This document shows, piece by piece, positions 1-64,000 of a DNA stretch of 64,000 bases. Location of the stretch: the NCBI RefSeq assembly GCF_019492055.1, contig NZ_JAICBX010000009.1, forward strand, positions 1-64,000, read 5' to 3'. A program made the position numbers and the translations under genes. The DNA is from Flavimaribacter sediminis (GTDB lineage: Bacteria > Pseudomonadota > Alphaproteobacteria > Rhizobiales > Rhizobiaceae). Under the pieces are notes generated by a model, which was not told the DNA's origin, made no database searches, and worked only from the letters and a program-made list of their open reading frames with translations. The stretch's first letter is position 1. Each line of letters starts with the position of its first letter.

Positions 1-126
1 CTTTGTTTCGGGATTTGGCTTTGTTTCGGGATTTGGCTTTGTTTCGGGATTTGGCTTTGTTTCGGGATTTGGCTTTGTTTCGGGATTTGGCTTTGTTTCG
101 GGATTTGGCTTTGTTTCGGGATTTGG
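1..126. repeat. Tandem array of seven 18-bp units, cut by the window edge
   Basis: Seven exact head-to-tail copies of CTTTGTTTCGGGATTTGG fill bases 1-126; the array may continue to the left. Because 18 is divisible by three, every frame is open. On the minus strand one frame reads a repeated hexapeptide PKQSQI, entered by codons for about 24 residues after an in-frame stop at 224-222. The same peptide, with a 19-nt exact DNA match, occurs once at 52161-52179 inside a minus-strand gene. The array could therefore be the repeat tail of a related protein gene or a free minisatellite. No start codon with a ribosome site is visible. Confidence 0.95.
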
Positions 127-340
127 CGATTTTCGCGCGCCGGCGGCGGCGTCACAGCCTGCTTTCGTGCGATGAGGCGGCTTTTCGGCGCGGCGCATCC
201 TAGCACATACGCCGACGAAAATCAGCAAGAATGTTCTCTATTTGTTCTTTCGTGGCTGCGTTGTTCTGGACATCGGATTTAGCCCGGCATGAGGCAGGAA
301 GGAGAATTTGCGCAGGTTAATGCAAGCGGCAATCGCCTCG

Positions 341-880
341 CATCTTCCGCGCCGTGGACACGGCGCTGCTGGATGCCGGATCAAGTCCGGCATGAGGGGT
401 GAATATATGGAATTGCGCCAATAAATCCCTCATTGCGGGCTTGACCCGCAATCCAGCGACCCGCGCGTCTGCGCGGGTGAGAAATGCATTCTCAAACGCC
501 GTGCAGCCAGTGGGAAATGTCTTCCCAGTCGGGGTCCATCTCCTCGAGCAGATCCAGTTTCCAGCTTCGCCTCCAGATCTTGATTCGCCTCACATCTTCC
601 GCGCCGTGGACACGGCGCTGCTGGATGCCGGATCAAGTCCGGCATGAGGGGTGAATATATGGATTTGCGCCAATAAAACCCTCATTGCGGGCTTGACCCG
701 CAATCCAGCGAGCCGCGCGTCGTCGCGGGTGGGAGGCGCTCTTTCAAATACTGTGCAGCCAACGGGAGATATCCTCCCAGCCGGAGTTTATCACCTCGAA
801 CTGATCGCCTCACATCTTCCGCACCGTGGACACGGCGCTGCTGGATGCCGGATCAAGTCAGGCATGAGGCATGAAGGGCG
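341..880. repeat. Three copies of a REP-like dispersed element
   Basis: Three related blocks lie at about 341-480, 590-735 and 812-880. Each starts near ATCTTCCGCGCCGTGGACAC, continues into a palindrome around GCCGGATCAAGTCCGGC, and in the first two is followed by a second palindrome, TTGCGGGCTTGACCCGCAA. The first two copies are nearly identical over about 130 bp and are spaced about 250 bp apart. The third carries a G-to-A change in the palindrome and lacks the second half. Related units recur at 17.88, 21.5, 53.1, 53.97, 54.2 and 54.35 kb. Short ORFs read through them (PDLIRHP-like peptides) are repeat shadows, not genes. Apart from these repeats I see nothing in 127-961. Confidence 0.85.
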
Positions 881-961
881 GGGAGCAGCCGCTCGACAGG
901 GTCGGCCGATTTGGCTAGCTTTTGATATCGGACAAGGGCGGCGCTGAGCAAGGATGAGACC

Positions 962-1783
962 ATGGCAGCTTATGACGACTTCGCGGCGCTGGAAAAGCGG
1001 GGATGGGCCGACGCGGACACGGCTGCGGCCTACGCCACGGATTTCGCGCGGGCCTCCGAAATGGCCGTGCCGACGCTTGTCGCGGAATCCGCAGCCGGCC
1101 CCGGCAAAACCGTGCTGGATCTGTGTTGCGGGCAGGGGATCGTGGCGCGCGGGCTGCTGGACGCCGGCGCCAGGGTGACCGGCCTCGATTTTTCACCCGC
1201 CATGCTGGCGATCGCGCGCGAAAACGCGCCGGAGGCGGAGTTCATCGAGGGCGACGCGATGGATCTGCCTTTCGAGGACGGCTTTTTCGACGCCGTGGCC
1301 ATGGGCTTCGGCATGCCGCATGTGCCCGACCCGCCGGCCGTGATCGCCGAAGCGCGCCGCGTATTGAAACCCGGCGGCCGGTTTGCCTATTCCGTGTGGC
1401 TGGCCGCAGAGCGCTCGGCCTTCACCTATGTCTTCGCGGCGATCGGCGCGCATGGCGCGCCGGAGGTGACGCTGCCGCCCGGACCGGGCGCGACCGACTA
1501 CGGCGAAGAGGACCGGGCATTCGCCGCGATGACGGCGGCGGGCTTCGGCGACCTTCGGTCAACCGAGGTGTACAGCCGCTGGACGATTGACGATCCGGGC
1601 GCGCCGTTCGATTTCTTCGTGGAGGGCACGGTGCGCGGCGCGGCGATGCTGCGCCCGCAGCCCGAGGCCAACAAGCGGGCGATCCGCGCCGCCGTGGTCG
1701 ACAAGGTGCTCGCGAACCACGGCGAGACGGCGCCCTTTGACACGCCCATTCCTTCCGTGGTGATTTCCGGGACGGCGGTGTGA
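962..1783 (+). CDS. Class I SAM-dependent methyltransferase
   Basis: A 273-aa protein of the UbiE/methyltransferase-11 type. The Rossmann motif I reads VLDLCCGQGIVARGLLDAGA (about residues 50-69), followed by the acidic end of strand 2 (VTGLDFSP), motif GDAMDLPFEDGFFDAV for strands 3-4, and the post-motif ARRVLKPGGRFAYSVW. It should transfer a methyl group from SAM to a small molecule; the C-terminal substrate half gives no clue to which. AAGGATG about 7 nt upstream supports this ATG. It stands alone and converges on the NADAR gene, with 7 bp between stops. The substrate is unknown. Confidence 0.85.
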   Translation: MAAYDDFAALEKRGWADADTAAAYATDFARASEMAVPTLVAESAAGPGKTVLDLCCGQGIVARGLLDAGARVTGLDFSPAMLAIARENAPEAEFIEGDAMDLPFEDGFFDAVAMGFGMPHVPDPPAVIAEARRVLKPGGRFAYSVWLAAERSAFTYVFAAIGAHGAPEVTLPPGPGATDYGEEDRAFAAMTAAGFGDLRSTEVYSRWTIDDPGAPFDFFVEGTVRGAAMLRPQPEANKRAIRAAVVDKVLANHGETAPFDTPIPSVVISGTAV

Positions 1784-1790
1784 GGAAAAC

Positions 1791-2240
1791 TCAGTCGCGG
1801 CGCAGTTCGTCGCGCACCTGCATCAGGATCCGGCCGAGCTTGTTGAGGCCGTTTCCGTCCGGCCCGCATCCCCAGTAGGAATCCATCGGCGCGTTTTCGA
1901 CGATCATCGATTCGCCCGTCGACAAAAGCAGTTCGCGCGGCGCCTCGTGCGTCCGGAACTTGACCCGCACTGCGTCGAGCATGACGCCGTCCTTGATCGC
2001 TTCCCAGTCGTCGCGCAGCGGAATCTGCCGCGTCATGCCCAGCGCCTTCGCGTCCTTCGGCTTGTTCGCCACGCGGATCCGCTCCCGATAGTCGGCGTCG
2101 TGAAACTTCTGCGCCTGGAAATAGTGTTCGACCGTGCGCCACCAGACATCGTCCATGGCCACGCCATAGGGCGCGAAATTGGAGAACTCCGACCAGTCGT
2201 CGGTCTGGGCGTAGAAGTAGATCGTGTCGGCCGGATACAT
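1791..2240 (-). CDS. NADAR family protein (YbiA-like N-glycosidase)
   Basis: A 149-aa protein of the usual length for YbiA/NADAR. Family signatures are visible: FYAQTDDWSEFSNFAP near the N terminus, VWWRTVEHYFQAQKF (about 32-46), and the C-terminal NAPMDSYWGCGPDGNGLNKLG block. Escherichia coli YbiA is known to cleave the N-glycosidic bond of phosphorylated early riboflavin-pathway intermediates, which clears reactive aminopyrimidines. Other family members are linked to ADP-ribose metabolism. No riboflavin gene lies nearby, so the exact substrate is inferred only from the family. Confidence 0.88.
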   Translation of the reverse strand: MYPADTIYFYAQTDDWSEFSNFAPYGVAMDDVWWRTVEHYFQAQKFHDADYRERIRVANKPKDAKALGMTRQIPLRDDWEAIKDGVMLDAVRVKFRTHEAPRELLLSTGESMIVENAPMDSYWGCGPDGNGLNKLGRILMQVRDELRRD

Positions 2241-2286
2241 GGGCGAACAATGGATGGTTTTGGCGCGCGCGGCAATCCGTTAATTG

Positions 2287-3096
2287 TCAGAACGCCGCAA
2301 ACACGATCCAGGCGCCCCAGACCGCGAGCGCTGCTCCGGCCGCCTTGCTGATCAGCTCGCCACGGGGCATGAGCTTTTCGAGCGCGACGATGACCGCAAG
2401 GCCGACGATCCACAGAAGGTTCATGATCCCGCCGACGAAGAGCAGCGCCATCAGGAACCAGCAGCAGCCGAGACAATAAATCCCGTGTTCGACGCCCATG
2501 CGGAAGGCGCCCGCAGCGCCCGGGCGCCTTCGCTCGGTGAGGAATTTAGCCGGCGAACGACAATGCGCCAGGCACGCCGTCTTCAAAGGCGTGAACTGGA
2601 ACAGGCCCGCCGCGATCAACACCAGCCCGCCCGGCCAGGTGTCGATCAGGGTCATCATGGCAGCGGAGACGACGCCCGCCGCCTCGAGCGCCCATTGCGC
2701 CGCCGTCGCAATCACGCTGAAGGCGGCCCACGCCGCAAGATAGCCGCCCAAGAAGGCGCCGGCGAAGGCCGGAACCCGGTCGGACTTGTTACCGTGACGC
2801 AGGAGCGCCGCATAGAGCAGCACCGTGGGCGAGACGCTCGGCAGCATCATCGCCACCATCATGACGAACCACATCAAAAAGACGAGGACGGCGTAGGCCG
2901 GGCTCCAGACCCCCGGCTCGCCGGGGCCCGGCATGTCGCGCATGGCGCGCATCGCCGTCATGTCGATCGCGCTCATCCGCATGCCCACCCCGAACACGGT
3001 GTAGAGGCCGGCAAGCACGAAGAGCAGGGCGATCGACGCGATCAGGATCCGCCGGTCGCGGCCAAGCAGCCGCTCCGGCAGGCTTGTCCGGGCCAC
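2287..3096 (-). CDS. DUF2182 multi-pass membrane protein
   Basis: A 269-aa predicted inner-membrane protein with about seven hydrophobic segments. Features typical of DUF2182 (annotated in databases as a predicted metal-binding membrane protein) are the segment MWFVMMVAMMLPSVSPTVLL, the Cys/His pair in TACLAHCRSP, and GVEHGIYCLGCCWFLMALLF. These His/Cys/Met-rich stretches are what suggest metal binding. The gene starts 19 bp after the DUF1326 gene on the same strand, so the two are likely co-transcribed. The DUF1326-DUF2182 pairing recurs in many proteobacteria, but its function is not established. Confidence 0.85.
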   Translation of the reverse strand: MARTSLPERLLGRDRRILIASIALLFVLAGLYTVFGVGMRMSAIDMTAMRAMRDMPGPGEPGVWSPAYAVLVFLMWFVMMVAMMLPSVSPTVLLYAALLRHGNKSDRVPAFAGAFLGGYLAAWAAFSVIATAAQWALEAAGVVSAAMMTLIDTWPGGLVLIAAGLFQFTPLKTACLAHCRSPAKFLTERRRPGAAGAFRMGVEHGIYCLGCCWFLMALLFVGGIMNLLWIVGLAVIVALEKLMPRGELISKAAGAALAVWGAWIVFAAF

Positions 3097-3115
3097 CGGA
3101 CCGGGACCGGGTGCG

Positions 3116-3754
3116 TCAGGCCGCCTCGAGCACGCCCGCGTTGTTCATGTGCAATTCGCAGAAATGCGCGTGGCTTTCGGTCGTGCCGGTGAGCGAAATC
3201 GCGCCTTTGGTCTTCGTGGTGGCCTTGGCGACTTCGGCGACGCGGTATTCGAAACCGTGCGGCAGGTTGATGCGCGCCCGGTGCTCGGCGCCGCTGACGG
3301 GATTTTTCAAGGGCTCCCAGGTGGTCTCGAACACATCCGGCACGTGGGCCGAGCCGGTTCTGGCTTCGAAATCCATCGTCGCGTCCAGCGGCTTGTAGAG
3401 CGTTTCGAGCTTGTTGGGGCACATGGCGGAATAGACCCACCAGAACGTCGCCATGTCCTCGGTGTCGGCGCCGGTGACGATCTTTTCAAGCGCCTCACGC
3501 TGTTCGGGCGTGGCGCTCTCGTCGATGATGGTCTGCATGGTGCCGTTGCCTTCGTGCACGGCGCCCGGCCACTGGTAGACCTGGGCGACCTTCGTGCCGG
3601 CGAGGTCCACGCCGCCATAGTGGCCGGAGTTGAAGCTGAACATAACTGCGGCTTCGCAACTGCCCTTTGTCGGCAGCGACATGAACTGGCACGGGCAGCC
3701 CGTGTCGCAGTTGCAGTTGGCAAGTTCATATCCGTGAATTTCCCAAGGCGTCAT
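3116..3754 (-). CDS. DUF1326 domain-containing protein
   Basis: A 212-aa soluble protein. The N terminus has the family hallmark NCNCDTGCPCQF, a four-cysteine cluster at about residues 13-20, which suggests metal or redox binding. The rest is a beta-rich DUF1326 fold with GGVDLAGTKVAQVYQWPG and a C-terminal FCELHMNNAGVLE. It is first in a two-gene minus-strand operon with the DUF2182 membrane protein. Its start faces the AT-rich island, so its upstream region marks the boundary between core and accessory DNA. Function unknown; an association with metal stress is only inferred from cysteine content. Confidence 0.85.
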   Translation of the reverse strand: MTPWEIHGYELANCNCDTGCPCQFMSLPTKGSCEAAVMFSFNSGHYGGVDLAGTKVAQVYQWPGAVHEGNGTMQTIIDESATPEQREALEKIVTGADTEDMATFWWVYSAMCPNKLETLYKPLDATMDFEARTGSAHVPDVFETTWEPLKNPVSGAEHRARINLPHGFEYRVAEVAKATTKTKGAISLTGTTESHAHFCELHMNNAGVLEAA

Positions 3755-4315
3755 GATATTCGTCCCCTAATTCGTTTTTTTGGCAAGTGTAGTTTAGCAC
3801 AGGAACAGCTGTAGTTGTAGTTTTTCTTGGGAAGTACTTGCTTGCGCAAGCGGATACTCGCTTGCGAGCGGGGTCGTGACGCACGGTGCGTTTCGGAATC
3901 AGTGTGTTGTGGTGGGGATTGTTGGTTATGCGCGCGGGTGTGGTGGATGCGGTGTGGGCTTTATAGGCTGATGGCGCTGAGGAAGCTTCTATGGTTTTAT
4001 TTGTGGAGTTGGGGATGGTTGTTTGGGGAGCTTTATTATTCACGTTGCAAAGGCAAGTGATTAGCCATCTTCAAAATGGAGTAAACGACTACTACGGCCA
4101 ATGTATTGAAGAGGGTTGGCTGCAGGTGGAGACGTGTGATTGATAGAAAATTATCACAATTTAGGTCTTTTGACGCAGGGAAGAGAAAAGAGGCGCTGCG
4201 CTCCGGGCATTTTTAACCACTGTATCGACGGAGGCGACATGCGGGCGCACGTGGGCAGTGATCGGTTTGAACTCTGAAGGCAGTAGTAGCGGAAGCCTCA
4301 CTCTACAACTTAGGA
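3755..4315. other. AT-rich gene-free stretch with twin short palindromes
   Basis: This 560-bp stretch marks an abrupt drop in GC at the left end of the accessory island. I see no convincing gene: the ORFs across it lack ribosome sites and have biased, low-complexity translations. Two short palindromes sit side by side, GCTTGCGCAAGC at 3840-3851 and CTCGCTTGCGAG at 3857-3868. Neither has a T-tract. They could be a protein-binding site or a remnant of the recombination that brought in the island. Confidence 0.6.
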
Positions 4316-4316
4316 A

Positions 4317-4354
4317 TTGACTTTCGTGTTTCACAGTACTATTTTTGTGAAACA
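4317..4354 (+). promoter_or_regulatory. Sigma70-type promoter with inverted-repeat operator candidate
   Basis: TTGACT at 4317-4322 and TATTTT at 4340-4345 are separated by exactly 17 bp, a near-consensus housekeeping promoter 24 bp before the first ATG of the operon. A perfect 8-bp inverted repeat, TGTTTCAC (4327-4334) and GTGAAACA (4347-4354), brackets the -10 box. That placement suits a repressor. The obvious candidate is the helix-turn-helix antitoxin encoded second in the operon, as toxin-antitoxin operons are usually autorepressed by the antitoxin. Promoter and repeat are seen; who binds is inference. Confidence 0.75.
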
Positions 4355-4368
4355 GAAAGGTCCAGCCC

Positions 4369-5718
4369 ATGACTGTTATCGAATTTCCTTTGAGAACTGC
4401 GGTTTTTCAACCGTTAGGGCACTACGTAAGGCTTGGTGAAAGCAGTTACCGGAAGATTGCAGATCTCGTAGCTGCTGGAGTAATCAACAGCCGACGCTTC
4501 GTTGTTGATGCGTCAAAGATCAAGCATATGAAAGATATAATTCAAATGCTGCAGGGGCTTGGAGCGGAGATAGTCCTTGATCCCAAGACAGTGGAGCTTT
4601 CATCACGACATAAATGCTGGGGTATGGCAGCTGGCGCGCCTTGGGCAAGCAATCAACGTGGAGACCCACTTTCTCCTGAAGTATTTCGGAAGACACATTC
4701 GAAAGATATCTTCGGTCAGATAGCGCGACACGCCGTCGAATTCGGTGTTAGCGCTGTGTTGTCACCTACGCACTATCTAGCCGACCCGGATTTTGATGAA
4801 TGGTACGCTATTGATTTGGAGAGCTGTGAACTTCTGAGAAACGCTTTAGATCGGGAAGGCGGAAAAGAAATATCCATTGATTATTTGATTGCTGCACGCC
4901 TGCTCGATTTCAATGATCAAAGTTTCCAAGCAAAGGTGATGGAAGACCTTGCCAATTTGCCAATTGAAAATCTCTGGGTTCGTGCATCGATGGCATCTCC
5001 AGACAGCAGTCCAATAAATGCTCAGCGCCTCATAAGAACTCTGGCTGGATGGCATAACATCGGCGTTCCTATTGTTATGGATTATTTCGGAGGTTTGTCT
5101 GGCGAAGCACTACTTTCGATGAACGTGGTGTCTGGTATCGCCCACAGTTATGGAGAGCAGTCATCATTTACCACTTCCAACTGGGGATCTCCGCCTAAGT
5201 TAAGGGAAAAGGATGAGCAAGGCGGTCGAGCCACCCGCATTGGTCTAACTTCACTTGGGCGCTCATTCACTACAGCAGAGTTGGAGGTCTTGCTATCCGC
5301 TCACGGTGCGAAAAGTGCCTTATTACCCAACGATCGAAAAATACTTCCTAATGGGCTTGATGATCTGAGGAATGATCCGAGAAGATTCAATGCAAGCGAA
5401 GCACAACGGAGAATTCAAGAGATTGCTGAGACACCGACTATAAATCGGCCCGACAATTTTGCGGACAAAAGGATGCGTGAGGTTGTCTCAACTGCAAAAA
5501 AGGCAGCGAAACTCAATCCAAAGCCAGATGTTGCAGAGGAACACAGGGTTGAATTGCCAAAGCTTCGCGAACGTTTAATTAGACACAGAAAAGTCTCCGA
5601 AAAGCTGAGGGGAACATATGAAGTGATTGCTTTAGAACGAGCAGAACAAGGTACTACTGTAAGAGTAATTGGTGCAGTAAGACCTTCAATCGCGAATGCG
5701 GAAACAGGAACTAGGTGA
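4369..5718 (+). CDS. Unrecognised 449-aa protein, first gene of a Xre-RES operon
   Basis: I do not recognise a family with confidence. The first 330 residues alternate hydrophobic strands with helices in a way that suggests a TIM barrel: FVVDASKI, AEIVLDPKTVELS, VSAVLSPTHYL, ISIDYLIAARLL, NLWVRASM, VPIVMDYFGGLSGEALLS, KSALLPND. Polar residues at strand ends (D, D/K/E, H, D, R, D/Y) would line a barrel pocket. A CWG motif lies at about residue 85. The last 120 residues are charged and probably helical. No signal peptide or membrane segment is visible. AGAAAGG lies 10 nt upstream. The stop codon overlaps the antitoxin start as TGATG, so translation is probably coupled. Codons are A/T-richer than in flanking genes, which points to horizontal acquisition. 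Confidence 0.7.
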   Translation: MTVIEFPLRTAVFQPLGHYVRLGESSYRKIADLVAAGVINSRRFVVDASKIKHMKDIIQMLQGLGAEIVLDPKTVELSSRHKCWGMAAGAPWASNQRGDPLSPEVFRKTHSKDIFGQIARHAVEFGVSAVLSPTHYLADPDFDEWYAIDLESCELLRNALDREGGKEISIDYLIAARLLDFNDQSFQAKVMEDLANLPIENLWVRASMASPDSSPINAQRLIRTLAGWHNIGVPIVMDYFGGLSGEALLSMNVVSGIAHSYGEQSSFTTSNWGSPPKLREKDEQGGRATRIGLTSLGRSFTTAELEVLLSAHGAKSALLPNDRKILPNGLDDLRNDPRRFNASEAQRRIQEIAETPTINRPDNFADKRMREVVSTAKKAAKLNPKPDVAEEHRVELPKLRERLIRHRKVSEKLRGTYEVIALERAEQGTTVRVIGAVRPSIANAETGTR

Positions 5719-6059
5719 TGGTGTCAACGGCAATAGCAAGGAGTATCAATGAGTTGGAGACGATTGGCGGTCTCAATGGAACCGATATTGCTAATGTTAC
5801 ATCGGTTTCTAAGGCAACCGTTTCCCGTTGGCGTAATGGAACCAAGCGACCGCAGCCTCCAAATGAAAGAGTTCTCTCAGACTTAGTTTACGTAGTCAAA
5901 CGACTTGGAGACTACTACACTAATGATGAAATCCGTATGTGGCTATATGCTCCTCACCCGCAGCTTCAGGGGCAGCGTGCAATTGATCTAATTCATGCTG
6001 GCCGAGTAGAAGAAATTTTTCGAGTTCTAGATCGTCTGGACTCTGATGGGTATCTCTAA
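5718..6059 (+). CDS. Xre/MbcA/ParS-type antitoxin of a RES module
   Basis: About 113 aa. The N-terminal half holds a helix-turn-helix: LNGTDIANVTSVSKATVSRWRNGTKRP in register with Xre DNA-binding domains (written as two pieces: LNGTDIANVTSVSK and ATVSRWRNGTKRP). The C-terminal half matches the toxin-binding domain of Xre/MbcA/ParS antitoxins: DEIRMWLYAPHPQLQGQ, then AIDLIHAGRVEEIFRVLDRL. Such proteins bind and block RES toxins and repress their own operon. I chose the ATG at 5718 that overlaps the upstream stop as TGATG; a GTG three bases earlier is possible. The toxin gene begins 2 bp after this stop, the normal antitoxin-toxin order. Confidence 0.85.
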   Translation: MVSTAIARSINELETIGGLNGTDIANVTSVSKATVSRWRNGTKRPQPPNERVLSDLVYVVKRLGDYYTNDEIRMWLYAPHPQLQGQRAIDLIHAGRVEEIFRVLDRLDSDGYL

Positions 6060-6061
6060 AA

Positions 6062-6625
6062 ATGATAGAGGGGCCCAGAGACAGAAACCTAATCGATACT
6101 CTGGATGGACTTGAGACTGTAGTTTTTAGAGGGCGTGTTTGGCGGGTAACGCGAGATGGTCGCGATCCGACACTGTTTTTTGGTGGTGGCAACCGCTGGG
6201 ACGATGGCACTTTTGATGTTCTTTACACGTCGCTGACAAAAGACGGAGCTATTGCGGAGATGAGATATCATCTTAGCCGTGGGCAACCAGTAATGCCTTC
6301 AAAAATACGATATCGACTTCACGAGCTCCAGATTAGTGTATCGGGTGTTCTTGACCTAACCAATGATGAGTTACTGAGTGCAGTCGGAATAGATATTAAT
6401 ACATTTGGGAAGCTTCCATATTTGGATCGCTTTGGGGAATATGAAGCGTGTCAGAAAGTAGCCGAAGCAGTACACTTTTTGGGATCAGATGATCCTACAG
6501 ATCCATCCGCTATACTTGTTCCTAATGCACGCCATCCTGCGAAAAACTTGGTTCTGTTCGCCGATTACGTTAATCCAGAAGACGTGAAGCATGTACAAGA
6601 TCACGGCTTAATCGACTGGAGTTAG
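6062..6625 (+). CDS. RES-domain toxin (ADP-ribosyltransferase-like)
   Basis: A 187-aa RES protein. RES domains resemble ADP-ribosyltransferases; characterised members degrade NAD+ (for example Mycobacterium MbcT) or ADP-ribosylate Prs (ParT). Visible family blocks are FGGGNRWDDGTFDVLYTSL (conserved Arg and Tyr), DGAIAEMRYHL (the conserved Glu), and ILVPNARHPAKNLVLF. In the last block most family members have Ser in VPSAR, the S of RES; here it reads Asn. That could lower or alter activity. The gene is third in the operon, directly after its antitoxin. Codon usage is as AT-rich as in the two upstream genes. Confidence 0.83.
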   Translation: MIEGPRDRNLIDTLDGLETVVFRGRVWRVTRDGRDPTLFFGGGNRWDDGTFDVLYTSLTKDGAIAEMRYHLSRGQPVMPSKIRYRLHELQISVSGVLDLTNDELLSAVGIDINTFGKLPYLDRFGEYEACQKVAEAVHFLGSDDPTDPSAILVPNARHPAKNLVLFADYVNPEDVKHVQDHGLIDWS

Positions 6626-6996
6626 CAATAGTGAATGCTAATCGTTATTGGCTCTCTGAGAGGCAATTCGTTACGGTATGTCACTAAAAACTGTTAAGCT
6701 CTACAGCCTGCAAAAAGCCCATCTTCAACCTATATGCCCGCTTTCTTCATGCGGGTCGTTAAAGTCTAGGCGAATCACGCCATCAACATCGCTTCCTGCC
6801 ACACGACCTGCACACTTAGGTTGTGACGCCAAGTGGAAGCCGGATCGAATGCTGACGAAGGAAGCAGGTGGCTGGCGTCGAATTCGTCCCGCAACCTTCT
6901 AGCACCCCCCCACCCTGTGACGTTCGCCACATACGGCCCCCGCCCGCACTGGCATGCTGCGATCCTCAACACCGCATCAGGAAAGGATCATTAGCC
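6626..6996. other. Gene-free right margin of the accessory island
   Basis: About 370 bp between the RES gene and the next gene. GC rises to the genome norm at about 6770. A short stem, CCCGC/GCGGG around 6738-6756 with a 9-nt loop, is the only structure I see and is a weak terminator candidate for the RES operon. No att-like direct repeat matching the left margin was found by eye. Confidence 0.5.
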
Positions 6997-7311
6997 ATGT
7001 CCGCCACCGTGCTTTCCATGCTGTTTGCGCATCTGCTCTGTAACGCTCTTGCCGCGGAACAGCCGCTGCCGCCGCGCGAGGCGACTTTCTGCTCGGCGAA
7101 TTTCGAGGCCCTGAAGCTCGGACTCAATCCCGATCTGACGATGGAGGCGTTCGCCCGAATGGACGCCCGGGACAAGGCGCAGGCCAGCGTCGCGTCGTAC
7201 CGCCATTACCGGATCATGGTGCGGGAGAACGCGCATCTCGTCTCCGTGATGCAGAAAAGCATCGTCCCGCTGGTCAAGGGCGAAGCCGTCGCGAGCCTCG
7301 GCGAATATTGA
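6997..7311 (+). CDS. Small secreted hypothetical protein
   Basis: A 104-aa protein of unknown function. I chose the ATG at 6997 because AGGAAAGG lies about 8 nt upstream and the N terminus then reads as a signal peptide: a hydrophobic stretch VLSMLFAHLLCNALA ending in an AxA-like site before EQPLPP. The mature part has a single Cys in ATFCSANFEALKLG and is otherwise charged and probably helical, with LVSVMQKSIVPLVKGE near the end. It faces another small secreted protein encoded convergently downstream. Confidence 0.6.
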   Translation: MSATVLSMLFAHLLCNALAAEQPLPPREATFCSANFEALKLGLNPDLTMEAFARMDARDKAQASVASYRHYRIMVRENAHLVSVMQKSIVPLVKGEAVASLGEY

Positions 7312-7424
7312 TCAACCAGCCGAACCGGGGCGGCCAGGTGGCCGCCTCCGCGCATGTCGGGTTCAGGCGCCGGGAAACCGGCGCGGGTCCCGCCGTCAGC
7401 TTTCGTGTCGCCACACAGAAAATC

Positions 7425-7859
7425 CTACCGGTTCGCCACGCCGTTACGAAGCTCGGCCCTGGCGACCGACGTTTGCGTTTCTGCCGCCGCGCGCTCCATG
7501 AATTCGAACTTCCAGGCAAAGCCCAGCGCATATCCCATGCATTCCGCCCGGCGACGGTGGAACCGGCCGCCATAGTCGCCCAGTCCCGCCCGGCAGGCGC
7601 GATAGCGCTCGGCGGATTGATCTCCGGTCACCGGGTCCTTGAGCATCATGACGACGGCGCGGTATCCGTAGGCTTCGCCGGCGACGCATTCGGAAAGTGT
7701 TTCATCGGACATCGCCTGATAGTCGACGCACTCGGCGACGATAAAGGCATGTACTTTCGGTGGAACCGGGATATCGGCGTTGGGCCAAACGGGCTTGCCG
7801 CCGGCCATTGCAGGCAGCGCGCCGACAAGAACGAAGACCAGTGACAGAGACAAACGCAT
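7425..7859 (-). CDS. Small secreted hypothetical protein
   Basis: A 144-aa protein with a clear signal peptide (MRLSLSLVFVLVGALPAMAG, cleavage likely after AMA). The mature protein has four cysteines, in AECVDY, SECVAG, RACRAG and AECMGY, evenly spread and so likely to form two disulfides in the periplasm. AGGAGAAAACG precedes the ATG. I do not recognise the family. It converges on the small secreted protein at 6997-7311 but shares no sequence with it. Confidence 0.65.
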   Translation of the reverse strand: MRLSLSLVFVLVGALPAMAGGKPVWPNADIPVPPKVHAFIVAECVDYQAMSDETLSECVAGEAYGYRAVVMMLKDPVTGDQSAERYRACRAGLGDYGGRFHRRRAECMGYALGFAWKFEFMERAAAETQTSVARAELRNGVANR

Positions 7860-7994
7860 CGTTTTCTCCTGTTTCAGGTCGCCCGCGCGGCCATTCTATC
7901 ACAAAGCGCGCGAATTTCGGAGAACGGGGGCGCGGCCTCCGGCGATCCGAACGCCTCTCGTCTGCGTAAGAGAGGGTGGATGCGAGGGTTCGCA

Positions 7995-8558
7995 ATGCTT
8001 TGGGTTTTGAACGCCATTGAAGAGGTGCTGCCGGTCGTGACCTTCGTCGCGCTGCAGCAGCTTGTGAGCTTCACCGTCGGGTTGGCGGTGATGACGGCGC
8101 TCGTCGTCTGCCTGCTTGCGCTTGCTTACGCGACCGGGCGCAAGCCGCCGCGCTTCGCCGTGGCGAGCAACATCGCGCTGCTCGCCTTTTCCATTCCGAG
8201 CATCGTGACCGACGACGCCACGTGGTTTCAGATGTCCGACACGCTGCTCGACGGGCTGGTGGCGCTGCTTCTGCTGGGCAGCTGGGCGGTCAACTATCCG
8301 CTGTTGAAAGTGCTGTTCGACCGGGTGTTTGCGATCACCGACGAGGCCTGGCGGATCCTGTCGCTCAGATGGGGCGTGCTGCTGCTTGTGCTCGCCTGTC
8401 TCAACGAGTTTGTGCGGCGGGGCTATTCCGAAGACGTGTGGACCTGGTACAAGCTCGCCTCCACGCTGCTGATCCTCGCCTTCGGCTGCTACCAGTTCAC
8501 GCTGTCGGCGCGCATGCGGATACCGGAGGAATCCAACCGGCTGGGCCTACGACGCTGA
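7995..8558 (+). CDS. YciB/IspZ-like inner membrane protein
   Basis: A 187-aa protein with five predicted membrane segments. It matches the septation-protein-A (IspZ/YciB) family: LLDGLVALLLLGSWAVNYPL, TDEAWRILSLRWGVLLLVLA, then LNEFVRRGYSEDVWTWYKL with the conserved Trp, Asn-Glu and Trp-x2-Lys positions. YciB affects cell-envelope synthesis and division in enteric bacteria; a direct role here is inferred. I prefer the ATG at 7995 because GAGGG lies 7 nt upstream; an in-frame ATG at 7980 has no properly spaced ribosome site. The 3' end overlaps the mscS-like gene by 12 bp, tail to tail. Confidence 0.75.
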   Translation: MLWVLNAIEEVLPVVTFVALQQLVSFTVGLAVMTALVVCLLALAYATGRKPPRFAVASNIALLAFSIPSIVTDDATWFQMSDTLLDGLVALLLLGSWAVNYPLLKVLFDRVFAITDEAWRILSLRWGVLLLVLACLNEFVRRGYSEDVWTWYKLASTLLILAFGCYQFTLSARMRIPEESNRLGLRR

Positions 8559-9881
8559 TTTGGGGCGGGCGCGGCGTGCGCGGCCTCCGGTCCCGATCGT
8601 TTTCGACGCATCCTTCATGATGATCTCGCGGTGCGGGTAGGGGATGCTGATGTCGTGTTCCTTGAAAATATCCCACATTGCCAGAAGCACCTGGCCGCGA
8701 ATATTGGTGAGGCCGTTCTGGGGATCGTCGATCCAGAAGCGCAGCACGAAATCGAGCGAGGAATCGCCGAAGCCGGTGAGCCAGCAGACGGGTTTCTTCC
8801 GCTCGTTGACGCGCGAGACCTGTTCGGTCGCCTCGATCGCCAGCCGGCTGACCTCGTGCGGGTCGGCCTCGTAGGAGACGCCGAATTCGACGTCGAGGCG
8901 CACCAGATCGTCGCTGAACGACCAGTTGATGACCCGGTGGGTGATGAAGTCCTCGTTGGGGATGAGGTATTCGCGGCCGTCGCGCGTGACGACGGACACG
9001 AAGCGGGCGCGCAATTCGCGGATCCAGCCGAAGGTGCCTTCCAGCGAAATCGTGTCGCCCGGCTTGATCGACTTGTCGAGCAGGATGATGACGCCGGAAA
9101 TGAAGTTGGAGATGACCTTCTGCAGGCCGAAGCCGAGGCCGAGGCCGACGGCGCCGGAAAAGACGGTGAGCGCCGTGAGATCGATGCCGACGGAGGAGAG
9201 CGCAACGGCGCCGGCGATCAGCACCAGGCCGATGCGCGCGATCTTGCCGATCAGCACCCGCACGGACGGGGTGAGCTCTTCGGATTTCTGCACCTGCTCG
9301 TCGAGGAACCGGCCGAGGACCGCGGCGAGCCACAGCGTGACGACGAGCACGAGCGCGGCTTTCAGCACAAGCAGGGCCGACAGGCGCATCTGGCCGAGCG
9401 GCATGGCGAGGCTGTCGAGGAAGGTGGCCGCCTCGTCGTCGAAGCCCAGAATCACGAAGGCGGCGTAAATCCATGCTAGCCAGCCGAGAATACGGGCAAG
9501 CAGCCGGTTGCGCACGACGCGCGACAGCACCGACGCAATCAGCCAGGCGAGCGACAGCGACAGGACGATGGAAACGAGATGACTGCGGCTCGGCCAGGTG
9601 ACGGCGCGCATGACGACCAGCGTTCCAAACAGCAGGAGCGAGAAGACGATCCAGTCGATGCGCCTGAGCAGCGCGATCACGACGCGGAGCAGGCCCGCAT
9701 GGCCCTTGATCCGGCGGGCCCTTTCCTCCAGCCGCGGCTCGACCCGGCGCGCCACAAGCTTGGCGACCACGAACAGGACGATGATGATGGCGGCCTGATA
9801 GAAGAACCAGGGCGTCGTCAGATATCCGACGAGGCCGCGGGCCCAGTACTGCAAATCGGCGATGACGCCATGCAGGTCCAT
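8547..9881 (-). CDS. MscS-family mechanosensitive ion channel
   Basis: A 444-aa membrane protein. Several N-terminal membrane helices precede the family pore helix, SGAVGLGLGFGLQKVISNFI, with its packed Gly/Ala pattern. Next comes the beta domain, LDKSIKPGDTISLEGTFGWI and REYLIPNEDFITHRVINWS. The C-terminal alpha/beta cytoplasmic domain ends in a basic tail. Such channels release solutes on osmotic downshock. The ATG at 9881 is chosen over a TTG five codons earlier because AGGAGGAG ends 2-3 nt before it in a clear leader. Additional N-terminal helices place it among the larger MscS-like proteins (MscK/YbdG style), not the 3-helix minimum. Confidence 0.9.
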   Translation of the reverse strand: MDLHGVIADLQYWARGLVGYLTTPWFFYQAAIIIVLFVVAKLVARRVEPRLEERARRIKGHAGLLRVVIALLRRIDWIVFSLLLFGTLVVMRAVTWPSRSHLVSIVLSLSLAWLIASVLSRVVRNRLLARILGWLAWIYAAFVILGFDDEAATFLDSLAMPLGQMRLSALLVLKAALVLVVTLWLAAVLGRFLDEQVQKSEELTPSVRVLIGKIARIGLVLIAGAVALSSVGIDLTALTVFSGAVGLGLGFGLQKVISNFISGVIILLDKSIKPGDTISLEGTFGWIRELRARFVSVVTRDGREYLIPNEDFITHRVINWSFSDDLVRLDVEFGVSYEADPHEVSRLAIEATEQVSRVNERKKPVCWLTGFGDSSLDFVLRFWIDDPQNGLTNIRGQVLLAMWDIFKEHDISIPYPHREIIMKDASKTIGTGGRARRARPKSAS

Positions 9882-9958
9882 TGCTCCTCCTGTCAACAGT
9901 ATAAGAACAATATCAAGGATTTGTTCCGCAGGCTATCGCGTTGCAGACTGGGCCGACA

Positions 9959-11173
9959 TCAGAAGCCGACGCGGGTCAGGCCGTCTTCCAGCTTCCTGCG
10001 GAAGCTTTGTTCCGTGAAGGGAAAGGCCGTGAAGAACTGTTCGCGGCTCGCGTCGGGCCGGCGGGCGCGGACCTCGTCGCTCCAGTATCGCGCCTGTTTT
10101 TCCTTGCCGGCGAGCGCGCAGGCGGCGGCCGCAATCATCAGCACCAGATGATGGGCGCCTGGCGCGCGCGCCGCGTGCTCGGCCTCGACGACGGCCTGGC
10201 TGATCTCGGAATTTCGCAGCAGGCCGACGGCGCGCACGCTGTAGATGGCGTAGAGCAGCGGATCGAGCGGGCTCAGATCCTGCGCCCTGGTGGCCGTGTC
10301 GATAGCGGTTGACGCCTCGCCCCGTATGGCGTTGGCGAAGGCCATCGAATAATGGCCCTGCGCAAAATTGGGGCTGAGCGCGACCGACCGCTCCAGCCAG
10401 CTCAGGCCGCCGAGAGGATCGCCCTCCAGCCAGAAGGAGCGGCCCATGGTGAGGTTGCAGAACGGATCGAGCGGATCGAGCTCCATGCTGCGCTCGGCGT
10501 GGCGGCGCGCGTCGGCGATCGCCGTCGGCGCGTCCGGCTTGTACTTTAAAAAGGCGTCCTGAAAGCGGGTGAAGGACAGGCCGGCATGGGCGCGCGCGAA
10601 GGACGGATCCTGGATGATCGCGCGCCGGAACAGGCTGGTGGCGGTCTCGTTGTCTTCCTGCGAAAAGCGGAACATGTGGCGCAGGCCTAGATGGTAGTTT
10701 GACCAGGCGTCGAGATCCCGCGTCGCGACGGACTGGATGTGGTCGGCCTCGTTTTGCGGAATGTAGATCTCCAGCGACGACACCACGCGGGTGACGATCT
10801 CGTGGCGAACCTCCTGCAGGTCTTCGGGACGCACCTCGAAGCGGTCGGCCCAGATGACTTCGCCGGCCGCGCAGTCCGAAAGCTCGATCGTGATGGCGAT
10901 AATCTCGCCCAGTCGCTCGATCATGCCGCACAGCGCGTAGCGCACGCTCAGTTGCCGGCCGATCGCCGCGAGATCGGGAACCGGGGCGCGGAAGCGGAAG
11001 GCCGTGCCGCGCGCGATCACGCGAATCCAGCGCAGCCGCGACAGCGCCTGGATGAGTTCGTGCGGCAGGGCCTCGCACAGGACGCGCTCCAGCCCGGTCG
11101 GGATCATGCTGTCGAATGGCAGGACCACAATCGATGGCCGGCCCTGGGCGTGTTGGTCAGCTTGAAGCATCAT
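9959..11173 (-). CDS. TPR protein of the cyclase/CadC-associated type
   Basis: A 404-aa cytoplasmic protein. The first 150 residues match the N-terminal block found in adenylate-cyclase or CadC-like regulators before their TPRs: SIVVLPFDSM, LIQALSRLRWIRVIARGTAF, LSVRYALCGMIER. From about residue 165 helical TPR repeats follow, with motifs such as FRRAIIQDPSFARAHAGLSF and AERSMELDPLDP. The end reads FPFTEQSFRRKLEDGL, also typical. The usual N-terminal output domain (guanylate cyclase or winged helix) is absent, so this looks like a stand-alone sensor/scaffold half. A class III cyclase gene lies 25 kb away at 35820. The function is not established. Confidence 0.75.
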   Translation of the reverse strand: MMLQADQHAQGRPSIVVLPFDSMIPTGLERVLCEALPHELIQALSRLRWIRVIARGTAFRFRAPVPDLAAIGRQLSVRYALCGMIERLGEIIAITIELSDCAAGEVIWADRFEVRPEDLQEVRHEIVTRVVSSLEIYIPQNEADHIQSVATRDLDAWSNYHLGLRHMFRFSQEDNETATSLFRRAIIQDPSFARAHAGLSFTRFQDAFLKYKPDAPTAIADARRHAERSMELDPLDPFCNLTMGRSFWLEGDPLGGLSWLERSVALSPNFAQGHYSMAFANAIRGEASTAIDTATRAQDLSPLDPLLYAIYSVRAVGLLRNSEISQAVVEAEHAARAPGAHHLVLMIAAAACALAGKEKQARYWSDEVRARRPDASREQFFTAFPFTEQSFRRKLEDGLTRVGF

Positions 11174-11364
11174 GAAGGCTCGACGAAGTCGGTATCCGAA
11201 ACAACAAGGTCATCTGAAAGGATTTTACAGGCTTATTGCATTTCGCGGTACTATTACTTTGTCTCGCGTTTTACGAGAAACGGCATTCTCTTTTGTGTGG
11301 GAAATGCCACCATGATTTGCCAATCTTCATCAGATCAGCTCGAATTCACTGACCGGGGGATCGT

Positions 11365-12390
11365 TCAGGCGCTGCGGGCTTGCCTGGCGGCCGCCCGGTA
11401 ATGGCCCGGCGTCGATCCGGTCCATTTCGCGAAGGCGCGGCGAAAACTGTTCGGCTCGTCGTAGCCGATGGAGCGGGCGATATCGCCGATCGCGAGATCG
11501 GTTTCGGACAGAAGCGTTCGGGCGCGCTCCTCGATGAACCGCGCCTTGACGTTGCGAAAGGACGTTCCCTCGCCCTTCAGAACACGTTGCAGGGTGCGGG
11601 GCCCGAGCGAAAGGCGGCGGGCCACGCTGTCTTCCGACAGGTCTCCGAGCGCAAGCTGCATGCGCAGGATCTGCCGGACGGCGTCTTCCGTGGTCTGCGG
11701 CTGGGTGACGCCCATCAGCGCGGGCAACTCGCCGAGCGTGATCACCTCTTCGGGCGCAGGCGGCGCCGGGTTCAGGGCTGTGAGGTCGGCTACGCGCACC
11801 GACACCGCCGGCAACGATGCGCCGCCGCGGATCGGCGCGCCCGCCATATCGGCCATGGTCGCCCCGCTTGCGCTTCGATCGGCGATGACGTCGATCCAGT
11901 CGGGCCGCCAGTCTGCTCCGAGATAGTGCCGGAAAACGGAATTCATGACGAAGATCGCGCCCTCTTCGATATGGCGGCGTCCGACGACGGCGCCCAGCCC
12001 CGTTTCGAAGCCGATGACGAGGTTGTCGCCGCTTTCCTGCAGGACGACGTCGGCGCCCGGGTGGATCAGCGGAAGCGCGCGGCGGGAGCGCACCAGCGCT
12101 GTGGCGAGATCGCGCGCGCCGAGGACATAGTCCGCAAAGCCGCGATAGGCGGCATAGTCGAATTCCCGGCCGAGCCTGGCGCCGATATGACCGTCTCCCA
12201 GCGCGCGCGCCGTCGATTCCAGGAAGACCGCCTCCACGACATAGGGCACGAAGCCGGGGCCCGCCTTCAGCATTTTGCGATTGACGCCGGCCGTGTGCAG
12301 GGCCCGGTTCACGACCGCGGGAGACGCGATCCTGTCGAGAATTTCCACGGTGTGCGCGAATTCCACCAGGTTGACCATCGGTATCGGCAT
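11365..12390 (-). CDS. AraC-family transcriptional regulator
   Basis: A 341-aa regulator with the OruR/ArgR-like arabinose-binding-type N-terminal domain (about residues 15-200) and a C-terminal double helix-turn-helix. The second HTH carries the family end signature TDLAIGDIARSIGYDEPNSFRRAFAKWTGSTPGHYR. It probably senses a small hydrophobic or amino-acid-like ligand. It is divergent from two DUF1254 genes, which are the likely targets. The ATG at 12390 gives the standard start; an in-frame ATG at 12435 would add 15 residues not typical of the family. No strong ribosome site distinguishes them. Confidence 0.85.
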   Translation of the reverse strand: MPIPMVNLVEFAHTVEILDRIASPAVVNRALHTAGVNRKMLKAGPGFVPYVVEAVFLESTARALGDGHIGARLGREFDYAAYRGFADYVLGARDLATALVRSRRALPLIHPGADVVLQESGDNLVIGFETGLGAVVGRRHIEEGAIFVMNSVFRHYLGADWRPDWIDVIADRSASGATMADMAGAPIRGGASLPAVSVRVADLTALNPAPPAPEEVITLGELPALMGVTQPQTTEDAVRQILRMQLALGDLSEDSVARRLSLGPRTLQRVLKGEGTSFRNVKARFIEERARTLLSETDLAIGDIARSIGYDEPNSFRRAFAKWTGSTPGHYRAAARQARSA

Positions 12391-12452
12391 GATTGTATTC
12401 TGTCGCAAAATGATTGTTCTTTCTATAGTAAACATCCATGGGGGCCGAGAAG

Positions 12453-12474
12453 AGATGAAGCAACAGGTTCATCT
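12453..12474. promoter_or_regulatory. Inverted repeat between araC-type gene and DUF1254 genes
   Basis: AGATGAA at 12453-12459 and TTCATCT at 12468-12474 form a perfect 7-bp inverted repeat with an 8-nt spacer. It sits 28 bp before the first DUF1254 start, in the 111-bp gap to the divergent regulator. It is a candidate operator; AraC proteins more often bind direct repeats, so the binder is uncertain. Confidence 0.4.
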
Positions 12475-12501
12475 AACCGGCGGGGGCACGAGGATATTCT
12501 G

Positions 12502-14004
12502 ATGAAAGCCAAACTATTCACGGCCGCGTATTTTGCATGCGGGATTTTTGTCGGCGGGGCGAACGCCCAGACCTATTCCGCCGATACGCCGGACTCGGTT
12601 CTGACCCCGGATATTGTCGAGACCGAGCGCCTCGGCGCGCTGAGATTCTTCGACGGCATGCCGGACGATGAAACGGTCCGCAAGGCATACGACAACATCG
12701 ATTTCAGCCGCGGCGTCGAAGCTTTCCTCAGCGGCATGCCGGCCGCCTCGATCCATGCGATGTGCTCCGGCTTCGAAGAGGCCGGAATCCCCGCCCACAC
12801 GATCGGCGTCAGCGAGGATCTGCTCGACGCCCGTTCGCTCTGGCTCACCGCAAATTCGACGACCGTTTACGTGACGGCCTGCCTCGACCTCAATCAGGGT
12901 CCCGTCGTCATGGAAGTTGCGCCCGGGGTTCTGGGCGGCGTTAACGACGCCTTCTTTCGCTGGGAGACCGACGTCGGCGTGACGGGTCCGGACCAGGGAC
13001 GCGGCGGGCGTTATCTCTTCCTGCCGCCGCATTATGACGGCCCGGTTCCGGCGATGGGCTTTCACGTCATTCCGACCAGAACGAACGCGCACTGGCTGTT
13101 CGCCCGGGCTTTCGTGACGGAGGCCGGCATGGACGCAGCGGTCGCCAACGTCAAGGCGGGCATGAAGATCTATCCCCTTTCGGAGGTCAAGGACCCGCCG
13201 GAACAGACCTTCGTGAATTTTTCCGGCGCGAAGATGAACACCATCCACGCCAATGACGCGACGTTTTTCGACGAACTGAACGCGTCCGTCCAGAACGAAC
13301 CGGCCGACGCATTCGATCCGGAGATCGCCGGCCTGTTCGCCTCGATCGGGATCAGGAAGGACGAGCCCTTTGCCCCCGACGAGCGGATGCAGAAGATCCT
13401 TGCCGACGCCGCCGCCGTGGGCAACGCCACGGCGCGCGCCATCGTGTTTCGCCCGCGCGAGAGGGACCGGTTTTATTTTTATCCGGACCGGCAATGGTAT
13501 ACGGGCTTTGCCGGCGGCAGCCACGAATTCCTGGACAGGGCCGCGCGCGGCCTGGACGACCGGGTCATGTTCCACTACGTCGCGACCGGCATTACGCCCG
13601 CGATGGTAGCGCCGCAGGTCGGCGCCGGCTCGGTCTACGCCTTCACGCCGCATGACGCGGATGGCGACTATCTCGATGGCGGCAAGACCTACAAGGTGAC
13701 GCTGCCCGGACCCGTGCCCGCCAAGGACTTCTGGTCTTTCGTCGTGTATTCGACCCAGCACCGCTCGATGCTGGAGACCGACCAGCGGCTCGCCGGCCTC
13801 GACAGCACGTTGCCGGGGGTCACGCCCAACGAGGACGGCTCCTACACGATCTGGTTCGGTCCGCAAGCGCCGGAAGGCAAGGAGGATCACTGGGTGCAGA
13901 CGACGCCCGGCAAGGGATACGCCGTGATCCTGCGCCTGTATGGCCCGCTTGAGCCCTGGTTCGACAAGACCTGGAAGCCCGGCGATCTGGAAGAGGTGGA
14001 ATAG
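12502..14004 (+). CDS. DUF1254/DUF1214 domain protein, periplasmic
   Basis: A 500-aa protein with a signal peptide (MKAKLFTAAYFACGIFVGGA). The DUF1254 half contains YDNIDFSRGVEAFLSG, LTANSTTVYVTACLDL and GRYLFLPPHYDGPVP. The DUF1214 half contains YKVTLPGPVPAKDFWSFVVY, TPNEDGSYTIWFGP and ending Trp-rich PLEPWFDKTW. This two-domain order is the family's usual full length. Function is unestablished; relatives are often near stress or lipid genes. ACGAGG precedes the ATG. The reading frame happens to stay open far upstream across the antisense of the regulator; that part is not coding. It is followed 49 bp later by a related gene. Confidence 0.88.
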   Translation: MKAKLFTAAYFACGIFVGGANAQTYSADTPDSVLTPDIVETERLGALRFFDGMPDDETVRKAYDNIDFSRGVEAFLSGMPAASIHAMCSGFEEAGIPAHTIGVSEDLLDARSLWLTANSTTVYVTACLDLNQGPVVMEVAPGVLGGVNDAFFRWETDVGVTGPDQGRGGRYLFLPPHYDGPVPAMGFHVIPTRTNAHWLFARAFVTEAGMDAAVANVKAGMKIYPLSEVKDPPEQTFVNFSGAKMNTIHANDATFFDELNASVQNEPADAFDPEIAGLFASIGIRKDEPFAPDERMQKILADAAAVGNATARAIVFRPRERDRFYFYPDRQWYTGFAGGSHEFLDRAARGLDDRVMFHYVATGITPAMVAPQVGAGSVYAFTPHDADGDYLDGGKTYKVTLPGPVPAKDFWSFVVYSTQHRSMLETDQRLAGLDSTLPGVTPNEDGSYTIWFGPQAPEGKEDHWVQTTPGKGYAVILRLYGPLEPWFDKTWKPGDLEEVE

Positions 14005-14053
14005 GACCTGGCGGCTCGCCGCTCGCCGACCAAAAAACTTCAAGGAGGAAACA

Positions 14054-15055
14054 ATGAGACTATTGCTGACACTTGCGTTGCTCGCGCCGACCTTCGCCTT
14101 CGCCGAGGACGTCACGATGCAGAACCTGGTGCGCGCCGAATCCGACACGATGATCCGGGCGAACCTGGCGGCCTACGATGTCGGCCTGGGCGAACTCCTG
14201 CACGAGCGCAAGCTTGTTTCGGCCGAAGAGCCGCAGCCGATCATTCGCGCCAACCAGGACACGCTCTATTCCGCCGTCGTGCTGGACTTGTCCGAACCGG
14301 CGACAATCACGCTGCCGGAGATCGAGGGGCGTTTTCAGTCGATGCTGGTGATCAACCAGGATCACTACAGTTTCGTGGAGGCGACGCCGGGCGTCTACGA
14401 ATTGACCGAGGAGGATGTGGGCACGCGCTTCGCCTACATCCTGTTCCGCACCTTCGTCGACGCCTCGAACCCGGACGACCTTGCGGCTGGGCGCGCCGCG
14501 CAGGACGGCATCGAACTGAGCGGCGGCGGCAAAGGCCCGTTCGAGGCGCCCGACTGGGATCTCGAAAGCCTTGCGGAGGCGCGAAAGGCCGTCAGCCACC
14601 TGGCGAGCGCGGTCGGTTTCGACGCGAGCCGCGCTTTTGGCCGCAAGGACGAGGTCGACCCCGTCGACCATCTGGTCGGCGCCATGGCGGGCTGGGCCGG
14701 CCAGCCGGCGTCGACGGCGGTCGCCGCCATCGAAGCAGTCGACGCCAATGACGGCGAGACGCCGCATGCGGTCACGGTCAAGGACGTGCCGGTTGACGCC
14801 TTCTGGTCGCTCACCGTCTATAACGCCGACGGCTATCTGGAGCCCAACGATCTTGGCCGCAACAGCTACAACAACACTTCGGCTACGGCGAACGACGACG
14901 GCTCCTTCACGATCCACTTCGGCGGCTGTGACGACGGGCGGGTGAACTGCATTCCGATCACGCCTGAATGGAACTACGCGATCCGCCTCTACCAGCCGCG
15001 CGCCGAGATTCTCGACGGAAGCTGGACATTTCCGCCGGTCCTGCCGGTCAACTGA
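14054..15055 (+). CDS. DUF1254/DUF1214 domain protein, shorter paralogue
   Basis: A 333-aa paralogue of the preceding gene, with its own signal peptide (MRLLLTLALLAPTFAFA). AAGGAGG lies 6 nt before the ATG. Matching blocks include IIRANQDTLYSAVVLDLSEP in the DUF1254 part, and DVPVDAFWSLTVYNADGYLE and DDGSFTIHFGG in the DUF1214 part. Compared with its partner it lacks about 170 residues from the centre. The pair is likely one transcript controlled by the divergent AraC-type gene. The two proteins may act together in the periplasm; nothing in the sequence identifies a reaction. Confidence 0.87.
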   Translation: MRLLLTLALLAPTFAFAEDVTMQNLVRAESDTMIRANLAAYDVGLGELLHERKLVSAEEPQPIIRANQDTLYSAVVLDLSEPATITLPEIEGRFQSMLVINQDHYSFVEATPGVYELTEEDVGTRFAYILFRTFVDASNPDDLAAGRAAQDGIELSGGGKGPFEAPDWDLESLAEARKAVSHLASAVGFDASRAFGRKDEVDPVDHLVGAMAGWAGQPASTAVAAIEAVDANDGETPHAVTVKDVPVDAFWSLTVYNADGYLEPNDLGRNSYNNTSATANDDGSFTIHFGGCDDGRVNCIPITPEWNYAIRLYQPRAEILDGSWTFPPVLPVN

Positions 15056-15089
15056 GCAAAGGCCGGTCTCCTGAAACAAGGCTTACGCG

Positions 15090-15116
15090 CGCGCCGACAC
15101 AGTGTAGTGTGGCGCG
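15090..15116. terminator. GC-rich hairpin after the DUF1254 pair
   Basis: CGCGCC (15090-15095) pairs with GGCGCG (15111-15116) and ACAC (15097-15100) with GTGT (15107-15110), around a 6-nt loop with one bulged G. It follows the DUF1254 operon and precedes the GDPD gene. There is no T-tract, so it is only a possible terminator. Confidence 0.35.
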
Positions 15117-15140
15117 ACGGCGGCGGCAGGAGGCGAGCCT

Positions 15141-15941
15141 TTGAAAGACCGGTTGATGGGTTGGGCGCAGGACGCCGCCGACTTCGCGATGGCGATGGTT
15201 CCGCGCAAGGTCCCGGACGCCGATGCCGTCCGACGATGCCGCATCGTCGCCCATCGCGGCGCCCATGACTACAATCGCGCGGCGAAGGAAAACACCCTCG
15301 AAGCCTTTGATCTTGCGCGCGCGGCGGGCGTGTGGGGCGTGGAGACGGACATACGCTGGACCGCGGATCTGACGCCGGTGATCTGCCACGATCCCGATAC
15401 GGCGCGGGTGTTCGGCAAGGACGTTCGGCTTTGCGACGTGAGCTTCGAGGCGCTGCGCGCGGCTGTTCCCGCTGTTCCGTCGCTCGCCGAAGTGGTTGCG
15501 GAGTTCGGCGGCAAGCTCCACCTGATGCTGGAACTGAAGGCGGAGACGTTCCCGGATATCGAAAGGCAGCGGCGAATCCTCGCCGAGCATCTCTCCGGCC
15601 TGAAGCCCGGAGAATGCTACCACATGATGGCGCTCGACCCGGACCTGTTCGAGACCTTCGACATTCTGCCGCGGCAATGCTGTCTGCCGGTGGCGATGGC
15701 GAACATGGCCGCGATCAGCCGCCGGACGCTCGGGCAACCCTATGGCGGGGTAACCGGTCACTATCTGCTGTTGACCGAGGCGATCAAAAGGCGGCACGAA
15801 GCGGTCGGCCAGAAGGTCGGGACCGGTTTCGTGAAGTCGCGCAACTGTCTCTATCGGGAGATGAACCGCGGCATGGAGTGGATCTTCTCCAACGACGCGG
15901 TCGCCATGCAGCGGATCGTTGACGCGTTGAAGGCAGGCTGA
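15141..15941 (+). CDS. Glycerophosphodiester phosphodiesterase family protein
   Basis: A 266-aa GDPD TIM-barrel enzyme. The catalytic signature is visible: IVAHRGAHDYN (His-Arg), ENTLEAF (Glu-Asn-Thr), GVETDIRWTADLTPVICHD (Glu-x-Asp and the second catalytic His). LHLMLELK follows later in the barrel. The expected reaction is hydrolysis of a glycerophosphodiester to an alcohol and glycerol-3-phosphate. The start is TTG, supported by AGGAGG 8 nt upstream. There is no signal peptide, so it acts in the cytoplasm or on the inner face. It converges on the GNAT gene with 2 bp between stops. Confidence 0.88.
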   Translation: MKDRLMGWAQDAADFAMAMVPRKVPDADAVRRCRIVAHRGAHDYNRAAKENTLEAFDLARAAGVWGVETDIRWTADLTPVICHDPDTARVFGKDVRLCDVSFEALRAAVPAVPSLAEVVAEFGGKLHLMLELKAETFPDIERQRRILAEHLSGLKPGECYHMMALDPDLFETFDILPRQCCLPVAMANMAAISRRTLGQPYGGVTGHYLLLTEAIKRRHEAVGQKVGTGFVKSRNCLYREMNRGMEWIFSNDAVAMQRIVDALKAG

Positions 15942-15943
15942 TC

Positions 15944-16753
15944 CTACTTCGTAACGCTCTTTCGGCCCATGGTCCCGGCGTCGACGCACACGGCGTATGT
16001 GTAGGCGGTGTCATAGACGCCAAGCCTGTTGCACAGCGCGGTGGAGGACGCATTGCTCTCCCGCACGCCGGTCATGAAGGCGCGGGCGCCCTTTTTCTCC
16101 CACATGTGGACGATCATCCGGGCGCCGAGCAGGAGCGCGATCTTTTCGCCGCGACGATCCGGACGCGTGGCGAGCATGCCCCAGAAAACCGTCGTCGCAT
16201 GCGGTCCGTCTGTCGGATGCATGAAGAAGGACGAGGCCGTGGCGACCGGCTGGCCCGCTTCGTCGGTTGCGACGAGGCAGGCGCCGTTGCGCTGCTGGCC
16301 GCGCAACATGGCGGCCGGAACCGGCATGACCTCGCAACTTTCCATGAGATCGGCCGTTTCGGCCACCACGCAGCCCGGCGTGTCGGCGTCGAGTTCCCTC
16401 ACAGTCAGATCGGCCGGCATCGCATAGTCGGACAGCGCCTGCCTGGACACTGCATAGGCTTCTTCGCCGCCCAGGAAATGCTCGTGCCGGTCGGTCGACA
16501 GGCCCCGGGCTTCGAGTTCGGCGAATAACGCAGGGGTCTGCGTTTTCGGAAAGAAATAGCAGGGCGCGGCGCCCTGGACGCGCGCAAGCGCGGCAAGGAC
16601 GTCTGCAGTGTCGTCGACCGGCTGGCTGAGGCCGACCAGTCGTCCGTAATAGGCAAAACGCGGATCATCGCGCACAAGCGACCACAGGGCCGCGCTGCGC
16701 TTCATCGCCGCGACGCTTTGCGGATTGCCGTAATACGCTTCTTCGCCGGTCAT
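15944..16753 (-). CDS. GNAT-family N-acetyltransferase
   Basis: A 269-aa protein. The C-terminal half has the GNAT fold: a strand-turn near VFWGMLATRPDRRGEKIALLL, where R-x-x-R-x-G-x-x is the acetyl-CoA pyrophosphate loop, followed by ARAFMTGVRESNASSTALCNRLG, the usual helix before the last strand. The N-terminal 100 residues are an extra domain seen in two-domain GNATs. The substrate cannot be told. GGAGGAG lies upstream of the ATG. Neighbours (a GDPD and a phasin) give no pathway link. Confidence 0.8.
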   Translation of the reverse strand: MTGEEAYYGNPQSVAAMKRSAALWSLVRDDPRFAYYGRLVGLSQPVDDTADVLAALARVQGAAPCYFFPKTQTPALFAELEARGLSTDRHEHFLGGEEAYAVSRQALSDYAMPADLTVRELDADTPGCVVAETADLMESCEVMPVPAAMLRGQQRNGACLVATDEAGQPVATASSFFMHPTDGPHATTVFWGMLATRPDRRGEKIALLLGARMIVHMWEKKGARAFMTGVRESNASSTALCNRLGVYDTAYTYAVCVDAGTMGRKSVTK

Positions 16754-16829
16754 CCCCGAAGCTCCTCCATTGCGCGCCGGAACCTGTCAGCGGCGACCAG
16801 CCGGAAGCGGCGCCGTCACAGGTGGTTGA

Positions 16830-17303
16830 TCAGGCCTTGCCGATGTCCTTCATCGCCTCGGAGATGCGATCCTTCATGCCGTTGAAGACCTTTTCATTCG
16901 CCGTGCGGGTCTCCTCGGCCATTTCCTTCATCAGGGTCAGCGCCTTTTCGGTGGCGTCGGCGTAGGCCTTCTTCATCGCGTCGGGGTCGCCCGAAGCCGT
17001 AAGCGAACCGGTGTAGTCCCTGGCGGCGTCCGTCATCCGGTTGAGGATAGCCATCTGCTTGTCGAGCATGTCGCGATAGGTCTCGGCGGCGGATTTGTTG
17101 GCTTCGACCAGCGCCTCGAAATTCCTGCGGTTGCGATCGACCACCTCGCTCATATCGACATTGCCGGGCGTCATGGACTTGAACCGCTCCATGAATTTCT
17201 GCGGATCGAACATGTCCTTCATTGCGTCGGCATCATAGAAACTGAAGAACTCCTCCATCATGCCGGCGGGGTCGAAGGGGGATTTTTCAGGTTTTTTGGC
17301 CAT
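16830..17303 (-). CDS. Phasin family protein
   Basis: A 157-aa, highly charged, all-helical protein with no membrane segment. It matches the phasin_2 pattern: RRNFEALVEANKSAAETYRDML, then ALTLMKEMAEETRTANEKVF. Phasins coat polyhydroxyalkanoate granules and stabilise their surface; related proteins occur in bacteria that also use them as general stress chaperones. The ATG at 17303 is chosen because AAGGAAAATCGC precedes it; upstream in-frame codons are non-homologous. No PHA synthase gene lies in the window. Confidence 0.85.
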   Translation of the reverse strand: MAKKPEKSPFDPAGMMEEFFSFYDADAMKDMFDPQKFMERFKSMTPGNVDMSEVVDRNRRNFEALVEANKSAAETYRDMLDKQMAILNRMTDAARDYTGSLTASGDPDAMKKAYADATEKALTLMKEMAEETRTANEKVFNGMKDRISEAMKDIGKA

Positions 17304-17513
17304 TGCGATTTTCCTTTCCGGGGTGGACCCGACTGAAGTTTTCCGACGCAGCAGAACAGAACTCTGCGATGGTTTTGTGATCCCGCGACAAAAACGGGAC
17401 CGGGCCATGGTATGACGAAACGCGCCGGCGAGAAAGCCGTTCCTGTTTACGCGTATCACCGGTGGCGATACACTCCAAATGCATGTTTGGATTGCGTTGA
17501 CCAAGGAGGCGTC

Positions 17514-17867
17514 ATGACCAGACACAAGATCTACGCGATGAGCTTCGCCAGCGTGTACCCGCATTACGTCGCCAAGGCGGAGCGCAAGGGCCGCGCGAAG
17601 GCGGAGGTCGACGAGATCATTTGCTGGCTGACGGGCTACGACCAGCAGGGACTGGACGCCGAGATCGAAAAAGAGACGGATTTCGAGACGTTTCTTGCTG
17701 ATGCGCCGAAGATGAATCCTTCGAGAGCTCTGACCAAGGGCGTGATCTGCGGCGTGCGGGTGGAGGACATCGAGGAGCCTGTGATGCAGGACATCCGCTA
17801 TCTCGACAAGATGATCGACGAACTGGCCAATGGCAAGGCGATGGAAAAAATCCTGCGGACCGGCTGA
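17514..17867 (+). CDS. DUF2200 family protein
   Basis: A 117-aa small basic protein of the DUF2200 family. The family's opening block is complete: [20 protein letters not shown]. It is followed by [19 protein letters not shown] and [17 protein letters not shown] lies 7 nt before the ATG at 17514. Function is unknown; the fold is small and cytoplasmic. It converges on the amidohydrolase gene, and the gap between them holds a REP-like unit and a 39-bp palindrome. Confidence 0.85.
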
Positions 17868-17875
17868 TTCTCTCG

Positions 17876-17914
17876 CACCGCGGACACGGCGCTGCCGGAT
17901 GCCGGGTCAAGTCC
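17876..17914. repeat. Truncated REP-like element
   Basis: The sequence GCACCGCGGACACGGCGCTG followed by GCCGGATGCCGGGTCAAGTCCG matches the first half of the elements at 341-880. It stops in the middle of the palindrome, where the 39-bp AT-rich palindrome begins. Confidence 0.75.
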
Positions 17915-17952
17915 GTATTGATGTAACTATATGATATACTTACATCAATACG
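17914..17952. terminator. 39-bp AT-rich near-perfect palindrome between convergent genes
   Basis: CGTATTGATGTAA (17914-17926) and TTACATCAATACG (17940-17952) are perfect 13-nt arms. The middle, CTATATGATATAC, is itself palindromic except for a C/C pair and a central G. The structure ends 5 nt from the amidohydrolase stop and 47 nt after the DUF2200 stop, so it could work as a bidirectional transcription stop. It lacks a clear T-tract and is far AT-richer than the surroundings, so an inserted element or protein-binding site is also possible. Confidence 0.6.
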
Positions 17953-17956
17953 CTGT

Positions 17957-19246
17957 TTAGCCCTCGACCGGCGCGTAGTCGGCGGCGTCGACGCGGCCGG
18001 GGCGACCCTCGAGCCCGAGCTTGGCGATGCGCGGCAGCGTTTCGCTGATGATTTTTCCCTGCCGGAAGACCATGAGCCGCGTCGCCTTCAGGCGGATTGC
18101 CTCGATCGGGTCGCGTGCCTGCAACAAAACGCAATTGGCGGACTTGCCTTCGGCGACCCCGTAGTCGTCGAGGCCCATCGCCTTGGCTGAATTGACGGTG
18201 ATCGCGTCATAGGCCTGGCGCATGGCGTCAAGCGACGTCATCTGGCCGACATGCACGGCCATGTTCGCCACCTCCAGCATGTCGGCGGCGCCGAGCGAAT
18301 ACCACGGATCCATGCAGCAATCCTGACCGAAGGCGACATTGATTCCCTGGGCGAGAAGCTCCGGCACGCGGGTCATGCCGCGACGCTTCGGATAGGTGTC
18401 GTGGCGGCCCTGCAGCGTGATGTTGATCAGCGGATTGGGAATTGCGTGGATCTCCGCCTCCGCCATCAGCGGCAGCAGTTTCGAGACGTAGTAGTTGTCC
18501 ATCGAATGCATGGAGGTCAGATGCGAGCCGGCGACGCGGCCCTGCAGGCCGAGCCGCACCGTTTCGGCGGCGACCGTCTCGATGTGGCGCGACATCGGAT
18601 CGTCCGTCTCGTCGCAGTGGAAATCGACGCGCAGACCGCGCTCGGCGGCGATTTCGCAAAGCCGCGTCACGGACCTGGCGCCGTCCTGCATGGTGCGCTC
18701 GAAATGCGGAATGCCGCCGACGACGTCGACGCCCATGTCGAGGGCGCGCAAGAGGTTCTTTTCCGCGGTGGGCGAGCGGTAGAGGCCGTCCTGCGGAAAG
18801 GCGACGAGCTGCAGGTCGATATAGGGCTTGATGCGTTCGCGTACGTCGACAAGCGCCTCGACGGCGAGCAAACGATCGTCGCAGACATCGACATGGCTGC
18901 GGATGGACAACAGTCCTTGAGAGACTGCCAGATCGCAATAGCGCAGCGCCCGCTCGATCACCGCGTCGTGGGTGAGAAGCGGCTTCAGCTCGCCCCACAG
19001 CGCGATGCCTTCCAGCAGCGTGCCGGACCGGTTGAGCCGGGGCATGCCCAGGGACAGCGTTGCGTCCATGTGAAAATGCGGGTCGATGAAATGCGGCGAG
19101 AGCAGGCGTCCGCCGGCGTCGACGACCCGCGCGGCCTCGCCTTCGACGCCCCTGGCGATCGCCTCGAAGCGGCCCCCGGATATCGCGACGTCGACGCCCT
19201 CGCGTCCGTCCGGCAGATTGGCGTTCCTGATCAGGATATCGAACAT
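17957..19246 (-). CDS. Amidohydrolase, cytosine-deaminase-like
   Basis: A 429-aa metal-dependent amidohydrolase. Metal ligands of the cytosine-deaminase branch are visible: [13 protein letters not shown] (two His), the His of FHCDETDDP, and the Asp of [14 protein letters not shown]. It has the beta-sandwich ends ([11 protein letters not shown] and [15 protein letters not shown]). CodA-type enzymes deaminate cytosine or related cyclic amidines; relatives act on isocytosine, creatinine or N-isopropylammelide, so the substrate is open. I chose the ATG at 19246 (AAGGGA 9 nt upstream). It is divergent from hisC. Confidence 0.83.
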
Positions 19247-19400
19247 GCGGCGCATTCCCTTGCGGTGTTTCAGAACCGCGCTATCACTGCATGGCGACGG
19301 GCCGGGCCGCAAGGGGTCGCGGCGTCATTAACCGGCGCCGGGTCCGCCGAAACTCTCGACATCGGGGGCGCTTGGCGCTATGCCCGCCCTGACGTGGCGC

Positions 19401-19429
19401 AGTCTGGGCCAAGTCTGGGCCAAGTCTGG
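19401..19429. repeat. 11-bp short tandem repeat before hisC
   Basis: AGTCTGGGCCA occurs twice (19401-19411 and 19412-19422), followed by the partial AGTCTGG. The repeat lies 12 bp before the hisC start in the gap shared with the divergent amidohydrolase. It may just be slippage, but it lies where leader or operator sequences would be. Confidence 0.8.
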
Positions 19430-19441
19430 ACAGGAAGATCG

Positions 19442-20548
19442 ATGAGCAGCGCAGAAAACAGGCCGGCGCCGAAGCCGGGCGTGATGGAAATTGCAGCTTA
19501 TGTGCCGGGCAAGGATTCGGCGCCCGGCGTTGCGAAGGTGTACAAGCTTTCAGCCAACGAGACGCCTTTGGGGCCGAGCCCGCATGTGGCCGGCGCGATG
19601 GCGGTCGCGCTGGAGCATCCTGAAATCTATCCGGACGGTGGATCGACGAAACTGCGCGAGGCGATCGCCGCGCGGCACGGGTTGAACGCCGCCAATATCG
19701 TCTGCGGCAACGGTTCCGACGAATTGCTGGGCCTTCTCTGCCAGACCTATCTCGCGCCCGGCGACGAGGGGATCGTTACCGAACACGGCTTTCTCGTCTA
19801 CAAGATTCAGATCACCGCCGCCGGCGCGACGCCGGTGACCGTTCCCGAAACCGATCTGCGCGCCGATGTCGACGCGATCCTCGCGGCGGTGACGGAGCGC
19901 ACCAGGCTGGTCTTCATCGCAAACCCGAACAATCCGACTGGCACCTATCTGCCGGCCGACGAGTTGCGCCGTCTGCAGGCGGGGCTGCCGGGCAACGTGT
20001 TATTGGTGATCGACGCCGCTTACGCCGAATATGTGCGACGTAACGACTACGAAGCTGGCGTCGAACTGGTTTCCGGCAGCGAAAATGTCGTCATGACCCG
20101 AACGTTTTCGAAGATTTATGGTCTGGCGGGTCTGCGTGTCGGCTGGATGTATGCGCCGCTGGCGGTCGCCGACGCCGTCAACCGGATTCGCGGGCCGTTC
20201 AACCTCAACGCCGTCGCTATCGAGGCGGGGGCCGCGGCGATCGCCGACCGTGACCATGTGGACAGGGCCGTCGCCTACAATCTGCGCTGGATCGAGCGTC
20301 TGACGACGGAAATCGAGGCGCTGGGCCTGAGCGTCACGCCGTCGGTCGGCAATTTCATTCTCATTCATTTCGGCAATCAACCAGGCAAGTCTGCGGCGGA
20401 TGCGGATGATTTTCTCTCCGCGCGCGGCCTCGTTCTGCGGCGCGTCACGGCCTATGGCTTTCCGGACGGCTTGCGCATGAGCGTCGGCCCGGAAGAGGCC
20501 AACGAAGCGGTGATCGCCGCCCTGAAGGAATTCCTGGACAAGACATGA
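19442..20548 (+). CDS. hisC: Histidinol-phosphate aminotransferase
   Basis: A 368-aa class II aminotransferase. The PLP lysine lies in [15 protein letters not shown] (about residue 222). [11 protein letters not shown] and DAAYAEYV hold the Asn and Asp/Tyr cofactor contacts; GNGSDELL binds the phosphate. HisC converts imidazole acetol-phosphate and glutamate to histidinol-phosphate, and in this order the hisC-tyrC pairing suggests it also transaminates aromatic keto acids. CAGGAAG precedes the ATG. It overlaps tyrC by 4 bp (ATGA), so translation is likely coupled. Confidence 0.92.
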
Positions 20549-21489
20549 CCACCAAGCAATTCGACAAAATAGCGCTGATCGGCATCGGCCTCATCGGCTC
20601 TTCCCTTGCACGCGTCATCCGGCAGAAGGGGCTTGCCGGCACGGTCGCGATCGCCACCCGCTCGTCCGAAACGCTGGAGCGGGCGCATGACCTCGGCCTT
20701 GGCGACAGCTATACGACCTCCAGCGCGGAAGCCGTGCGCGACGCCGACCTGGTGATCGTCAGCGTGCCTGTGGGCTCGTCGGAGAAGGTGGCGCGCGAAA
20801 TCTCAGGCGAACTGAAGGAAGGCGCGATCGTCACCGACGTCGGCTCGACAAAGGAATCCGTCGTCGAGCAGATGAAGCCGTATATTCCCGAACACGCGCA
20901 TTTCATTCCAGGCCATCCGATCGCCGGAACGGAGCATTCCGGACCGGACGCGGGGTTCGCGACGCTGTTTGAAGGCCGCTGGTGCATTCTTACGCCGCTG
21001 CCCAACGCCGACGAGGAAGCGCTGGCCAAGCTGACGACTTTCTGGGAAAGCTGCGGCTCGATGGTCGACCGGATGGATCCGCACCGCCACGACCTGGTGC
21101 TCGCGATCGTCTCGCATCTGCCGCAGATCATCGCCTACAACATCGTGGGCACCGCCGACGATCTGGAAACCGTGACGGAATCGGAAGTCATCAAATATTC
21201 GGCCTCGGGTTTTCGCGACTTCACGCGGCTCGCCGCCTCTGACCCCACCATGTGGCGGGACGTGTGCCTTCACAACCGGGACGCCATCCTGGAAATGCTG
21301 GCGCGCTTTTCGGAGGATTTGTCCTCACTGCAGCGCGCGATCCGCTGGGGCGACGGCGACAAGCTGTTCGACCTGTTCAGCCACACCCGGCATATCCGCA
21401 AGTCGATCATCGAGGCGGGCCAGGACGTCGAGGCTCCCGACTTCGGCCGGCATCCGGAATACACGCCGGCGGAGAAGCGCGGCGGTTAG
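20545..21489 (+). CDS. tyrC: Prephenate/arogenate (cyclohexadienyl) dehydrogenase
   Basis: A 314-aa NAD(P)-dependent dehydrogenase of tyrosine synthesis. The dinucleotide motif is [15 protein letters not shown] at the N terminus. The catalytic-site block is [20 protein letters not shown], and a later block is [18 protein letters not shown] with the conserved His. It oxidatively decarboxylates prephenate or arogenate. The domain set is complete with no ACT domain. It overlaps hisC by ATGA and is followed by a REP-like unit. Confidence 0.92.
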
Positions 21490-21511
21490 AGACGATTTTC
21501 ATCGTTGGCCA

Positions 21512-21645
21512 CGCGGACGCGTGGCCACTGGATGCCGGATCAAGTCCGGCATGAGGGTAAACAATTGAATCCGCAACATAAAAACCCTCATTGCGGGCTC
21601 GGCCCGCAATCTGGCGGCGCCGCGTCCGCGGCGCGCAAGAAGTAG
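21512..21645. repeat. REP-like element, two-palindrome form
   Basis: It contains both halves found at the left edge: GGATGCCGGATCAAGTCCGGC (21 nt, spanning 21532-21552) and CTCATTGCGGGC..GCCCGCAAT near 21588-21612. Its outer ends GGCCACGCGGACGCGTGGCC and GGCGCCGCGTCCGCGG also form palindromes. It fills most of the 220-bp gap between tyrC and the DUF2125 gene, whose transcripts converge here. Confidence 0.8.
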
Positions 21646-21709
21646 AAGTTTCGTCGGATGTGGATATGAGCCTGGCCTGCGGCTCACGGCCGATTGGCAG
21701 GGTCGGGGA

Positions 21710-22717
21710 TCAGTACCGCCGCGGGCGCAGCGGCGGGATGCGGCCGAGCGTGAAGAAGGCGACCTGAACCTTGCCGCGGCGCACCGTCACCGGGAGCTTG
21801 ATTTCGCCGGTTCCGGACAGTGTGGATAGGACCGACCGAACGTTTTCGATGGCGCCGGTCGGATCGGGCACGCCGCGCGCCAGCTCCATGACGCCGGCGA
21901 GATCGCGGATGCTCAGGTCGAACCGGCCGTCGAGAAGGCCGCGCCGGTCGATCGAGAACGGTCCCTCAACGGCGATCCGGGCGCCATTGTCGAGGGCGAC
22001 GACGAAGTTCTTCAACGAACCGCTTGCGCCGATCCACGGATAATCCTGCGTTCGCTGGTGTCCCGAAAGGAGCCATGCCCGATCGTCGACGCTGACGTCG
22101 AGATCGAGATCGAAGGTCGGAGCTTCGCCAGCGCCCGTTGTGAGCCGCGCGTTGCGCAGCATGGCCGCGAAATCGAGATTGTCGCCGTTCTGACGGGTGT
22201 GGAATTCGCTTGTATCCGTTGCGAGCGTCAGGTCGTCGGCGCCATTCGTCAGCACCGCCCGGGTATCCTCGACATGGACCGAGGCGCGATCAAGCCCGTT
22301 GAGCCCGAAAACGGTGCTCGACTGCAGCGACCGCCATTCGAAATCGGCGCGGTCGCCGCGCGGCGACACGATAGTGACCGGGCTGTCGAGTTCGGAGATG
22401 ATGTGGTTGGGATTGTAGACCTGCGCGGCGGTGCGAAACGCGCCCGCCGACAGTTGCGAGGAATCGACCTCGCTGACCGCCGTCACCGAATCACAGAACA
22501 CGCCGAGGCGGAAGGGAAAGCCGCGCACTTCCATGTCTTCGCAGTCGGCCGCGACGCTGTTGAGCGACAGGTTGGCGAGCACCATTTCGCTGCGCGTCTT
22601 GACCTCGCCGGCGAGGTAGAACCACAGGCCGGCATAGCCCCCGAACAACACCACGATAAAAATTGCAAGGTAAATGAGACGTCGAAGATACCGGCCGTCA
22701 TTCTGCGAAGTGGTCAT
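21710..22717 (-). CDS. DUF2125 domain-containing protein
   Basis: A 335-aa protein with an N-terminal membrane anchor (YLAIFIVVLFGGYAGLWFYLA, about residues 15-35). The rest is a long periplasmic, beta-rich domain. Family blocks seen are MEVRGFPFRLGVFCDS and the repeating short strands typical of DUF2125. Its place between tyrC and a gamma-glutamylcyclotransferase gene is common in this order. Function unknown; similarity in architecture to AsmA-like lipid-transfer domains is only suggestive. GGAG precedes the ATG at 22717. Confidence 0.83.
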   Translation of the reverse strand: MTTSQNDGRYLRRLIYLAIFIVVLFGGYAGLWFYLAGEVKTRSEMVLANLSLNSVAADCEDMEVRGFPFRLGVFCDSVTAVSEVDSSQLSAGAFRTAAQVYNPNHIISELDSPVTIVSPRGDRADFEWRSLQSSTVFGLNGLDRASVHVEDTRAVLTNGADDLTLATDTSEFHTRQNGDNLDFAAMLRNARLTTGAGEAPTFDLDLDVSVDDRAWLLSGHQRTQDYPWIGASGSLKNFVVALDNGARIAVEGPFSIDRRGLLDGRFDLSIRDLAGVMELARGVPDPTGAIENVRSVLSTLSGTGEIKLPVTVRRGKVQVAFFTLGRIPPLRPRRY

Positions 22718-22761
22718 AGATTCTCCAGCCAATACTTCAATTCGCCTGCGTTTCGAATTAT

Positions 22762-23301
22762 GTGACGGATATGGACGATTTTTGGGTCTTTGGCTACGGG
22801 TCGCTGATGTGGCGGCCAGGTTTCGAGTTTCGCGAGGCGCAGCGCGGACGGATCTACGGATACCGGCGCGCGCTGTGCATCCACTCTTTCATTCACCGCG
22901 GCACGCCGGAACGGCCGGGGCTAGTGCTCGGGCTCGACCGGGGCGGCTCCTGCACGGGGATGGTGTTCAAGGTTCGCGGGGAGGACCATGAAGAGGTGGT
23001 CGCCTATCTGCGCGCCCGCGAAATGACCAACAAGGTCTATATGGAGCGGCATCTGCCGGCCTATCTCGCAAATGGCCAGCAGGTGGAAGCGCTATCCTTC
23101 GTGACGGACCGCGCGCATCCGCAATACGCCGGCGCGCTGGAGATCGACGAGGCGGCGCATCGCGTTGCGGTGTCGGAAGGCCAGTCGGGCCACAACGCCG
23201 ACTACGTGCTGAGCACCGTCAGGCATCTCAGGGAAATGCGGATTCGCGATCACCTGCTTGAGGCGGTGGCCGAACGGCTGGAGCCCGTCAGTTCCTCGTA
23301 G
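22762..23301 (+). CDS. Gamma-glutamylcyclotransferase (ChaC-like)
   Basis: A 179-aa protein. It has the phosphate-binding-like loop VFGYGSLMWRPGF at the N terminus, then YGYRRALCIHS and CTGMVFKVR, all typical of ChaC. The catalytic Glu expected in the family is in AREMTNKVYMERHL or nearby. ChaC enzymes cleave glutathione to 5-oxoproline and Cys-Gly. The start may be GTG at 22762 or ATG at 22771. The last 52 bp overlap the 3' end of the acyltransferase gene on the other strand. Confidence 0.87.
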   Translation: MTDMDDFWVFGYGSLMWRPGFEFREAQRGRIYGYRRALCIHSFIHRGTPERPGLVLGLDRGGSCTGMVFKVRGEDHEEVVAYLRAREMTNKVYMERHLPAYLANGQQVEALSFVTDRAHPQYAGALEIDEAAHRVAVSEGQSGHNADYVLSTVRHLREMRIRDHLLEAVAERLEPVSSS

Positions 23302-24059
23302 CGTTTGCGGGCCGTTTCCGACAGCGGCAGATGCGGATTTTCATCGATCGTTCTGACCAGCAGCTCGTCGGTCGCGGCTTCTGTGACGTCGACCAGTTTT
23401 TCCAGGAATGCGTCAGGCTTCATGCCCGGCTGGATCGGCTCCAGAAAGCGAACGTGGATGTGGCCGGGGTAGCGGATGAATTTGCGCCTTGGCCAGAACA
23501 GGCCCGGAACCATGGCGACCGGCACGACCGGAACCTGCAGCTGGTCGTAGAGCCGGGCGATGCCGAATTTGTAGACCGGTTCGGCGCCGACCGGGCGTCG
23601 CGTGCCTTCCGGATAGATGATGAGCTGGCGGCCGTCAGCCATCTGCTTGCGGGTGCGTTCAAGCACCGCCGGCATGACGCTGGATTTGGCGCCGCGATCG
23701 ATCGGCACCATCTGCATCTTGATGACGTACCAGCCGAAGAGCGGGATCCAGGTAAGTTCCCGCTTGAGGATGTAGAAGGGATCGTCCAGATGCGGCAGCA
23801 GCGCATAGGCGTCCCAGAAGGACTGGTGTTTCGGCGCGATGATGTACGGCCCGTCGGGCAGGTTCTCGAGGCCTTCGATCGAGTAGTCCGTTCCCACGAT
23901 GACCTTGAGAAGCCAGTGGTTGGACCGCACCCAGTTTTTCGGGATCACCCAAGCGTTTTTCCGCCGCATCAGGAAATAGGCCGGAGAAAAGATGATCATC
24001 TGGACAATCAGGTTGAGATAGAAGGCCAGATTGAACAGCATGGAGCGGAGCAGGATCAT
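23250..24059 (-). CDS. plsC: 1-acyl-sn-glycerol-3-phosphate acyltransferase
   Basis: A 269-aa PlsC-family enzyme. The catalytic H-x4-D box is KHQSFWDAY (about residues 78-86). The second block is WYVIKMQMVPIDRGAK, and the third is YPEGTRRPVGAEPVYKFG, which binds the glycerol phosphate. The N terminus is hydrophobic and membrane-associated. It acylates lysophosphatidic acid to phosphatidic acid. It starts 7 bp after the YdcF-like gene ends, on the same strand, so co-transcription is likely. Its 3' end overlaps the chaC-like gene tail to tail. Confidence 0.9.
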   Translation of the reverse strand: MILLRSMLFNLAFYLNLIVQMIIFSPAYFLMRRKNAWVIPKNWVRSNHWLLKVIVGTDYSIEGLENLPDGPYIIAPKHQSFWDAYALLPHLDDPFYILKRELTWIPLFGWYVIKMQMVPIDRGAKSSVMPAVLERTRKQMADGRQLIIYPEGTRRPVGAEPVYKFGIARLYDQLQVPVVPVAMVPGLFWPRRKFIRYPGHIHVRFLEPIQPGMKPDAFLEKLVDVTEAATDELLVRTIDENPHLPLSETARKRYEELTGSSRSATASSR

Positions 24060-24066
24060 GGGTGAT

Positions 24067-24819
24067 CTAATCCGTCACCGTGGCCTGCGAGTCAATGCTG
24101 CGGGCTGTCGGCTTCCCGGCGGCGTGGGCGACGGAGCGCAGGAATTCGCCGGCGACGTCCGTTCCGGTCGCCAGCCGCAACCGCGCAATCAGATATTTCG
24201 CGTATTCCTCGACCAGCGGACGCCAGAGCGCCGGCCTGCGCACCCAGTCATAATTGCGGAATTCGTCCGGAACCACGGGGTAGGGGATGAATTCGACCTC
24301 CTCGTCAAGACGGCGCAATTCGATCAGGCTGCGCGGCATGTGATCGCTGCTGGTAACGACGATAACCCGCGTAAAGTTGTTGTCTCTCGCCCATTGGCTG
24401 ACCTCGAGGGCGTTTCCTTCGGTGTCGAGCGCGTCGTGGCCGATATCCACGCAGCACTCGAACAGCGCCGGTTCCGTGGATGTCAGTTTGCGGATTTGCT
24501 CCGCCGTTGTGCTCGGATAGACGCCGGAGATCAGCAATCGGTCAGCCAGCCCCTGATCAAGAAGGTCGAGCGCCTGTTCGATGCGGTGGCTGCGCCCCGT
24601 CAGGACGACGATGCCGTCGGCTTCCGCGATGTCCGTCGGCGGCGTGACGGATGTGATTTCGCTGGAAAACCGGAAGAAGCCGCCGACCAGAACGCCGAAT
24701 CCGAGCACGACGACCCATATGGCGATCACCATGAATGCGCGCAGGATGCGACGAAGCCAGCCGGGCTTTTTCGGCGCTGGCTGGTCTTCCAGTTCGGGAT
24801 CCTTGTTTTCGACGTCCAT
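24067..24819 (-). CDS. YdcF/ElyC-like (DUF218) membrane-anchored protein
   Basis: A 250-aa protein with one N-terminal membrane segment (AFMVIAIWVVVLGFGVLVGG). The periplasmic DUF218 domain begins with ADGIVVLTGRSHRIEQALDLL. It continues with DRLLISGVYPSTTAEQI, then RVIVVTSSDHMPRSLIELRRL with its Ser-Asp-His-x-x-Arg block. Family members (SanA, ElyC, YdcF) are linked to envelope integrity; the biochemical activity is not settled. I chose the ATG at 24819; upstream codons extend the frame but show no family match. It lies between ftsX and plsC on the same strand. Confidence 0.83.
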   Translation of the reverse strand: MDVENKDPELEDQPAPKKPGWLRRILRAFMVIAIWVVVLGFGVLVGGFFRFSSEITSVTPPTDIAEADGIVVLTGRSHRIEQALDLLDQGLADRLLISGVYPSTTAEQIRKLTSTEPALFECCVDIGHDALDTEGNALEVSQWARDNNFTRVIVVTSSDHMPRSLIELRRLDEEVEFIPYPVVPDEFRNYDWVRRPALWRPLVEEYAKYLIARLRLATGTDVAGEFLRSVAHAAGKPTARSIDSQATVTD

Positions 24820-24943
24820 GACGATGCCGCAAATGTGTAGGAGAGAATTGTACGCGCTTTGCCGCAGTGTCAATGAACAATGCCCGCTTTGGACGCCGAA
24901 GGCCGCCACAGCGCGGTTTGCGCGACGTTTCGCGGTTGTCTGG

Positions 24944-25933
24944 CTACAGGACGTGACCGGGGTTGGAGCGGATCAGGTCGATTTCCCGAATCGTTTTCAT
25001 CACGGTGATTCGCGTGGTCAGGGCAGTGAGAAAGGCGATAATGATGACGATCGCGACGATGCCGACATAGCCGCCGGGCCCCACCGAGAAGCCGCCGAAC
25101 AGGGCGTTTGTCTGGTCCGATTGCGGGGTGGCGAAATTGTTGTTCGCCCAGACGCCCGCTGACGCGAATATGATCGCCGCCGCGATGCCGCCGGCGGTCG
25201 CGCCTTTCAGAGCGATGATGAAGAAGTGACGCTGGAAGTGCGATGCGACGAAGCCGGCCTCCGCGCCGACGAAATGCAGCACTTCGACGATGTGGTGATT
25301 GCCCGACAGCGCGCCGCGGGTTGCGAAGATCACCGTCAGCACAGTCGCGGCGAAGACGAGCATCAGGATGCATATGCCGATCAGCGTCGTGGTGTTGGCC
25401 ATGGCGACCAGCCGGTTCACCCATGTGCGGTGGTCGTCGAGGTAGACGTTCGGAAGGGCTTGCGTCAACGCTGTGCGCATCGCCTGAAAATCCGGCGGCG
25501 CACCCTCGTCGATGGTGACGATGACCAGCCGGGGCACGGGAAGTTCGTCCAGATCGAGTCCCTCGCCAAGCCAGGGTTCCAGGAGCCGCGAAGTCTCTTC
25601 GTCATTGACGATCGTGGCGTCCGTCGCGCCTTCGAACCCGATCGCGATCCGTCGCGCGGTCTCGAGGGCCTGCTGCATGTCGAGCCCGTCCTGCGGCTTG
25701 ATCTGGATGGTGACTTCCCGCGAAATGTCGCTCTGCCAGGTGTTTGCAGTGTCCTGGACGAGGATGACCGCGCCAAGCGTGAGGCTGGCCAGAAACGACA
25801 TGATCGAAATCACGAACATGAGCGAGCGACCGGCGATGTTCGCCGCCGGAACGATGGGCGCCGTCGGCCGAAGAACAATCTGCCGGGGTTGCCTCGCGCC
25901 GGTTCCGCCGGATGGAGCGCCGCCGTCAGTCAT
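24944..25933 (-). CDS. ftsX: Cell division ABC transporter permease FtsX
   Basis: A 329-aa membrane protein with the FtsX plan: cytoplasmic N terminus, first helix near SLMFVISIMSFLASLTLGAVI, periplasmic loop about 75-190, then three helices. Family block TWVNRLVAMANTTTLIGI and the end TRITVMKTIREIDLIRSNPG are seen. With FtsE it couples ATP hydrolysis to peptidoglycan hydrolases at the septum. The ATG at 25933 overlaps the end of ftsE by 8 bp, which marks translational coupling. Confidence 0.9.
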   Translation of the reverse strand: MTDGGAPSGGTGARQPRQIVLRPTAPIVPAANIAGRSLMFVISIMSFLASLTLGAVILVQDTANTWQSDISREVTIQIKPQDGLDMQQALETARRIAIGFEGATDATIVNDEETSRLLEPWLGEGLDLDELPVPRLVIVTIDEGAPPDFQAMRTALTQALPNVYLDDHRTWVNRLVAMANTTTLIGICILMLVFAATVLTVIFATRGALSGNHHIVEVLHFVGAEAGFVASHFQRHFFIIALKGATAGGIAAAIIFASAGVWANNNFATPQSDQTNALFGGFSVGPGGYVGIVAIVIIIAFLTALTTRITVMKTIREIDLIRSNPGHVL

Positions 25934-26585
25934 ATATATCCAGTCGTCCATGCGACAGGATCATGCGGCGGGCGTCGATCTGGTCCATCAGCGACAGGTC
26001 GTGCGTGGCGATGACGACGGCCGTGCCGAGCTTGTTCAGCTCCATGAAAAGGCGCAGCAATCGGCGCGCAAGCGGCGCGTCGACATTGCCCGTCGGCTCG
26101 TCGGCGAGCAGGATTTCCGGCTGGTCGATCAGGGCGCGGGCGATCGCCGCGCGCTGCTTCTCTCCGCCGGAAAGAATGGGCGGCAAAACGTTCATCCGCT
26201 CACCAAGACCAACCCATTTGAGCAATTCGATGACATCGGTGCGGTAGGTGGATTCCTCGCGGCCCCGCACCCTGAGCGGCAAGGCGACGTTTTCATAGGT
26301 CGTCAGATGATCGAGCAGCCGGAAATCCTGGAAGACAATGCCGATGCGCCGGCGCAAGAGCGGCAGTTCCTGCGGGTCGATAGTGGCGATGTCCCGGTCG
26401 AAGATCCGGATGAAGCCGCGAGTCGGCTGCAGCGACAGGAACAGGAGCCGCAGCAGCGTTGTCTTTCCTGCGCCGGACGGCCCGGTAAGAAACTGGAACG
26501 AGCGCTGCGGAATGTCGAAGGTCAGATCGCGCAGCACTTCCGGGCCCATGCCGTAGCGCAGTCCAACGTTGTCGAAATGAATCAA
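25926..26585 (-). CDS. ftsE: Cell division ATP-binding protein FtsE
   Basis: A 219-aa ABC ATPase. Walker A is GPSGAGKTTLLRLL (about residues 35-48), the Q-loop is GIVFQDFRLLDHLT, the signature is LSGGEKQRAAIARAL, Walker B is ILLADEPTGNVD, and the switch His is in VIATHDLSL. It partners FtsX, encoded immediately downstream with overlap. It starts divergently from the small membrane protein at 26755. Confidence 0.93.
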   Translation of the reverse strand: MIHFDNVGLRYGMGPEVLRDLTFDIPQRSFQFLTGPSGAGKTTLLRLLFLSLQPTRGFIRIFDRDIATIDPQELPLLRRRIGIVFQDFRLLDHLTTYENVALPLRVRGREESTYRTDVIELLKWVGLGERMNVLPPILSGGEKQRAAIARALIDQPEILLADEPTGNVDAPLARRLLRLFMELNKLGTAVVIATHDLSLMDQIDARRMILSHGRLDIYD

Positions 26586-26754
26586 GTCAGCAGCCTCCCC
26601 GTCCGGGTTGCCCTATATGCTGGTTGGTAATCGCTGCGCCGGTCGTTGTGAAAAGACAAGGGTTTCGTATTTGTTAACCGTATCGATTTACCGTCTTGCA
26701 GGGAAGGAATCGACATCGGATAGCCTTCCGGGAACGGGATTGCCTGACAAGCTA

Positions 26755-27168
26755 ATGCAATACAGCCACGGCGCCGGTCAATACGATCGCAGCTTTAATG
26801 TGGAAAATTCCGGTTCGACCGCCCGCCAACGTGGTCGCCATAGACCGTTCGCCAATCGCGCTGCGGCGGAATCGGCCGTATCGGATGTGATCGACGCCGA
26901 ATTCGTGCACATAGACGACAATGGGTCTGTGGTGGAAGTCTTTGGCGCGGACGCTGTGAGACCGGTTTCGCCGGGCGATTTTTTCGAAAGACGCGCACAT
27001 TGCGCCGGTCAAGGCGCCGGTCAAGCCGCAGACGCCGCCGCGCCGGCCGGTTTACCGACGCTTTTCGGCCGGCTCGACCGGATGAGTCCGGTGGGATTTG
27101 GCGCACTGGTGGGGCTCGCATCGCTTTGCGTCTTCTGGTTCTTCGGCGGATACGCGCTATTGCAGTAA
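26755..27168 (+). CDS. Hypothetical single-pass membrane protein
   Basis: A 137-aa protein of unknown function. The first half is polar and charged; SDVIDAEFVHIDDNGSVVEVF (two short strands) is the most ordered part. The end is a membrane helix (VGFGALVGLASLCVFWFFGGYAL). This places a cytoplasmic domain on a C-terminal anchor. The start at 26755 is uncertain: no strong ribosome site is seen. It lies between ftsE and hpt, where other Rhizobiales also carry a small membrane protein, but I cannot name the family. Confidence 0.55.
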   Translation: MQYSHGAGQYDRSFNVENSGSTARQRGRHRPFANRAAAESAVSDVIDAEFVHIDDNGSVVEVFGADAVRPVSPGDFFERRAHCAGQGAGQAADAAAPAGLPTLFGRLDRMSPVGFGALVGLASLCVFWFFGGYALLQ

Positions 27169-27294
27169 GCCTTTATTAACCCTGTCTATCGCGGCTTGCA
27201 GCCGAATGTTGGGAAAGACGGCGGCGAAACGGTTTCAAATCCCGGGCAATTCATGTAGCTAGCAGCTTCGTCAAACTGTTACGGGGCTCCACGC

Positions 27295-27837
27295 ATGCCG
27301 GTCGTACGCGGAAAGAACATCGACATTTTGTACAGCGCGGAAGCAATTCACGCGCGCAATCTCCAGCTGGCGCAGGAAATTGCGACGGCTCCGAAGAACG
27401 ATCTCCTGGTGATTTCGATCCTCAAGGGCTCTTTCATCTTCGCCGCCGATCTGCTGCGCGCCCTGCACGAAGTCGGTCTTGCCCCGGAAGTCGAGTTCAT
27501 TACGCTTTCGAGCTACGGCAAGGGAACGACCAGCCGCGGCGTCAAGATCATCAAGGACATCGACAGCGACGTTAAGGATCGTTCGATCCTGCTGATCGAC
27601 GATATCCTGGAATCCGGAAACACGTTGCGTTTTGCGCGCGACCTGATGTTCGAGCGCGGCGCCAGCGATGTTTCGATCGCCGTTCTGCTCGACAAGCGGT
27701 CGCGTCGCCAGGGCGAACTCGACGCTGACCATGTCGGCTTCGAATGCCCGGATTATTTCGTCGTCGGCTACGGCATGGACGTCGCCTACGCGTTCCGGGA
27801 ACTGCCCTTCGTCGGCGTGGTGACGGGCGACGCCTGA
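27295..27837 (+). CDS. hpt: Hypoxanthine phosphoribosyltransferase
   Basis: A 180-aa type I PRTase. The PRPP loop is ILLIDDILESGNTLRFAR (about residues 97-114). LVISILKGSFIFAADLLRAL is the pyrophosphate-binding region; EFITLSSYGKGTTSRGV includes the flexible active-site loop. The base-binding end is YFVVGYGMDVAYAFRELPFVGVV. It salvages hypoxanthine or guanine with PRPP to give IMP or GMP. It is a single gene upstream of cpdR. Confidence 0.93.
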   Translation: MPVVRGKNIDILYSAEAIHARNLQLAQEIATAPKNDLLVISILKGSFIFAADLLRALHEVGLAPEVEFITLSSYGKGTTSRGVKIIKDIDSDVKDRSILLIDDILESGNTLRFARDLMFERGASDVSIAVLLDKRSRRQGELDADHVGFECPDYFVVGYGMDVAYAFRELPFVGVVTGDA

Positions 27838-28029
27838 GCGCCTTTGGGCGGCCGCCAACCAAACGTTAATCATGTTGATCGATAGGCCTCGCGAAAAGCC
27901 GCCTGCGCGGGGCTGAAACCGACTTCGTTTACCCGCCGACAAGATTTGGATGTTTTGCTGTTTCACACAAGAGGCAACAGGAAGCCCGTTTGGCGACGAC
28001 GGCTCCAAAGACAATCAGGTAGGTATGGC

Positions 28030-28392
28030 ATGGCAAGAATTCTGATCGCGGAAGACGAGGACGCGCTTCGGCGCTTCGTGAGTCGTGCGCTGCAGATGGA
28101 CGGACATGAGGTGGTGGAAGTCGCGGACGGCGCAGAAGGCCTGCACTGCCTGCGCGACGGCGAACGCTACGACCTTTTGCTGTCTGATATTCGTATGCCG
28201 GAACTGGACGGCATTGCGCTGGCCCATACTGCGGCGATCGAGTTTCCGGCGACGAAGATCCTGCTGATGACGGGCTTCGCCGAACAGCGCGAACGCGCCG
28301 ACAATCTGGCGCGGATTGTCGTGGACGTCGTGCCGAAACCGTTCAGCCTTCCCGATATTCGTTACGCGGTGGCCGAAGCGCTGTCGCACTGA
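28030..28392 (+). CDS. cpdR: CpdR single-domain response regulator
   Basis: A 120-aa receiver domain with no output domain. The acidic pocket is AEDEDALRRF, the phosphorylated Asp is in LLLSDIRMPELDG, the Thr/Ser switch is LLMTGFA, and the Lys is in PKPFSLPDI. In Caulobacter and Sinorhizobium CpdR, unphosphorylated, recruits ClpXP to the pole and promotes CtrA degradation; CckA-ChpT phosphorylate it. The short size and the end PDIRYAVAEALS are as in CpdR1. AGGTATGGC precedes the start. Confidence 0.9.
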   Translation: MARILIAEDEDALRRFVSRALQMDGHEVVEVADGAEGLHCLRDGERYDLLLSDIRMPELDGIALAHTAAIEFPATKILLMTGFAEQRERADNLARIVVDVVPKPFSLPDIRYAVAEALSH

Positions 28393-28448
28393 CGCCAGTT
28401 CGGCCAGCGGCCGAAACGCTGCCCGCCCGGTCGCCGGAGGCGACCTGT

Positions 28449-28477
28449 CCCCATTGCAGGTCGGGCCTGCAATGGGG
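28449..28477. terminator. Perfect 12-bp stem-loop between convergent genes
   Basis: CCCCATTGCAGG (28449-28460) and CCTGCAATGGGG (28466-28477) form a perfect stem around a 5-nt loop. It lies midway between the stops of cpdR and the TIGR02302 gene. It resembles the second palindrome of the REP-like elements (TTGCGGGCTTGACCCGCAA) in layout. It may act as a bidirectional terminator without a T-tract, or be a diverged REP unit. Confidence 0.55.
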
Positions 28478-28496
28478 TCGCAGCCTTGGGCGCTGA

Positions 28497-31058
28497 TCAG
28501 TTGTTGTTGTCCAGAAGCCGCTCCAGATAGAAGCGCTCCATTTCGGGCCGGAAGGCGTCGCCGAGCCGGTCGCGAATGGCTTCCAGGATCCGGCGGGCGC
28601 GCTGGATATCGGCTTCCTCCGGAATCTTGACGTTTTCTCCGAAATCCGGGCCGGTGTTGGCTTGCGGCCTGCCGAGCGGATCGCGGCCCTGCCGATTGGG
28701 CGAAGCCTGGCCGTTCATCGGACCCGGGTTCTGGCCCATGGCCTGACGCATCTGGTTCATCATGTCCTGGGCGCCGCGGCGCAGCGCCTGCAGGGCGCGG
28801 CCCTGTTCGTCGACGGCGGTCCCGCCTTCGCCTTCACCCAGCGCTTCGCCAGCCTCGCCCATGGCTTCGCCGGCCTCATCGAAGCCTTCGCCGGGCTGAA
28901 TGCCGAATTCTTCCAGCGCCTGCTGCAATTCGCCAAGCTGCTGCTGCAGCGCGTCCTGCTGTTCCTGCAACTGACGCAGCGCCTCGCGGAGCTGCTCCTC
29001 GGTCATGTCGCCCATTTCGCCTTGCTGCTGCTGACCGTTCTCGCCCTGCTGCTGTTGCTGCTGGCCTTCATTGCCGAAAAGCTGCTGTTGCCGGCGCTGC
29101 CTCAGCGCCTGTTCGAGATCGAAGGTCTCTTCCATCAATTGCTGCTGGCGCTGCATCAGTTCGCCGAGTTCGTCCATCCGCTGGCGCATGGGATTGTCGC
29201 CCTGGGCCTGCTGATGCTGGCCTGTCTGCAGATTGTTCATCATGCGCTGCAGTTCCGACAGCAATTGCTGCGCCTGATCGCGCGCGCCGGATTGCGCCAG
29301 ATTCTCGATCTGGTCGAGCAGGCGGTCGATGTCCTGTTGGCGCAGAATGTTCTGCATGGATTGCGGCGGCATTTGCTGGGCCATCTCGGGGTTCTGCTGC
29401 ATGGCCTGCGCCAGCGCCTCGAGGAATTCCTGCATGGCTTCGCGCAACTCGTCCATCAACGCCTGAATGGTTTCGTCGTCCGCGCCGTTTTCAAGCGCCT
29501 CGGAGAGGGCGCGCTGGGCGTCGCGCAGACGCCGTTCGGCGAAGGAGAGGTCGCCGTCCTCGATGCCGATGGCGATGTCCCACATGTAGTCCGCCGCGTC
29601 GCGCAGCATGTCGTCGTCGAAGGCTTGGCGCATGCGGGCGCGCGCCGACTTGATGAGAAGGTAATGCGTCGTGTTGTCGATGGTTTCTTCCGCCGCCATG
29701 GTCAGGGCGTCGTTGAACTCCACCGCCCGGTCGAGATCGTTTGTGTCGAGACTGAGGATCTGGCGCTGCTCGGCGACGGAACCGGCGAGCAGATTGTAGA
29801 AGGTCCTGGCCGGCAGGATCGTTTCGACCGTCTCGCTACGTCCCTCCTGGCCGGTTGCGTCGGTTGCGACGAGCGTGATCTTCACGGCTTTGCCGGCCAT
29901 CGGATGTTCCGTCAGGTCACGGCTTTCGCGACCCTTGCGGGACCGGGCATTGCGTTTCGGCACCGTCAATTCGTATTCCGGCAGGTCGTAGAGTGGATTG
30001 GCGTCGTCGGCGGAGGGCTCGACGGGCAGGATTTCGGCGCGGGCGGATTCGAGGCCGTAATCGTCGCTGGCGGAAAAGGCAATCTCCAGCGCGCCGTTGG
30101 CGGCGGCCGCTGGATCCGCCTCGAAGGCGATGACCGGCGCTTCGTCGGCCAGCAGGTCAAAGGTCCAGCCATGGATAGGCGCTTCGGCCTGGCGTATCTC
30201 GAGCCGGCCGCTGTCTGGAATCGGAAAACGATAATTGCGCGCCGCCGCCGTGGCGACGCCGTCCTCGTTTTCTTCCTCCCCGATTGTTTCCTCATTGTAG
30301 GCGACTGCCTCCGAGCCCTGGCCGCCGACGATGCGCACAAGCACCTCGCTGCCTTCGGGAACGGTGATGATGTCTGGCAGGCCGATTTCGCCGCCAGTGA
30401 GAAACAGCGGCGCCTTGCCGGTGTAGGCCGGGGGCGTCACCCAGGCGTCAATGCGGATACCGGCGAGATTTTCTGTTCGGGCGTGGCTCGTAAAGGCGTC
30501 TCCAAGCCGGCCGGAATGGTTCGACCAGGAATAGCCAAAGGCGGCGACGAGCAGCAACGCGACGAGCGCCCGAACGCCCCATGGGTCAGCGCGGGGCGTA
30601 TCGGGCTTCGGCGCATGCACATGCACATCGTCGAGCCTGTCATACATGCGCTGCTTGTGGGTTTGCCAAAGCACCCGCGCAAACTCGGAGTCGTTTTCCA
30701 GCCGGTCCGACTGGACGGCGATCGCCTGGTGGGCGATACGGTTGTCTTTCTCGAGGCGCCTTGTGGCCTCCTGTGCGTCGGGCCAGCGCAGACGACGAAG
30801 CGGAACGAGGCTTGCCAGGAACGCCGCCAGCATAGCGGCCAGCGAGGCGATGCGCGCCCAGTCGGGCACGGCGCGAAAATAACCGATCCAGGACAGTATC
30901 GCGAAGAGGGCGAGAACGCCGAAAGCAGGCAGCAACCTGGGCCACAGCCGCTCAAGAAAAATCACGACGCGCGTAAACTGACGGCTGACGGAAATTCGCG
31001 CCAACCGGCTGACTTTGGAGGCTGCTTCGTTCGAAGCTTCGTTCTGGTTCATCGCCAC
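28497..31058 (-). CDS. TIGR02302 (DUF4175) family large membrane protein
   Basis: An 853-aa protein, normal length for the family. Two N-terminal membrane helices (about 40-90) and one more near residue 170 precede a periplasmic or surface region. From about residue 530 the protein turns very Gln-, Met- and Glu-rich with coiled-coil character, including Gln tracts near residues 690-720. The end RRILEAIRDRLGDAFRPEME is well conserved in the family. Function unknown; it is found in Rhizobiales next to lysA and cpdR-like genes. The Gln-rich part makes a long open frame on the opposite strand, which I treat as a shadow. Confidence 0.88.
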   Translation of the reverse strand: MAMNQNEASNEAASKVSRLARISVSRQFTRVVIFLERLWPRLLPAFGVLALFAILSWIGYFRAVPDWARIASLAAMLAAFLASLVPLRRLRWPDAQEATRRLEKDNRIAHQAIAVQSDRLENDSEFARVLWQTHKQRMYDRLDDVHVHAPKPDTPRADPWGVRALVALLLVAAFGYSWSNHSGRLGDAFTSHARTENLAGIRIDAWVTPPAYTGKAPLFLTGGEIGLPDIITVPEGSEVLVRIVGGQGSEAVAYNEETIGEEENEDGVATAAARNYRFPIPDSGRLEIRQAEAPIHGWTFDLLADEAPVIAFEADPAAAANGALEIAFSASDDYGLESARAEILPVEPSADDANPLYDLPEYELTVPKRNARSRKGRESRDLTEHPMAGKAVKITLVATDATGQEGRSETVETILPARTFYNLLAGSVAEQRQILSLDTNDLDRAVEFNDALTMAAEETIDNTTHYLLIKSARARMRQAFDDDMLRDAADYMWDIAIGIEDGDLSFAERRLRDAQRALSEALENGADDETIQALMDELREAMQEFLEALAQAMQQNPEMAQQMPPQSMQNILRQQDIDRLLDQIENLAQSGARDQAQQLLSELQRMMNNLQTGQHQQAQGDNPMRQRMDELGELMQRQQQLMEETFDLEQALRQRRQQQLFGNEGQQQQQQGENGQQQQGEMGDMTEEQLREALRQLQEQQDALQQQLGELQQALEEFGIQPGEGFDEAGEAMGEAGEALGEGEGGTAVDEQGRALQALRRGAQDMMNQMRQAMGQNPGPMNGQASPNRQGRDPLGRPQANTGPDFGENVKIPEEADIQRARRILEAIRDRLGDAFRPEMERFYLERLLDNNN

Positions 31059-31149
31059 AGTCCCTCTGCGCCATAAAGAATAGCACTCTTTTGGGCGATG
31101 GCGAGGCCGGCAACGAAATTGTGACCTACCGCAACGCTTTATTCCGTGG

Positions 31150-32418
31150 TTATTTCAGCCAGTCGGGAATGGAATCGAGGCCGATCAGATCCTCATAGGT
31201 CGGGCGCGGGCGAACGACGTGATAGCTGTCGCCCCTGACCAGAACCTCCGGCGCGAGCAGGCGGGTGTTGTAGGTGGAGGACTGGACCGCGCCGTAGGCG
31301 CCAGCCGTTCCAACCGCGATCAGGTCGCCCTGCTTCAGCTCCGGCAGAGACCGCTCGCGGGCGAGAAAGTCGCCGCTTTCGCAGACCGGGCCGACGACGT
31401 CGACGACGATATGCGGCGTATCCGCCGGCGGCAGGACCACCGGCCGGATGTCGTGCCATGCGTCGTAGAGGGTCGGCCGGATGAGATCGTTCATGGCCGC
31501 GTCGACAATTGCGAAATTGCGAGCGTCGCCGTGCTTCATGTAAAGCACCTCGGCGACCAGAATTCCGGCGTTTCCGGCGATCATGCGGCCGGGTTCGAAG
31601 ATAACCTGGCAGTCGAGCTGGCGCACCTGTTCCAGCACGACGTCGGCATAGGCGCGCGGATCGGGCGGCGGTTCGTTGTCTGACCGATAGGGGATGCCGA
31701 GCCCGCCGCCGACGTCGACGTGCCGGATGGCGTGGCCCGCCGCGCGCAGCTTGCCCACGATCTCCTTCAGAAGCAGGAAGGCGTCGCCATAGGGCTTCAG
31801 ATCTGTGATCTGGCTGCCGATATGCATGTCGATGCCGGTGATCTCGACGCCGGGCATGGCGGCGGCGCGCGCATAGACAGCTTCGGCGTGTTCGAGGGAA
31901 ATGCCGAACTTGTTTTCCTTCTTGCCGGTCGAGATCTTGGCGTGGGTGCGGGCGTCGACATCCGGGTTGATTCGAAAGGAGACCGGCGCGCGCTTGCCGA
32001 GCGCCTGGGCGCGCGCGTTGATCATGTCGAGTTCGGGTTCGGACTCTACGTTGAAGCAGAGAATGCCGACTTCAAGGCCGAAATCGATTTCGGCCGCCGT
32101 CTTGCCGACGCCGGAAAAGACGATCTTCGACGGCTCAATGCCGGCGGCAAGCGCGCGACGCAACTCACCTTCCGACACGACGTCGGCGCCTGCGCCCATT
32201 TGCGCCAGGGTCATCAGGACGGCCTGGTTGGAGTTGGCCTTCATGGCGTAGCAGACAAGCGCGTCGATATCCGAAAAGGCCTCGGCGAAGACACGATAGT
32301 GGCGCGTCAGCGTCGCAGTCGAATAGCAATAGAAAGGGGTGCCGACCGCGCGCGCAATGTCGGGAATGCTGACGCCCTCGGCATGCAGGACGCCGTCTCG
32401 ATACTCGAAATGATTCAC
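31150..32418 (-). CDS. lysA: Diaminopimelate decarboxylase
   Basis: A 422-aa fold-type III PLP enzyme. The PLP lysine is in VCYAMKANSNQAVL, the specificity region is DMHIGSQITDL, the phosphate loop is VDVGGGLGIPY, and the C-terminal catalytic block is VGPVCESGDFLARER with the active Cys. It decarboxylates meso-diaminopimelate to lysine, the last step. The gene starts 10 bp after the small lipoprotein gene and is in the argH-lptM-lysA operon order typical of the lineage. Confidence 0.94.
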   Translation of the reverse strand: MNHFEYRDGVLHAEGVSIPDIARAVGTPFYCYSTATLTRHYRVFAEAFSDIDALVCYAMKANSNQAVLMTLAQMGAGADVVSEGELRRALAAGIEPSKIVFSGVGKTAAEIDFGLEVGILCFNVESEPELDMINARAQALGKRAPVSFRINPDVDARTHAKISTGKKENKFGISLEHAEAVYARAAAMPGVEITGIDMHIGSQITDLKPYGDAFLLLKEIVGKLRAAGHAIRHVDVGGGLGIPYRSDNEPPPDPRAYADVVLEQVRQLDCQVIFEPGRMIAGNAGILVAEVLYMKHGDARNFAIVDAAMNDLIRPTLYDAWHDIRPVVLPPADTPHIVVDVVGPVCESGDFLARERSLPELKQGDLIAVGTAGAYGAVQSSTYNTRLLAPEVLVRGDSYHVVRPRPTYEDLIGLDSIPDWLK

Positions 32419-32428
32419 GGTTTTCGGC

Positions 32429-32716
32429 CTACTGGATCAGCGGATCGAGAATGAACGGTTTGTCGGGGTTTCCGCGTTTGCGCTTGCCTTCTTCGCCTTC
32501 CCCTTGCGGGCCGGCGCTTGCCGATTGCGGACCGCCGGGGCCTGCAGACTGATCAGCGGTTCCGCCTTTGGCGTCGTCGGCGGCGCGTTCGCGCGGCAGC
32601 TGCCTCGGATTGGGATCAGGCAGTCTCAGCTCGTTCTTTCGACCGCATCCTGCGGCGATCAACGCAATCATGGACAGGACGGCGGCCATCTTCAAATAGG
32701 TTACAGCGGTCTTCAT
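32429..32716 (-). CDS. Small lipoprotein, LptM-like
   Basis: A 95-aa lipoprotein. The signal sequence (MKTAVTYLKMAAVLSMIALI) ends in a lipobox AAGCGRKNEL, so Cys is lipidated. The short CGRKNELRLPDPNP segment after it is the LptM motif; LptM helps assemble the LPS transporter LptD in E. coli. The remainder is low-complexity, Gly/Pro/charged, ending KPFILDPLIQ. The ATG at 32716 sits at the right place for the signal peptide. It lies between argH and lysA on the same strand, an arrangement common in Hyphomicrobiales. Confidence 0.82.
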   Translation of the reverse strand: MKTAVTYLKMAAVLSMIALIAAGCGRKNELRLPDPNPRQLPRERAADDAKGGTADQSAGPGGPQSASAGPQGEGEEGKRKRGNPDKPFILDPLIQ

Positions 32717-32810
32717 ACGTTCGCACCTGCCCGATATGCAGTCATTCGAAATAAACCCAGAGATCTTGTAGCGAAGTTCGCGGCGATTGTGCACCCTGCA
32801 TTTTGCCTAA

Positions 32811-34199
32811 TTACAGATGCTTGCGCCACCAGGTGATTTGCCGGCGCACTTCATCAGGCGCGGCGCCGCCGAAACTGGTGCGGCTTGCGACGGAGGCTTC
32901 GACGCTCAGCACCGAATAGACGTCGTCGGTGATGGCGTCGTTGATGGACTGCAGGTCGGCGAGTTCGAGCCCGGACAGGTCGCATCCCTTCTCTTCCGCC
33001 AGCGCCACCGCCTGCCCTGTGACATGGTGGGCCTCGCGGAAGGGCAGGCCTGCCACGCGGACCAGCCAGTCGGCGAGATCGGTGGCGGTGGAATAACCGG
33101 CGCCTGCGGCGTGGCGCATGGCGTCCGGCAGCACCTGCAGGTCGCGGATCATGCCGGTCATGGCGGCGATTGCGAGTTCAAGCGTGGCGGCGGCGTCAAA
33201 GACCTGCTCCTTGTCCTCCTGCATGTCCTTGGAGTAGGCGAGCGGCAGGCCCTTCATGACAGTGAGAAGCGCAATGAGAGCGCCGTTGATACGGCCGGTC
33301 TTGGCGCGCACGAGTTCGGCGGCGTCGGGATTCTTCTTCTGCGGCATGATGGACGAGCCTGTCGAAAAGGCGTCCGACAGCCGGACGAAACCGAATTGCG
33401 GCGTCGACCAGATGACGATCTCTTCCGCCAGCCGCGAAAGATGCGTGCCGCAAATCGCCGCAGCCGACAGGAACTCCAGGGCGAAATCGCGGTCCGACAC
33501 GGTGTCGATGGAGTTGCGGGTCGGGCCGGAAAAGCCGAGCGCCCTGGCCGTCTGGTGGCGATCGATCGGAAAGCCCGTGCCGGCCAGCGCGGCGGCGCCG
33601 AGCGGGCATTCGTCCAGCCGGGCAAGCGCGTCGCGCATGCGCGAGCGGTCGCGGGAAAACATTTCGACATAGGCCATGCAATGGTGGCCAAACGTCACCG
33701 GCTGCGCCGTCTGGAGGTGCGTGAAGCCGGGCATGACGGTGTCGGCGTGCTCTTCGGCCTTGTCGAGGAAGGCCGCCATCAGCGCGCCGAGCGCCGCCAC
33801 CGATTTCTCCAGTTCCGCGCGCACCCACATGCGGAAATCGACGGCGACCTGATCGTTGCGCGAGCGCGCGGTGTGCAGCCGGCCTGCCGCAGGGCCGACA
33901 AGGTCGGCGAGACGCGACTCGATGTTCATGTGAATGTCTTCGAGCTGTCGCGAAAATGTGAAGGTTCCGGCATTGATTTCGGACAGTATTGTGTTCAAAC
34001 CGGCGACAATCCGGTCGCGGTCGTCGCCGGAGACGATGCCGGTGTCGGCCAGCATGGCGACATGGGCGAGCGAGCCTTCGATATCCTGCGCCGACAGCTT
34101 GCGGTCGAAATCGATGGATGCATTGATTTCTTCCATGATGGCGTCGGGGCCGGAGGCGAAACGCCCGCCCCACATCTGGTTGGAGGTTTTACCGGTCAT
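32811..34199 (-). CDS. argH: Argininosuccinate lyase
   Basis: A 462-aa enzyme of the fumarase/aspartase superfamily. The signature loop is [18 protein letters not shown] (about residues 280-297). [16 protein letters not shown] and [13 protein letters not shown] are further family blocks. It splits argininosuccinate into arginine and fumarate. The ATG at 34199 gives the canonical N terminus ([13 protein letters not shown]). The start codon shares bases with an upstream ATG of the divergent thioredoxin-like gene. Confidence 0.95.
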
Positions 34200-34227
34200 G
34201 AATGAAGATACTCCGGAGAAGACGTCG

Positions 34228-34908
34228 ATGGCGGCTCTAAAACACAGCAAGCGGTTCCCGGTCAGGACAATCGGCCTCGCCGTTGTCCTGGTAGTGCTCG
34301 CCGGCGCTGTTGCGGTATACGTGAACCAGGCGCCTTCTGGCAACACGCCAGATCAGGCGGCGGTAGCGGTTTCCGATTGTTCTGCGGCTGGCGACCTTGG
34401 CCGCAGGATAGCGCCGCTTGCCGTGGGCGACATCGCGGCGATGGGCGTCGTGGACGCGCCCCAGTCGGTTTCCGGGCTGGCCTTCGACGGACCGGACGGA
34501 ACGCCGATGACGCTGGGCGATCTTGCCGGCAAGACGCTGCTGGTCAATCTCTGGGCGACCTGGTGCGTGCCCTGCCGAGAGGAGATGCCGACGCTCGACA
34601 GCCTGCAGGCCGAACTGGGCGGCGAGGACTTCGAGGTCGTGGCGATCAATATCGATACCGGCGGAGACGAAAAACCGAAGACTTTTCTCGACGGGATCGG
34701 GATCCAGGATCTGGCGTTCTATCGCGACAATTCAATGGACGTCTTCAACGAGTTGAAGAAACAGGGCCACGCGGTGGGTTTGCCTGCGACGCTGCTGATC
34801 GACGAGAACGGCTGTCCCGTCTCTCGCATGTTCGGCCCCGCCAACTGGTCCGGCGAAGACGCGAAGGCCTATCTTCGGGCGGCCATGGGGCCGAAGGGCG
34901 AGGTTTAG
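34228..34908 (+). CDS. TlpA-like membrane-anchored thioredoxin
   Basis: A 226-aa protein. An N-terminal anchor ([21 protein letters not shown]) precedes a thioredoxin fold with the active site [18 protein letters not shown], and cis-Pro in [13 protein letters not shown]. Such proteins keep periplasmic or cytochrome cysteines reduced; TlpA itself serves cytochrome oxidase metallation. GGAGAAG lies 8 nt before the ATG at 34228; an ATG at 34198 would overlap argH's start. It is divergent from argH, an arrangement seen in other Rhizobiales. Confidence 0.87.
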
Positions 34909-34917
34909 GGGGTAAAA

Positions 34918-35796
34918 TCAGGAGCCGTCGTCGCTATCGTCGAGCCGCAGTCCGGTCTTCTCCTCGACATAGCGCACGAAAGCGGTGACGGGCGCGCCCG
35001 GTCCGAGCTTCTCATCCGCGTCTTCCCACATGGCGCGTCCTGCTTCGAGAAACGGCAGGTCGAGACCCAGTTCGCGGCCGAGGCGCGTTGCGATCTCGAC
35101 ATCCTTGTGCATGAGCGAGAGCTTGAAGCCGTCCTCGAATTTTCGGTTCAGCACATCCTGATGCAGACGCTCGGTTGTCCAGAAACTCTGGCCGGTGGAC
35201 ACGTTGAGGACATCCGCCATGGCGGATGGATCCAGACCGTAGGCCTTGCCGATCAACATTGCCTCCGTCGTTCCGATGACGGTCATGGCGGTGATGATGT
35301 TGTTGATGGTCTTCATCGCATGACCTGCGCCCAGCGGACCGACATGGTGGGTCGCCTTGCCCATAACGTCGAGGAGCGGCCTCGCCCGGGCGACATCGGC
35401 GTCCGATCCGCCGACCATGAAGACAAGCGTGGCGCTTTCCGCCCCCCAACTGGCGCCGGAAACAGGCGCGTCGACCATCGATACGCCTTTGTCCGCCAGC
35501 CGCTGCGCTGTTTCGCGGGTCAGCCACGGTTCGGCGGAACTCGTGTCGACGAAAAGCGAACCCGCCTTGCAGACGGTCAGGATTTCATCGACCACCGACG
35601 CCACCACGCCGCCATGCGGCAGCATGGTGATGATGATATCGGCGTCGCGCGCGGCGTCCACCGCCGACGATTTCCGATCCACGTCCTTTCCCACATTGGG
35701 GTCCGGGTCGTAACCGACCACATTGTAACCCGCGGTGGCGAGATTTCGGGCCATGGCGCCGCCCATGACGCCGAGCCCGATGAAACAGATCTGCAT
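34918..35796 (-). CDS. 3-hydroxyisobutyrate-dehydrogenase-like NAD(P) oxidoreductase
   Basis: A 292-aa beta-hydroxyacid dehydrogenase. The cofactor motif is FIGLGVMGGAMARNLATAG. The substrate block is DAPVSGASWGAESATLVFMVGG, and the catalytic Lys is in GAGHAMKTINNIITAM. Family members include 3-hydroxyisobutyrate dehydrogenase, tartronate semialdehyde reductase and L-threonate dehydrogenase; sequence alone does not choose. The ATG at 35796 has GGAGGGAGC upstream. It follows the cyclase gene on the same strand with a 23-bp gap. Confidence 0.87.
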   Translation of the reverse strand: MQICFIGLGVMGGAMARNLATAGYNVVGYDPDPNVGKDVDRKSSAVDAARDADIIITMLPHGGVVASVVDEILTVCKAGSLFVDTSSAEPWLTRETAQRLADKGVSMVDAPVSGASWGAESATLVFMVGGSDADVARARPLLDVMGKATHHVGPLGAGHAMKTINNIITAMTVIGTTEAMLIGKAYGLDPSAMADVLNVSTGQSFWTTERLHQDVLNRKFEDGFKLSLMHKDVEIATRLGRELGLDLPFLEAGRAMWEDADEKLGPGAPVTAFVRYVEEKTGLRLDDSDDGS

Positions 35797-35819
35797 TGTT
35801 GCTCCCTCCAATCGCCGAA

Positions 35820-37229
35820 TCAGTTCGGACGCGCCCCCTGCGACCAGACTGAAAGCGGGTGTTCGAGGCCCCGGATCGCCTGATCCGGATGCAGCTCGAG
35901 CGCATCGAATTCACCGCCGTCGCCATGCCCGTTGCGTTCGGATTTCGCCTTGCAAACGAGATCGTCGCTGACGACGAGACTGCACTGGAGATTGCGCGTC
36001 AGCGCCTCCAGCCGGCTTGCTGCGTTGACCGTTGTGCCGATGACGGCGAATTCCAGACGATTGGCGCCGATGTCGCCAAGCACGACCGGACCGTAGTGCA
36101 GACCGAAGCCGGCCCTGATTTCCGGCAGTCCGTGAGCGCTGCGAAGGCGGTTGAATTCCTCCAGGCTCTTCATCATCGCCTGGGCGCAGCAGAGCGCGTT
36201 GTAGGCGTCTTCGTCGCCGGCGACCGGCGTGCCGAATGTCGCCATCAGCCCGTCGCCGAGATATTTGTCGAGTGTGCCGCCAAACCGGAAGACCTCGCGC
36301 TCCATCCGTCCGTGGAATTCGCGCAGCATGCGGATCACCTCTTCCGGCTCCTGCCCGTCGGAGAGTTTGGTGAAGCCGACGATGTCGACGAAAAGCACCG
36401 CCACATTCTGGGTGCGGACCTGTTTCAGCGGATCGTCATTCTGCGACAGTTCCTCGACGACATTGGGAGAGAAGTATCGGGCGAGATTCGTGCGCTCCCG
36501 CTCGACCGCCGCGTGGCTGCGCAACAGGTCTCCGGCGCGCCTCACCGCCAGGGCGAGCGTGCCGGCCACGAGCAGGAAGGCGACGAGTTCCTGGAAGCGC
36601 AGGCCGAAGTCGATGGCGTTGGGATCGAGCATATGCGCAAGCTGGAGGTCCGGAGCGAACAGGGCGTAGATCGCCTCACTCCACCCCGGGTGCGCATTGG
36701 GAAAGAAGTAGATGTAGGCGATGCCCAGAATCCAGAGCCCTGTCGTCCAGGAGGCGAAGGCGAAGAACGTCCGCCAGGAATAGTGCAGCGTGCCTGCCGC
36801 AAGGAGTACGAAGAAGAAGATAAAAGCGTTGAAACGGTATTGCATCGCATTCGGCCAGTCGAAACTGTCGAATGGATTCGGGACGACCGTTATCATCGTC
36901 ATAAGCACAAGGTCGCAGAGAAGCAGGAACAGTTCCGCCCGCGACTGGCCCACGGTGCCGACCTTGAGTTGCGCCCAGCCGATGAGCGTAAAGAGGACGA
37001 GGTACATATGATAGTAGAGAACCGCCCAATGCGGGTTCACGATCGGCAGCATGACGGCGATGATCGCCATCGCAATCCATCGCGCCTGCACGGCGAGCAG
37101 CAGACCTGATTGCTTTGCCCTGACCAGGGCGGCGTCGGCATAGGCTTCTGCTTCGCGTTTCGACTCTGCGAATGTGTCCTGCGTAAACTGGGTTAGCGGG
37201 ACGCCAGGCGGTTCGGCGAATGCGGTCAC
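35820..37229 (-). CDS. Adenylate/guanylate cyclase with six-helix membrane domain
   Basis: A 469-aa class III cyclase. The N-terminal half has about six membrane helices with no known sensor. A HAMP-like linker (AVERERTNLARYFSPNVVEEL) leads into the catalytic domain: VAVLFVDIVGFTKLS (metal Asp), GGTLDKYLGDGLMATFG (second metal Asp and Lys), and FAVIGTTVNAASRLEAL (transition-state Asn). It makes cAMP, less likely cGMP. I chose the GTG at 37229, which has GGAGGGC 9 nt upstream and skips non-homologous codons. Confidence 0.87.
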   Translation of the reverse strand: MTAFAEPPGVPLTQFTQDTFAESKREAEAYADAALVRAKQSGLLLAVQARWIAMAIIAVMLPIVNPHWAVLYYHMYLVLFTLIGWAQLKVGTVGQSRAELFLLLCDLVLMTMITVVPNPFDSFDWPNAMQYRFNAFIFFFVLLAAGTLHYSWRTFFAFASWTTGLWILGIAYIYFFPNAHPGWSEAIYALFAPDLQLAHMLDPNAIDFGLRFQELVAFLLVAGTLALAVRRAGDLLRSHAAVERERTNLARYFSPNVVEELSQNDDPLKQVRTQNVAVLFVDIVGFTKLSDGQEPEEVIRMLREFHGRMEREVFRFGGTLDKYLGDGLMATFGTPVAGDEDAYNALCCAQAMMKSLEEFNRLRSAHGLPEIRAGFGLHYGPVVLGDIGANRLEFAVIGTTVNAASRLEALTRNLQCSLVVSDDLVCKAKSERNGHGDGGEFDALELHPDQAIRGLEHPLSVWSQGARPN

Positions 37230-37310
37230 GATCTCTGCCCTCCATCGTGGATTGCGCGGGTAACATATGGGTTGGCGACTGACCAATACCAGATTGCATG
37301 GATGCAATCT

Positions 37311-37817
37311 TCAGATCAATTTTTCGTAGATCGCCTGGTTCTCATCGTCGAAGCAGACAAAATTCAGCGTCTCTAGCCGGTCGCCAAACGGAAAGGACCT
37401 GACGGCGGCGATGGCGATTTCGGCGGCCTCGCGTTTCGGGAAACGATAGACGCCTGTGCTGATGTTGGGAAATGAGATGCTGCGGATATCGCGCTCGGTC
37501 GCAATATCGAGACAGCATCGATAGCAGCTCTCAAGCAGTTCCGCTTCGCCATGGCCGCCGCCGTTCCAGATCGGGCCGACTGTGTGGATGACGTAGTTCG
37601 CCGGAAGATCGCCGGCCGTCGTGATGACCGCGTCGCCGGGCGCGCAAGGCCCTTGTCTGCGGACAATTTCCTTGCAGGCTTCGAGAATGGACGGACCGCC
37701 GCTGCGGTGGATTGCGCCATCGACGCCACCGCCGCCCATCAGCGAGGAATTGGCGGCGTTGACGATCGCGTCGGCGGGGACAGTCGTTATGTCGGCCTTC
37801 AGAAGATTGATTTGCAT
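37311..37817 (-). CDS. Macrodomain protein, O-acetyl-ADP-ribose deacetylase type
   Basis: A 168-aa macrodomain of the YmdB/MacroD type. The adenine/ribose pocket is ADITTVPADAIVNAANSSLM, the catalytic loop is GGGGVDGAIHRSGG, and the phosphate loop is FPNISTGVYRFP. These enzymes hydrolyse O-acetyl-ADP-ribose or remove ADP-ribose from acidic residues. It follows the thioredoxin-like gene by 10 bp on the same strand. The link to the ADP-ribosylating RES toxin 31 kb away is only thematic. Confidence 0.92.
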   Translation of the reverse strand: MQINLLKADITTVPADAIVNAANSSLMGGGGVDGAIHRSGGPSILEACKEIVRRQGPCAPGDAVITTAGDLPANYVIHTVGPIWNGGGHGEAELLESCYRCCLDIATERDIRSISFPNISTGVYRFPKREAAEIAIAAVRSFPFGDRLETLNFVCFDDENQAIYEKLI

Positions 37818-37827
37818 GGCGCAGACG

Positions 37828-38298
37828 TCATCCCGGGTATTTCGCGAGCGCAGACTTCATCATCCGCTGGAGATCGCCCGGAGAGTCCGTATCCAGTAGA
37901 TGAGGGTAGTCGTTGTAGCGTCCTGTGAGGCCGGAAACGAGCCGACCCCGCGGCGACAGAACCATTGTTCGCGGGATATAGACGCCATAGGCGCCGTATC
38001 GCGCATTGATATCCGCCTCGGTGTCCCGGTCGACGAGCACCATGACCATCGATCTCGACAACTTGACGACCGACCGGTTGTAGAACTGACGACGGTATCG
38101 TCTGCAATGGGGGCACCAGGTCGTGTGGAAGACGACCAGTATGGGCCTGTTCGTGCTGCGGGCCTCCGCCAGGCCGTCATCGAATGTTTTCCAGTCGATA
38201 TTCGCGCCGTTCCAGCGATTGGCGATTTTGGGCGCGTCGGCATAGGCGCCGGTCGCCGCCCAGACAAACACGATCGCTGCAAGAAATATTCTGGTCAT
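37828..38298 (-). CDS. Secreted thioredoxin-fold protein
   Basis: A 156-aa protein with a signal peptide (MTRIFLAAIVFVWAATGAYA). The thioredoxin-like active site is VFHTTWCPHCRRYRRQF, and the cis-Pro region is YGVYIPRTMVLSPRGR. This WCPHC motif and length fit periplasmic thioredoxin_7/SoxW-like proteins. It probably reduces or isomerises disulfides outside the cytoplasm. The start at 38298 is preferred over upstream codons because it opens the signal peptide directly. Confidence 0.84.
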   Translation of the reverse strand: MTRIFLAAIVFVWAATGAYADAPKIANRWNGANIDWKTFDDGLAEARSTNRPILVVFHTTWCPHCRRYRRQFYNRSVVKLSRSMVMVLVDRDTEADINARYGAYGVYIPRTMVLSPRGRLVSGLTGRYNDYPHLLDTDSPGDLQRMMKSALAKYPG

Positions 38299-38370
38299 GA
38301 AACGCGTTCCCCACATTCTGAAAGCCAATTTGTCACAACTTCCGGCTTCATGCGCGCCGGCGGCGCACTC

Positions 38371-39792
38371 TCACCGGCGCCAGAAGGCTGGCATAAAAAG
38401 CGCAAAGACGCACATGATTTCCAGCCGGCCGATGATCATTTCGCCAGCCAGCATCCATTTGGCGAGATCCGGCAGATCGGCGAAATTCCCGGCCGGACCT
38501 ATAACGCCGCCGATGCCCGGACCCACATTGGCGAGCGCGGTGGCGGAGGCGCTTGTCGCGGTGGCGAAATCCATGCCCATCAGAGAATAGGCCAGGGCGC
38601 AAAAGATGAATGTGATTGCGTAGAGAAAGGAAAAGATCATGACGGACGTCGAGACTTCATCCTCGATGCGACGCTGGCCGTAACGCGCGATGACGATCCA
38701 GTTCGGCCGCACAAGCCGGCTCAGTGTCGCGTTGACGACCTGATGGAGGATGACGAAGCGGAACTGCTTGAAACCGCCGGCTGTCGATCCGGCGCATCCG
38801 CCGACAAAGGTGATGATGAAAAAGACGCCGACGGCGGCCGGTCCCCACAACAGATAGTCTTCCGATGCGAACCCTGTCGTCGTCACCACGGAAACGACGT
38901 TGAAAAGCACCGGCGCGAGGTCATGTATGTCCGCCTCCGCATGGAATCCGGCGCGATACAGGACAATCGCCAGCGTGGTAAGGGCTATGACGCCGACATA
39001 GTAGCGGATCTGGACATCGTCCTGCCAGGACCCGGTCGAGAGCCTGATGAGAAAGAGAAACGGAACGCCGCCGATGAACATGAAGATCGTGGAGGCAATC
39101 AACATTCCGTTTGTAGCGAAGTGGCCCATGGACTCGTCCGAGGTCGAGAAGCCGCCGGTCGACACCGTCGTCATGGCGTGATTGAACGCCTCGAAGCTGG
39201 ACATGCCGAGAAAGCGGTAGGCGATCGTGCAGGTAAGCGTCAGCGCAACATAGATGAGCAGGATCCGCTCGGCGTATTGCTCGGTTTTCGGAAACGGCTT
39301 GTCGGCGGTGTCGGAGGATTCCAGAGAAAACATCTGCTGACCGCCGCTTCGCATGAAAGGCAGCATGGAAATGCCGAGAACGACGATGCCGAGGCCGCCG
39401 ATCCACTGGTTGATCGAACGCCAGAGAAGAATGCCGGGCGGCATCTCGTCCAGTCCCGTCAGAATTGTCGATCCGGTGGTTGTAAGACCCGACGCGGCTT
39501 CAAAGAAGGCGTCGGTAAAACTCAGATCGAGGCCCGACAGGAAAAAGGGAATGGCGGAGGCGGTGCTGAACAGGACCCACACGAGCGTCACGAACACGAA
39601 CACGGAACGCCGCGATATGTGCGGCGTCTGGCGTCGGGCTGCGAAGAAGACAAGGCTGCTGAGAAAAACAACGGCGAGCGATGAGGCGAGAAACACCCGC
39701 CAGTCGGGATTGCCGACGGCGAAATCCACCACGCACGGAACGAGCATCGACGCGCCCAGAATGCCGAGAAGCACAGAGAGGGTCTGGATCAT
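38371..39792 (-). CDS. trkH: Potassium uptake protein TrkH
   Basis: A 473-aa membrane protein with the four pseudo-repeated pore loops of the SKT superfamily. Selectivity glycines are visible in ASGLTTTGSTIL, TTVSTGGFST, VSVVTTTGFASEDY and LANVGPGIGG. It conducts K+ with the cytoplasmic ring TrkA, which is not in this window. The gene stands alone, 70 bp upstream of the thioredoxin-like gene on the same strand. Confidence 0.92.
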   Translation of the reverse strand: MIQTLSVLLGILGASMLVPCVVDFAVGNPDWRVFLASSLAVVFLSSLVFFAARRQTPHISRRSVFVFVTLVWVLFSTASAIPFFLSGLDLSFTDAFFEAASGLTTTGSTILTGLDEMPPGILLWRSINQWIGGLGIVVLGISMLPFMRSGGQQMFSLESSDTADKPFPKTEQYAERILLIYVALTLTCTIAYRFLGMSSFEAFNHAMTTVSTGGFSTSDESMGHFATNGMLIASTIFMFIGGVPFLFLIRLSTGSWQDDVQIRYYVGVIALTTLAIVLYRAGFHAEADIHDLAPVLFNVVSVVTTTGFASEDYLLWGPAAVGVFFIITFVGGCAGSTAGGFKQFRFVILHQVVNATLSRLVRPNWIVIARYGQRRIEDEVSTSVMIFSFLYAITFIFCALAYSLMGMDFATATSASATALANVGPGIGGVIGPAGNFADLPDLAKWMLAGEMIIGRLEIMCVFALFMPAFWRR

Positions 39793-39858
39793 TCAGTCCT
39801 CCCTCCCATACGTGTTCCCGGTCATTTCTGGCGCTTCAAAGCCTCCGCGAGCGCTTGG

Positions 39859-40740
39859 TCAGCGGGTTGGAACGGGGGTTTCTCCCCGGTAGTCATAAAA
39901 GCCGCGCCCGGTCTTCTGACCGAGCCAGCCGGCCTCGACATACTTCACCAGTAGCGGACAGGGCCGGTATTTCGAATCGGCGAGGCCGTCATAGAGCACC
40001 TGCATGATGGACAGGCAGGTGTCGAGGCCAATGAAATCGGCGAGCTGCAGCGGGCCCATGGGATGGTTGGCGCCCAGCCGCATGGCCGTGTCGATGGCCT
40101 CGACGCTGCCGACGCCTTCATACAGCGTATAGATCGCCTCGTTGATCATCGGCAGCAGGATGCGATTGACGATGAAGGCCGGGAAATCCTCGGCCACGGT
40201 CACGGTCTTGTCGAGCGAGCCGACGAAATTGCGCGACGCCTCGAAGGTGACGTCTTCGGTGGCGATGCCGCGCACCAGTTCGACCAGCTTCATGATCGGA
40301 ACCGGATTCATGAAATGAATGCCGATGAAGCGTTCCGGCCGATCCGTGGAGGACGCCAGCCGCGTGATGGAAAGCGATGACGTGTTTGTCGCCAGGATCG
40401 CTTCCGGATTGAGGATAGGGCACAGATTGGCGAAGATCTTGCGCTTGACCGTCTCGTCTTCGGTGGCGGCCTCGATCACAAGGTCCAGCGATGCGAGGTC
40501 GGCGACCGCAGGGGCGGCATGGATGCGCGAAAGCGCGGATTCGCGTTCCTTGTCTTCCATTTTTCCGGACGACACCTGACGCGCCATGTTGCCGTTGATG
40601 GTGGCCAGGCCGTCCTTGATGCGGTCTTCCGAAATGTCGTGAAGCCTGACGTCATATCCGGCGACGGCGCAGACATGGGCGATCCCGCTGCCCATTTGGC
40701 CCGCCCCGATGATCCCGACCGTTTTAATTGCGTTGCCCAT
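39859..40740 (-). CDS. 3-hydroxybutyryl-CoA dehydrogenase
   Basis: A 293-aa enzyme (PaaH/Hbd type). NAD motif VGIIGAGQMGSGIAHVCAVAG; catalytic block ATNTSSLSITRLAS then RFIGIHFMNPVPIMKLVELV with the active His; dimer domain GVGSVEAIDTAMRLGANHPMGPLQLADFIG. It oxidises (S)-3-hydroxyacyl-CoA, or works in reverse. It lies directly after etfBA on the same strand but separated by a terminator, so it probably has its own promoter. The pairing with ETF points to fatty-acid or butyrate metabolism. Confidence 0.92.
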   Translation of the reverse strand: MGNAIKTVGIIGAGQMGSGIAHVCAVAGYDVRLHDISEDRIKDGLATINGNMARQVSSGKMEDKERESALSRIHAAPAVADLASLDLVIEAATEDETVKRKIFANLCPILNPEAILATNTSSLSITRLASSTDRPERFIGIHFMNPVPIMKLVELVRGIATEDVTFEASRNFVGSLDKTVTVAEDFPAFIVNRILLPMINEAIYTLYEGVGSVEAIDTAMRLGANHPMGPLQLADFIGLDTCLSIMQVLYDGLADSKYRPCPLLVKYVEAGWLGQKTGRGFYDYRGETPVPTR

Positions 40741-40765
40741 GGCTGTTTTCCGTGAATATCAAGCG

Positions 40766-40808
40766 AAACAAAAATAAATGGCCGGGAAGACAACGTCCAG
40801 CCCGGCCA
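40766..40808 (-). terminator. Rho-independent terminator after etfBA
   Basis: On the minus strand, a TGGCCGGG/CCCGGCCA stem (bases 40808-40801 and 40786-40779) is followed by a T-rich run complementary to 40778-40766 (plus strand AAACAAAAATAAA). It lies 29 bp after the etfA stop and before the hbd start. This is the clearest intrinsic terminator in the window. Confidence 0.85.
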
Positions 40809-40836
40809 AGGAATTATTCCAGATTGTTGGTCGGCG

Positions 40837-41772
40837 TCAAAGCGCCTTTTCCAGTTCGGGCAAGGCCTCGAAAAGGTCTGCGACGAGGCCGTAGTCGGCG
40901 ACCTGGAAGATCGGCGCCTCGTCGTCCTTGTTGATGGCGACGATGACCTTGGAGTCCTTCATGCCGGCCAGATGCTGGATCGCGCCGGAGATGCCGCAGG
41001 CGATGTAGAGGTCGGGCGCGACCACCTTGCCCGTCTGGCCTACCTGCCAGTCGTTCGGAGCGTAGCCGGCGTCGACAGCCGCGCGGGACGCGCCGACGGC
41101 GGCGCCCAGCTTGTCGGCGACCGGAAGGATGACTTCCTGGAACTTCTCCGAGGAGCCGAGAGCCCGGCCGCCGGAGATGATGATCTTCGCCGAGGTCAGT
41201 TCCGGACGGTCGCTTTCGGACAGCTTCGCTTCGATAAAAGTCGACAGACCCGGGTTCGCGGCAGCATCGACGCTCTCGACGGAAGCCGAGCCGCCTTCGC
41301 CGGCGGCCTGGAAGCCGGCCGTGCGCACCGTGATCACCTTCTTCGCATCGGAAGACTGCACCGTCTGGATGGCGTTGCCCGCATAGATCGGACGCTTGAA
41401 GGTGTCGGCGCTCACAACGTCGGTGATGTCGGAGATCTGCATCACGTCGAGCAGGGCGGCGACGCGCGGCATGATGTTCTTGCCGCTCGTCGTGGCCGCC
41501 GCCATGATCGTATCGTAGTCGCCCGCCAGCGAAACGATGAGCGCAGCCGTCGGTTCGGCAAGGCCATTTTCCAGTTCGTCGGCCTCGGCGAGCAGCACCT
41601 TTGTCACGCCATCGAGTTTTGCAGCATCGTCAGCAACGCCTTTGGCGCCCTTGCCGGCGACCAGCACATGGATGTCGCCGCCGATTTCCTTTGCCGCCGA
41701 CAGCGCTTTCGCGGTCTGGTCAGACAGGGCCGCATTGTCGTGATCTGCAAGAAGAAGTGTTGTCATTGTCAT
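40837..41772 (-). CDS. etfA: Electron transfer flavoprotein alpha subunit
   Basis: A 311-aa protein. The N-terminal alpha/beta domain is followed by the FAD-binding C-terminal half, with the signature [13 protein letters not shown], then [41 protein letters not shown] (in two pieces: [40 protein letters not shown]). With EtfB it carries electrons from acyl-CoA dehydrogenases to ETF:quinone oxidoreductase. AAGGAACC lies just before the first ATG; a second ATG two codons later is also possible. It follows etfB by 10 bp. Confidence 0.95.
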
Positions 41773-41782
41773 GGTTCCTTTC

Positions 41783-42532
41783 TTACAGCACGCCGGCTTC
41801 GTTTTTCAGCTTGTCGACCAGTTCGGCGACGCTTTCCACCGTCACGCCGGCCTTGCGGCCCTCCGGCTCCTTCGTCTCGACAACCTTGAGACGCGGAGCG
41901 GTGTCGACGCCGTAGTCGGCGACCGTCTTCTTGTCGAGCGGCTTCTTCTTCGCCTTCATGATGTTGGGAAGCGAGGCGTAGCGCGGCTCGTTGAGACGCA
42001 GGTCCGTCGTCACAACGGCCGGCAGCTTGATCTCGACCGTCTGCAGACCGCCGTCGACCTCGCGCGTGACGCTGGCGACGCCGTCGCCGATCTCGACTTC
42101 CGAGGCGAAGGTGCCCTGGCTCCAGCCAAGCAGCGCCGACAGCATCTGGCCGGTCTGATTGGCGTCGTCGTCGATCGCCTGCTTGCCGACGATCACGAGA
42201 TCGGGCTTTTCTTCCTCGGCAATGCTCTTCAGGATCTTGGCGACCGCCAGCGGCTCGACCAGATCGTCCGTCTGCACCAGGATACCGCGGTCCGCGCCCA
42301 TGGCGAGCGCCGTGCGGATAGTTTCCTCGGCCTTCGCAGGCCCGATCGATACGGCGACGATTTCCTCGGCCTTGCCGGCTTCCTTGAGGCGTATCGCCTC
42401 TTCGACGGAAATCTCGTCGAACGGGTTCATCGACATCTTCACATTCGCGAGCTCGACGCCGGAGCCATCCGATTTTACCCGGATCTTCACGTTGTAGTCT
42501 ACAACCCGCTTCACGGGCACGAGGATCTTCAT
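41783..42532 (-). CDS. etfB: Electron transfer flavoprotein beta subunit
   Basis: A 249-aa protein. The family blocks are [32 protein letters not shown] and [20 protein letters not shown] (the AMP-binding region), then [21 protein letters not shown], a recognition-loop segment that contacts dehydrogenases. It is first in the etfBA operon; the ATG follows GGGAAAGGG-like sequence on the minus strand. Confidence 0.95.
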
Positions 42533-42748
42533 GCGTTTCCCTTTCCCATAGCTCGCCGAGACACATTTTCGGCGCGATATGCCTTATCTGCCCCTTCTTC
42601 CTGTTTCTGACCGAAAGACGACATTATCGTACAAGATTCGGCCAGATATGCAGGAAACGGGCATTTCGGTGCGTTTATCGTGCGGGTCACATATCGGCAA
42701 GCGACCGTTTCCGTCAATCGGTTTGGACCGGATTTGGCTATTTTGCCG

Positions 42749-43507
42749 CTACCCGCGACCCCAGCGCGGTTGATCCTTCGGCTTGTCCTCCTCGACGACG
42801 ACGGCGCGCGGCGTTTCGATGCGCCGGTCGAACAGCGGGACGGCGCGGCGCCTGAACAGGAAGACAAGAACCGCGCCGGCGGCCAGTCCGCCGATATGCG
42901 CGCCCCAGGACACGTTGCCCCTGCTGTCGCCGAACAGCATCACGACCTGCAGAATGATCCAGATCCCGAGCGGTATCCAGGCCGGCAGGGGCAGGGGAAT
43001 ACGCCCGAAAGCGAGAACCCACAGCCGCACTTTCGGATGCAGAACGAGATAGGCGGCGACGACGCCGGCGATCGCTCCGGACGCGCCGATGAGCGGCGCC
43101 TGGGATTCCGGCACGACATAGCCATGCAACACGGCGCCGGCGATTGCGCAGATACAGTAGAAAGCGAGGAAGCGGATATGGCCCATCGCGTCTTCGACGT
43201 TGTCTCCGAAGACCCAGAGGAAGAGCATATTGCCGGCAAGATGAAGGAAATCGCCATGCAGGAAGGCGTAGGTGAGATAGGTCGCGCCTTCTGGAACGAG
43301 GACGAGGTCCGGCGTCAGATCGGCGTAGCCGTTGGCGACCGCCGGTATATATCCGAGGCCGAGAATGGCGGCGGCGGTGAAATCGCTGCCAGCGCCGGCG
43401 CCCGCCGTCACCATCCAGATCGCACAATTCGCGATGATCAGGGTCAGCGTGACGTACTGCATCCTGATATATTTCAGGCCGTTGCGGTCATGCAGCGGGA
43501 TAAACAT
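42749..43507 (-). CDS. Rhomboid-family intramembrane serine protease
   Basis: A 252-aa protein with six or seven membrane helices. Family motifs: FLHGDFLHLAGNMLFLWVFG (helix 2, His and Asn), the catalytic Ser in PLIGASGAIAGVVAAYLVL, and the catalytic His in WGAHIGGLAAG. A loop rich in charged residues follows the last helix (RAVPLFDRRIETPRAV). Substrates are unknown. It starts 8 bp after the stop of the PduO-type gene (same strand), so the two are likely one transcript. Confidence 0.9.
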   Translation of the reverse strand: MFIPLHDRNGLKYIRMQYVTLTLIIANCAIWMVTAGAGAGSDFTAAAILGLGYIPAVANGYADLTPDLVLVPEGATYLTYAFLHGDFLHLAGNMLFLWVFGDNVEDAMGHIRFLAFYCICAIAGAVLHGYVVPESQAPLIGASGAIAGVVAAYLVLHPKVRLWVLAFGRIPLPLPAWIPLGIWIILQVVMLFGDSRGNVSWGAHIGGLAAGAVLVFLFRRRAVPLFDRRIETPRAVVVEEDKPKDQPRWGRG

Positions 43508-43514
43508 GGCCGCC

Positions 43515-44093
43515 CTATCTGTGCTTGCCGGGAACCCACAGCACGTCGCCGCGGCCGTCGTCATTGGCGCATCGCGCGGCGACGAAGAGAAGGTCGGAGG
43601 CCCGGTTGACGTATTTTATGGCGGCCGGCGAGACGATTTCGCCGTCCTTCGCGGCAAGCGCGACCATCAGCCTCTCGGCCCGGCGGATCACGGTGCGCGC
43701 AAGGTGCAGGGCGGCGGAGGCCGGAGATCCGCCAGGCAAAACGAACGATTTCAGCGGCTCCAGCCGGGCGTTCAACGCGTCAATGTCGGCCTCTATGCGC
43801 TCGACCTGATGGTCGGTCACGCGCAGTGGCTCATAGTCGAGCTTCCTGCCGGTGTCCGGCGTCGCGAGATCGGCGCCCAGATCGAACAGGTCGTTCTGCA
43901 TGCGGGCGAGAATGGCGTCGATCTCCGGCAACTGGCCGGTATGCAGTCTCGCCATGCCTATGCAACTGTTGCCCTCGTCGACGGACCCGTAGGCCTCGAC
44001 GCGCAGATCGTATTTCGGACGGCGCGCGCCGTCGCCGAGGCCGGTTGTGCCGTCATCGCCGGTCCTTGTGTAGATTTTGTTGAGTTTGACCAC
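43515..44093 (-). CDS. Cob(I)yrinic acid a,c-diamide adenosyltransferase, PduO type
   Basis: A 192-aa ATP:cob(I)alamin adenosyltransferase. The ATP loop is IYTRTGDDGTTGLGDG at the N terminus. Other family blocks are AYGSVDEGNSCIGMAR, FVLPGGSPASAALHLART (the substrate site) and RRAERLMVAL. It attaches the 5'-deoxyadenosyl group to cobalamin. The start is GTG. No cobalamin riboswitch is evident upstream, and no other cob gene is in the window. Confidence 0.92.
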   Translation of the reverse strand: MVKLNKIYTRTGDDGTTGLGDGARRPKYDLRVEAYGSVDEGNSCIGMARLHTGQLPEIDAILARMQNDLFDLGADLATPDTGRKLDYEPLRVTDHQVERIEADIDALNARLEPLKSFVLPGGSPASAALHLARTVIRRAERLMVALAAKDGEIVSPAAIKYVNRASDLLFVAARCANDDGRGDVLWVPGKHR

Positions 44094-44150
44094 TTGCGCC
44101 TACCGTCCCTATCCGTTTTTCCCGGAGTTCCAGGCGCCGTCGCTGACGCG

Positions 44151-44348
44151 TCAGCGACCGCCGCCGGTTATCCAGAGAAAGGCGACAATAAGAACGACCG
44201 CGACGAACTGCAATATGATGCGCATCTGCATCAGCTTGTTGGAGAAATTTCCGTCGCCGCCGCGCATCATGTTGATCAGGCCGCGAACGAGAACAAGGAC
44301 CACCGCTCCCATGACAACGAGTATGGTGAAGTAGAGGAAGGTCGACAT
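44151..44348 (-). CDS. Twin-transmembrane HIG1-like small protein
   Basis: A 65-aa protein of two membrane helices (FLYFTILVVMGAVVLVLVRG and RIILQFVAVVLIVAFLWITG) joined by a loop MMRGGDGNFSNKLMQM. The loop pattern, N-K-L-M-x-x-R, matches the bacterial HIG1 domain, whose mitochondrial relatives assist cytochrome oxidase. It lies 57 bp upstream of the adenosyltransferase gene on the same strand, a common Rhizobiales arrangement. Confidence 0.82.
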   Translation of the reverse strand: MSTFLYFTILVVMGAVVLVLVRGLINMMRGGDGNFSNKLMQMRIILQFVAVVLIVAFLWITGGGR

Positions 44349-44396
44349 GACTGGTCCGTTTTAATGTGGCGTGCGGCTGTTCGGGCCATGTAACAG

Positions 44397-45230
44397 TTAT
44401 GACCGGCTTTTCAAGACGGCGTGGAAAAGGGGCGCCGGAAGCAGCCGCTTCAAAATGACGCCGGTCCTCGCCGGCGTGGTGACAATGTAATGCGGCTTCG
44501 GCCGTGGATTTTCAAGCGCGTGCTGCAGGACGCGATAGATCGCGTCCGGCTTGAGCTTGGCCCGGTTTTTCACGCCGCCCTGACGCAGCCTCTCCAACTG
44601 CGCCTCGTAGTCTTTCCGGTGAACGGAGGATTCAATGTCGATATATTTGGCGACATAAGGCAATGCGTTGACGGCGATCTTCGATTCGATCGGCCCGGGT
44701 TCTATGAGGCTGACCTCGACGCCGGTGCCGTCGAGTTCGTAGCGCATCGCTATCGACAGCGCCTCAAGCGCGCCCTTGGAGGCGGCGTAGGCGCCGCGAT
44801 AGCGCATCGGAACGAGGCCCAGGATTGAAGAACATTGCACGATCCGGCCGTGGCCCTGATCGCGCATGACCGGTATGACGCGGCGGGTCAGGTCGTGCCA
44901 GCCGAAGAAATTCGCCTCGAACTGCTCCCGCAGGGCCTCGACAGGCAGATCCTCCACGGCGCCCACCTGGCTGTAGGCGCCGTTGTTGAACAGCGCGTCG
45001 AGCCTGTTTGCGGTCATGTCCAGCACCTTGTCGACGGCGTCGGCGATGCTCTGCGGCCTTGCGTAGTCGAGATAGAGCGCCTCCAGGCCGTCGCTTGTCA
45101 GAGCTTTGATGTCGTCCGGCTTGCGCGCGGTGGCGAAGACGCGCCAGCCATCGGCCTTGAGCGCCCGCGCGCACCAGGCGCCGATGCCCGAGGAGCAACC
45201 GGTAACGAGGATCGATCTTTCTTGCGCCAT
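44397..45230 (-). CDS. Short-chain dehydrogenase/reductase
   Basis: A 277-aa classical SDR. Cofactor motif VTGCSSGIGAWCARALKA; NNGAY after strand 4; the catalytic Ser in QCSSILGLVPM and the Tyr-Lys pair in YRGAYAASKGALEAL. It ends with a short hydrophobic tail (LKRLLPAPLFHAVL). The cofactor (probably NADP) and substrate are unresolved. The ATG at 45230 opens directly on the first strand. It is divergent from the YihY-like gene. Confidence 0.88.
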   Translation of the reverse strand: MAQERSILVTGCSSGIGAWCARALKADGWRVFATARKPDDIKALTSDGLEALYLDYARPQSIADAVDKVLDMTANRLDALFNNGAYSQVGAVEDLPVEALREQFEANFFGWHDLTRRVIPVMRDQGHGRIVQCSSILGLVPMRYRGAYAASKGALEALSIAMRYELDGTGVEVSLIEPGPIESKIAVNALPYVAKYIDIESSVHRKDYEAQLERLRQGGVKNRAKLKPDAIYRVLQHALENPRPKPHYIVTTPARTGVILKRLLPAPLFHAVLKSRS

Positions 45231-45364
45231 GGCGACTTCCGTTATGTTTGTCCGGCCCTTCGTCCGGCGAAGTCGCCGGGATGTCAATGCCATGGCAACA
45301 CGCGCCTGCTTGACTATGGGCGTCTTGTGTGCGGCAAATGGCGGCAGGCATCGAAGGTCGAATC

Positions 45365-46213
45365 ATGGACTGGAAGCGGTATTGGCGGATTGTTTCGGGC
45401 GCAGTTCGCCATTTCAATAACGATGATGGTTGGGCCATGGCGAGCCATGTCGCCCTGTCTTCCCTGATGGCGTTGTTTCCGTTTCTTATATTCGCCACGT
45501 CGCTGGCGAGTTTTCTGGGCGCGCACGCCTTCGCCGAGACTGCGGTGCATCTGATTTTCGACACCTGGCCGTCGCGGGTCGCCGATCCGATTTCCCGCGA
45601 GGTGATGGACGTGCTGACCGTGAATCGCGGGGGCCTTCTGACGATCAGCGTCGCCGCCGCCTTCTTCTTCGCCTCCAACGGGGTCGAGGCGCTGAGGGTC
45701 GCGCTCAACCGCGCCTACCGGGTCAGCGACACGCGCTCGATCTTTTTTACCCGCGCGCAAAGTCTCGGTTTCGTGCTTGTCGCGACAGTGCTGATGATGG
45801 CGATCAGCTTTCTTCTCGTGCTTGCGCCGCTCGCCGAAACGCTGCTGGAAAAGTATGTTCCCGCCGCCGGCAAACTGATCGCGCTGATCAAGGACTGGCG
45901 GCTGATCATTGCAGCGGCCGTTTTGCTGATCGGACTCATCGTGTCCCACAAATGGCTGCCTGCAGGCCAACGCAGCATCTTTTCCATCCTGCCGGGCATC
46001 GTCGTCACGTTCGTGCTGTGGATTGTCGGCTCGATGATCTTCGCGGCCTATCTGAAGACTTTTGCGAACTATTTCAGCACCTATGCGGGTCTGACGTCGC
46101 TGATGATCGCGCTGATCTTTCTCTACATCATCGGGGCGATCTTCATTCTCGGCGCCGAACTCAATGCGTCGATCCTCATCGAGGCGCGGGAAGACGAACG
46201 CCGCAATTCATAA
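45365..46213 (+). CDS. YihY/BrkB-family inner membrane protein
   Basis: A 282-aa protein with six membrane helices. Family blocks: FNNDDGWAMASHVALSSLMALFPFLIF near the N terminus (read as FNNDDGWAMASHVALSSLMA), ASNGVEALRVALNRAYRV, and the end LIALIFLYIIGAIFILGAEL with N after it. The family was once mis-assigned as ribonuclease BN; its function is not settled, and envelope or transport roles are proposed. I prefer the ATG at 45365 with AAGG 8 nt upstream. Confidence 0.85.
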   Translation: MDWKRYWRIVSGAVRHFNNDDGWAMASHVALSSLMALFPFLIFATSLASFLGAHAFAETAVHLIFDTWPSRVADPISREVMDVLTVNRGGLLTISVAAAFFFASNGVEALRVALNRAYRVSDTRSIFFTRAQSLGFVLVATVLMMAISFLLVLAPLAETLLEKYVPAAGKLIALIKDWRLIIAAAVLLIGLIVSHKWLPAGQRSIFSILPGIVVTFVLWIVGSMIFAAYLKTFANYFSTYAGLTSLMIALIFLYIIGAIFILGAELNASILIEAREDERRNS

Positions 46214-46322
46214 AATGCGAGCGATTTCGGCAAACCTGTCTTTAAGGATTTACGCCATGATGTACGCCTGTGAGCAGGACATCCGGGCGGCGGGTCCTGC
46301 CTGAGGTTATGGAGAGGTTTCA

Positions 46323-46613
46323 ATGTCCGCTCAAATGTCCGACGAAGTGCTTTACGGATTGCTGGCAGGCTGCGTTATGGCCTGCTTCTTTGTCGGTCAC
46401 GCCATGGACGGCGTGATGGGCCGCGCCGGTTTCGGGGTTCTCGGCAATATGCTGGTGCTGATTACGGGCCTGTTCATCGGCATCTTTTCCGCTGATCTGC
46501 TCAATCTTAGCACGATCCACATGGAAATTCTGGGCGGAGCGGCGATCATCGGCTCCTTCTCGGCGCTGATGCTGCTCGCGATCCTGAAATATCTATTCCT
46601 GAAGGTGGACTGA
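46323..46613 (+). CDS. Small three-helix membrane protein
   Basis: A 96-aa hydrophobic protein with about three membrane helices: GLLAGCVMACFFVGHAMDGV, GVLGNMLVLITGLFIGIFSA and GGAAIIGSFSALMLLAILKY. The glycine-rich pattern resembles GlsB/YeaQ-like transglycosylase-associated proteins but is not a clear match. GGAGAGG lies 7 nt before the ATG. Its last 21 bp overlap the 3' end of the gluQRS-like gene on the other strand. Confidence 0.65.
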   Translation: MSAQMSDEVLYGLLAGCVMACFFVGHAMDGVMGRAGFGVLGNMLVLITGLFIGIFSADLLNLSTIHMEILGGAAIIGSFSALMLLAILKYLFLKVD

Positions 46614-47519
46614 CGCGGTCTCGACGCCGCCGGAGCGCGGGGCGTCTTCCATTGCGTCCAAGACGTCGCGGGGCGACAGGCCAGCTTCGCGCATGGCGCG
46701 GATCGAACGATCGCGATGGGTTTTCGACAGCTTCTTTCCGTCCGGCCCCAGCAGCAGTGCGTGGTGTTGATATCGGGGCTCGGGCAGGTCCAGCAATCGC
46801 TGCAGCAGGCGATGGACCGCGGTTGCGTGAAAAAGATCCTGTCCACGCACGACGTCCGTGATTTCTTGTTCTGCGTCGTCCATGACGACGGACAGGTGGT
46901 AACTGGTGGGCGTGTCGCTGCGCGCCAGTATGACATCGCCCCAGCTTGCGGGGTCGGCTTGAAGAACGACGCGCGCGCCGTCCGGGCCGGAGCCCAGTTC
47001 ATTCCAGGCCAGATTCCCGCCGGCGCTGGCCACAGCCTGCGCCATGTCGAGCCGCAAGGTGTAGGGGCGACCGCTTTGGGTCAGCACGTCGCGTTCGGCC
47101 TTCGAGGCGTCCCGTTCAAGACCCGGATAATGCGGCTGCCCGTCGGGATCGCGCGGCCAGTGCCCGCCCCTGGCTTCGACGGCTTCAACATGCTCGCGAA
47201 TTTCCCGCCGCGACATCGAGGCCGGATAGACGAGCCCCATGTCGTCCAATCTGCAAAGGGCTGAGCGGTATGCGTCGAAGTGCTCGCTCTGGCGCCGAAC
47301 CGGACTGTCCCATCCGATCCCGAGCCATTGCAGATCCTCAGCGATCTGGCGCTCGAAAGCGGGCGTGCAGCGGGCCTGGTCGATATCCTCCATCCGCAAC
47401 AGCATCACACCGCCGGACCGGTCCGCCATTCGCCGGTTGAGACATGCGGACAGGGCATGGCCGAGATGGAGTTCGCCATTCGGACTTGGCGCAAAGCGGA
47501 AGACCTGGCGGTTCGTCAT
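46593..47519 (-). CDS. gluQRS: Glutamyl-Q tRNA(Asp) synthetase
   Basis: A 308-aa truncated GluRS paralogue with only the catalytic domain. The class I HIGH motif is FAPSPNGELHLGHALSACLN, and the KMSKS equivalent is GPDGKKLSKTHRDRS. It charges the queuosine at position 34 of tRNA-Asp with glutamate. The zinc-binding cysteines of E. coli YadB are not seen in the matching YPASMSRREIREH stretch. The ATG at 47519 opens at the synthetase fold; upstream codons are not homologous. Confidence 0.9.
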   Translation of the reverse strand: MTNRQVFRFAPSPNGELHLGHALSACLNRRMADRSGGVMLLRMEDIDQARCTPAFERQIAEDLQWLGIGWDSPVRRQSEHFDAYRSALCRLDDMGLVYPASMSRREIREHVEAVEARGGHWPRDPDGQPHYPGLERDASKAERDVLTQSGRPYTLRLDMAQAVASAGGNLAWNELGSGPDGARVVLQADPASWGDVILARSDTPTSYHLSVVMDDAEQEITDVVRGQDLFHATAVHRLLQRLLDLPEPRYQHHALLLGPDGKKLSKTHRDRSIRAMREAGLSPRDVLDAMEDAPRSGGVETASVHLQE

Positions 47520-47588
47520 GTGCTCTCTGTCTTGCCGTGCTATGGTTCGTTCGGATAACGCGCAACCGGACGCCGGGTTCAAGCAATA

Positions 47589-48239
47589 ATGGATTTCACT
47601 GTCATTGCCAGCAAAACCGATATCGAGACCGGTCTCGATGCGCTTTGCGCGGCCGATCCGAGATTGTTGGAGGTGCGCCGGAAGGCGGGGTCTACGCCGC
47701 TGCGCAGGCAGGATCCGGGGTTTCCCGGTCTCGCGCAGATCATCGTCGCGCAGATGGTCTCCAAGGCCAGCGCCGCCGCGATCTGGGGGCGGCTGGCGGA
47801 TCAGACCGGGGGCGCAGCGCCGGCCCGCGTCGCTGCGCTCACCGATCTGCAATGCCGGGCGATCGGCCTGTCGCGCGCGAAGGAAACCACGCTTCGAGCG
47901 GCGGCGAACGCCGTGCTGTCAGGCGCGCTCGATCCGCAGGATCTTTGCCGCGTCCCTGCCGAAGAGGCCATCGCGGCCATGGTTGCGATCAAGGGTGTCG
48001 GCCGGTGGACGGCGGAGGTCTATCTGTTGTTCTGCGCCGGGCACGCGGACATATTTCCGGCCGGAGACGTGGCGTTACAGAGCGCCGTCGCGCACGCCTT
48101 GCGTCTTGCTGACCGGCCAACGCAGAAGCAGCTCTATGCGCTGTCGGAGGAGTGGAGCCCCTGGCGCGGCGTCGCCGCCAGACTGTTCTGGGCCTACTAT
48201 GCGACGGAGATGCGGCGCGCGGACGTCATCCCGGCGTGA
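47589..48239 (+). CDS. DNA-3-methyladenine glycosylase (AlkA-like)
   Basis: A 216-aa helix-hairpin-helix GPD glycosylase. The HhH is VAIKGVGRWTAEVYLLFCAG and the catalytic Asp follows in IFPAGDVALQSAV. FPGLAQIIVAQMVSKASAAAIW is the usual opening helix block (shown as FPGLAQIIVAQMVSKASAAA). It removes alkylated purines in base excision repair. The length fits the compact AlkA without the N-terminal domain. It starts divergently from gluQRS. Confidence 0.9.
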   Translation: MDFTVIASKTDIETGLDALCAADPRLLEVRRKAGSTPLRRQDPGFPGLAQIIVAQMVSKASAAAIWGRLADQTGGAAPARVAALTDLQCRAIGLSRAKETTLRAAANAVLSGALDPQDLCRVPAEEAIAAMVAIKGVGRWTAEVYLLFCAGHADIFPAGDVALQSAVAHALRLADRPTQKQLYALSEEWSPWRGVAARLFWAYYATEMRRADVIPA

Positions 48240-48376
48240 AAGGACAGTACAAGGGCGCGCGCGGAACCAACGCGCGATATCGCTTCCCTGCTTTATATTC
48301 CTGAGATAACTTCACAATCCTGTAACAACAGGCCTAATATACCATAATCAACGTGCGAATCACTCAGGAGAGTGAG

Positions 48377-48934
48377 GTGACAGTAGCTGTATCGCCGGAT
48401 TCACTACCGGCACTTGTTTTGAACGCCGATTACCGGCCTCTGAGTTACTACCCCTTGTCGCTTTGGTCCTGGCAGGACGCGATCAAGGCCGTCTTCCTCG
48501 ACCGCGTCAACATTCTTGCGGAGTACGACTTCCGCGTCTCCTCTCCAAGCATGTCGCTGGCCCTGCCGAGCGTGGTGTGCCTCAAGAGCTACGTCAAACC
48601 CAGCCGGCACCCGGCCTTCACACGCTTCAACGTGTTCCTGCGCGACCGGTTTCGCTGCCAGTATTGCGGCGCTGAACACGACCTGACCTTCGACCACGTG
48701 GTGCCGCGCCGCTTTGGCGGAGAGACGACCTGGGAGAACATCGTCGCCGCCTGCTCGTCGTGCAATCTGAAGAAGGGCGGAAAGATGCCGCAGGAAGCGC
48801 GGATGTTCCCGTCGCAGAAGCCCTATCATCCGACAGTGCACGACCTGCACAACAATGGCCGGCAGTTTCCGCCCAACTATTTGCACGAAAGCTGGATGGA
48901 CTATCTCTACTGGGACGTCGAACTGGAGCCGTAA
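48377..48934 (+). CDS. HNH endonuclease
   Basis: A 185-aa protein. The N-terminal part, LVLNADYRPLSYYPLSLWSW, is the usual lead of this chromosomal HNH family. The zinc-ribbon HNH follows: CQYCGAEHDLTFDHVVPRRF then TTWENIVAACSSCNLKKGGK, with four cysteines, the catalytic DH and the Asn. The family is conserved in alphaproteobacteria and its substrate is not known. The GTG at 48377 is chosen because AGGAG lies 6 nt upstream; a GTG at 48353 would add eight residues. Confidence 0.87.
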   Translation: MTVAVSPDSLPALVLNADYRPLSYYPLSLWSWQDAIKAVFLDRVNILAEYDFRVSSPSMSLALPSVVCLKSYVKPSRHPAFTRFNVFLRDRFRCQYCGAEHDLTFDHVVPRRFGGETTWENIVAACSSCNLKKGGKMPQEARMFPSQKPYHPTVHDLHNNGRQFPPNYLHESWMDYLYWDVELEP

Positions 48935-48943
48935 CAGTTCCGG

Positions 48944-49459
48944 TCAGTCTCTGCGCCCGAAGGCCAGGCGCAGCGAGAACCAGGCGAGCACAGCGCTTGC
49001 CAGCACGTTCCAGCCGGCCAGCGACAATCCGAAAATCCGCAGCGCCGCCTCGTCGCATGAGGGTGGTTTGATGGCGTTGAGATCGTCGAGCAGGCTGCCC
49101 GCGTCCGTTGCGCCGCCGGCGACGCCGCTGCATCCCGACGGACCCGGCCACCAGCCCCATTCGACGCCGGAATGATAGACGCCGAGGGCTGCGCCATAGA
49201 CCATGAGCAGCCCACCGGCGAGGGCCAGAACGCGGGTGATGATCGCCGGCAGTTTCAGCCAGGCCGACAGGGCGGAGAGAACCATCAGCGGCGCGCCGAT
49301 GTAGTAGGGCGTGCGTTGTTCCAGGCACAGGGCGCAGGGGATATAGCCGCCTATGTGTTCGAAGCCGAGCGCGGATCCCACGACCGCCGCCATGGCGATC
49401 CCTGCTGCAAGCAACAGGGGCGCGGCGCTGCGGTCCACAGGGGCGGTCAATCTCGACAT
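48944..49459 (-). CDS. dsbB: Disulfide bond formation protein B
   Basis: A 171-aa protein with four membrane helices. The first redox pair is CALCLEQRTPYYIG (C-x-x-C with the conserved Gln-Arg), the second pair is in GPSGCSGV and PPSCDEAALRIFGLSLAGWN. It reoxidises DsbA and passes electrons to quinone. The ATG at 49459 opens before the first helix. It follows the YqaA-like gene by 10 bp on the same strand. Confidence 0.9.
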   Translation of the reverse strand: MSRLTAPVDRSAAPLLLAAGIAMAAVVGSALGFEHIGGYIPCALCLEQRTPYYIGAPLMVLSALSAWLKLPAIITRVLALAGGLLMVYGAALGVYHSGVEWGWWPGPSGCSGVAGGATDAGSLLDDLNAIKPPSCDEAALRIFGLSLAGWNVLASAVLAWFSLRLAFGRRD

Positions 49460-49469
49460 GGCGGGAACC

Positions 49470-50051
49470 TCAAAACACGTAGCGGACTGCGACGAAGCCG
49501 CCAATCAGGATGATCATGAACAGCAGGAACAGCAGGCCGAGATATTTTTCGATGAAGGCCTGAATAGGCGCGCCGAAACGATACAGCAGAAATGCGACCA
49601 GAAAAAAGCGCAGGCTCCTGCCGACGACGCTGACTATGACGAATGTCAGGAAATTCAGGCCGGTGAGGCCGGAGAAGATCGTCAGCACCTTGTAGGGAAA
49701 CGGCGTAACAGCGGCAAAAAGCACGCCCCAGCCGCCCCACGTATTGTACCAGTCGGTGATCTCGGTGAACGCGTCTTCCTTGCCGTAGAAATGCAGGATC
49801 GGTTCGCCGATCGCGTCGAAGAGGAACTTGCCGATTGCGTAACCCAGCATGGCGCCGAGCACCGACGCGAAGGTGCACAGCAGGGCGAGCCGCCACCAGT
49901 CCTTGCGGTTGGCGATAACCATCGGAATGAGCAGGACATCGGGCGGAATCGGAAAGAACGAACTTTCCGCAAACGACACGCCGGCGAGCCCGGCCTTCGC
50001 ATAGCGGGTTCGTGCAAGCGACATGGTCCAGTCGTAGAGGCGTCTGATCAT
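49470..50051 (-). CDS. DedA-family (YqaA-like) membrane protein
   Basis: A 193-aa protein of the SNARE-associated/DedA superfamily. Blocks seen: FAESSFFPIPPDVLLIPMVI (re-entrant loop with the conserved Glu and Pro-Pro-Asp), LGAMLGYAIGKFLFDAIGEP and VTPFPYKVLTIFSGLTGLN, ending RSLRFFLVAFLLYRFG. DedA proteins are implicated in lipid scrambling and envelope homeostasis. It precedes dsbB, likely in one operon. Confidence 0.88.
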   Translation of the reverse strand: MIRRLYDWTMSLARTRYAKAGLAGVSFAESSFFPIPPDVLLIPMVIANRKDWWRLALLCTFASVLGAMLGYAIGKFLFDAIGEPILHFYGKEDAFTEITDWYNTWGGWGVLFAAVTPFPYKVLTIFSGLTGLNFLTFVIVSVVGRSLRFFLVAFLLYRFGAPIQAFIEKYLGLLFLLFMIILIGGFVAVRYVF

Positions 50052-50206
50052 CCGTGCGGGTTCCAGTGGACGGGGATGCTTTTATGACTAATCGGCGGCC
50101 CGGTAAACCGCCTTGCGCTCTTTGCAGGCAATCGCGGCAAAAGCAAGTTGACCAACGGTTGATGCTTCGTATATTGCGGCTCCGGTATCAGCCGACAGGC
50201 ACCAGG

Positions 50207-50291
50207 CGGGTGTGGCGGAACTGGTAGACGCGCCAGACTCAAAATCTGGTGTCCTTTGGACGTGTCGGTTCGAGTCCGACCACCCGCACCA
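50207..50291 (+). tRNA. tRNA-Leu (anticodon CAA)
   Basis: An 85-nt tRNA. The acceptor arms are GCGGGTG (50207-50213) and CACCCGC (50281-50287), with discriminator A and an encoded CCA (50289-50291). The anticodon loop is CTCAAAA, so anticodon CAA, closed by CCAGA/TCTGG. A long variable arm, as expected for class II tRNAs, and GGTTCGAGTCC for the T-arm are present. It lies between the YqaA-like gene and the acyl-CoA synthetase. Confidence 0.97.
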
Positions 50292-50401
50292 TCCCTGCAT
50301 TGTAACCGGAGCGATCGGCGGCGACTGGCGCCTTGCAAGTGAACTCGAGCCGGGCCGGGCCATGAATATCCTCCATTTTCCATGTAGATCGTACTGTCGC
50401 C

Positions 50402-52045
50402 ATGTTTCTTGAACCCGATGACTACGACACGCTGACCGAAGGTTTTCGCTGGGACATCCCCGAGCGATTCAATATCGGCGTCGCCGTGTGCGATGTCTGG
50501 GCGGAGCGTGATCCGGACCGCGTTTGTCTCTATTATTACCAGCCCGACGGCCCGCCCGATGCGCTGACCTACGGTGCGATGAAGCGGCAATCCGACGCAG
50601 TGGCCGCGGGGCTGGCGGCAAGAGGCGTGGGCCCCGGTGACCGGGTGGCGCTGCTTCTGCCGCAGCGCTTCGAGACCGCGATCGCCCATATCGCGATCTA
50701 CAAGCTCGGCGCGATCGCCGTGCCGCTGGCCTCGCTGTTCGGCACTGAGGCGCTGCAATACCGGCTGGCGAGCGCCGGCGCGAAGGCCGTGATCACGGAC
50801 CGGGCCGGCATCGAGAAAATCGCCGAGATTCGCGACGCGCTGGACGCGCTCGACACGGTCGTGTCTGTGGATGGCTGCGACGGCGCCGTGGACTACGCCG
50901 ACCTCGCGGCCACGGAAAGCGGCGCGTTTCGCCCCGTCGACACGCGCGCCGACGATCCGTCGCTGATGATCTTCACCTCCGGCACCACGGGCCCTCCGAA
51001 AGGCGCTCTGCACGGGCACCGGGTTCTGCTCGGCCACCTGCCGGGGGTGCAGTTTCCCCATGAATTCCTGCCGCAGCCGGGCGACCGGTTCTGGACGCCG
51101 GCCGACTGGGCCTGGGCGGGCGGGCTTTTGAACGTGCTCTTGCCGTCGCTCTATTTCGGCGTGCCGATTGTCGCCTCCCGGGCGCAGAAATTCGATCCCG
51201 TGACGGCCTACCGCATCATGGAGGAGATGGAGGTGCGCAACGCCTTCATCCCGCCGACCGCTCTGCGGATGCTGAGAACCGTCGAAAAGCCGCGGGACAA
51301 ATTCGATCTGAAGCTGCGGACGATCGGGTCGGGCGGGGAATCGCTTGGCCGGGAGACCTTCGAATGGGCGAAGGCCGAACTCGGCATCGTCATCAACGAG
51401 TTCTACGGCCAGACGGAATGCAATCTGGTCCTGTCGTCCTGCGCGGCGATCGGGGTGAGCCGGGTCGGCGCAATCGGCAAGCCCGTGCCGGGCCACCGCG
51501 TGGCGATCGTGGACGAAAAGGGCAATCGCGCGCCGCCCGGAACGCCGGGACAGATTGCGGTGATGCGGCCCGATCCGGTGATGTTCCTGGAATACTGGAA
51601 CAACCCCCAGGCGACGGCCGCCAAATTCATCGGCGACTGGATGCTGACGGGAGACCAGGGGATTGCGGACGATGACGGCTATATCGAGTTTTTCGGCCGC
51701 GACGACGACGTGATCACCTCGGCCGGCTACCGGATCGGCCCCGGCGAAATCGAGGATTGCCTGACAGGGCATCCGGCGGTGGCGCTGGCGGCGGCCGTGG
51801 GCAAGCCCGATCCGGTGCGCACCGAAATCGTCAAGGCCTATATCGTGCTGAAGCCCGGGATTCGGGCGAGCCACGCGCTTGCCGGCGAAATCCAGGACTG
51901 GGTGAAGACGCGGCTCTCGGCGCATGAATATCCGCGCGAGGTGGAATTCGTGGACGCGATGCCGCTGACGACGACCGGAAAAGTGGTGCGGCGGGAGTTG
52001 AGAGACCGGGCGCAGAGGGAAACGCGGAGCCTCGATCCGCGATAA
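50402..52045 (+). CDS. Acyl-CoA synthetase (AMP-binding)
   Basis: A 547-aa ANL-superfamily ligase, close in plan to medium-chain and acetyl-CoA-synthetase-like enzymes. P-loop LMIFTSGTTGPPKGALHGHR; acyl-adenylate motif NEFYGQTECNLVL; hinge region DWMLTGDQGIADDDGYIEFF and ITSAGYRIGPGEIEDCL; the catalytic Lys near the end in TTTGKVVRRELRD. It activates a carboxylic acid to acyl-AMP and then acyl-CoA. It has no obvious operon partner. Its 3' end runs against a minus-strand gene that lacks a stop. Confidence 0.9.
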   Translation: MFLEPDDYDTLTEGFRWDIPERFNIGVAVCDVWAERDPDRVCLYYYQPDGPPDALTYGAMKRQSDAVAAGLAARGVGPGDRVALLLPQRFETAIAHIAIYKLGAIAVPLASLFGTEALQYRLASAGAKAVITDRAGIEKIAEIRDALDALDTVVSVDGCDGAVDYADLAATESGAFRPVDTRADDPSLMIFTSGTTGPPKGALHGHRVLLGHLPGVQFPHEFLPQPGDRFWTPADWAWAGGLLNVLLPSLYFGVPIVASRAQKFDPVTAYRIMEEMEVRNAFIPPTALRMLRTVEKPRDKFDLKLRTIGSGGESLGRETFEWAKAELGIVINEFYGQTECNLVLSSCAAIGVSRVGAIGKPVPGHRVAIVDEKGNRAPPGTPGQIAVMRPDPVMFLEYWNNPQATAAKFIGDWMLTGDQGIADDDGYIEFFGRDDDVITSAGYRIGPGEIEDCLTGHPAVALAAAVGKPDPVRTEIVKAYIVLKPGIRASHALAGEIQDWVKTRLSAHEYPREVEFVDAMPLTTTGKVVRRELRDRAQRETRSLDPR

Positions 52046-52762
52046 AGGCGGCGGCCGGCCCCGACAGGGCGTGCGGCAAGCCGTTCCGTCGGCGCTGAAA
52101 CCGGACTTGCGGCCGTGCGTGAGCGGCGCGGGCGCGGATATCGCCGTGTCTTCGGATGCAATTTGGCTTTGTTTCGGGAATTCGGGATTCTGCGGCTCGT
52201 CCGGCGTGTCCGGCGGCAGGTCTTCGGCCTCGGCGGGGCAATCGATCCAGGCCTTGAACGCCTTTTTCCGCCGGGCGCGGGCCTCGTTGCGGTAGCGCCT
52301 CAGCAGGCGGCCGGGATCTTCCATGCGGCGCGCAGTGCGCGGGTCTACAAGCGCGGTGATGAGGCGCATCACCCGGCGGTCTTCCGACCGGGTGAGACTT
52401 TCGCCGGCGAGCGCCCGCTTCATCAGTTCGGCGTCGTCGCAATGGTCCGGGTAGGGGGCGGCCAGGTTTACGCCGGCTTCAAAGTCCCTGAGCGCGCGTT
52501 CGCAGGATTCAAGCCGGGCCTCGGCTTCCGCCAGCGCCAGGGCGCAGAAGCTGCGCTCGTCGCAGGGAACGAAATCGGCGAGGCTCAAATCGGGCCGGCC
52601 GAGGATGATGCGGAGCCACAGGCCGACGCGCGCCTTGTCAGGCTTCGCGGTCGCGCCGTGCCGGCGGGCGTTGCCGGAAACAGCGGCCTTGCCGGCCGGC
52701 GTTTTGGGGCCTGTGCTTTTGGCGGCGTTCGCCCGGTTGCGGCGGGCGATGTCGGTTGTCAC
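52046..52762 (-). CDS. NARRHG-type hypothetical protein without a defined 3' end
   Basis: The N terminus has the hallmark NAAKSTGPKTPAGKAAVSGN then ARRHG, found in a large family of uncharacterised, often repeat-associated proteobacterial proteins. A helical middle follows (DRRVMRLITALVDPRTARRM, LLRRYRNEARARRKKAFKAW). After QNPEFPKQSQIAS, homology to anything sensible ends, yet the frame stays open right through the antisense of the acyl-CoA synthetase and the tRNA. The natural stop is therefore missing; the boundary given here is the end of the convergent gene. PKQSQI is the hexapeptide encoded seven times by the array at 1-126. Confidence 0.6.
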
Positions 52763-52950
52763 TGCTCTGTTTGGTCAGGGTTGAAGGCTTGCGACAGGGT
52801 GTGCAGTCTGGAAGCCATGAACGATGCCTTGGTATGATTTTGGGGGTAGGCTTCATAGCACGGATAGCGCGAAATTGCAAGGAATTGTTCACTTTTTGTT
52901 CTGTGATAGGGTTGGCCGTACTCGTTCGACACAGTGATGTTTTTGGCAAG

Positions 52951-53079
52951 ATGATGTTTCGCGTTGACCCAGAGGTCCATCGCAAGGCGTCGCTGGCGGC
53001 GGAACTGTCCGGAAAGAGCCTCAATCAATGGGCCGAAGAGGCGCTCGCCAGGGCGGCGGATTTACCGAATTCAGAGTAG
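52951..53079 (+). pseudogene. HicB-family antitoxin C-terminal fragment
   Basis: The 42 codons read MMFRVDPEVHRKASLAAEL then SGKSLNQWAEEALARAADL. This is the ribbon-helix-helix end of HicB-type antitoxins (consensus R-V-x-P-E-L-H, G-x-S-L-N-Q-W). The HicB core that should precede it is absent; upstream sequence in frame is unrelated and AT-rich. No HicA toxin is adjacent. It is most likely a truncated remnant; a small free-standing DNA-binding protein is possible. Its last codons and the downstream 80 bp are duplicated at 54150. Confidence 0.65.
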
Positions 53080-53164
53080 GGAGCACCTGCCTCTCTCCTT
53101 CCGCGCCGCGGACGCGGCGCCGCTGGATGGCGGGTCAGGCCCGCAATGAGGGCAGGGGGGAAGG
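53041..53164. repeat. Segment duplicated at 54150-54274 (copy 1)
   Basis: It starts with GCGCTCGCCAGGGCGGCGGA, the last codons of the HicB fragment, and runs on through a REP-like unit (CGCGCCGCGGACGCGGCGC ... CGGGTCAGGCCCGCAATGAG). Copy 2 differs at scattered bases only, so both the gene end and the repeat moved together. Confidence 0.8.
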
Positions 53165-53231
53165 TCCGTTGAAAACAGCAAGGCCGTATGCGAGGCGGAT
53201 GTTGTGTCGGACAGCCTCTCTTCGCCACTTC

Positions 53232-53252
53232 ATACCGCGCTTGACGCGGTAT
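53232..53252. repeat. Short REP-like hairpin
   Basis: ATACCGCG (53232-53239) and CGCGGTAT (53245-53252) form a perfect 8-bp stem with a CTTGA loop. A related unit, TACCGCGCTTTGGCGCGG, is at about 54488. In the 53165-53354 gap I see nothing else. Confidence 0.6.
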
Positions 53253-53354
53253 TCAGCGCCGTAGTTCAGCAGATGACAGCGCGCGCGGACACATCTTTTG
53301 CGCCGCGCATCGAGTGAGGCGTGATCAGGGCAGGCTTGCGACCAGGATTGTCTC

Positions 53355-53633
53355 TCAAGCCACGGCCTTCGCCACCATGTCGGGATGCCGGGCGATCACG
53401 CGAACATAGGCGATTGCGAAGTCGGGGGCGGTCGCCCGCGCCTGCTCCCAATCCCGCAGCGTGCCGACGGGAACCCGAAAACGATTGGCGAATTCGGCTT
53501 GCGAGAGGCCCAATCCGGTCCGCGTCTTGCGGATCAGCCGGGCGCGTTGTGCGCGGTCGAGCGCATCCGCCGTCACGTCGAAATCTTCCGCATCCGATGG
53601 ATCAGCAGGAAGAATGATATTCTTTTTCTTCAC
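53355..53633 (-). CDS. Xre-type antitoxin of a BrnT module
   Basis: A 92-aa protein. A charged N terminus (VKKKNIILPADPSDAEDFDV) precedes a helix-turn-helix: RLIRKTRTGLGLSQAEFANR then FRVPVGTLRDWEQARATAP. This class of HTH protein is a frequent partner of BrnT toxins in place of BrnA. The GTG start at 53633 overlaps the end of the toxin frame by 32 bp, and AGAAGGAGC lies upstream. Toxin-first order fits brnTA. It appears intact while the toxin is broken. Confidence 0.82.
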   Translation of the reverse strand: MKKKNIILPADPSDAEDFDVTADALDRAQRARLIRKTRTGLGLSQAEFANRFRVPVGTLRDWEQARATAPDFAIAYVRVIARHPDMVAKAVA

Positions 53634-53876
53634 CGTTGTTGCTCCTTCTAACGGAAATGAAGCGGGGCAAATCATCCCGCCAGACAAACACGCCGGTAAA
53701 CAGCTTCTCGTCGACGATGCCAATGACCTTGAACCGTTCCTCGCCATCCTGCTTGCGGATGGAAGGAATGATCAGATGGTTGTCGTCCTCGAAGATCGTG
53801 TCGCCGAACGCCAGTGACAGCTTGTGCTTGAGAGCCGGTTGGCGGCGTCTTTCGCAGGATCGAACCTGTTTTCCAT
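53602..53876 (-). pseudogene. BrnT-family toxin gene broken by a 2-bp insertion
   Basis: From the ATG at 53876 the frame reads MENRFDPAKDAANRL, a normal BrnT start, then goes out of frame. One frame over, the rest of BrnT continues: KHKLSLAFGDTIFEDDNHLI, GEERFKVIGIVDEKLFTGVF, RFISVRRSNNGEEKEYHSS. The join is CGGCTCTCAAGCAC on the minus strand; removing one CT pair gives N-R-L-K-H-K-L-S in a single frame. So a CT duplication at about 53831-53834 inactivates the toxin. BrnT is a RelE-fold ribonuclease. A sequencing error is the main alternative. Confidence 0.82.
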
Positions 53877-53965
53877 ATGTATGATCTATACGGAAATCCC
53901 GTACTGATCTCAAGGGGAATTATACCGGGTTCCCGTAGCAGCGGCTGTCGTTTTCATCATTCTCC

Positions 53966-54022
53966 TACCGCGCCGCGGACGCGGCGCCGCTGGATGGCGG
54001 ATCGGGGTCCGCCATGAGGCCT
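53966..54022. repeat. REP-like element
   Basis: CCGCGCCGCGGACGCGGCGC followed by CGCTGGATGGCGGATCGGGGTCCGCCATGAGG (spanning to 54018) matches the family, with the inner palindrome TGGCGGATCGGGGTCCGCCA. It starts about 90 bp upstream of the broken brnT. Confidence 0.8.
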
Positions 54023-54149
54023 GAGTTGGCCAGTGTGGCGGCAACCAAAGCAGAATTGGCGGCCAAACGGAGCGTTGCGACCTTGCTGACGCACTCTCAA
54101 CCGTCCTCATGTCGCACTCCTATGCGGCATCCAGCTACCGCGTGCCTAC

Positions 54150-54274
54150 GCGCTCGCCAAGGCAGCGGATTTACCGACTTCGCAGTAGGGAGCGCCTGCT
54201 TTTCTCCTCCCGCGCCGCGGACGCGGCGCAGACTGGATTGCGGGTCGAGCCCGCAATGAGGGTAAGGGGAAAGG
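54150..54274. repeat. Segment duplicated from 53041-53164 (copy 2)
   Basis: GCGCTCGCCAAGGCAGCGGA at 54150 continues to a REP-like unit ending CCCGCAATGAGGG. In the HicB frame it reads ALAKAADLPTSQ then stop, the same end as the HicB fragment. The sequence before 54150 does not match copy 1, so the duplicated block begins inside the antitoxin's last codons. Confidence 0.8.
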
Positions 54275-54564
54275 GTCGTGGAGAGAGCGAACTCGGCATC
54301 TGCGGCCCGCCTGTGCGCAGCGATCTCGCGATGGCTTCTCAATACATTCCCATGCGGCGCCGCCCTATGGATCGCGGATCTTCGTCCGCGATGAGGAAAG
54401 AGAGGAAAATCGGCGTCGATACACAGCTTCGGAATTTGCCGCCAGGCAGCAGGAAATGTGTATCCTCGCTGCTGCAAACGTCCCTCATACCGCGCTTTGG
54501 CGCGGGATCCGGATCGGGAGTGGCGTCAGCGCTGTGCATACGACCATCGCCAGACGGCGTCAGC
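54275..54564. repeat. Gene-free stretch with one further REP-like unit
   Basis: A diverged unit lies at about 54346-54400 (GGCGCCGCCCTATGGATCGC then GGATCTTCGTCCGCGATGAGG, shown in parts). A second hairpin type is near 54488 (TACCGCGCTTTGGCGCGG). I see no gene here; short ORFs lack ribosome sites and run across repeats. Confidence 0.65.
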
Positions 54565-55812
54565 CTATCTCAGGCCAATCATGGAGCGGAGCTTTTCGCG
54601 CACGCGGCGGCCGAAATTGCGGGTTTCGTGGTAGAGGTGCAGCTGCTTGGCGACCTGGCGGACTTCCCGGTCCTTCGCCTCGTTGAGGCCGACGATGACC
54701 GTGCTCATGGGCGAGCGCTCCTGCCATGAGCGGCTCATGACCGGGTGGTCGGGGACGGCGCAGGAATCCGTCATGTCGATGTTCGGATCCTCAAGCAGCG
54801 TTTCGGTGAGATCCTCGACGAGAAGCTGGCCCGGAGAAAACTGGCTGTAGGTTTCGTCGAATGCTGTTTTCCAGGTATAGGCGGTGCCGTTCATTACGAA
54901 GACGATCATCGACGCGATCGCGCGGCCGTCGAGATCGAGCGTGTGGATGCGGACATTGTCCTTTTCCGCAAGATTGGTGATGGCCTCGCGGGTGAACGCC
55001 GCCCGGAAACGATCCATGGCGAGCGCAGAGCGGCGGCTGCCCTTCCAGCCGCTGGCTTCCAGCGTCAGAAACTCCTCGGTCCGTTGACGGATTTCTTCCG
55101 GATTGCGGGCGACGTGATAGGCGAGCTTGCCGAGTTCGGAGAGTTTGCGCTTCTGCCGGCGATGCTCGCGGCGGTGCTTGGCCGAGATCGTCTGATCGAG
55201 ATATTGCGCCGGCGGAACATCACTTCGAAGCACCGGACGCTCGAAGGGATCGGTCTCGGCGATGGTCAGATTGCGGGAAAGCGCGACGGCGCGCAGGACG
55301 GAGGCGAACGGGCCGTCGCGGCGCAGATTGGGCAGGACGAGAATGGACGGCAAGCCTGATTCCGGACGGTTGATCGCATCGAACAGACCGCTGATCGTTT
55401 CCGCGGCGTTCTCGCTGTCGAGCAGCGGCGTTCCAAGCGGGCCGAACGGGTTCGACCAGGAGCGAATGATCGACGGACCGACCGGCATTCCGGGCTTCTC
55501 GACCGAAAAGGGCATCAGAAACCGCAGCCGGCTGCGCGCTTCATTATCGTCGCGAATGACCATCAGCCGGATGGTCCGGTCTTCCAGCCGCGGCATGGCG
55601 GGGGCCAGGAACTGGGCCGAGAAGAAGACGTTGTCTTCCATGGCCCGCGCGGTCAGGAAGTCGAGCTCCTCACGCAGATCGTAGCCGGCGGAAGCAGGGT
55701 ACAGCTTCAGGGCGCGACCGGTCAGGCCGGTTTCCAGCGACAGCTCGAAATCAACCGGTTGCTTCGTCGCAGCTGGCTCCGCTGCGGGCTTGCTCCCGTC
55801 ACTCTCTTCCAT
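54565..55812 (-). CDS. FemAB/CelD-like GNAT-fold acyltransferase
   Basis: A 415-aa protein with the tandem GNAT-like plan of BcsL/CelD proteins linked to polysaccharide export. Blocks: SAKHRREHRRQKRKLSELGK (basic helix of the family), EEFLTLEASGWKGSRRSALA, then IASMIVFVMNGTAYTWKTAF and DETYSQFSPGQLLVEDLTET. The family is thought to acylate sugar chains or use acyl carriers; the actual reaction is not established. The ATG at 55812 overlaps the flippase stop by 14 bp, which marks one operon. Confidence 0.82.
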   Translation of the reverse strand: MEESDGSKPAAEPAATKQPVDFELSLETGLTGRALKLYPASAGYDLREELDFLTARAMEDNVFFSAQFLAPAMPRLEDRTIRLMVIRDDNEARSRLRFLMPFSVEKPGMPVGPSIIRSWSNPFGPLGTPLLDSENAAETISGLFDAINRPESGLPSILVLPNLRRDGPFASVLRAVALSRNLTIAETDPFERPVLRSDVPPAQYLDQTISAKHRREHRRQKRKLSELGKLAYHVARNPEEIRQRTEEFLTLEASGWKGSRRSALAMDRFRAAFTREAITNLAEKDNVRIHTLDLDGRAIASMIVFVMNGTAYTWKTAFDETYSQFSPGQLLVEDLTETLLEDPNIDMTDSCAVPDHPVMSRSWQERSPMSTVIVGLNEAKDREVRQVAKQLHLYHETRNFGRRVREKLRSMIGLR

Positions 55813-57253
55813 TTCTCTCTTGTTTAGGGGTGTTAGCGCCATTCTGTTCTTGCCCAGCTTCCATGTTATGTCTGGCCACGCCAATTCTCAATAACATTCT
55901 AATATTCAATTCTTTCCGGACGATGAAACACAGAAGCGCCGTTTCGGCAATCATCGCGAACGCCGTCGCCGCGGCCGCGCCAATTATGCCGAGCATTGGT
56001 ATCAGGACGAGATTCGCGCCGACATTGATCGTGAAGGCGACGGCGTAGACGGCGGCGCAGATTCGCTCGCGCCCGGCCATGATCAGCAAGGCTTCCGCCG
56101 GTCCGATCGCGGCTTTCGCGAGGATTCCCGCAAGCAGCACGAACATGACCGGATAGCCGTCCGCGAAATCCGGGCCGAACAGGGCGAGCAGCCAGGGGCC
56201 GGTCGCGAGGACGGCGAGACCGATCGCCAGCGACGGCCAGAACGTCCAGCGCGCGGCGTTCGATGCAAAAGCGGCAAGGGCGGGCCTGTCGTCGACCGCC
56301 ACAAGTTCGGCGAAGCGCGGACCGGTTCCGGCCTTGACGGCGAAATAGGCGAAATGGACGAGAGCCATGCATTTGGCGGCGGCGTAATAGGTTGCGACGC
56401 GTTCCGGCTCCAGGAAGAGACCGACCATGATCACGTCCGAGTTGGTGAGCAGGTAATAGAAACCCTCGACCAGGAAGATGGGCAGGGCGACGCGCAGCCA
56501 GTGACCGAAATGGATCTTCCTCTCGCCCCTGCCGAACCGGTTGCGCAGGCGGCGGCCGAGCACGAGGAATTGCCCGATGGTCGTGACCGCAGCCGCGGCG
56601 AGGGCAGCCGTCATGGCGGTGACGGCGGACGCGGAAAAACCGACCAGAACGGCTATCGCGACAAAAAGAAGGATCAGGACCGGGCGGATGATGAATGTGG
56701 GGCTGAGCGCGTTGACGGGCCAGTTGTTGGCGCGCGCCGCCCCGTCGAGAATGTCGCCCAGCGTGATGAGCGGCAGGGCGAAGGCGCCCAGAAACAGCGG
56801 CGCGACGTAATAGTGATCGACGCGATCGCCCAGGAGATAGAGGCAGGTCATGCCGGCGACGCCGATCAGGCCGGCCGACCCCGCGGCGAATATTTGCGCG
56901 GTGGCGATAATGCCGCGCAATTCGGCGATGCGGTTTTCGGCGTTGTATTGCGGGATGAAGCGAATGAGCGCCGTCTGGTAGCCGAAACAGGCGAGATTGC
57001 CGAGGATCAGAACGAAAACCCAGACGAAGACATACACGCCGTATTCGAACTGGCCCATGATGCGCGCAAGGACAATCTGCGACAGGAAGGCCAGACCGGC
57101 GCTGAACACCCGGATTGCGAAGGCGATCAGCGACATGCGCTGCGCCTCGCCGCCATCGCCCTTGCCGCCGGCCAGGCGAAGCAGACGCGTAATCACCGTC
57201 TGCAACAGCGACTGTTCCGGCGCATCTGTCGGATTGTCTGGGTTTCGAGGCAC
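55799..57253 (-). CDS. Polysaccharide flippase (Wzx-like, MOP superfamily)
   Basis: A 484-aa protein with 12-14 membrane helices. The N-terminal block QRMSLIAFAIRVFSAGLAFLSQIVLARIMG and EYGVYVFVWVFVLILGNLA (given in parts) is typical of oligosaccharide flippases, with YQTALIRFIPQY after helix 3. It should move lipid-linked sugar units across the inner membrane. The start is GTG at 57253; the first 35 residues are polar and cytoplasmic. It is translationally coupled to the CelD-like acyltransferase gene, so together they probably build or decorate a surface polysaccharide. Confidence 0.87.
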   Translation of the reverse strand: MPRNPDNPTDAPEQSLLQTVITRLLRLAGGKGDGGEAQRMSLIAFAIRVFSAGLAFLSQIVLARIMGQFEYGVYVFVWVFVLILGNLACFGYQTALIRFIPQYNAENRIAELRGIIATAQIFAAGSAGLIGVAGMTCLYLLGDRVDHYYVAPLFLGAFALPLITLGDILDGAARANNWPVNALSPTFIIRPVLILLFVAIAVLVGFSASAVTAMTAALAAAAVTTIGQFLVLGRRLRNRFGRGERKIHFGHWLRVALPIFLVEGFYYLLTNSDVIMVGLFLEPERVATYYAAAKCMALVHFAYFAVKAGTGPRFAELVAVDDRPALAAFASNAARWTFWPSLAIGLAVLATGPWLLALFGPDFADGYPVMFVLLAGILAKAAIGPAEALLIMAGRERICAAVYAVAFTINVGANLVLIPMLGIIGAAAATAFAMIAETALLCFIVRKELNIRMLLRIGVARHNMEAGQEQNGANTPKQERNGRE

Positions 57254-57402
57254 TATGGACGATCACATCTCGCTGACGGCGCCGGATTGCGCAGCCGCTA
57301 TCGTCTCATACCATGTTTAAGAAACGGTTGGCTGCGTCAGGGCCTGCCCTCTCCGCTCACCTGGGACCGAAGAGGCAGGAACGTCTGCAGCATCAAGCAA
57401 AT

Positions 57403-60144
57403 CTAGGCGTAAGCGCCGTGGCAATGCTTGTATTTCTTGCCCGAGCCGCAAGGGCAGAGCTCGTTGCGGCCGACCTTGCCCCAGGTCGAGGGGTCGTTGG
57501 GGTCGCGTTCGGAGGCCGCAACCATTCGGCTGGGCGCCATCACGGCTGCGCCGCCGCCGATCGCCGGCGGTTCGGAGAATTCGTCCTCGCCCGTCGTCGC
57601 ATCGATATGGTGGGCTTCCATCGTGTCCGGTTCGTGCGGCTGCGGCGCATCGGCGGCCTGCTGAACGATTTCGACGCGCATGAGCTGACCGGTGACATGC
57701 ATCCGCAACTGCGACAGAAGTGTCTGGAAAAGCTCGAACGCCTCGCTCTTGTACTCCTGCAGCGGATCGCGCTGGGCCATGCCGCGGAAGCCGACGACCG
57801 AACGCAGATGATCGAGATTGACCAGGTGTTCACGCCAGAGGTGATCAAGGGTCTGAAGCACGACCGACTTTTCGACATAGGCCATGGTTTCCGGCCCGTA
57901 TCGCTCGGTGCGTTCCGTGGCCGCCTTGTCGGCTTCCGCCGTCAGGCGCTCGCGGAGGTCGTCCTCGGCTATGCCTTCCTCGGCCGCCCATTCCTCGATC
58001 GGCAGATCGAGGTTGAGATACTGACCGACCTCTTCCTTGAGCGCGGCGGTGTCCCACTGTTCCGCATAGGCCTTTTCCGGGATGTGTCGGGAGACCAGCG
58101 TGTCGATGACTTCGTGGCGCATCTCGGCGACGTCTTCGGTCACGTCTTCAGAATCCATCAGTTCGAGGCGCTGCTCGAAGATGACCTTGCGCTGGTCGTT
58201 CATCACGTCGTCGAATTTCAGAAGGTTCTTGCGGATGTCGAAGTTGCGCGCCTCGACCTTCTTCTGCGCCCGCTCCAGCGCCTTGTTGATCCACGGATGG
58301 ACGATCGCCTCGCCTTCCTTGAGGCCCAGTTTCTGCAGCATGCCGTCCATGCGGTCGGATCCGAAGATGCGCATGAGATCGTCCTGCAGCGACAGGAAGA
58401 ACTTGGAGCGGCCGGGGTCGCCCTGACGGCCCGAACGGCCGCGCAGCTGGTTGTCGATGCGGCGGCTTTCATGGCGCTCGGTCGCAAGCACGTACAGGCC
58501 GCCGGCGGAGATCGCCTGGTCTTTCAGCTTCTGGACTTCCGCGCGGATTTCCGCTGTTTTCTTCGCCCGTTCCGCCTCGTCCTCTATGCCCTGCAACTCC
58601 TGCTCGATGCGCATCTCGACGTTGCCGCCGAGCTGGATGTCGGTGCCGCGGCCGGCCATGTTGGTGGCGATGGTGATCGATCCCGGCACGCCGGCCTGGG
58701 AGATGATGTGGGCTTCCTGTTCGTGATAACGGGCGTTCAGAACCTGGAAGTCCTTCACGCCCGCCTCCTTGAGGAGGGCCGCCAGGGCTTCCGATTTTTC
58801 GATCGAGGTGGTGCCGACGAGCACCGGCTGCTTCTTGTTGCGGGCGGCGGTGATCTCCTCGATGATCGCCTTGTATTTTTCCTCCGCGGTGCGATAGACC
58901 TCGTCGTCCTCGTCAGCGCGGGCGATCGGCAGGTTGGTCGGCACCTCGACCACTTCGAGCCCGTAGATGTTGCCGAATTCTTCGGCCTCGGTCGCCGCCG
59001 TGCCGGTCATGCCGGCCAGCTTCGTATACATGCGAAAATAGTTCTGGAAGGTGATCGAGGCGAGCGTCTGGTTTTCCGGCTGGATCTTGACGTGTTCCTT
59101 GGCCTCGAGCGCCTGGTGCTGGCCTTCCGAATAACGGCGTCCCGGCATCATGCGGCCGGTGAACTCGTCGATGATGACAATTTCGCCGTTGCGGACGATA
59201 TAGTCCTTGTCGCGGGTGAACAGCCGGTGGGCCTTCAGCGCATTGTTGACGTGATGGACGATCGCCACGTTTTCGATGTCGTAGAGCGACTCGCCCTTTA
59301 GAAGTCCGGCTTCCTTGAGCATGTTTTCGAGCTTTTCGGTGCCGTCTTCGGTGAAGCTCGCCGAGCGCTGCTTTTCGTCGATCTCGTAGTCGGCTTCCGA
59401 AAGCATCGGGATGAAAGCGTCGATCGTGTTGTAGAGCTCCGAACGGTCGTCGAGCGGGCCGGAAATGATCAGCGGCGTGCGCGCCTCGTCGATCAGGATC
59501 GAGTCCACCTCGTCGACGATGGCGTAGTGGTGGCCGCGCTGGGCCATGCTCTGGCGATCATATTTCATGTTGTCGCGCAGATAGTCGAAGCCGAGCTCGT
59601 TGTTAGTGGCGTAGGTGATGTCGGCGGCGTAGGCCGCGCGGCGGGCGTCGTCGTCCAGGCCGTGCACGATGGTCGCCGTCGTCATGCCGAGAAAGGCGTA
59701 GACCTGCCCCATCCATTCCGCGTCGCGCTGGGCCAGATAGTCGTTGACGGTGACGACGTGGACGCCCTTGCCTTCGAGCGCGTTGAGATAGACCGGAAGG
59801 GTGGCGACCAGCGTCTTGCCTTCGCCCGTCTTCATTTCGGCGATGGAGTTTTCGTGCAGGATCATGCCGCCGATCAACTGCACGTCGAAGGGCCTGAGGC
59901 CGATCACCCGTCGGGCGGCTTCGCGAACGGTGGCGAAAGCGGGCACCAGGAGATCGTCGAGCTTGGCGCCGCCGGCGAGCTGCTCGCGGAACATGTCGGT
60001 TCGCGCCGCGAGGTCGCCGTCCGACAGGGCCTGGATTTCCTCTTCGAGCGCGTTGATGGCGTCGACGCGGGGTTGGTAGGCGCGGACGCGTCGGTCATTC
60101 GACGATCCGAAAATTTTCCTAGCAAGGTTGCCGAAGCTGACCAT
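57403..60144 (-). CDS. secA: Protein translocase subunit SecA
   Basis: A 913-aa ATPase of normal alphaproteobacterial length. Walker A is [16 protein letters not shown] (about residue 105), the DEAD-like box is [15 protein letters not shown], and motif [20 protein letters not shown] is in the second motor domain. The C-terminal SEC-C zinc motif is complete: [19 protein letters not shown], which binds SecB and zinc. It drives Sec-dependent export. The ATG at 60144 opens at the family start ([14 protein letters not shown]). It is divergent from the parvulin gene. Confidence 0.96.
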
Positions 60145-60536
60145 GCAAATGGTCCTTTCTCGTATGTCAGTCAGGACTCGGGGCCGCTGCAAGGCGCATC
60201 AGGCCCAGAATACAAGGATGTATGACGCGGATCCGCCCGAAACCGAACTGGACGCAAAGTTGCGTGACAGATAAGAGTGGGCTTGAACGTTGTCAACGCC
60301 GCTGTTCGGGCCGGGCCGGGGCATATCTTCGCAACCGCAGACGGGAATCCGGCGGTGACGACCCTATGGTCGCAGATGCACGATTTTTCGGCGCCGCCTG
60401 TTGGATTGTCGCCGAACGGGCGCTATACCCGATCTGACGATCATGCCTGCAAGGAAACCAATTGCGGGATGAACGATTTCCCGGGAGCGACGTTGTCGTC
60501 TGTCTTGCGTACTTCAATCATGAAAGGTCATCCAAA
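60145..60536. other. Divergent intergenic region secA/parvulin
   Basis: About 390 bp between two divergent genes, so it must hold both promoters. I see no strong consensus -35/-10 pair, no tandem repeats and no obvious leader structure. GC is near the genome norm. Confidence 0.5.
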
Positions 60537-61421
60537 ATGACGATCAAATCGCCGCTTCGCACCGGACTGCTGGCAGCCGGACTTTTATGGGCGATCGCCG
60601 CCGGCGCACAGGAGCCGGAAGACCGGGTGATTGCGACGGTGGGCGGCGAGCCCGTGTATGAATCCGAACTCGTCTTCGCCGAGGGCGATCTCGATCCGCA
60701 GTTCGCGCGGCTTCCCGAACAACAGCGCCGGGCCGCGGCCCTGTCGGCGCTCATCGACATCAAGGTGATGGCCGACCAGGCCGAAAAGGCCGGACTTGCC
60801 GAGGGCGACGCATTCGAGCGGCGCATGCAGTTTCTGCGCGACCGCACATTGCACAACGAGTTCTTCCGCAAGGAAGTGATCGAAGGATTGTCCGAAGCGG
60901 ATGTGAGAGCACGCTACGAAAAGGAAATTGCAGCGCAGCCAGGCGAACAAGAGGTCAAGGCGCGGCATATTCTCGTCGACAGCGAGGAGCAGGCCAAGGC
61001 GATCGTCGCCGAACTGGAAGCCGGCGCGGATTTCGAGGAGCTGGCCAAGGAAAAATCCACAGGGCCCAGCGGGCCGCAGGGCGGCGATCTCGGCTATTTC
61101 ACCCGGGGACGCATGGTGCCGGAATTCGAGGAAGCGGCGTTTGCGATCGAACCCGGCGATTTCACCAGGGAGCCCGTCAAGACCCAGTTCGGCTGGCATG
61201 TGATCAAGGTCGAGGACAAGCGCGACGCGGCGCCGCCGGCCTTCGAGGAGGTTGTCGAACAGATCCAGCGCGTTCTCTTGCAGGAACAGTACATGGCCCT
61301 GCTGGACAAGGCGCGCGAAGGGGTCGAGATCGATGTCCAGGACGCGGAGCTCAAGGCCCTGTTCGACGCCGTCAACGCCGAGGCCGCCGCTGCTGAAGGT
61401 TCAGGCGACGACACGAAGTAA
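60537..61421 (+). CDS. Peptidyl-prolyl cis-trans isomerase, parvulin type
   Basis: A 294-aa periplasmic foldase. Signal peptide about residues 1-24 (LLAAGLLWAIAAGAQ). A helical SurA-like N domain (VIATVGGEPVYESELVF; RRAAALSALIDIKVMADQAE) is followed by the PpiC rotamase domain, KARHILVDSEEQAKAIVAEL then GDLGYFTRGRMVPEFEEAAF and FGWHVIKVED. It resembles PrsA/PpiD-like exported isomerases. The place beside secA and argJ is characteristic of Rhizobiales. Confidence 0.9.
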   Translation: MTIKSPLRTGLLAAGLLWAIAAGAQEPEDRVIATVGGEPVYESELVFAEGDLDPQFARLPEQQRRAAALSALIDIKVMADQAEKAGLAEGDAFERRMQFLRDRTLHNEFFRKEVIEGLSEADVRARYEKEIAAQPGEQEVKARHILVDSEEQAKAIVAELEAGADFEELAKEKSTGPSGPQGGDLGYFTRGRMVPEFEEAAFAIEPGDFTREPVKTQFGWHVIKVEDKRDAAPPAFEEVVEQIQRVLLQEQYMALLDKAREGVEIDVQDAELKALFDAVNAEAAAAEGSGDDTK

Positions 61422-61466
61422 TCCGGCGCGACAATCGCCGGCGCTCCCTCTGGAAACGACCCCGCC

Positions 61467-62699
61467 ATGACCCAAAAGGTTTCGCCTCTCGCACCCTCTA
61501 TCCTCACCACGACGCCGCCGCTCGACGGCGTGCGCATCGCGACCGCCGCCGCCGGGATCAAATACAAGGGGCGGACGGATCTTCTGGTGATGTGTTTCGA
61601 CGAACCGGTTTCGGTGGCTGGCGTCTTTACCAGGTCGCTGTGCCCGTCGGCGCCGGTCGATTTCTGCCGGCGCAATCTCGAAGGCGGAAAGGCGCGGGTG
61701 CTTGTCGTCAATTCGGGCAACGCCAACGCCTTTACCGGCAAAAAGGGCAGCGAGGCGGCCGAACTGACCGCGCAGGCCGCCGCCCGCGCCGTCGGCTGTT
61801 TACCCAGCGAAGTGTTTCTCGCCTCGACCGGGGTGATCGGCGAGCCGCTGAACGCTTCGGCGTTTGCGCATGTGCTTGACGGGATGGTTGGCGAGGCGCA
61901 GGCCGATCGCTGGGAATCGGCGGCGCGCGCGATCATGACGACGGACACCTATCCGAAGCTGACCACCCGCGCCGTGAAAATCGGCGATACGGACGTCGCC
62001 ATAAACGGCATCGCGAAGGGCGCAGGCATGATCGCGCCCGACATGGCGACGATGCTCTCCTTCATCTGCACGGACGCTGATATCGCGCCCGAGGTTCTTC
62101 AGTCGCTGCTTTCAAAATCGACCGGGCCGACCTTCAATTCCATTACCGTGGACAGCGACACCTCGACGTCGGACACGGTGCTGCTTTTCGCCACAGGCCG
62201 CTCCGGCGCGCCGCGGATCACCGAGGCTTCGGACAAGCGTCTGCGGGCTTTCCGCAAGGCCCTGGAGAGCCTGATGCGCGAGCTTGCGCTGCAGATCGTG
62301 CGCGACGGCGAAGGCGCGACGAAACTGGTGGAAATCACCGTCACCGGCGCCGCAAGCAACCGGGCGGCAAAGCGCATCGCCATGTCGATCGCCAATTCGC
62401 CGCTGGTCAAGACGGCGGTCGCCGGCGAGGACGCCAATTGGGGCCGCATCGTCATGGCCGTCGGCAAGGCGGGCGAGAAAGCCTTGCGCGACCGGCTGGA
62501 AATCCGGTTCGGGGACGTGCGGGTGGCCGTCCATGGCGAACGCGATCCGGATTACAGCGAAGCTGCGGCTTCCGAGGTGATGAAGCGTCCGGAAATTCCG
62601 GTGAAGGTCGATGTCGGCGTTGGCAAGGGCAGGGCGACTGTCTGGACGTGCGACCTGACCAGGGAATATGTTGCAATCAATGGCGATTACAGGAGTTGA
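61467..62699 (+). CDS. argJ: Bifunctional ornithine acetyltransferase/N-acetylglutamate synthase
   Basis: A 410-aa ArgJ. The self-cleavage site is [16 protein letters not shown], where Thr after Ala becomes the catalytic N-terminus of the beta chain. Other blocks: [25 protein letters not shown], and [20 protein letters not shown] near the end. It moves acetyl from N-acetylornithine to glutamate and can also use acetyl-CoA. It is followed by a GNAT gene 6 bp downstream. Confidence 0.95.
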
Positions 62700-62705
62700 G
62701 GTTTC

Positions 62706-63551
62706 ATGTCGCCTGCCAAGGGGCTGCTTGCCGGAGGAACGTCTCAATCGAAGCGCAAGGCAGGCAAACCGGATCGTCCAATGCACAGACTGGCAATTGT
62801 AAGAAGACTTGAGGCCGTCGGATTCCGCGCCTGGCCCGCAGCCTCCATTCAGTATGACGGAAGCTGGCAGGTGCGGCTGACGGCGGGACACCCCTCGAAG
62901 CGCCTGAACTCCGTCAATCCGCTTGACCCTTCGGATCACGGCGACGTCGAGACGAGGGTCGAACGCGCCGCCCAGCGGTTCAGCGCCTATGGCCGGCCGC
63001 TGATCTTCCGGCAATCGCCGCTCGCGCCGCCGCAACTCGACGCCTATTTCGACGCCAAGGGCTGGCGCCGTTTCGACGAGACGACGGTGATGATGGCCGA
63101 TATCCGCAAGCTGGATCTGGACGCGACGCTCGACCATCTGCCGGTTCGCGAACTCGGCCGTTACGTCGACGCCAACATTCAGGTGCATGGGCGCGACAAG
63201 TCGATCAAGCCTGGACTGACCGAGGTGATCAGTTCCATCCGACCTTCAAGCGGATGGTTCGTGATCGAGGAACCGGGCGCCGGACCGGTGGCGACAGCGC
63301 TGTGCGTGCACGACAGCGACATGGCCGGAATTTTCGAAGTGGCGACGCGCAGTGACCGGCGCAACAAGGGCTACGGACGCGAAGTGGTGACGGCGGCGCT
63401 GCGATGGGCCAGGATGCGGGGGGCCGAACAGGCCTGGCTTCAGGTCGGGACCACCAACGAGGCGGCGATGGATCTCTACGACCGCTTCGGTTTCGAGGAA
63501 ATCTACCGCTACGACTATCGGCAGGCGCCGGACAACAGCGCGGATGAGTAG
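62706..63551 (+). CDS. GNAT-family N-acetyltransferase
   Basis: A 281-aa GNAT protein. The acetyl-CoA loop is IFEVATRSDRRNKGYGREVV and the last helix block is AWLQVGTTNEAAMDLYDRFG. The first 130 residues form another, diverged GNAT-like half, as in other two-domain members seen at the argJ-mutT locus in Rhizobiales. The substrate is unknown. It lies between argJ and mutT, overlapping mutT by 8 bp, so it is in one operon. Confidence 0.85.
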   Translation: MSPAKGLLAGGTSQSKRKAGKPDRPMHRLAIVRRLEAVGFRAWPAASIQYDGSWQVRLTAGHPSKRLNSVNPLDPSDHGDVETRVERAAQRFSAYGRPLIFRQSPLAPPQLDAYFDAKGWRRFDETTVMMADIRKLDLDATLDHLPVRELGRYVDANIQVHGRDKSIKPGLTEVISSIRPSSGWFVIEEPGAGPVATALCVHDSDMAGIFEVATRSDRRNKGYGREVVTAALRWARMRGAEQAWLQVGTTNEAAMDLYDRFGFEEIYRYDYRQAPDNSADE

Positions 63552-63963
63552 CGCCGCCTCGAAGCCGTCCATCGTGCTTGTGGCTGCGTGCGCGCTCGTC
63601 GACCAGGACCGCCGCGTGCTCATCGCGCAGCGTCCCGAAGGCAAGTCGATGGCGGGGCTGTGGGAGTTTCCGGGCGGAAAGGTCGAGGCGGGCGAGACGC
63701 CCGAGGAAACGGTTATCCGGGAGCTGGAGGAAGAACTTGGCGTGACCACGCGCGCAGCCTGTCTTGCGCCGCTCACCTTCGCCAGCCACGCCTACGAGAC
63801 GTTTCACCTGCTGATGCCGCTCTATATCTGCCGCAAATTCGACGGTGCGCCGCAACCGCGCGAGGGGCAGGCCCTTAAATGGGTCCGGCCGGCGCGGCTG
63901 CGCGATTACCCGATGCCGCCGGCGGACGAGCCGCTGATCCCCTTCCTGATCGACCTGGTCTGA
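63544..63963 (+). CDS. mutT: 8-oxo-dGTP diphosphatase MutT
   Basis: A 139-aa Nudix hydrolase. The Nudix box is complete: GGKVEAGETPEETVIRELEEELG (G-x5-E-x7-R-E-x2-E-E-x-G; shown as GGKVEAGETPEETV and IRELEEELG). The N-terminal QRPEGKSMAGLWEFPGGK gives the nucleotide-binding strand seen in MutT. It cleanses 8-oxo-dGTP. It overlaps the GNAT gene by 8 bp and ends 37 bp before the window edge; nothing else is seen in that tail. Confidence 0.92.
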   Translation: MSSAASKPSIVLVAACALVDQDRRVLIAQRPEGKSMAGLWEFPGGKVEAGETPEETVIRELEEELGVTTRAACLAPLTFASHAYETFHLLMPLYICRKFDGAPQPREGQALKWVRPARLRDYPMPPADEPLIPFLIDLV

Positions 63964-64000
63964 GGCTCCATTTAAGGCTGACCGTTAATCTATCATTTAG

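Follow-up and report, generated by a model that had tools for sequence, protein, structure and literature searches.

Clusters of short repeats dispersed between genes are known in Enterobacteria as REPs and BIMEs, with an IHF-binding variant termed RIP. They often lie between facing genes and vary in copy number, and IHF sites occur in the REP clusters of E. coli. REPIN-RAYT systems show long vertical persistence. Direct repeats accompanied by AT-rich or bent DNA are also features of integron attI sites and of iteron plasmid origins, and the integrase promoter of the integron is LexA-controlled and thus SOS-linked.

We describe here a dispersed repeat whose unit also builds an 18-bp tandem array. 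Its clusters resemble REPs and BIMEs in being intergenic, often between facing genes, in possessing an IHF-like site and in varying in copy number. They differ in that the unit is non-palindromic (TGGCTTTGTTTCGG / CCGAAACAAAGCCA, without dyad), in that predicted transcripts fold no better than shuffled sequences, and in that, wherever the unit was found to have a LexA-type promoter of its own, it follows this promoter in one constant orientation and in helical phase. With REPIN-RAYT systems they share the existence of few gene-bearing and many gene-less copies of one element; unlike in those systems, the genes concerned (orfA and narrhg) are without known family and there is no palindromic REP pair. 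Searches with NARRHG and OrfA gave no Pfam or NCBIfam family, and so no sign of a Y1 tyrosine transposase. An SOS-linked promoter, together with cassettes beside sites at two loci, recalls integron attI. Unlike integrons and iteron origins, however, the element is present in about 50 chromosomal copies, and no integrase or Rep gene was noticed, by reading alone, beside the clusters read. As in the LexA regulon of Alphaproteobacteria (excerpt of PMC12700426), the promoter carries a GTTC-N7-GTTC box that is also present at the host's own lexA; unlike in that regulon, most element promoters drive no visible gene, only arrays of units.

An 18-bp tandem array at the end of a contig

The window, by which we mean the whole 64,000-nucleotide stretch of DNA that was analysed, has its first base at one end of C13, a contig of 82,635 bp; the genome totals 5.69 Mb in 13 contigs. 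Positions 1..127 (plus strand) are the right end of an array of 18-bp units. The seven perfect copies described in an earlier note were confirmed as 7.06 perfect units, Tandem Repeats Finder giving 7.1 copies with 100% matches over 1-127. Eight places in the window lie within 3 mismatches of the 18-mer, seven of them exact (shuffle mean 0.05). The whole genome contains 15 exact copies, seven at the window start, seven at the end of contig C11 and one on C6; 14 of the 15 belong to the array.

The terminal 145 bp of C11 have the identical 18-bp period, and the window opens with 127 bp of it. As 145 equals 127 + 18, this is what a 127-mer assembly graph would be expected to leave at an unresolved repeat. 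On this reading the array has at least 8 copies in this genome. In a relative assembled into a single contig (G001, 6.06 Mb), both array flanks enclose 19 units.

Four reading frames are open through the array: PKQSQI and NPETKP on the minus strand, and LCFGIW and ALFRDL on the plus strand. PKQSQI, on which the earlier note had based its interpretation, is indeed encoded on the minus strand; since three other frames are open too, it is one of several readings and holds no privileged place. On C11 the left flank consists of an ABC-transporter ATPase gene (a label taken from reading of the ORF), its intergenic gap, one further unit and then the array. No related gene is thus found on the left, and the proposal to see in the array a repeat tail belonging to a paralogue of the NARRHG family, or a tail lost by the NARRHG-type gene of the window, had to be given up.

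The unit is dispersed in mostly intergenic clusters

The 14-bp core of the unit, TGGCTTTGTTTCGG, forms about 50 clusters at least in the window genome, mostly intergenic, with 1 to about 20 direct units each. The earlier note had held that occurrence of the 18-mer all over the genome in non-coding DNA would speak against its reading. For the core this is in substance the case, mostly outside genes, whereas the exact 18-mer is nearly confined to the array. Our 50 cluster entries are those among the places listed, so that their number is at least 50; clusters of variant units (e.g. C5:1545105) and the unit at C13:52164 stand outside them, and eight of the entries consist of one unit only, and some of these lie within a gene or next to one (L137, L148, L145).

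The 13-mer GGCTTTGTTTCGG, with at most 1 mismatch, occurs 187 times in the genome (68 forward, 119 reverse), the copies being grouped into clusters of 1-9 units. As the 13-mer reads the same backwards, its reversed control equals the query and is uninformative; asymmetric unit patterns gave 0 in the control. Alignment of 155 units yielded the consensus AATCTGGCTTTGTTTCGGGAATTnnnnTTTTC. Orientation of neighbouring genes was determined for 46 of the 50 clusters, four without a neighbour on one side being dropped: the neighbours are facing genes in 26 cases, genes of one direction in 9 and 6, and diverging genes in 5, as called by our own codon model, in which errors occur. Regular placement along the chromosome was unsupported for 46 cluster positions in G001 (coefficient of variation of gaps 0.80 versus 0.97 for random placement, P 0.08; after merging neighbours, P 0.20).

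With at most 1 mismatch, the 18-mer was detected in 3 of 41 genomes, which belong to a single genus. Among 249 genomes of the order, a 20-base form of the unit was found only in that of the window. A 21-base form was searched for in a collection of 84,980 species, from which records near that of the window were possibly left out, and matched only ih9 and MnEN-MB40S. The latter is assigned to GTDB genus SPNT01 (excerpt of PMC9476993). The core has so far been found only in this one marine Rhizobiaceae genus. Five forms of the unit core found no mention in the open-licence PMC literature, and no title or abstract opening there on LexA with repeats or non-coding RNA described such an element.

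Other repeats were seen along the way. A recurring palindromic REP-like sequence, CTCATTGCGGGCTTGACCCGCAATCCAG / CATGCCGGATCAAGTCCGGCATCCAG, is present in the window at 350-480, 600-730, 800-870, 53100-53160 and 53960-54020, and also within the unit spacers of one cluster (L158, C5:1194.6k), where spacings are near 125 bp. Two clusters (L128, C6 168.5 kb; L153, C9 207.7 kb) lie directly behind sequences resembling tRNA 3' ends, not behind protein genes. Two genomes of another family of the order (G060, G137; L243-L268) contain a dispersed TTGGGTTCGTTTCGCAGAAT that resembles the unit core, with a conserved GGCCAAATAGC...TTACGCGAAA block to its left. Because no LexA-type box was found in the loci read, we do not claim this family as the same element.

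A conserved LexA-type promoter reads into the units

Of 50 clusters (among them the C11 end, which has no right flank), 26 have an exact GTTC-N7-GTTC box no more than 300 bp beyond the last unit; on the other side none of the 50 has one, with a background of 0.013. The lexA promoter of the window genome itself has the box GAACACAAATGGAAC, of the form GAAC-N7-GAAC, and GTTCN7GTTC is the LexA motif of Caulobacter (excerpt of PMC12700426). On the strand leading toward the units, the consensus beside the box comprises a -35 element TTGCTG and, 17 nt on, a -10 element TGCTAT.

From the 26 exact-box sites a promoter matrix was built, these sites themselves being scored leave-one-out. Thirty of 49 clusters score above the 99th percentile of the null, compared with 0 of 50 on the other side; the 19 remaining clusters lie below the threshold, and some clusters have lost the box. 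The matrix is likewise passed by 26 of the 35 clusters examined in G001 and by 16 of 21 in a second relative (G002), the other side giving 0. The null maximum, 57.1, equals the score of the promoter that belongs to the second cluster in L133 and is therefore taken not to be a chance hit.

The predicted promoter of the array itself lies on the minus strand and was outside the training set. Its LexA-type box GTTCTCTATTTGTTC (233..247; GAAC-N7-GAAC on the transcribed strand) is followed by a predicted -35 TTGCTG (223..228) and, 17 nt from it, a predicted -10 TGCTAG (200..205), with a matrix score of 50.5 against a null 99th percentile of 18.9. Between promoter and promoter-proximal unit extends a predicted transcribed leader (128..193), whose start point is estimated from the promoter match and which has similar sequence in G001. 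The box is 127 bp from the start of the nearest unit, the same distance as in G001. Among all clusters, leaders from promoter to units measure about 33-90 nt (median 60). The promoters are mostly without visible gene and face only unit arrays; there are at least 30 such sites in the genome.

We compared promoters between species in 25 of 45 ortholog pairs, chosen for an exact box in the window genome, which favours the box on that side. Identity amounts to 97% in the LexA half-sites and 70% in the intervening N7, to 98% in the unit, to means of 89% in the -10 and 87% in the -35, and to 74% in the leader. The 26 bases after the box are 60% identical overall, bases 2-6 showing 44-60%. At the level of aligned sequence, promoter and units are thus far better conserved between species than their surroundings.

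Units keep helical phase with their neighbours and with the promoter

Distances between adjacent units, in which every distinct value of a cluster enters a single time, show maxima near 35, 45, 56 and 66 bp. In each of the three genomes they fit a period of 10.5 bp best (R 0.53, 0.63 and 0.69), and none of 2,000 smoothed resamples was as strong. Since two preferred spacings alone would also yield a period near 10, we asked whether phase learned from spacings of up to 46 bp predicts the longer ones, which it does (n = 19, 20 and 14; P 0.003, <0.0001 and <0.0001). As these three genomes share ancestry, the phase results do not amount to three separate proofs.

Distances between the LexA box and the promoter-proximal unit have maxima at 105, 115 and 126 bp. 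Best-fitting periods are 10.25, 11.0 and 11.75 bp, not exactly 10.5, at which R is 0.58, 0.78 and 0.62. When the phase was taken from the shorter distances, its prediction of the long ones reached P 0.0035, 0.012 and 0.17 (n = 8, 6 and 3, the last for G002). In 24 of 34 ortholog pairs the unit-to-box distance differs by no more than 1 bp. In the window array this distance equals 12.1 turns, which places the promoter-proximal unit in phase with the box. The internal spacing of the pure 18- and 19-bp arrays, the window array included, is off the 10.5-bp phase.

A common face shared by the units and the LexA box was unsupported when up to three nearest units were considered (R 0.14 at 10.5 bp, 0.41 at 11.0). 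Only neighbour relations are fixed, each step being rotated by about 100 degrees. Intrinsic curvature from T-tracts was rejected as a candidate, the weak T periodicity in the unit logo being explained by neighbouring units. Because neighbouring units, and the nearest unit and the LexA box, keep helical phase, we take the units to act as DNA sites.

The promoter-distal end often carries an IHF-like site

At its far end the element has an AT-rich tract beside the stop of the facing gene. The IHF consensus is WATCAANNNNTTR. With at most 1 mismatch and in either orientation, 31 of 46 clusters (of the 50 entries, four were dropped) have an IHF-like WATCAANNNNTTR in the tract that precedes the promoter-distal unit, seven of them an exact one. 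Two hundred block shuffles gave a mean of 9.8 and a maximum of 18, and AT-matched windows elsewhere 10-24%.

Some copies carry genes, narrhg alone or orfA and narrhg

One gene-bearing copy lies in the window, on the minus strand. The conserved part of narrhg (52187..52762) has a GTG start and encodes 192 aa, in a frame open to 50048. A single unit, TGGCTTTGTTTCGGGAATTCG, was located by unit search at its 3' end (52164..52184, plus strand). The 19-nt exact match ATTTGGCTTTGTTTCGGGA reported earlier at 52161-52179 is present, at the point where the conserved NARRHG part ends (52187). Upstream follow a 19-codon remnant of orfA (52759..52818), MASRLHTLSQAFNPDQTEQ and a stop, which retains beginning and end of orfA with the middle missing, and the LexA-type box GTTCACTTTTTGTTC of the narrhg promoter (52887..52901; matrix score 29.6).

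The genome contains four full narrhg copies, with a LexA-type box upstream and 1-2 units at the 3' end of each, which bears out the view that array and NARRHG gene share an element. Within 320 bp upstream, three of the four reach matrix scores of 22-30; the copy at C8:54585 has no score there because its box is about 730 bp upstream, beyond orfA. Gene-bearing copies carry either narrhg alone or orfA and narrhg, and the MnEN-MB40S copy has the same orfA-narrhg order. In the genus the narrhg frame has no stop at the unit, and in 11 full copies it is longer than the matched part by about 75 to 764 codons, counting the upstream portion.

Relatives of narrhg were found on plasmids of Sulfitobacter and Gemmobacter (Rhodobacterales), with 37 and 35% identity. 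Each is preceded by another ORF, that of Sulfitobacter being orfA-like by eye, and unit-like sequences, CAGAAACAAAGCCA and CGAAACGAACCCA, lie 4 and 24 nt past the stop. Sulfitobacter narrhg stops just before its unit, unlike the genus copies. Of 15 more distant NARRHG genes, 3 or 4 (one doubtful) have a unit-like sequence with 2-3 mismatches within 150 bp of the stop; in G301 and G431, of one family, it follows the gene in opposite orientation. For these distant genes the link with the unit is suggestive only. Of 385 genomes of the class, 14 match the NARRHG profile, in most cases along its first 40 residues.

NARRHG gave no Pfam or NCBIfam family at E 1, and OrfA none above the cut-off. The predicted fold of NARRHG is too poor for use (pLDDT 48.5); OrfA was modelled from single sequence as a helical bundle (pLDDT 73.9). 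PHROGs searched with a longer NARRHG copy returned weak matches, the best (E 0.00066) to a family of unknown function. Phage or virus origin was rejected: there was no NARRHG match in phages at E 0.01, nor in viral contigs by pattern search, and two plasmid records were found instead.

Clusters are stable in place and variable in content

A counterpart at the same flank in a relative was found for 45 of 50 clusters, a figure that leaves out L145+1 and L146 (whose matches rest on narrhg/orfA sequence), L145+0 and L137. By flank matches alone, 39 of 50 meet a cluster-bearing locus in a relative, and six of eight further clusters checked are present in G001 (L023, L045, L125, L128, L130, L136). 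The left flank of L153 has no unit within 1.7 kb in G001 and is the only possible empty site met. Unit number is free to change between species, for instance from 4 to 10.

All units of the window array have GGGATTT; in G001, 18 of 19 have GGGATCT and one GGGTTCT. This supports the earlier suggestion of recent expansion, accompanied by homogenisation. A second pure array (L130, C6:354.9k) consists of 19-bp units with GGCTTTG, among them five full-core copies of TGGCTTTG, and its counterpart in G001 (L271, 1675.9-1677.3 kb) has 12 copies of TGGCTTCG, all with GGCTTCG. The LexA box is degenerate at this 19-bp array in both genomes. To judge from these variants, each pure array (18 bp and 19 bp) is homogenised to a different variant in each species, i.e. 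subject to within-locus concerted evolution.

Two loci hold cassettes. In the window species, two element copies flank an usher/spore-coat-U operon of about 5 kb (L133, C6 778.7-790.0 kb), where both relatives have a single element. At L129, two element copies in G002 enclose an HTH gene together with a small gene whose HipA-like match is below threshold; G001 has a related insert of about 1.9 kb, and the window species a single element. The single element looks like a hybrid, its left side matching copy 1 and its right side copy 2; this is clear in L133 and in L129 compared with G002, and less clear in L129 compared with G001. On these comparisons, recombination between element copies would explain the cassette loci. 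The cassette-bearing stretches of the relatives are L104 in G002 and L122/L072 in G001 (1527.9-1530.3 kb). A third split cluster, in G001, encloses what reads as an ordinary-looking transposase gene. At another G001 locus (L270, 5563.2-5564.7 kb), a palindromic insertion of roughly 195 bp with CTAGTGG... ends lies in the promoter region of the cluster; it is absent from the window genome.

Possible function and alternative explanations

Our best reading, which we put forward tentatively and with less than even confidence, is that the array represents the repeat part of a dispersed, non-coding, SOS-controlled nucleoprotein element. LexA would keep the promoter of the element shut. A dedicated protein, most likely NARRHG and/or OrfA supplied by gene-bearing copies, would bind the units side by side; these two are named as candidates because of the company they keep with the unit, and on that basis only. 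IHF may bend the far end, so that the element would fold into a nucleoprotein complex interacting with the promoter. Once DNA damage removes LexA, transcription would pass through the array, and the complex would be built or remodelled. The 18-bp array of the window would then be an expanded and homogenised form of a unit cluster.

The strongest rival has the same anatomy. It sees in the clusters miniature versions of a mobile or recombination element under LexA control, which in full would consist of promoter, orfA, narrhg, units and IHF site; the units would be recognition or crossover sites for gain and loss of DNA. We regard this as a real possibility, albeit short of probable. It draws on a graded series of copies, from promoter-orfA-narrhg-unit (L171, L077) through narrhg with a deleted orfA remnant to promoter and units only, on the orfA-narrhg pair on plasmids of another order, and on the cassettes between two element copies at L133 and L129. 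These two loci favour a role in recombination, yet ordinary homologous recombination between direct repeats would account for them as well. Against mobility stand the 45 of 50 clusters shared at the flank with a relative and the single possible empty site, and the promoters of gene-less copies are constrained; moreover, no recombinase family was found for NARRHG or OrfA in Pfam or NCBIfam.

Alternatively, the product might be an RNA: some 40 SOS-induced small RNAs with repeated CCGAAACAAAGCC would titrate an RNA-binding protein or a small RNA. We consider this unlikely. The conserved promoter does read into the units in fixed orientation, the same motif ends the narrhg frames, and in predicted transcripts the unpaired fraction is 0.63 in units versus 0.46 in spacers; A-rich motifs, however, are unpaired through composition, and 35 predicted transcripts gave no folding signal (mean z 0.05 +- 0.21). 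An Rfam search of 20 of the 50 cluster loci returned, above the gathering score, one tRNA and nothing else. A decoy RNA accounts for the promoter but not for the helical phase, for which, whether among units or with the promoter, an RNA offers no reason.

A CRISPR-like or iteron-origin-like array is very improbable. The layout of direct repeats, variable spacers and an AT-rich tract with an IHF-like site would suit it, but a genome has about 50 such places, at many loci both the units and the sequence beside them are retained from species to species, and the promoter is at the end opposite to a CRISPR leader. A coding origin of the array, as repeat tail of a NARRHG paralogue, is hardly credible and was rejected, for although an 18-bp period keeps frame and the narrhg frame is open through its unit, neither flank read contains narrhg, spacings of 19, 35, 44 and 46 elsewhere break any frame (unit spacings of the other clusters spread over codon phase 45/39/34), leader indels are a multiple of 3 in 5 of 31 cases, and in Sulfitobacter a stop codon precedes the unit.

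To return to the SOS-controlled nucleoprotein element, a more complete and rather speculative picture can be drawn, which we think doubtful in its entirety. Fifty-odd SOS-triggered promoters, most of them geneless, would transcribe phased, IHF-assisted arrays bound by the orfA-narrhg products, and damage would remodel dozens of fixed sites or open them to gene exchange.

Dispersed bacterial repeats are usually judged inert or selfish. Here, dozens of loci show three signs of use in their sequence alone: the damage-type promoter and the unit are conserved, and the spacing is locked to the helix. They make directly testable the idea of an SOS response that acts on sites of the chromosome without a protein product. 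NARRHG proteins, so far uncharacterised, gain a candidate DNA target. The 18-bp array at the window start and the 19-bp array at C6:354.9k are, moreover, clean cases of concerted evolution within a locus.
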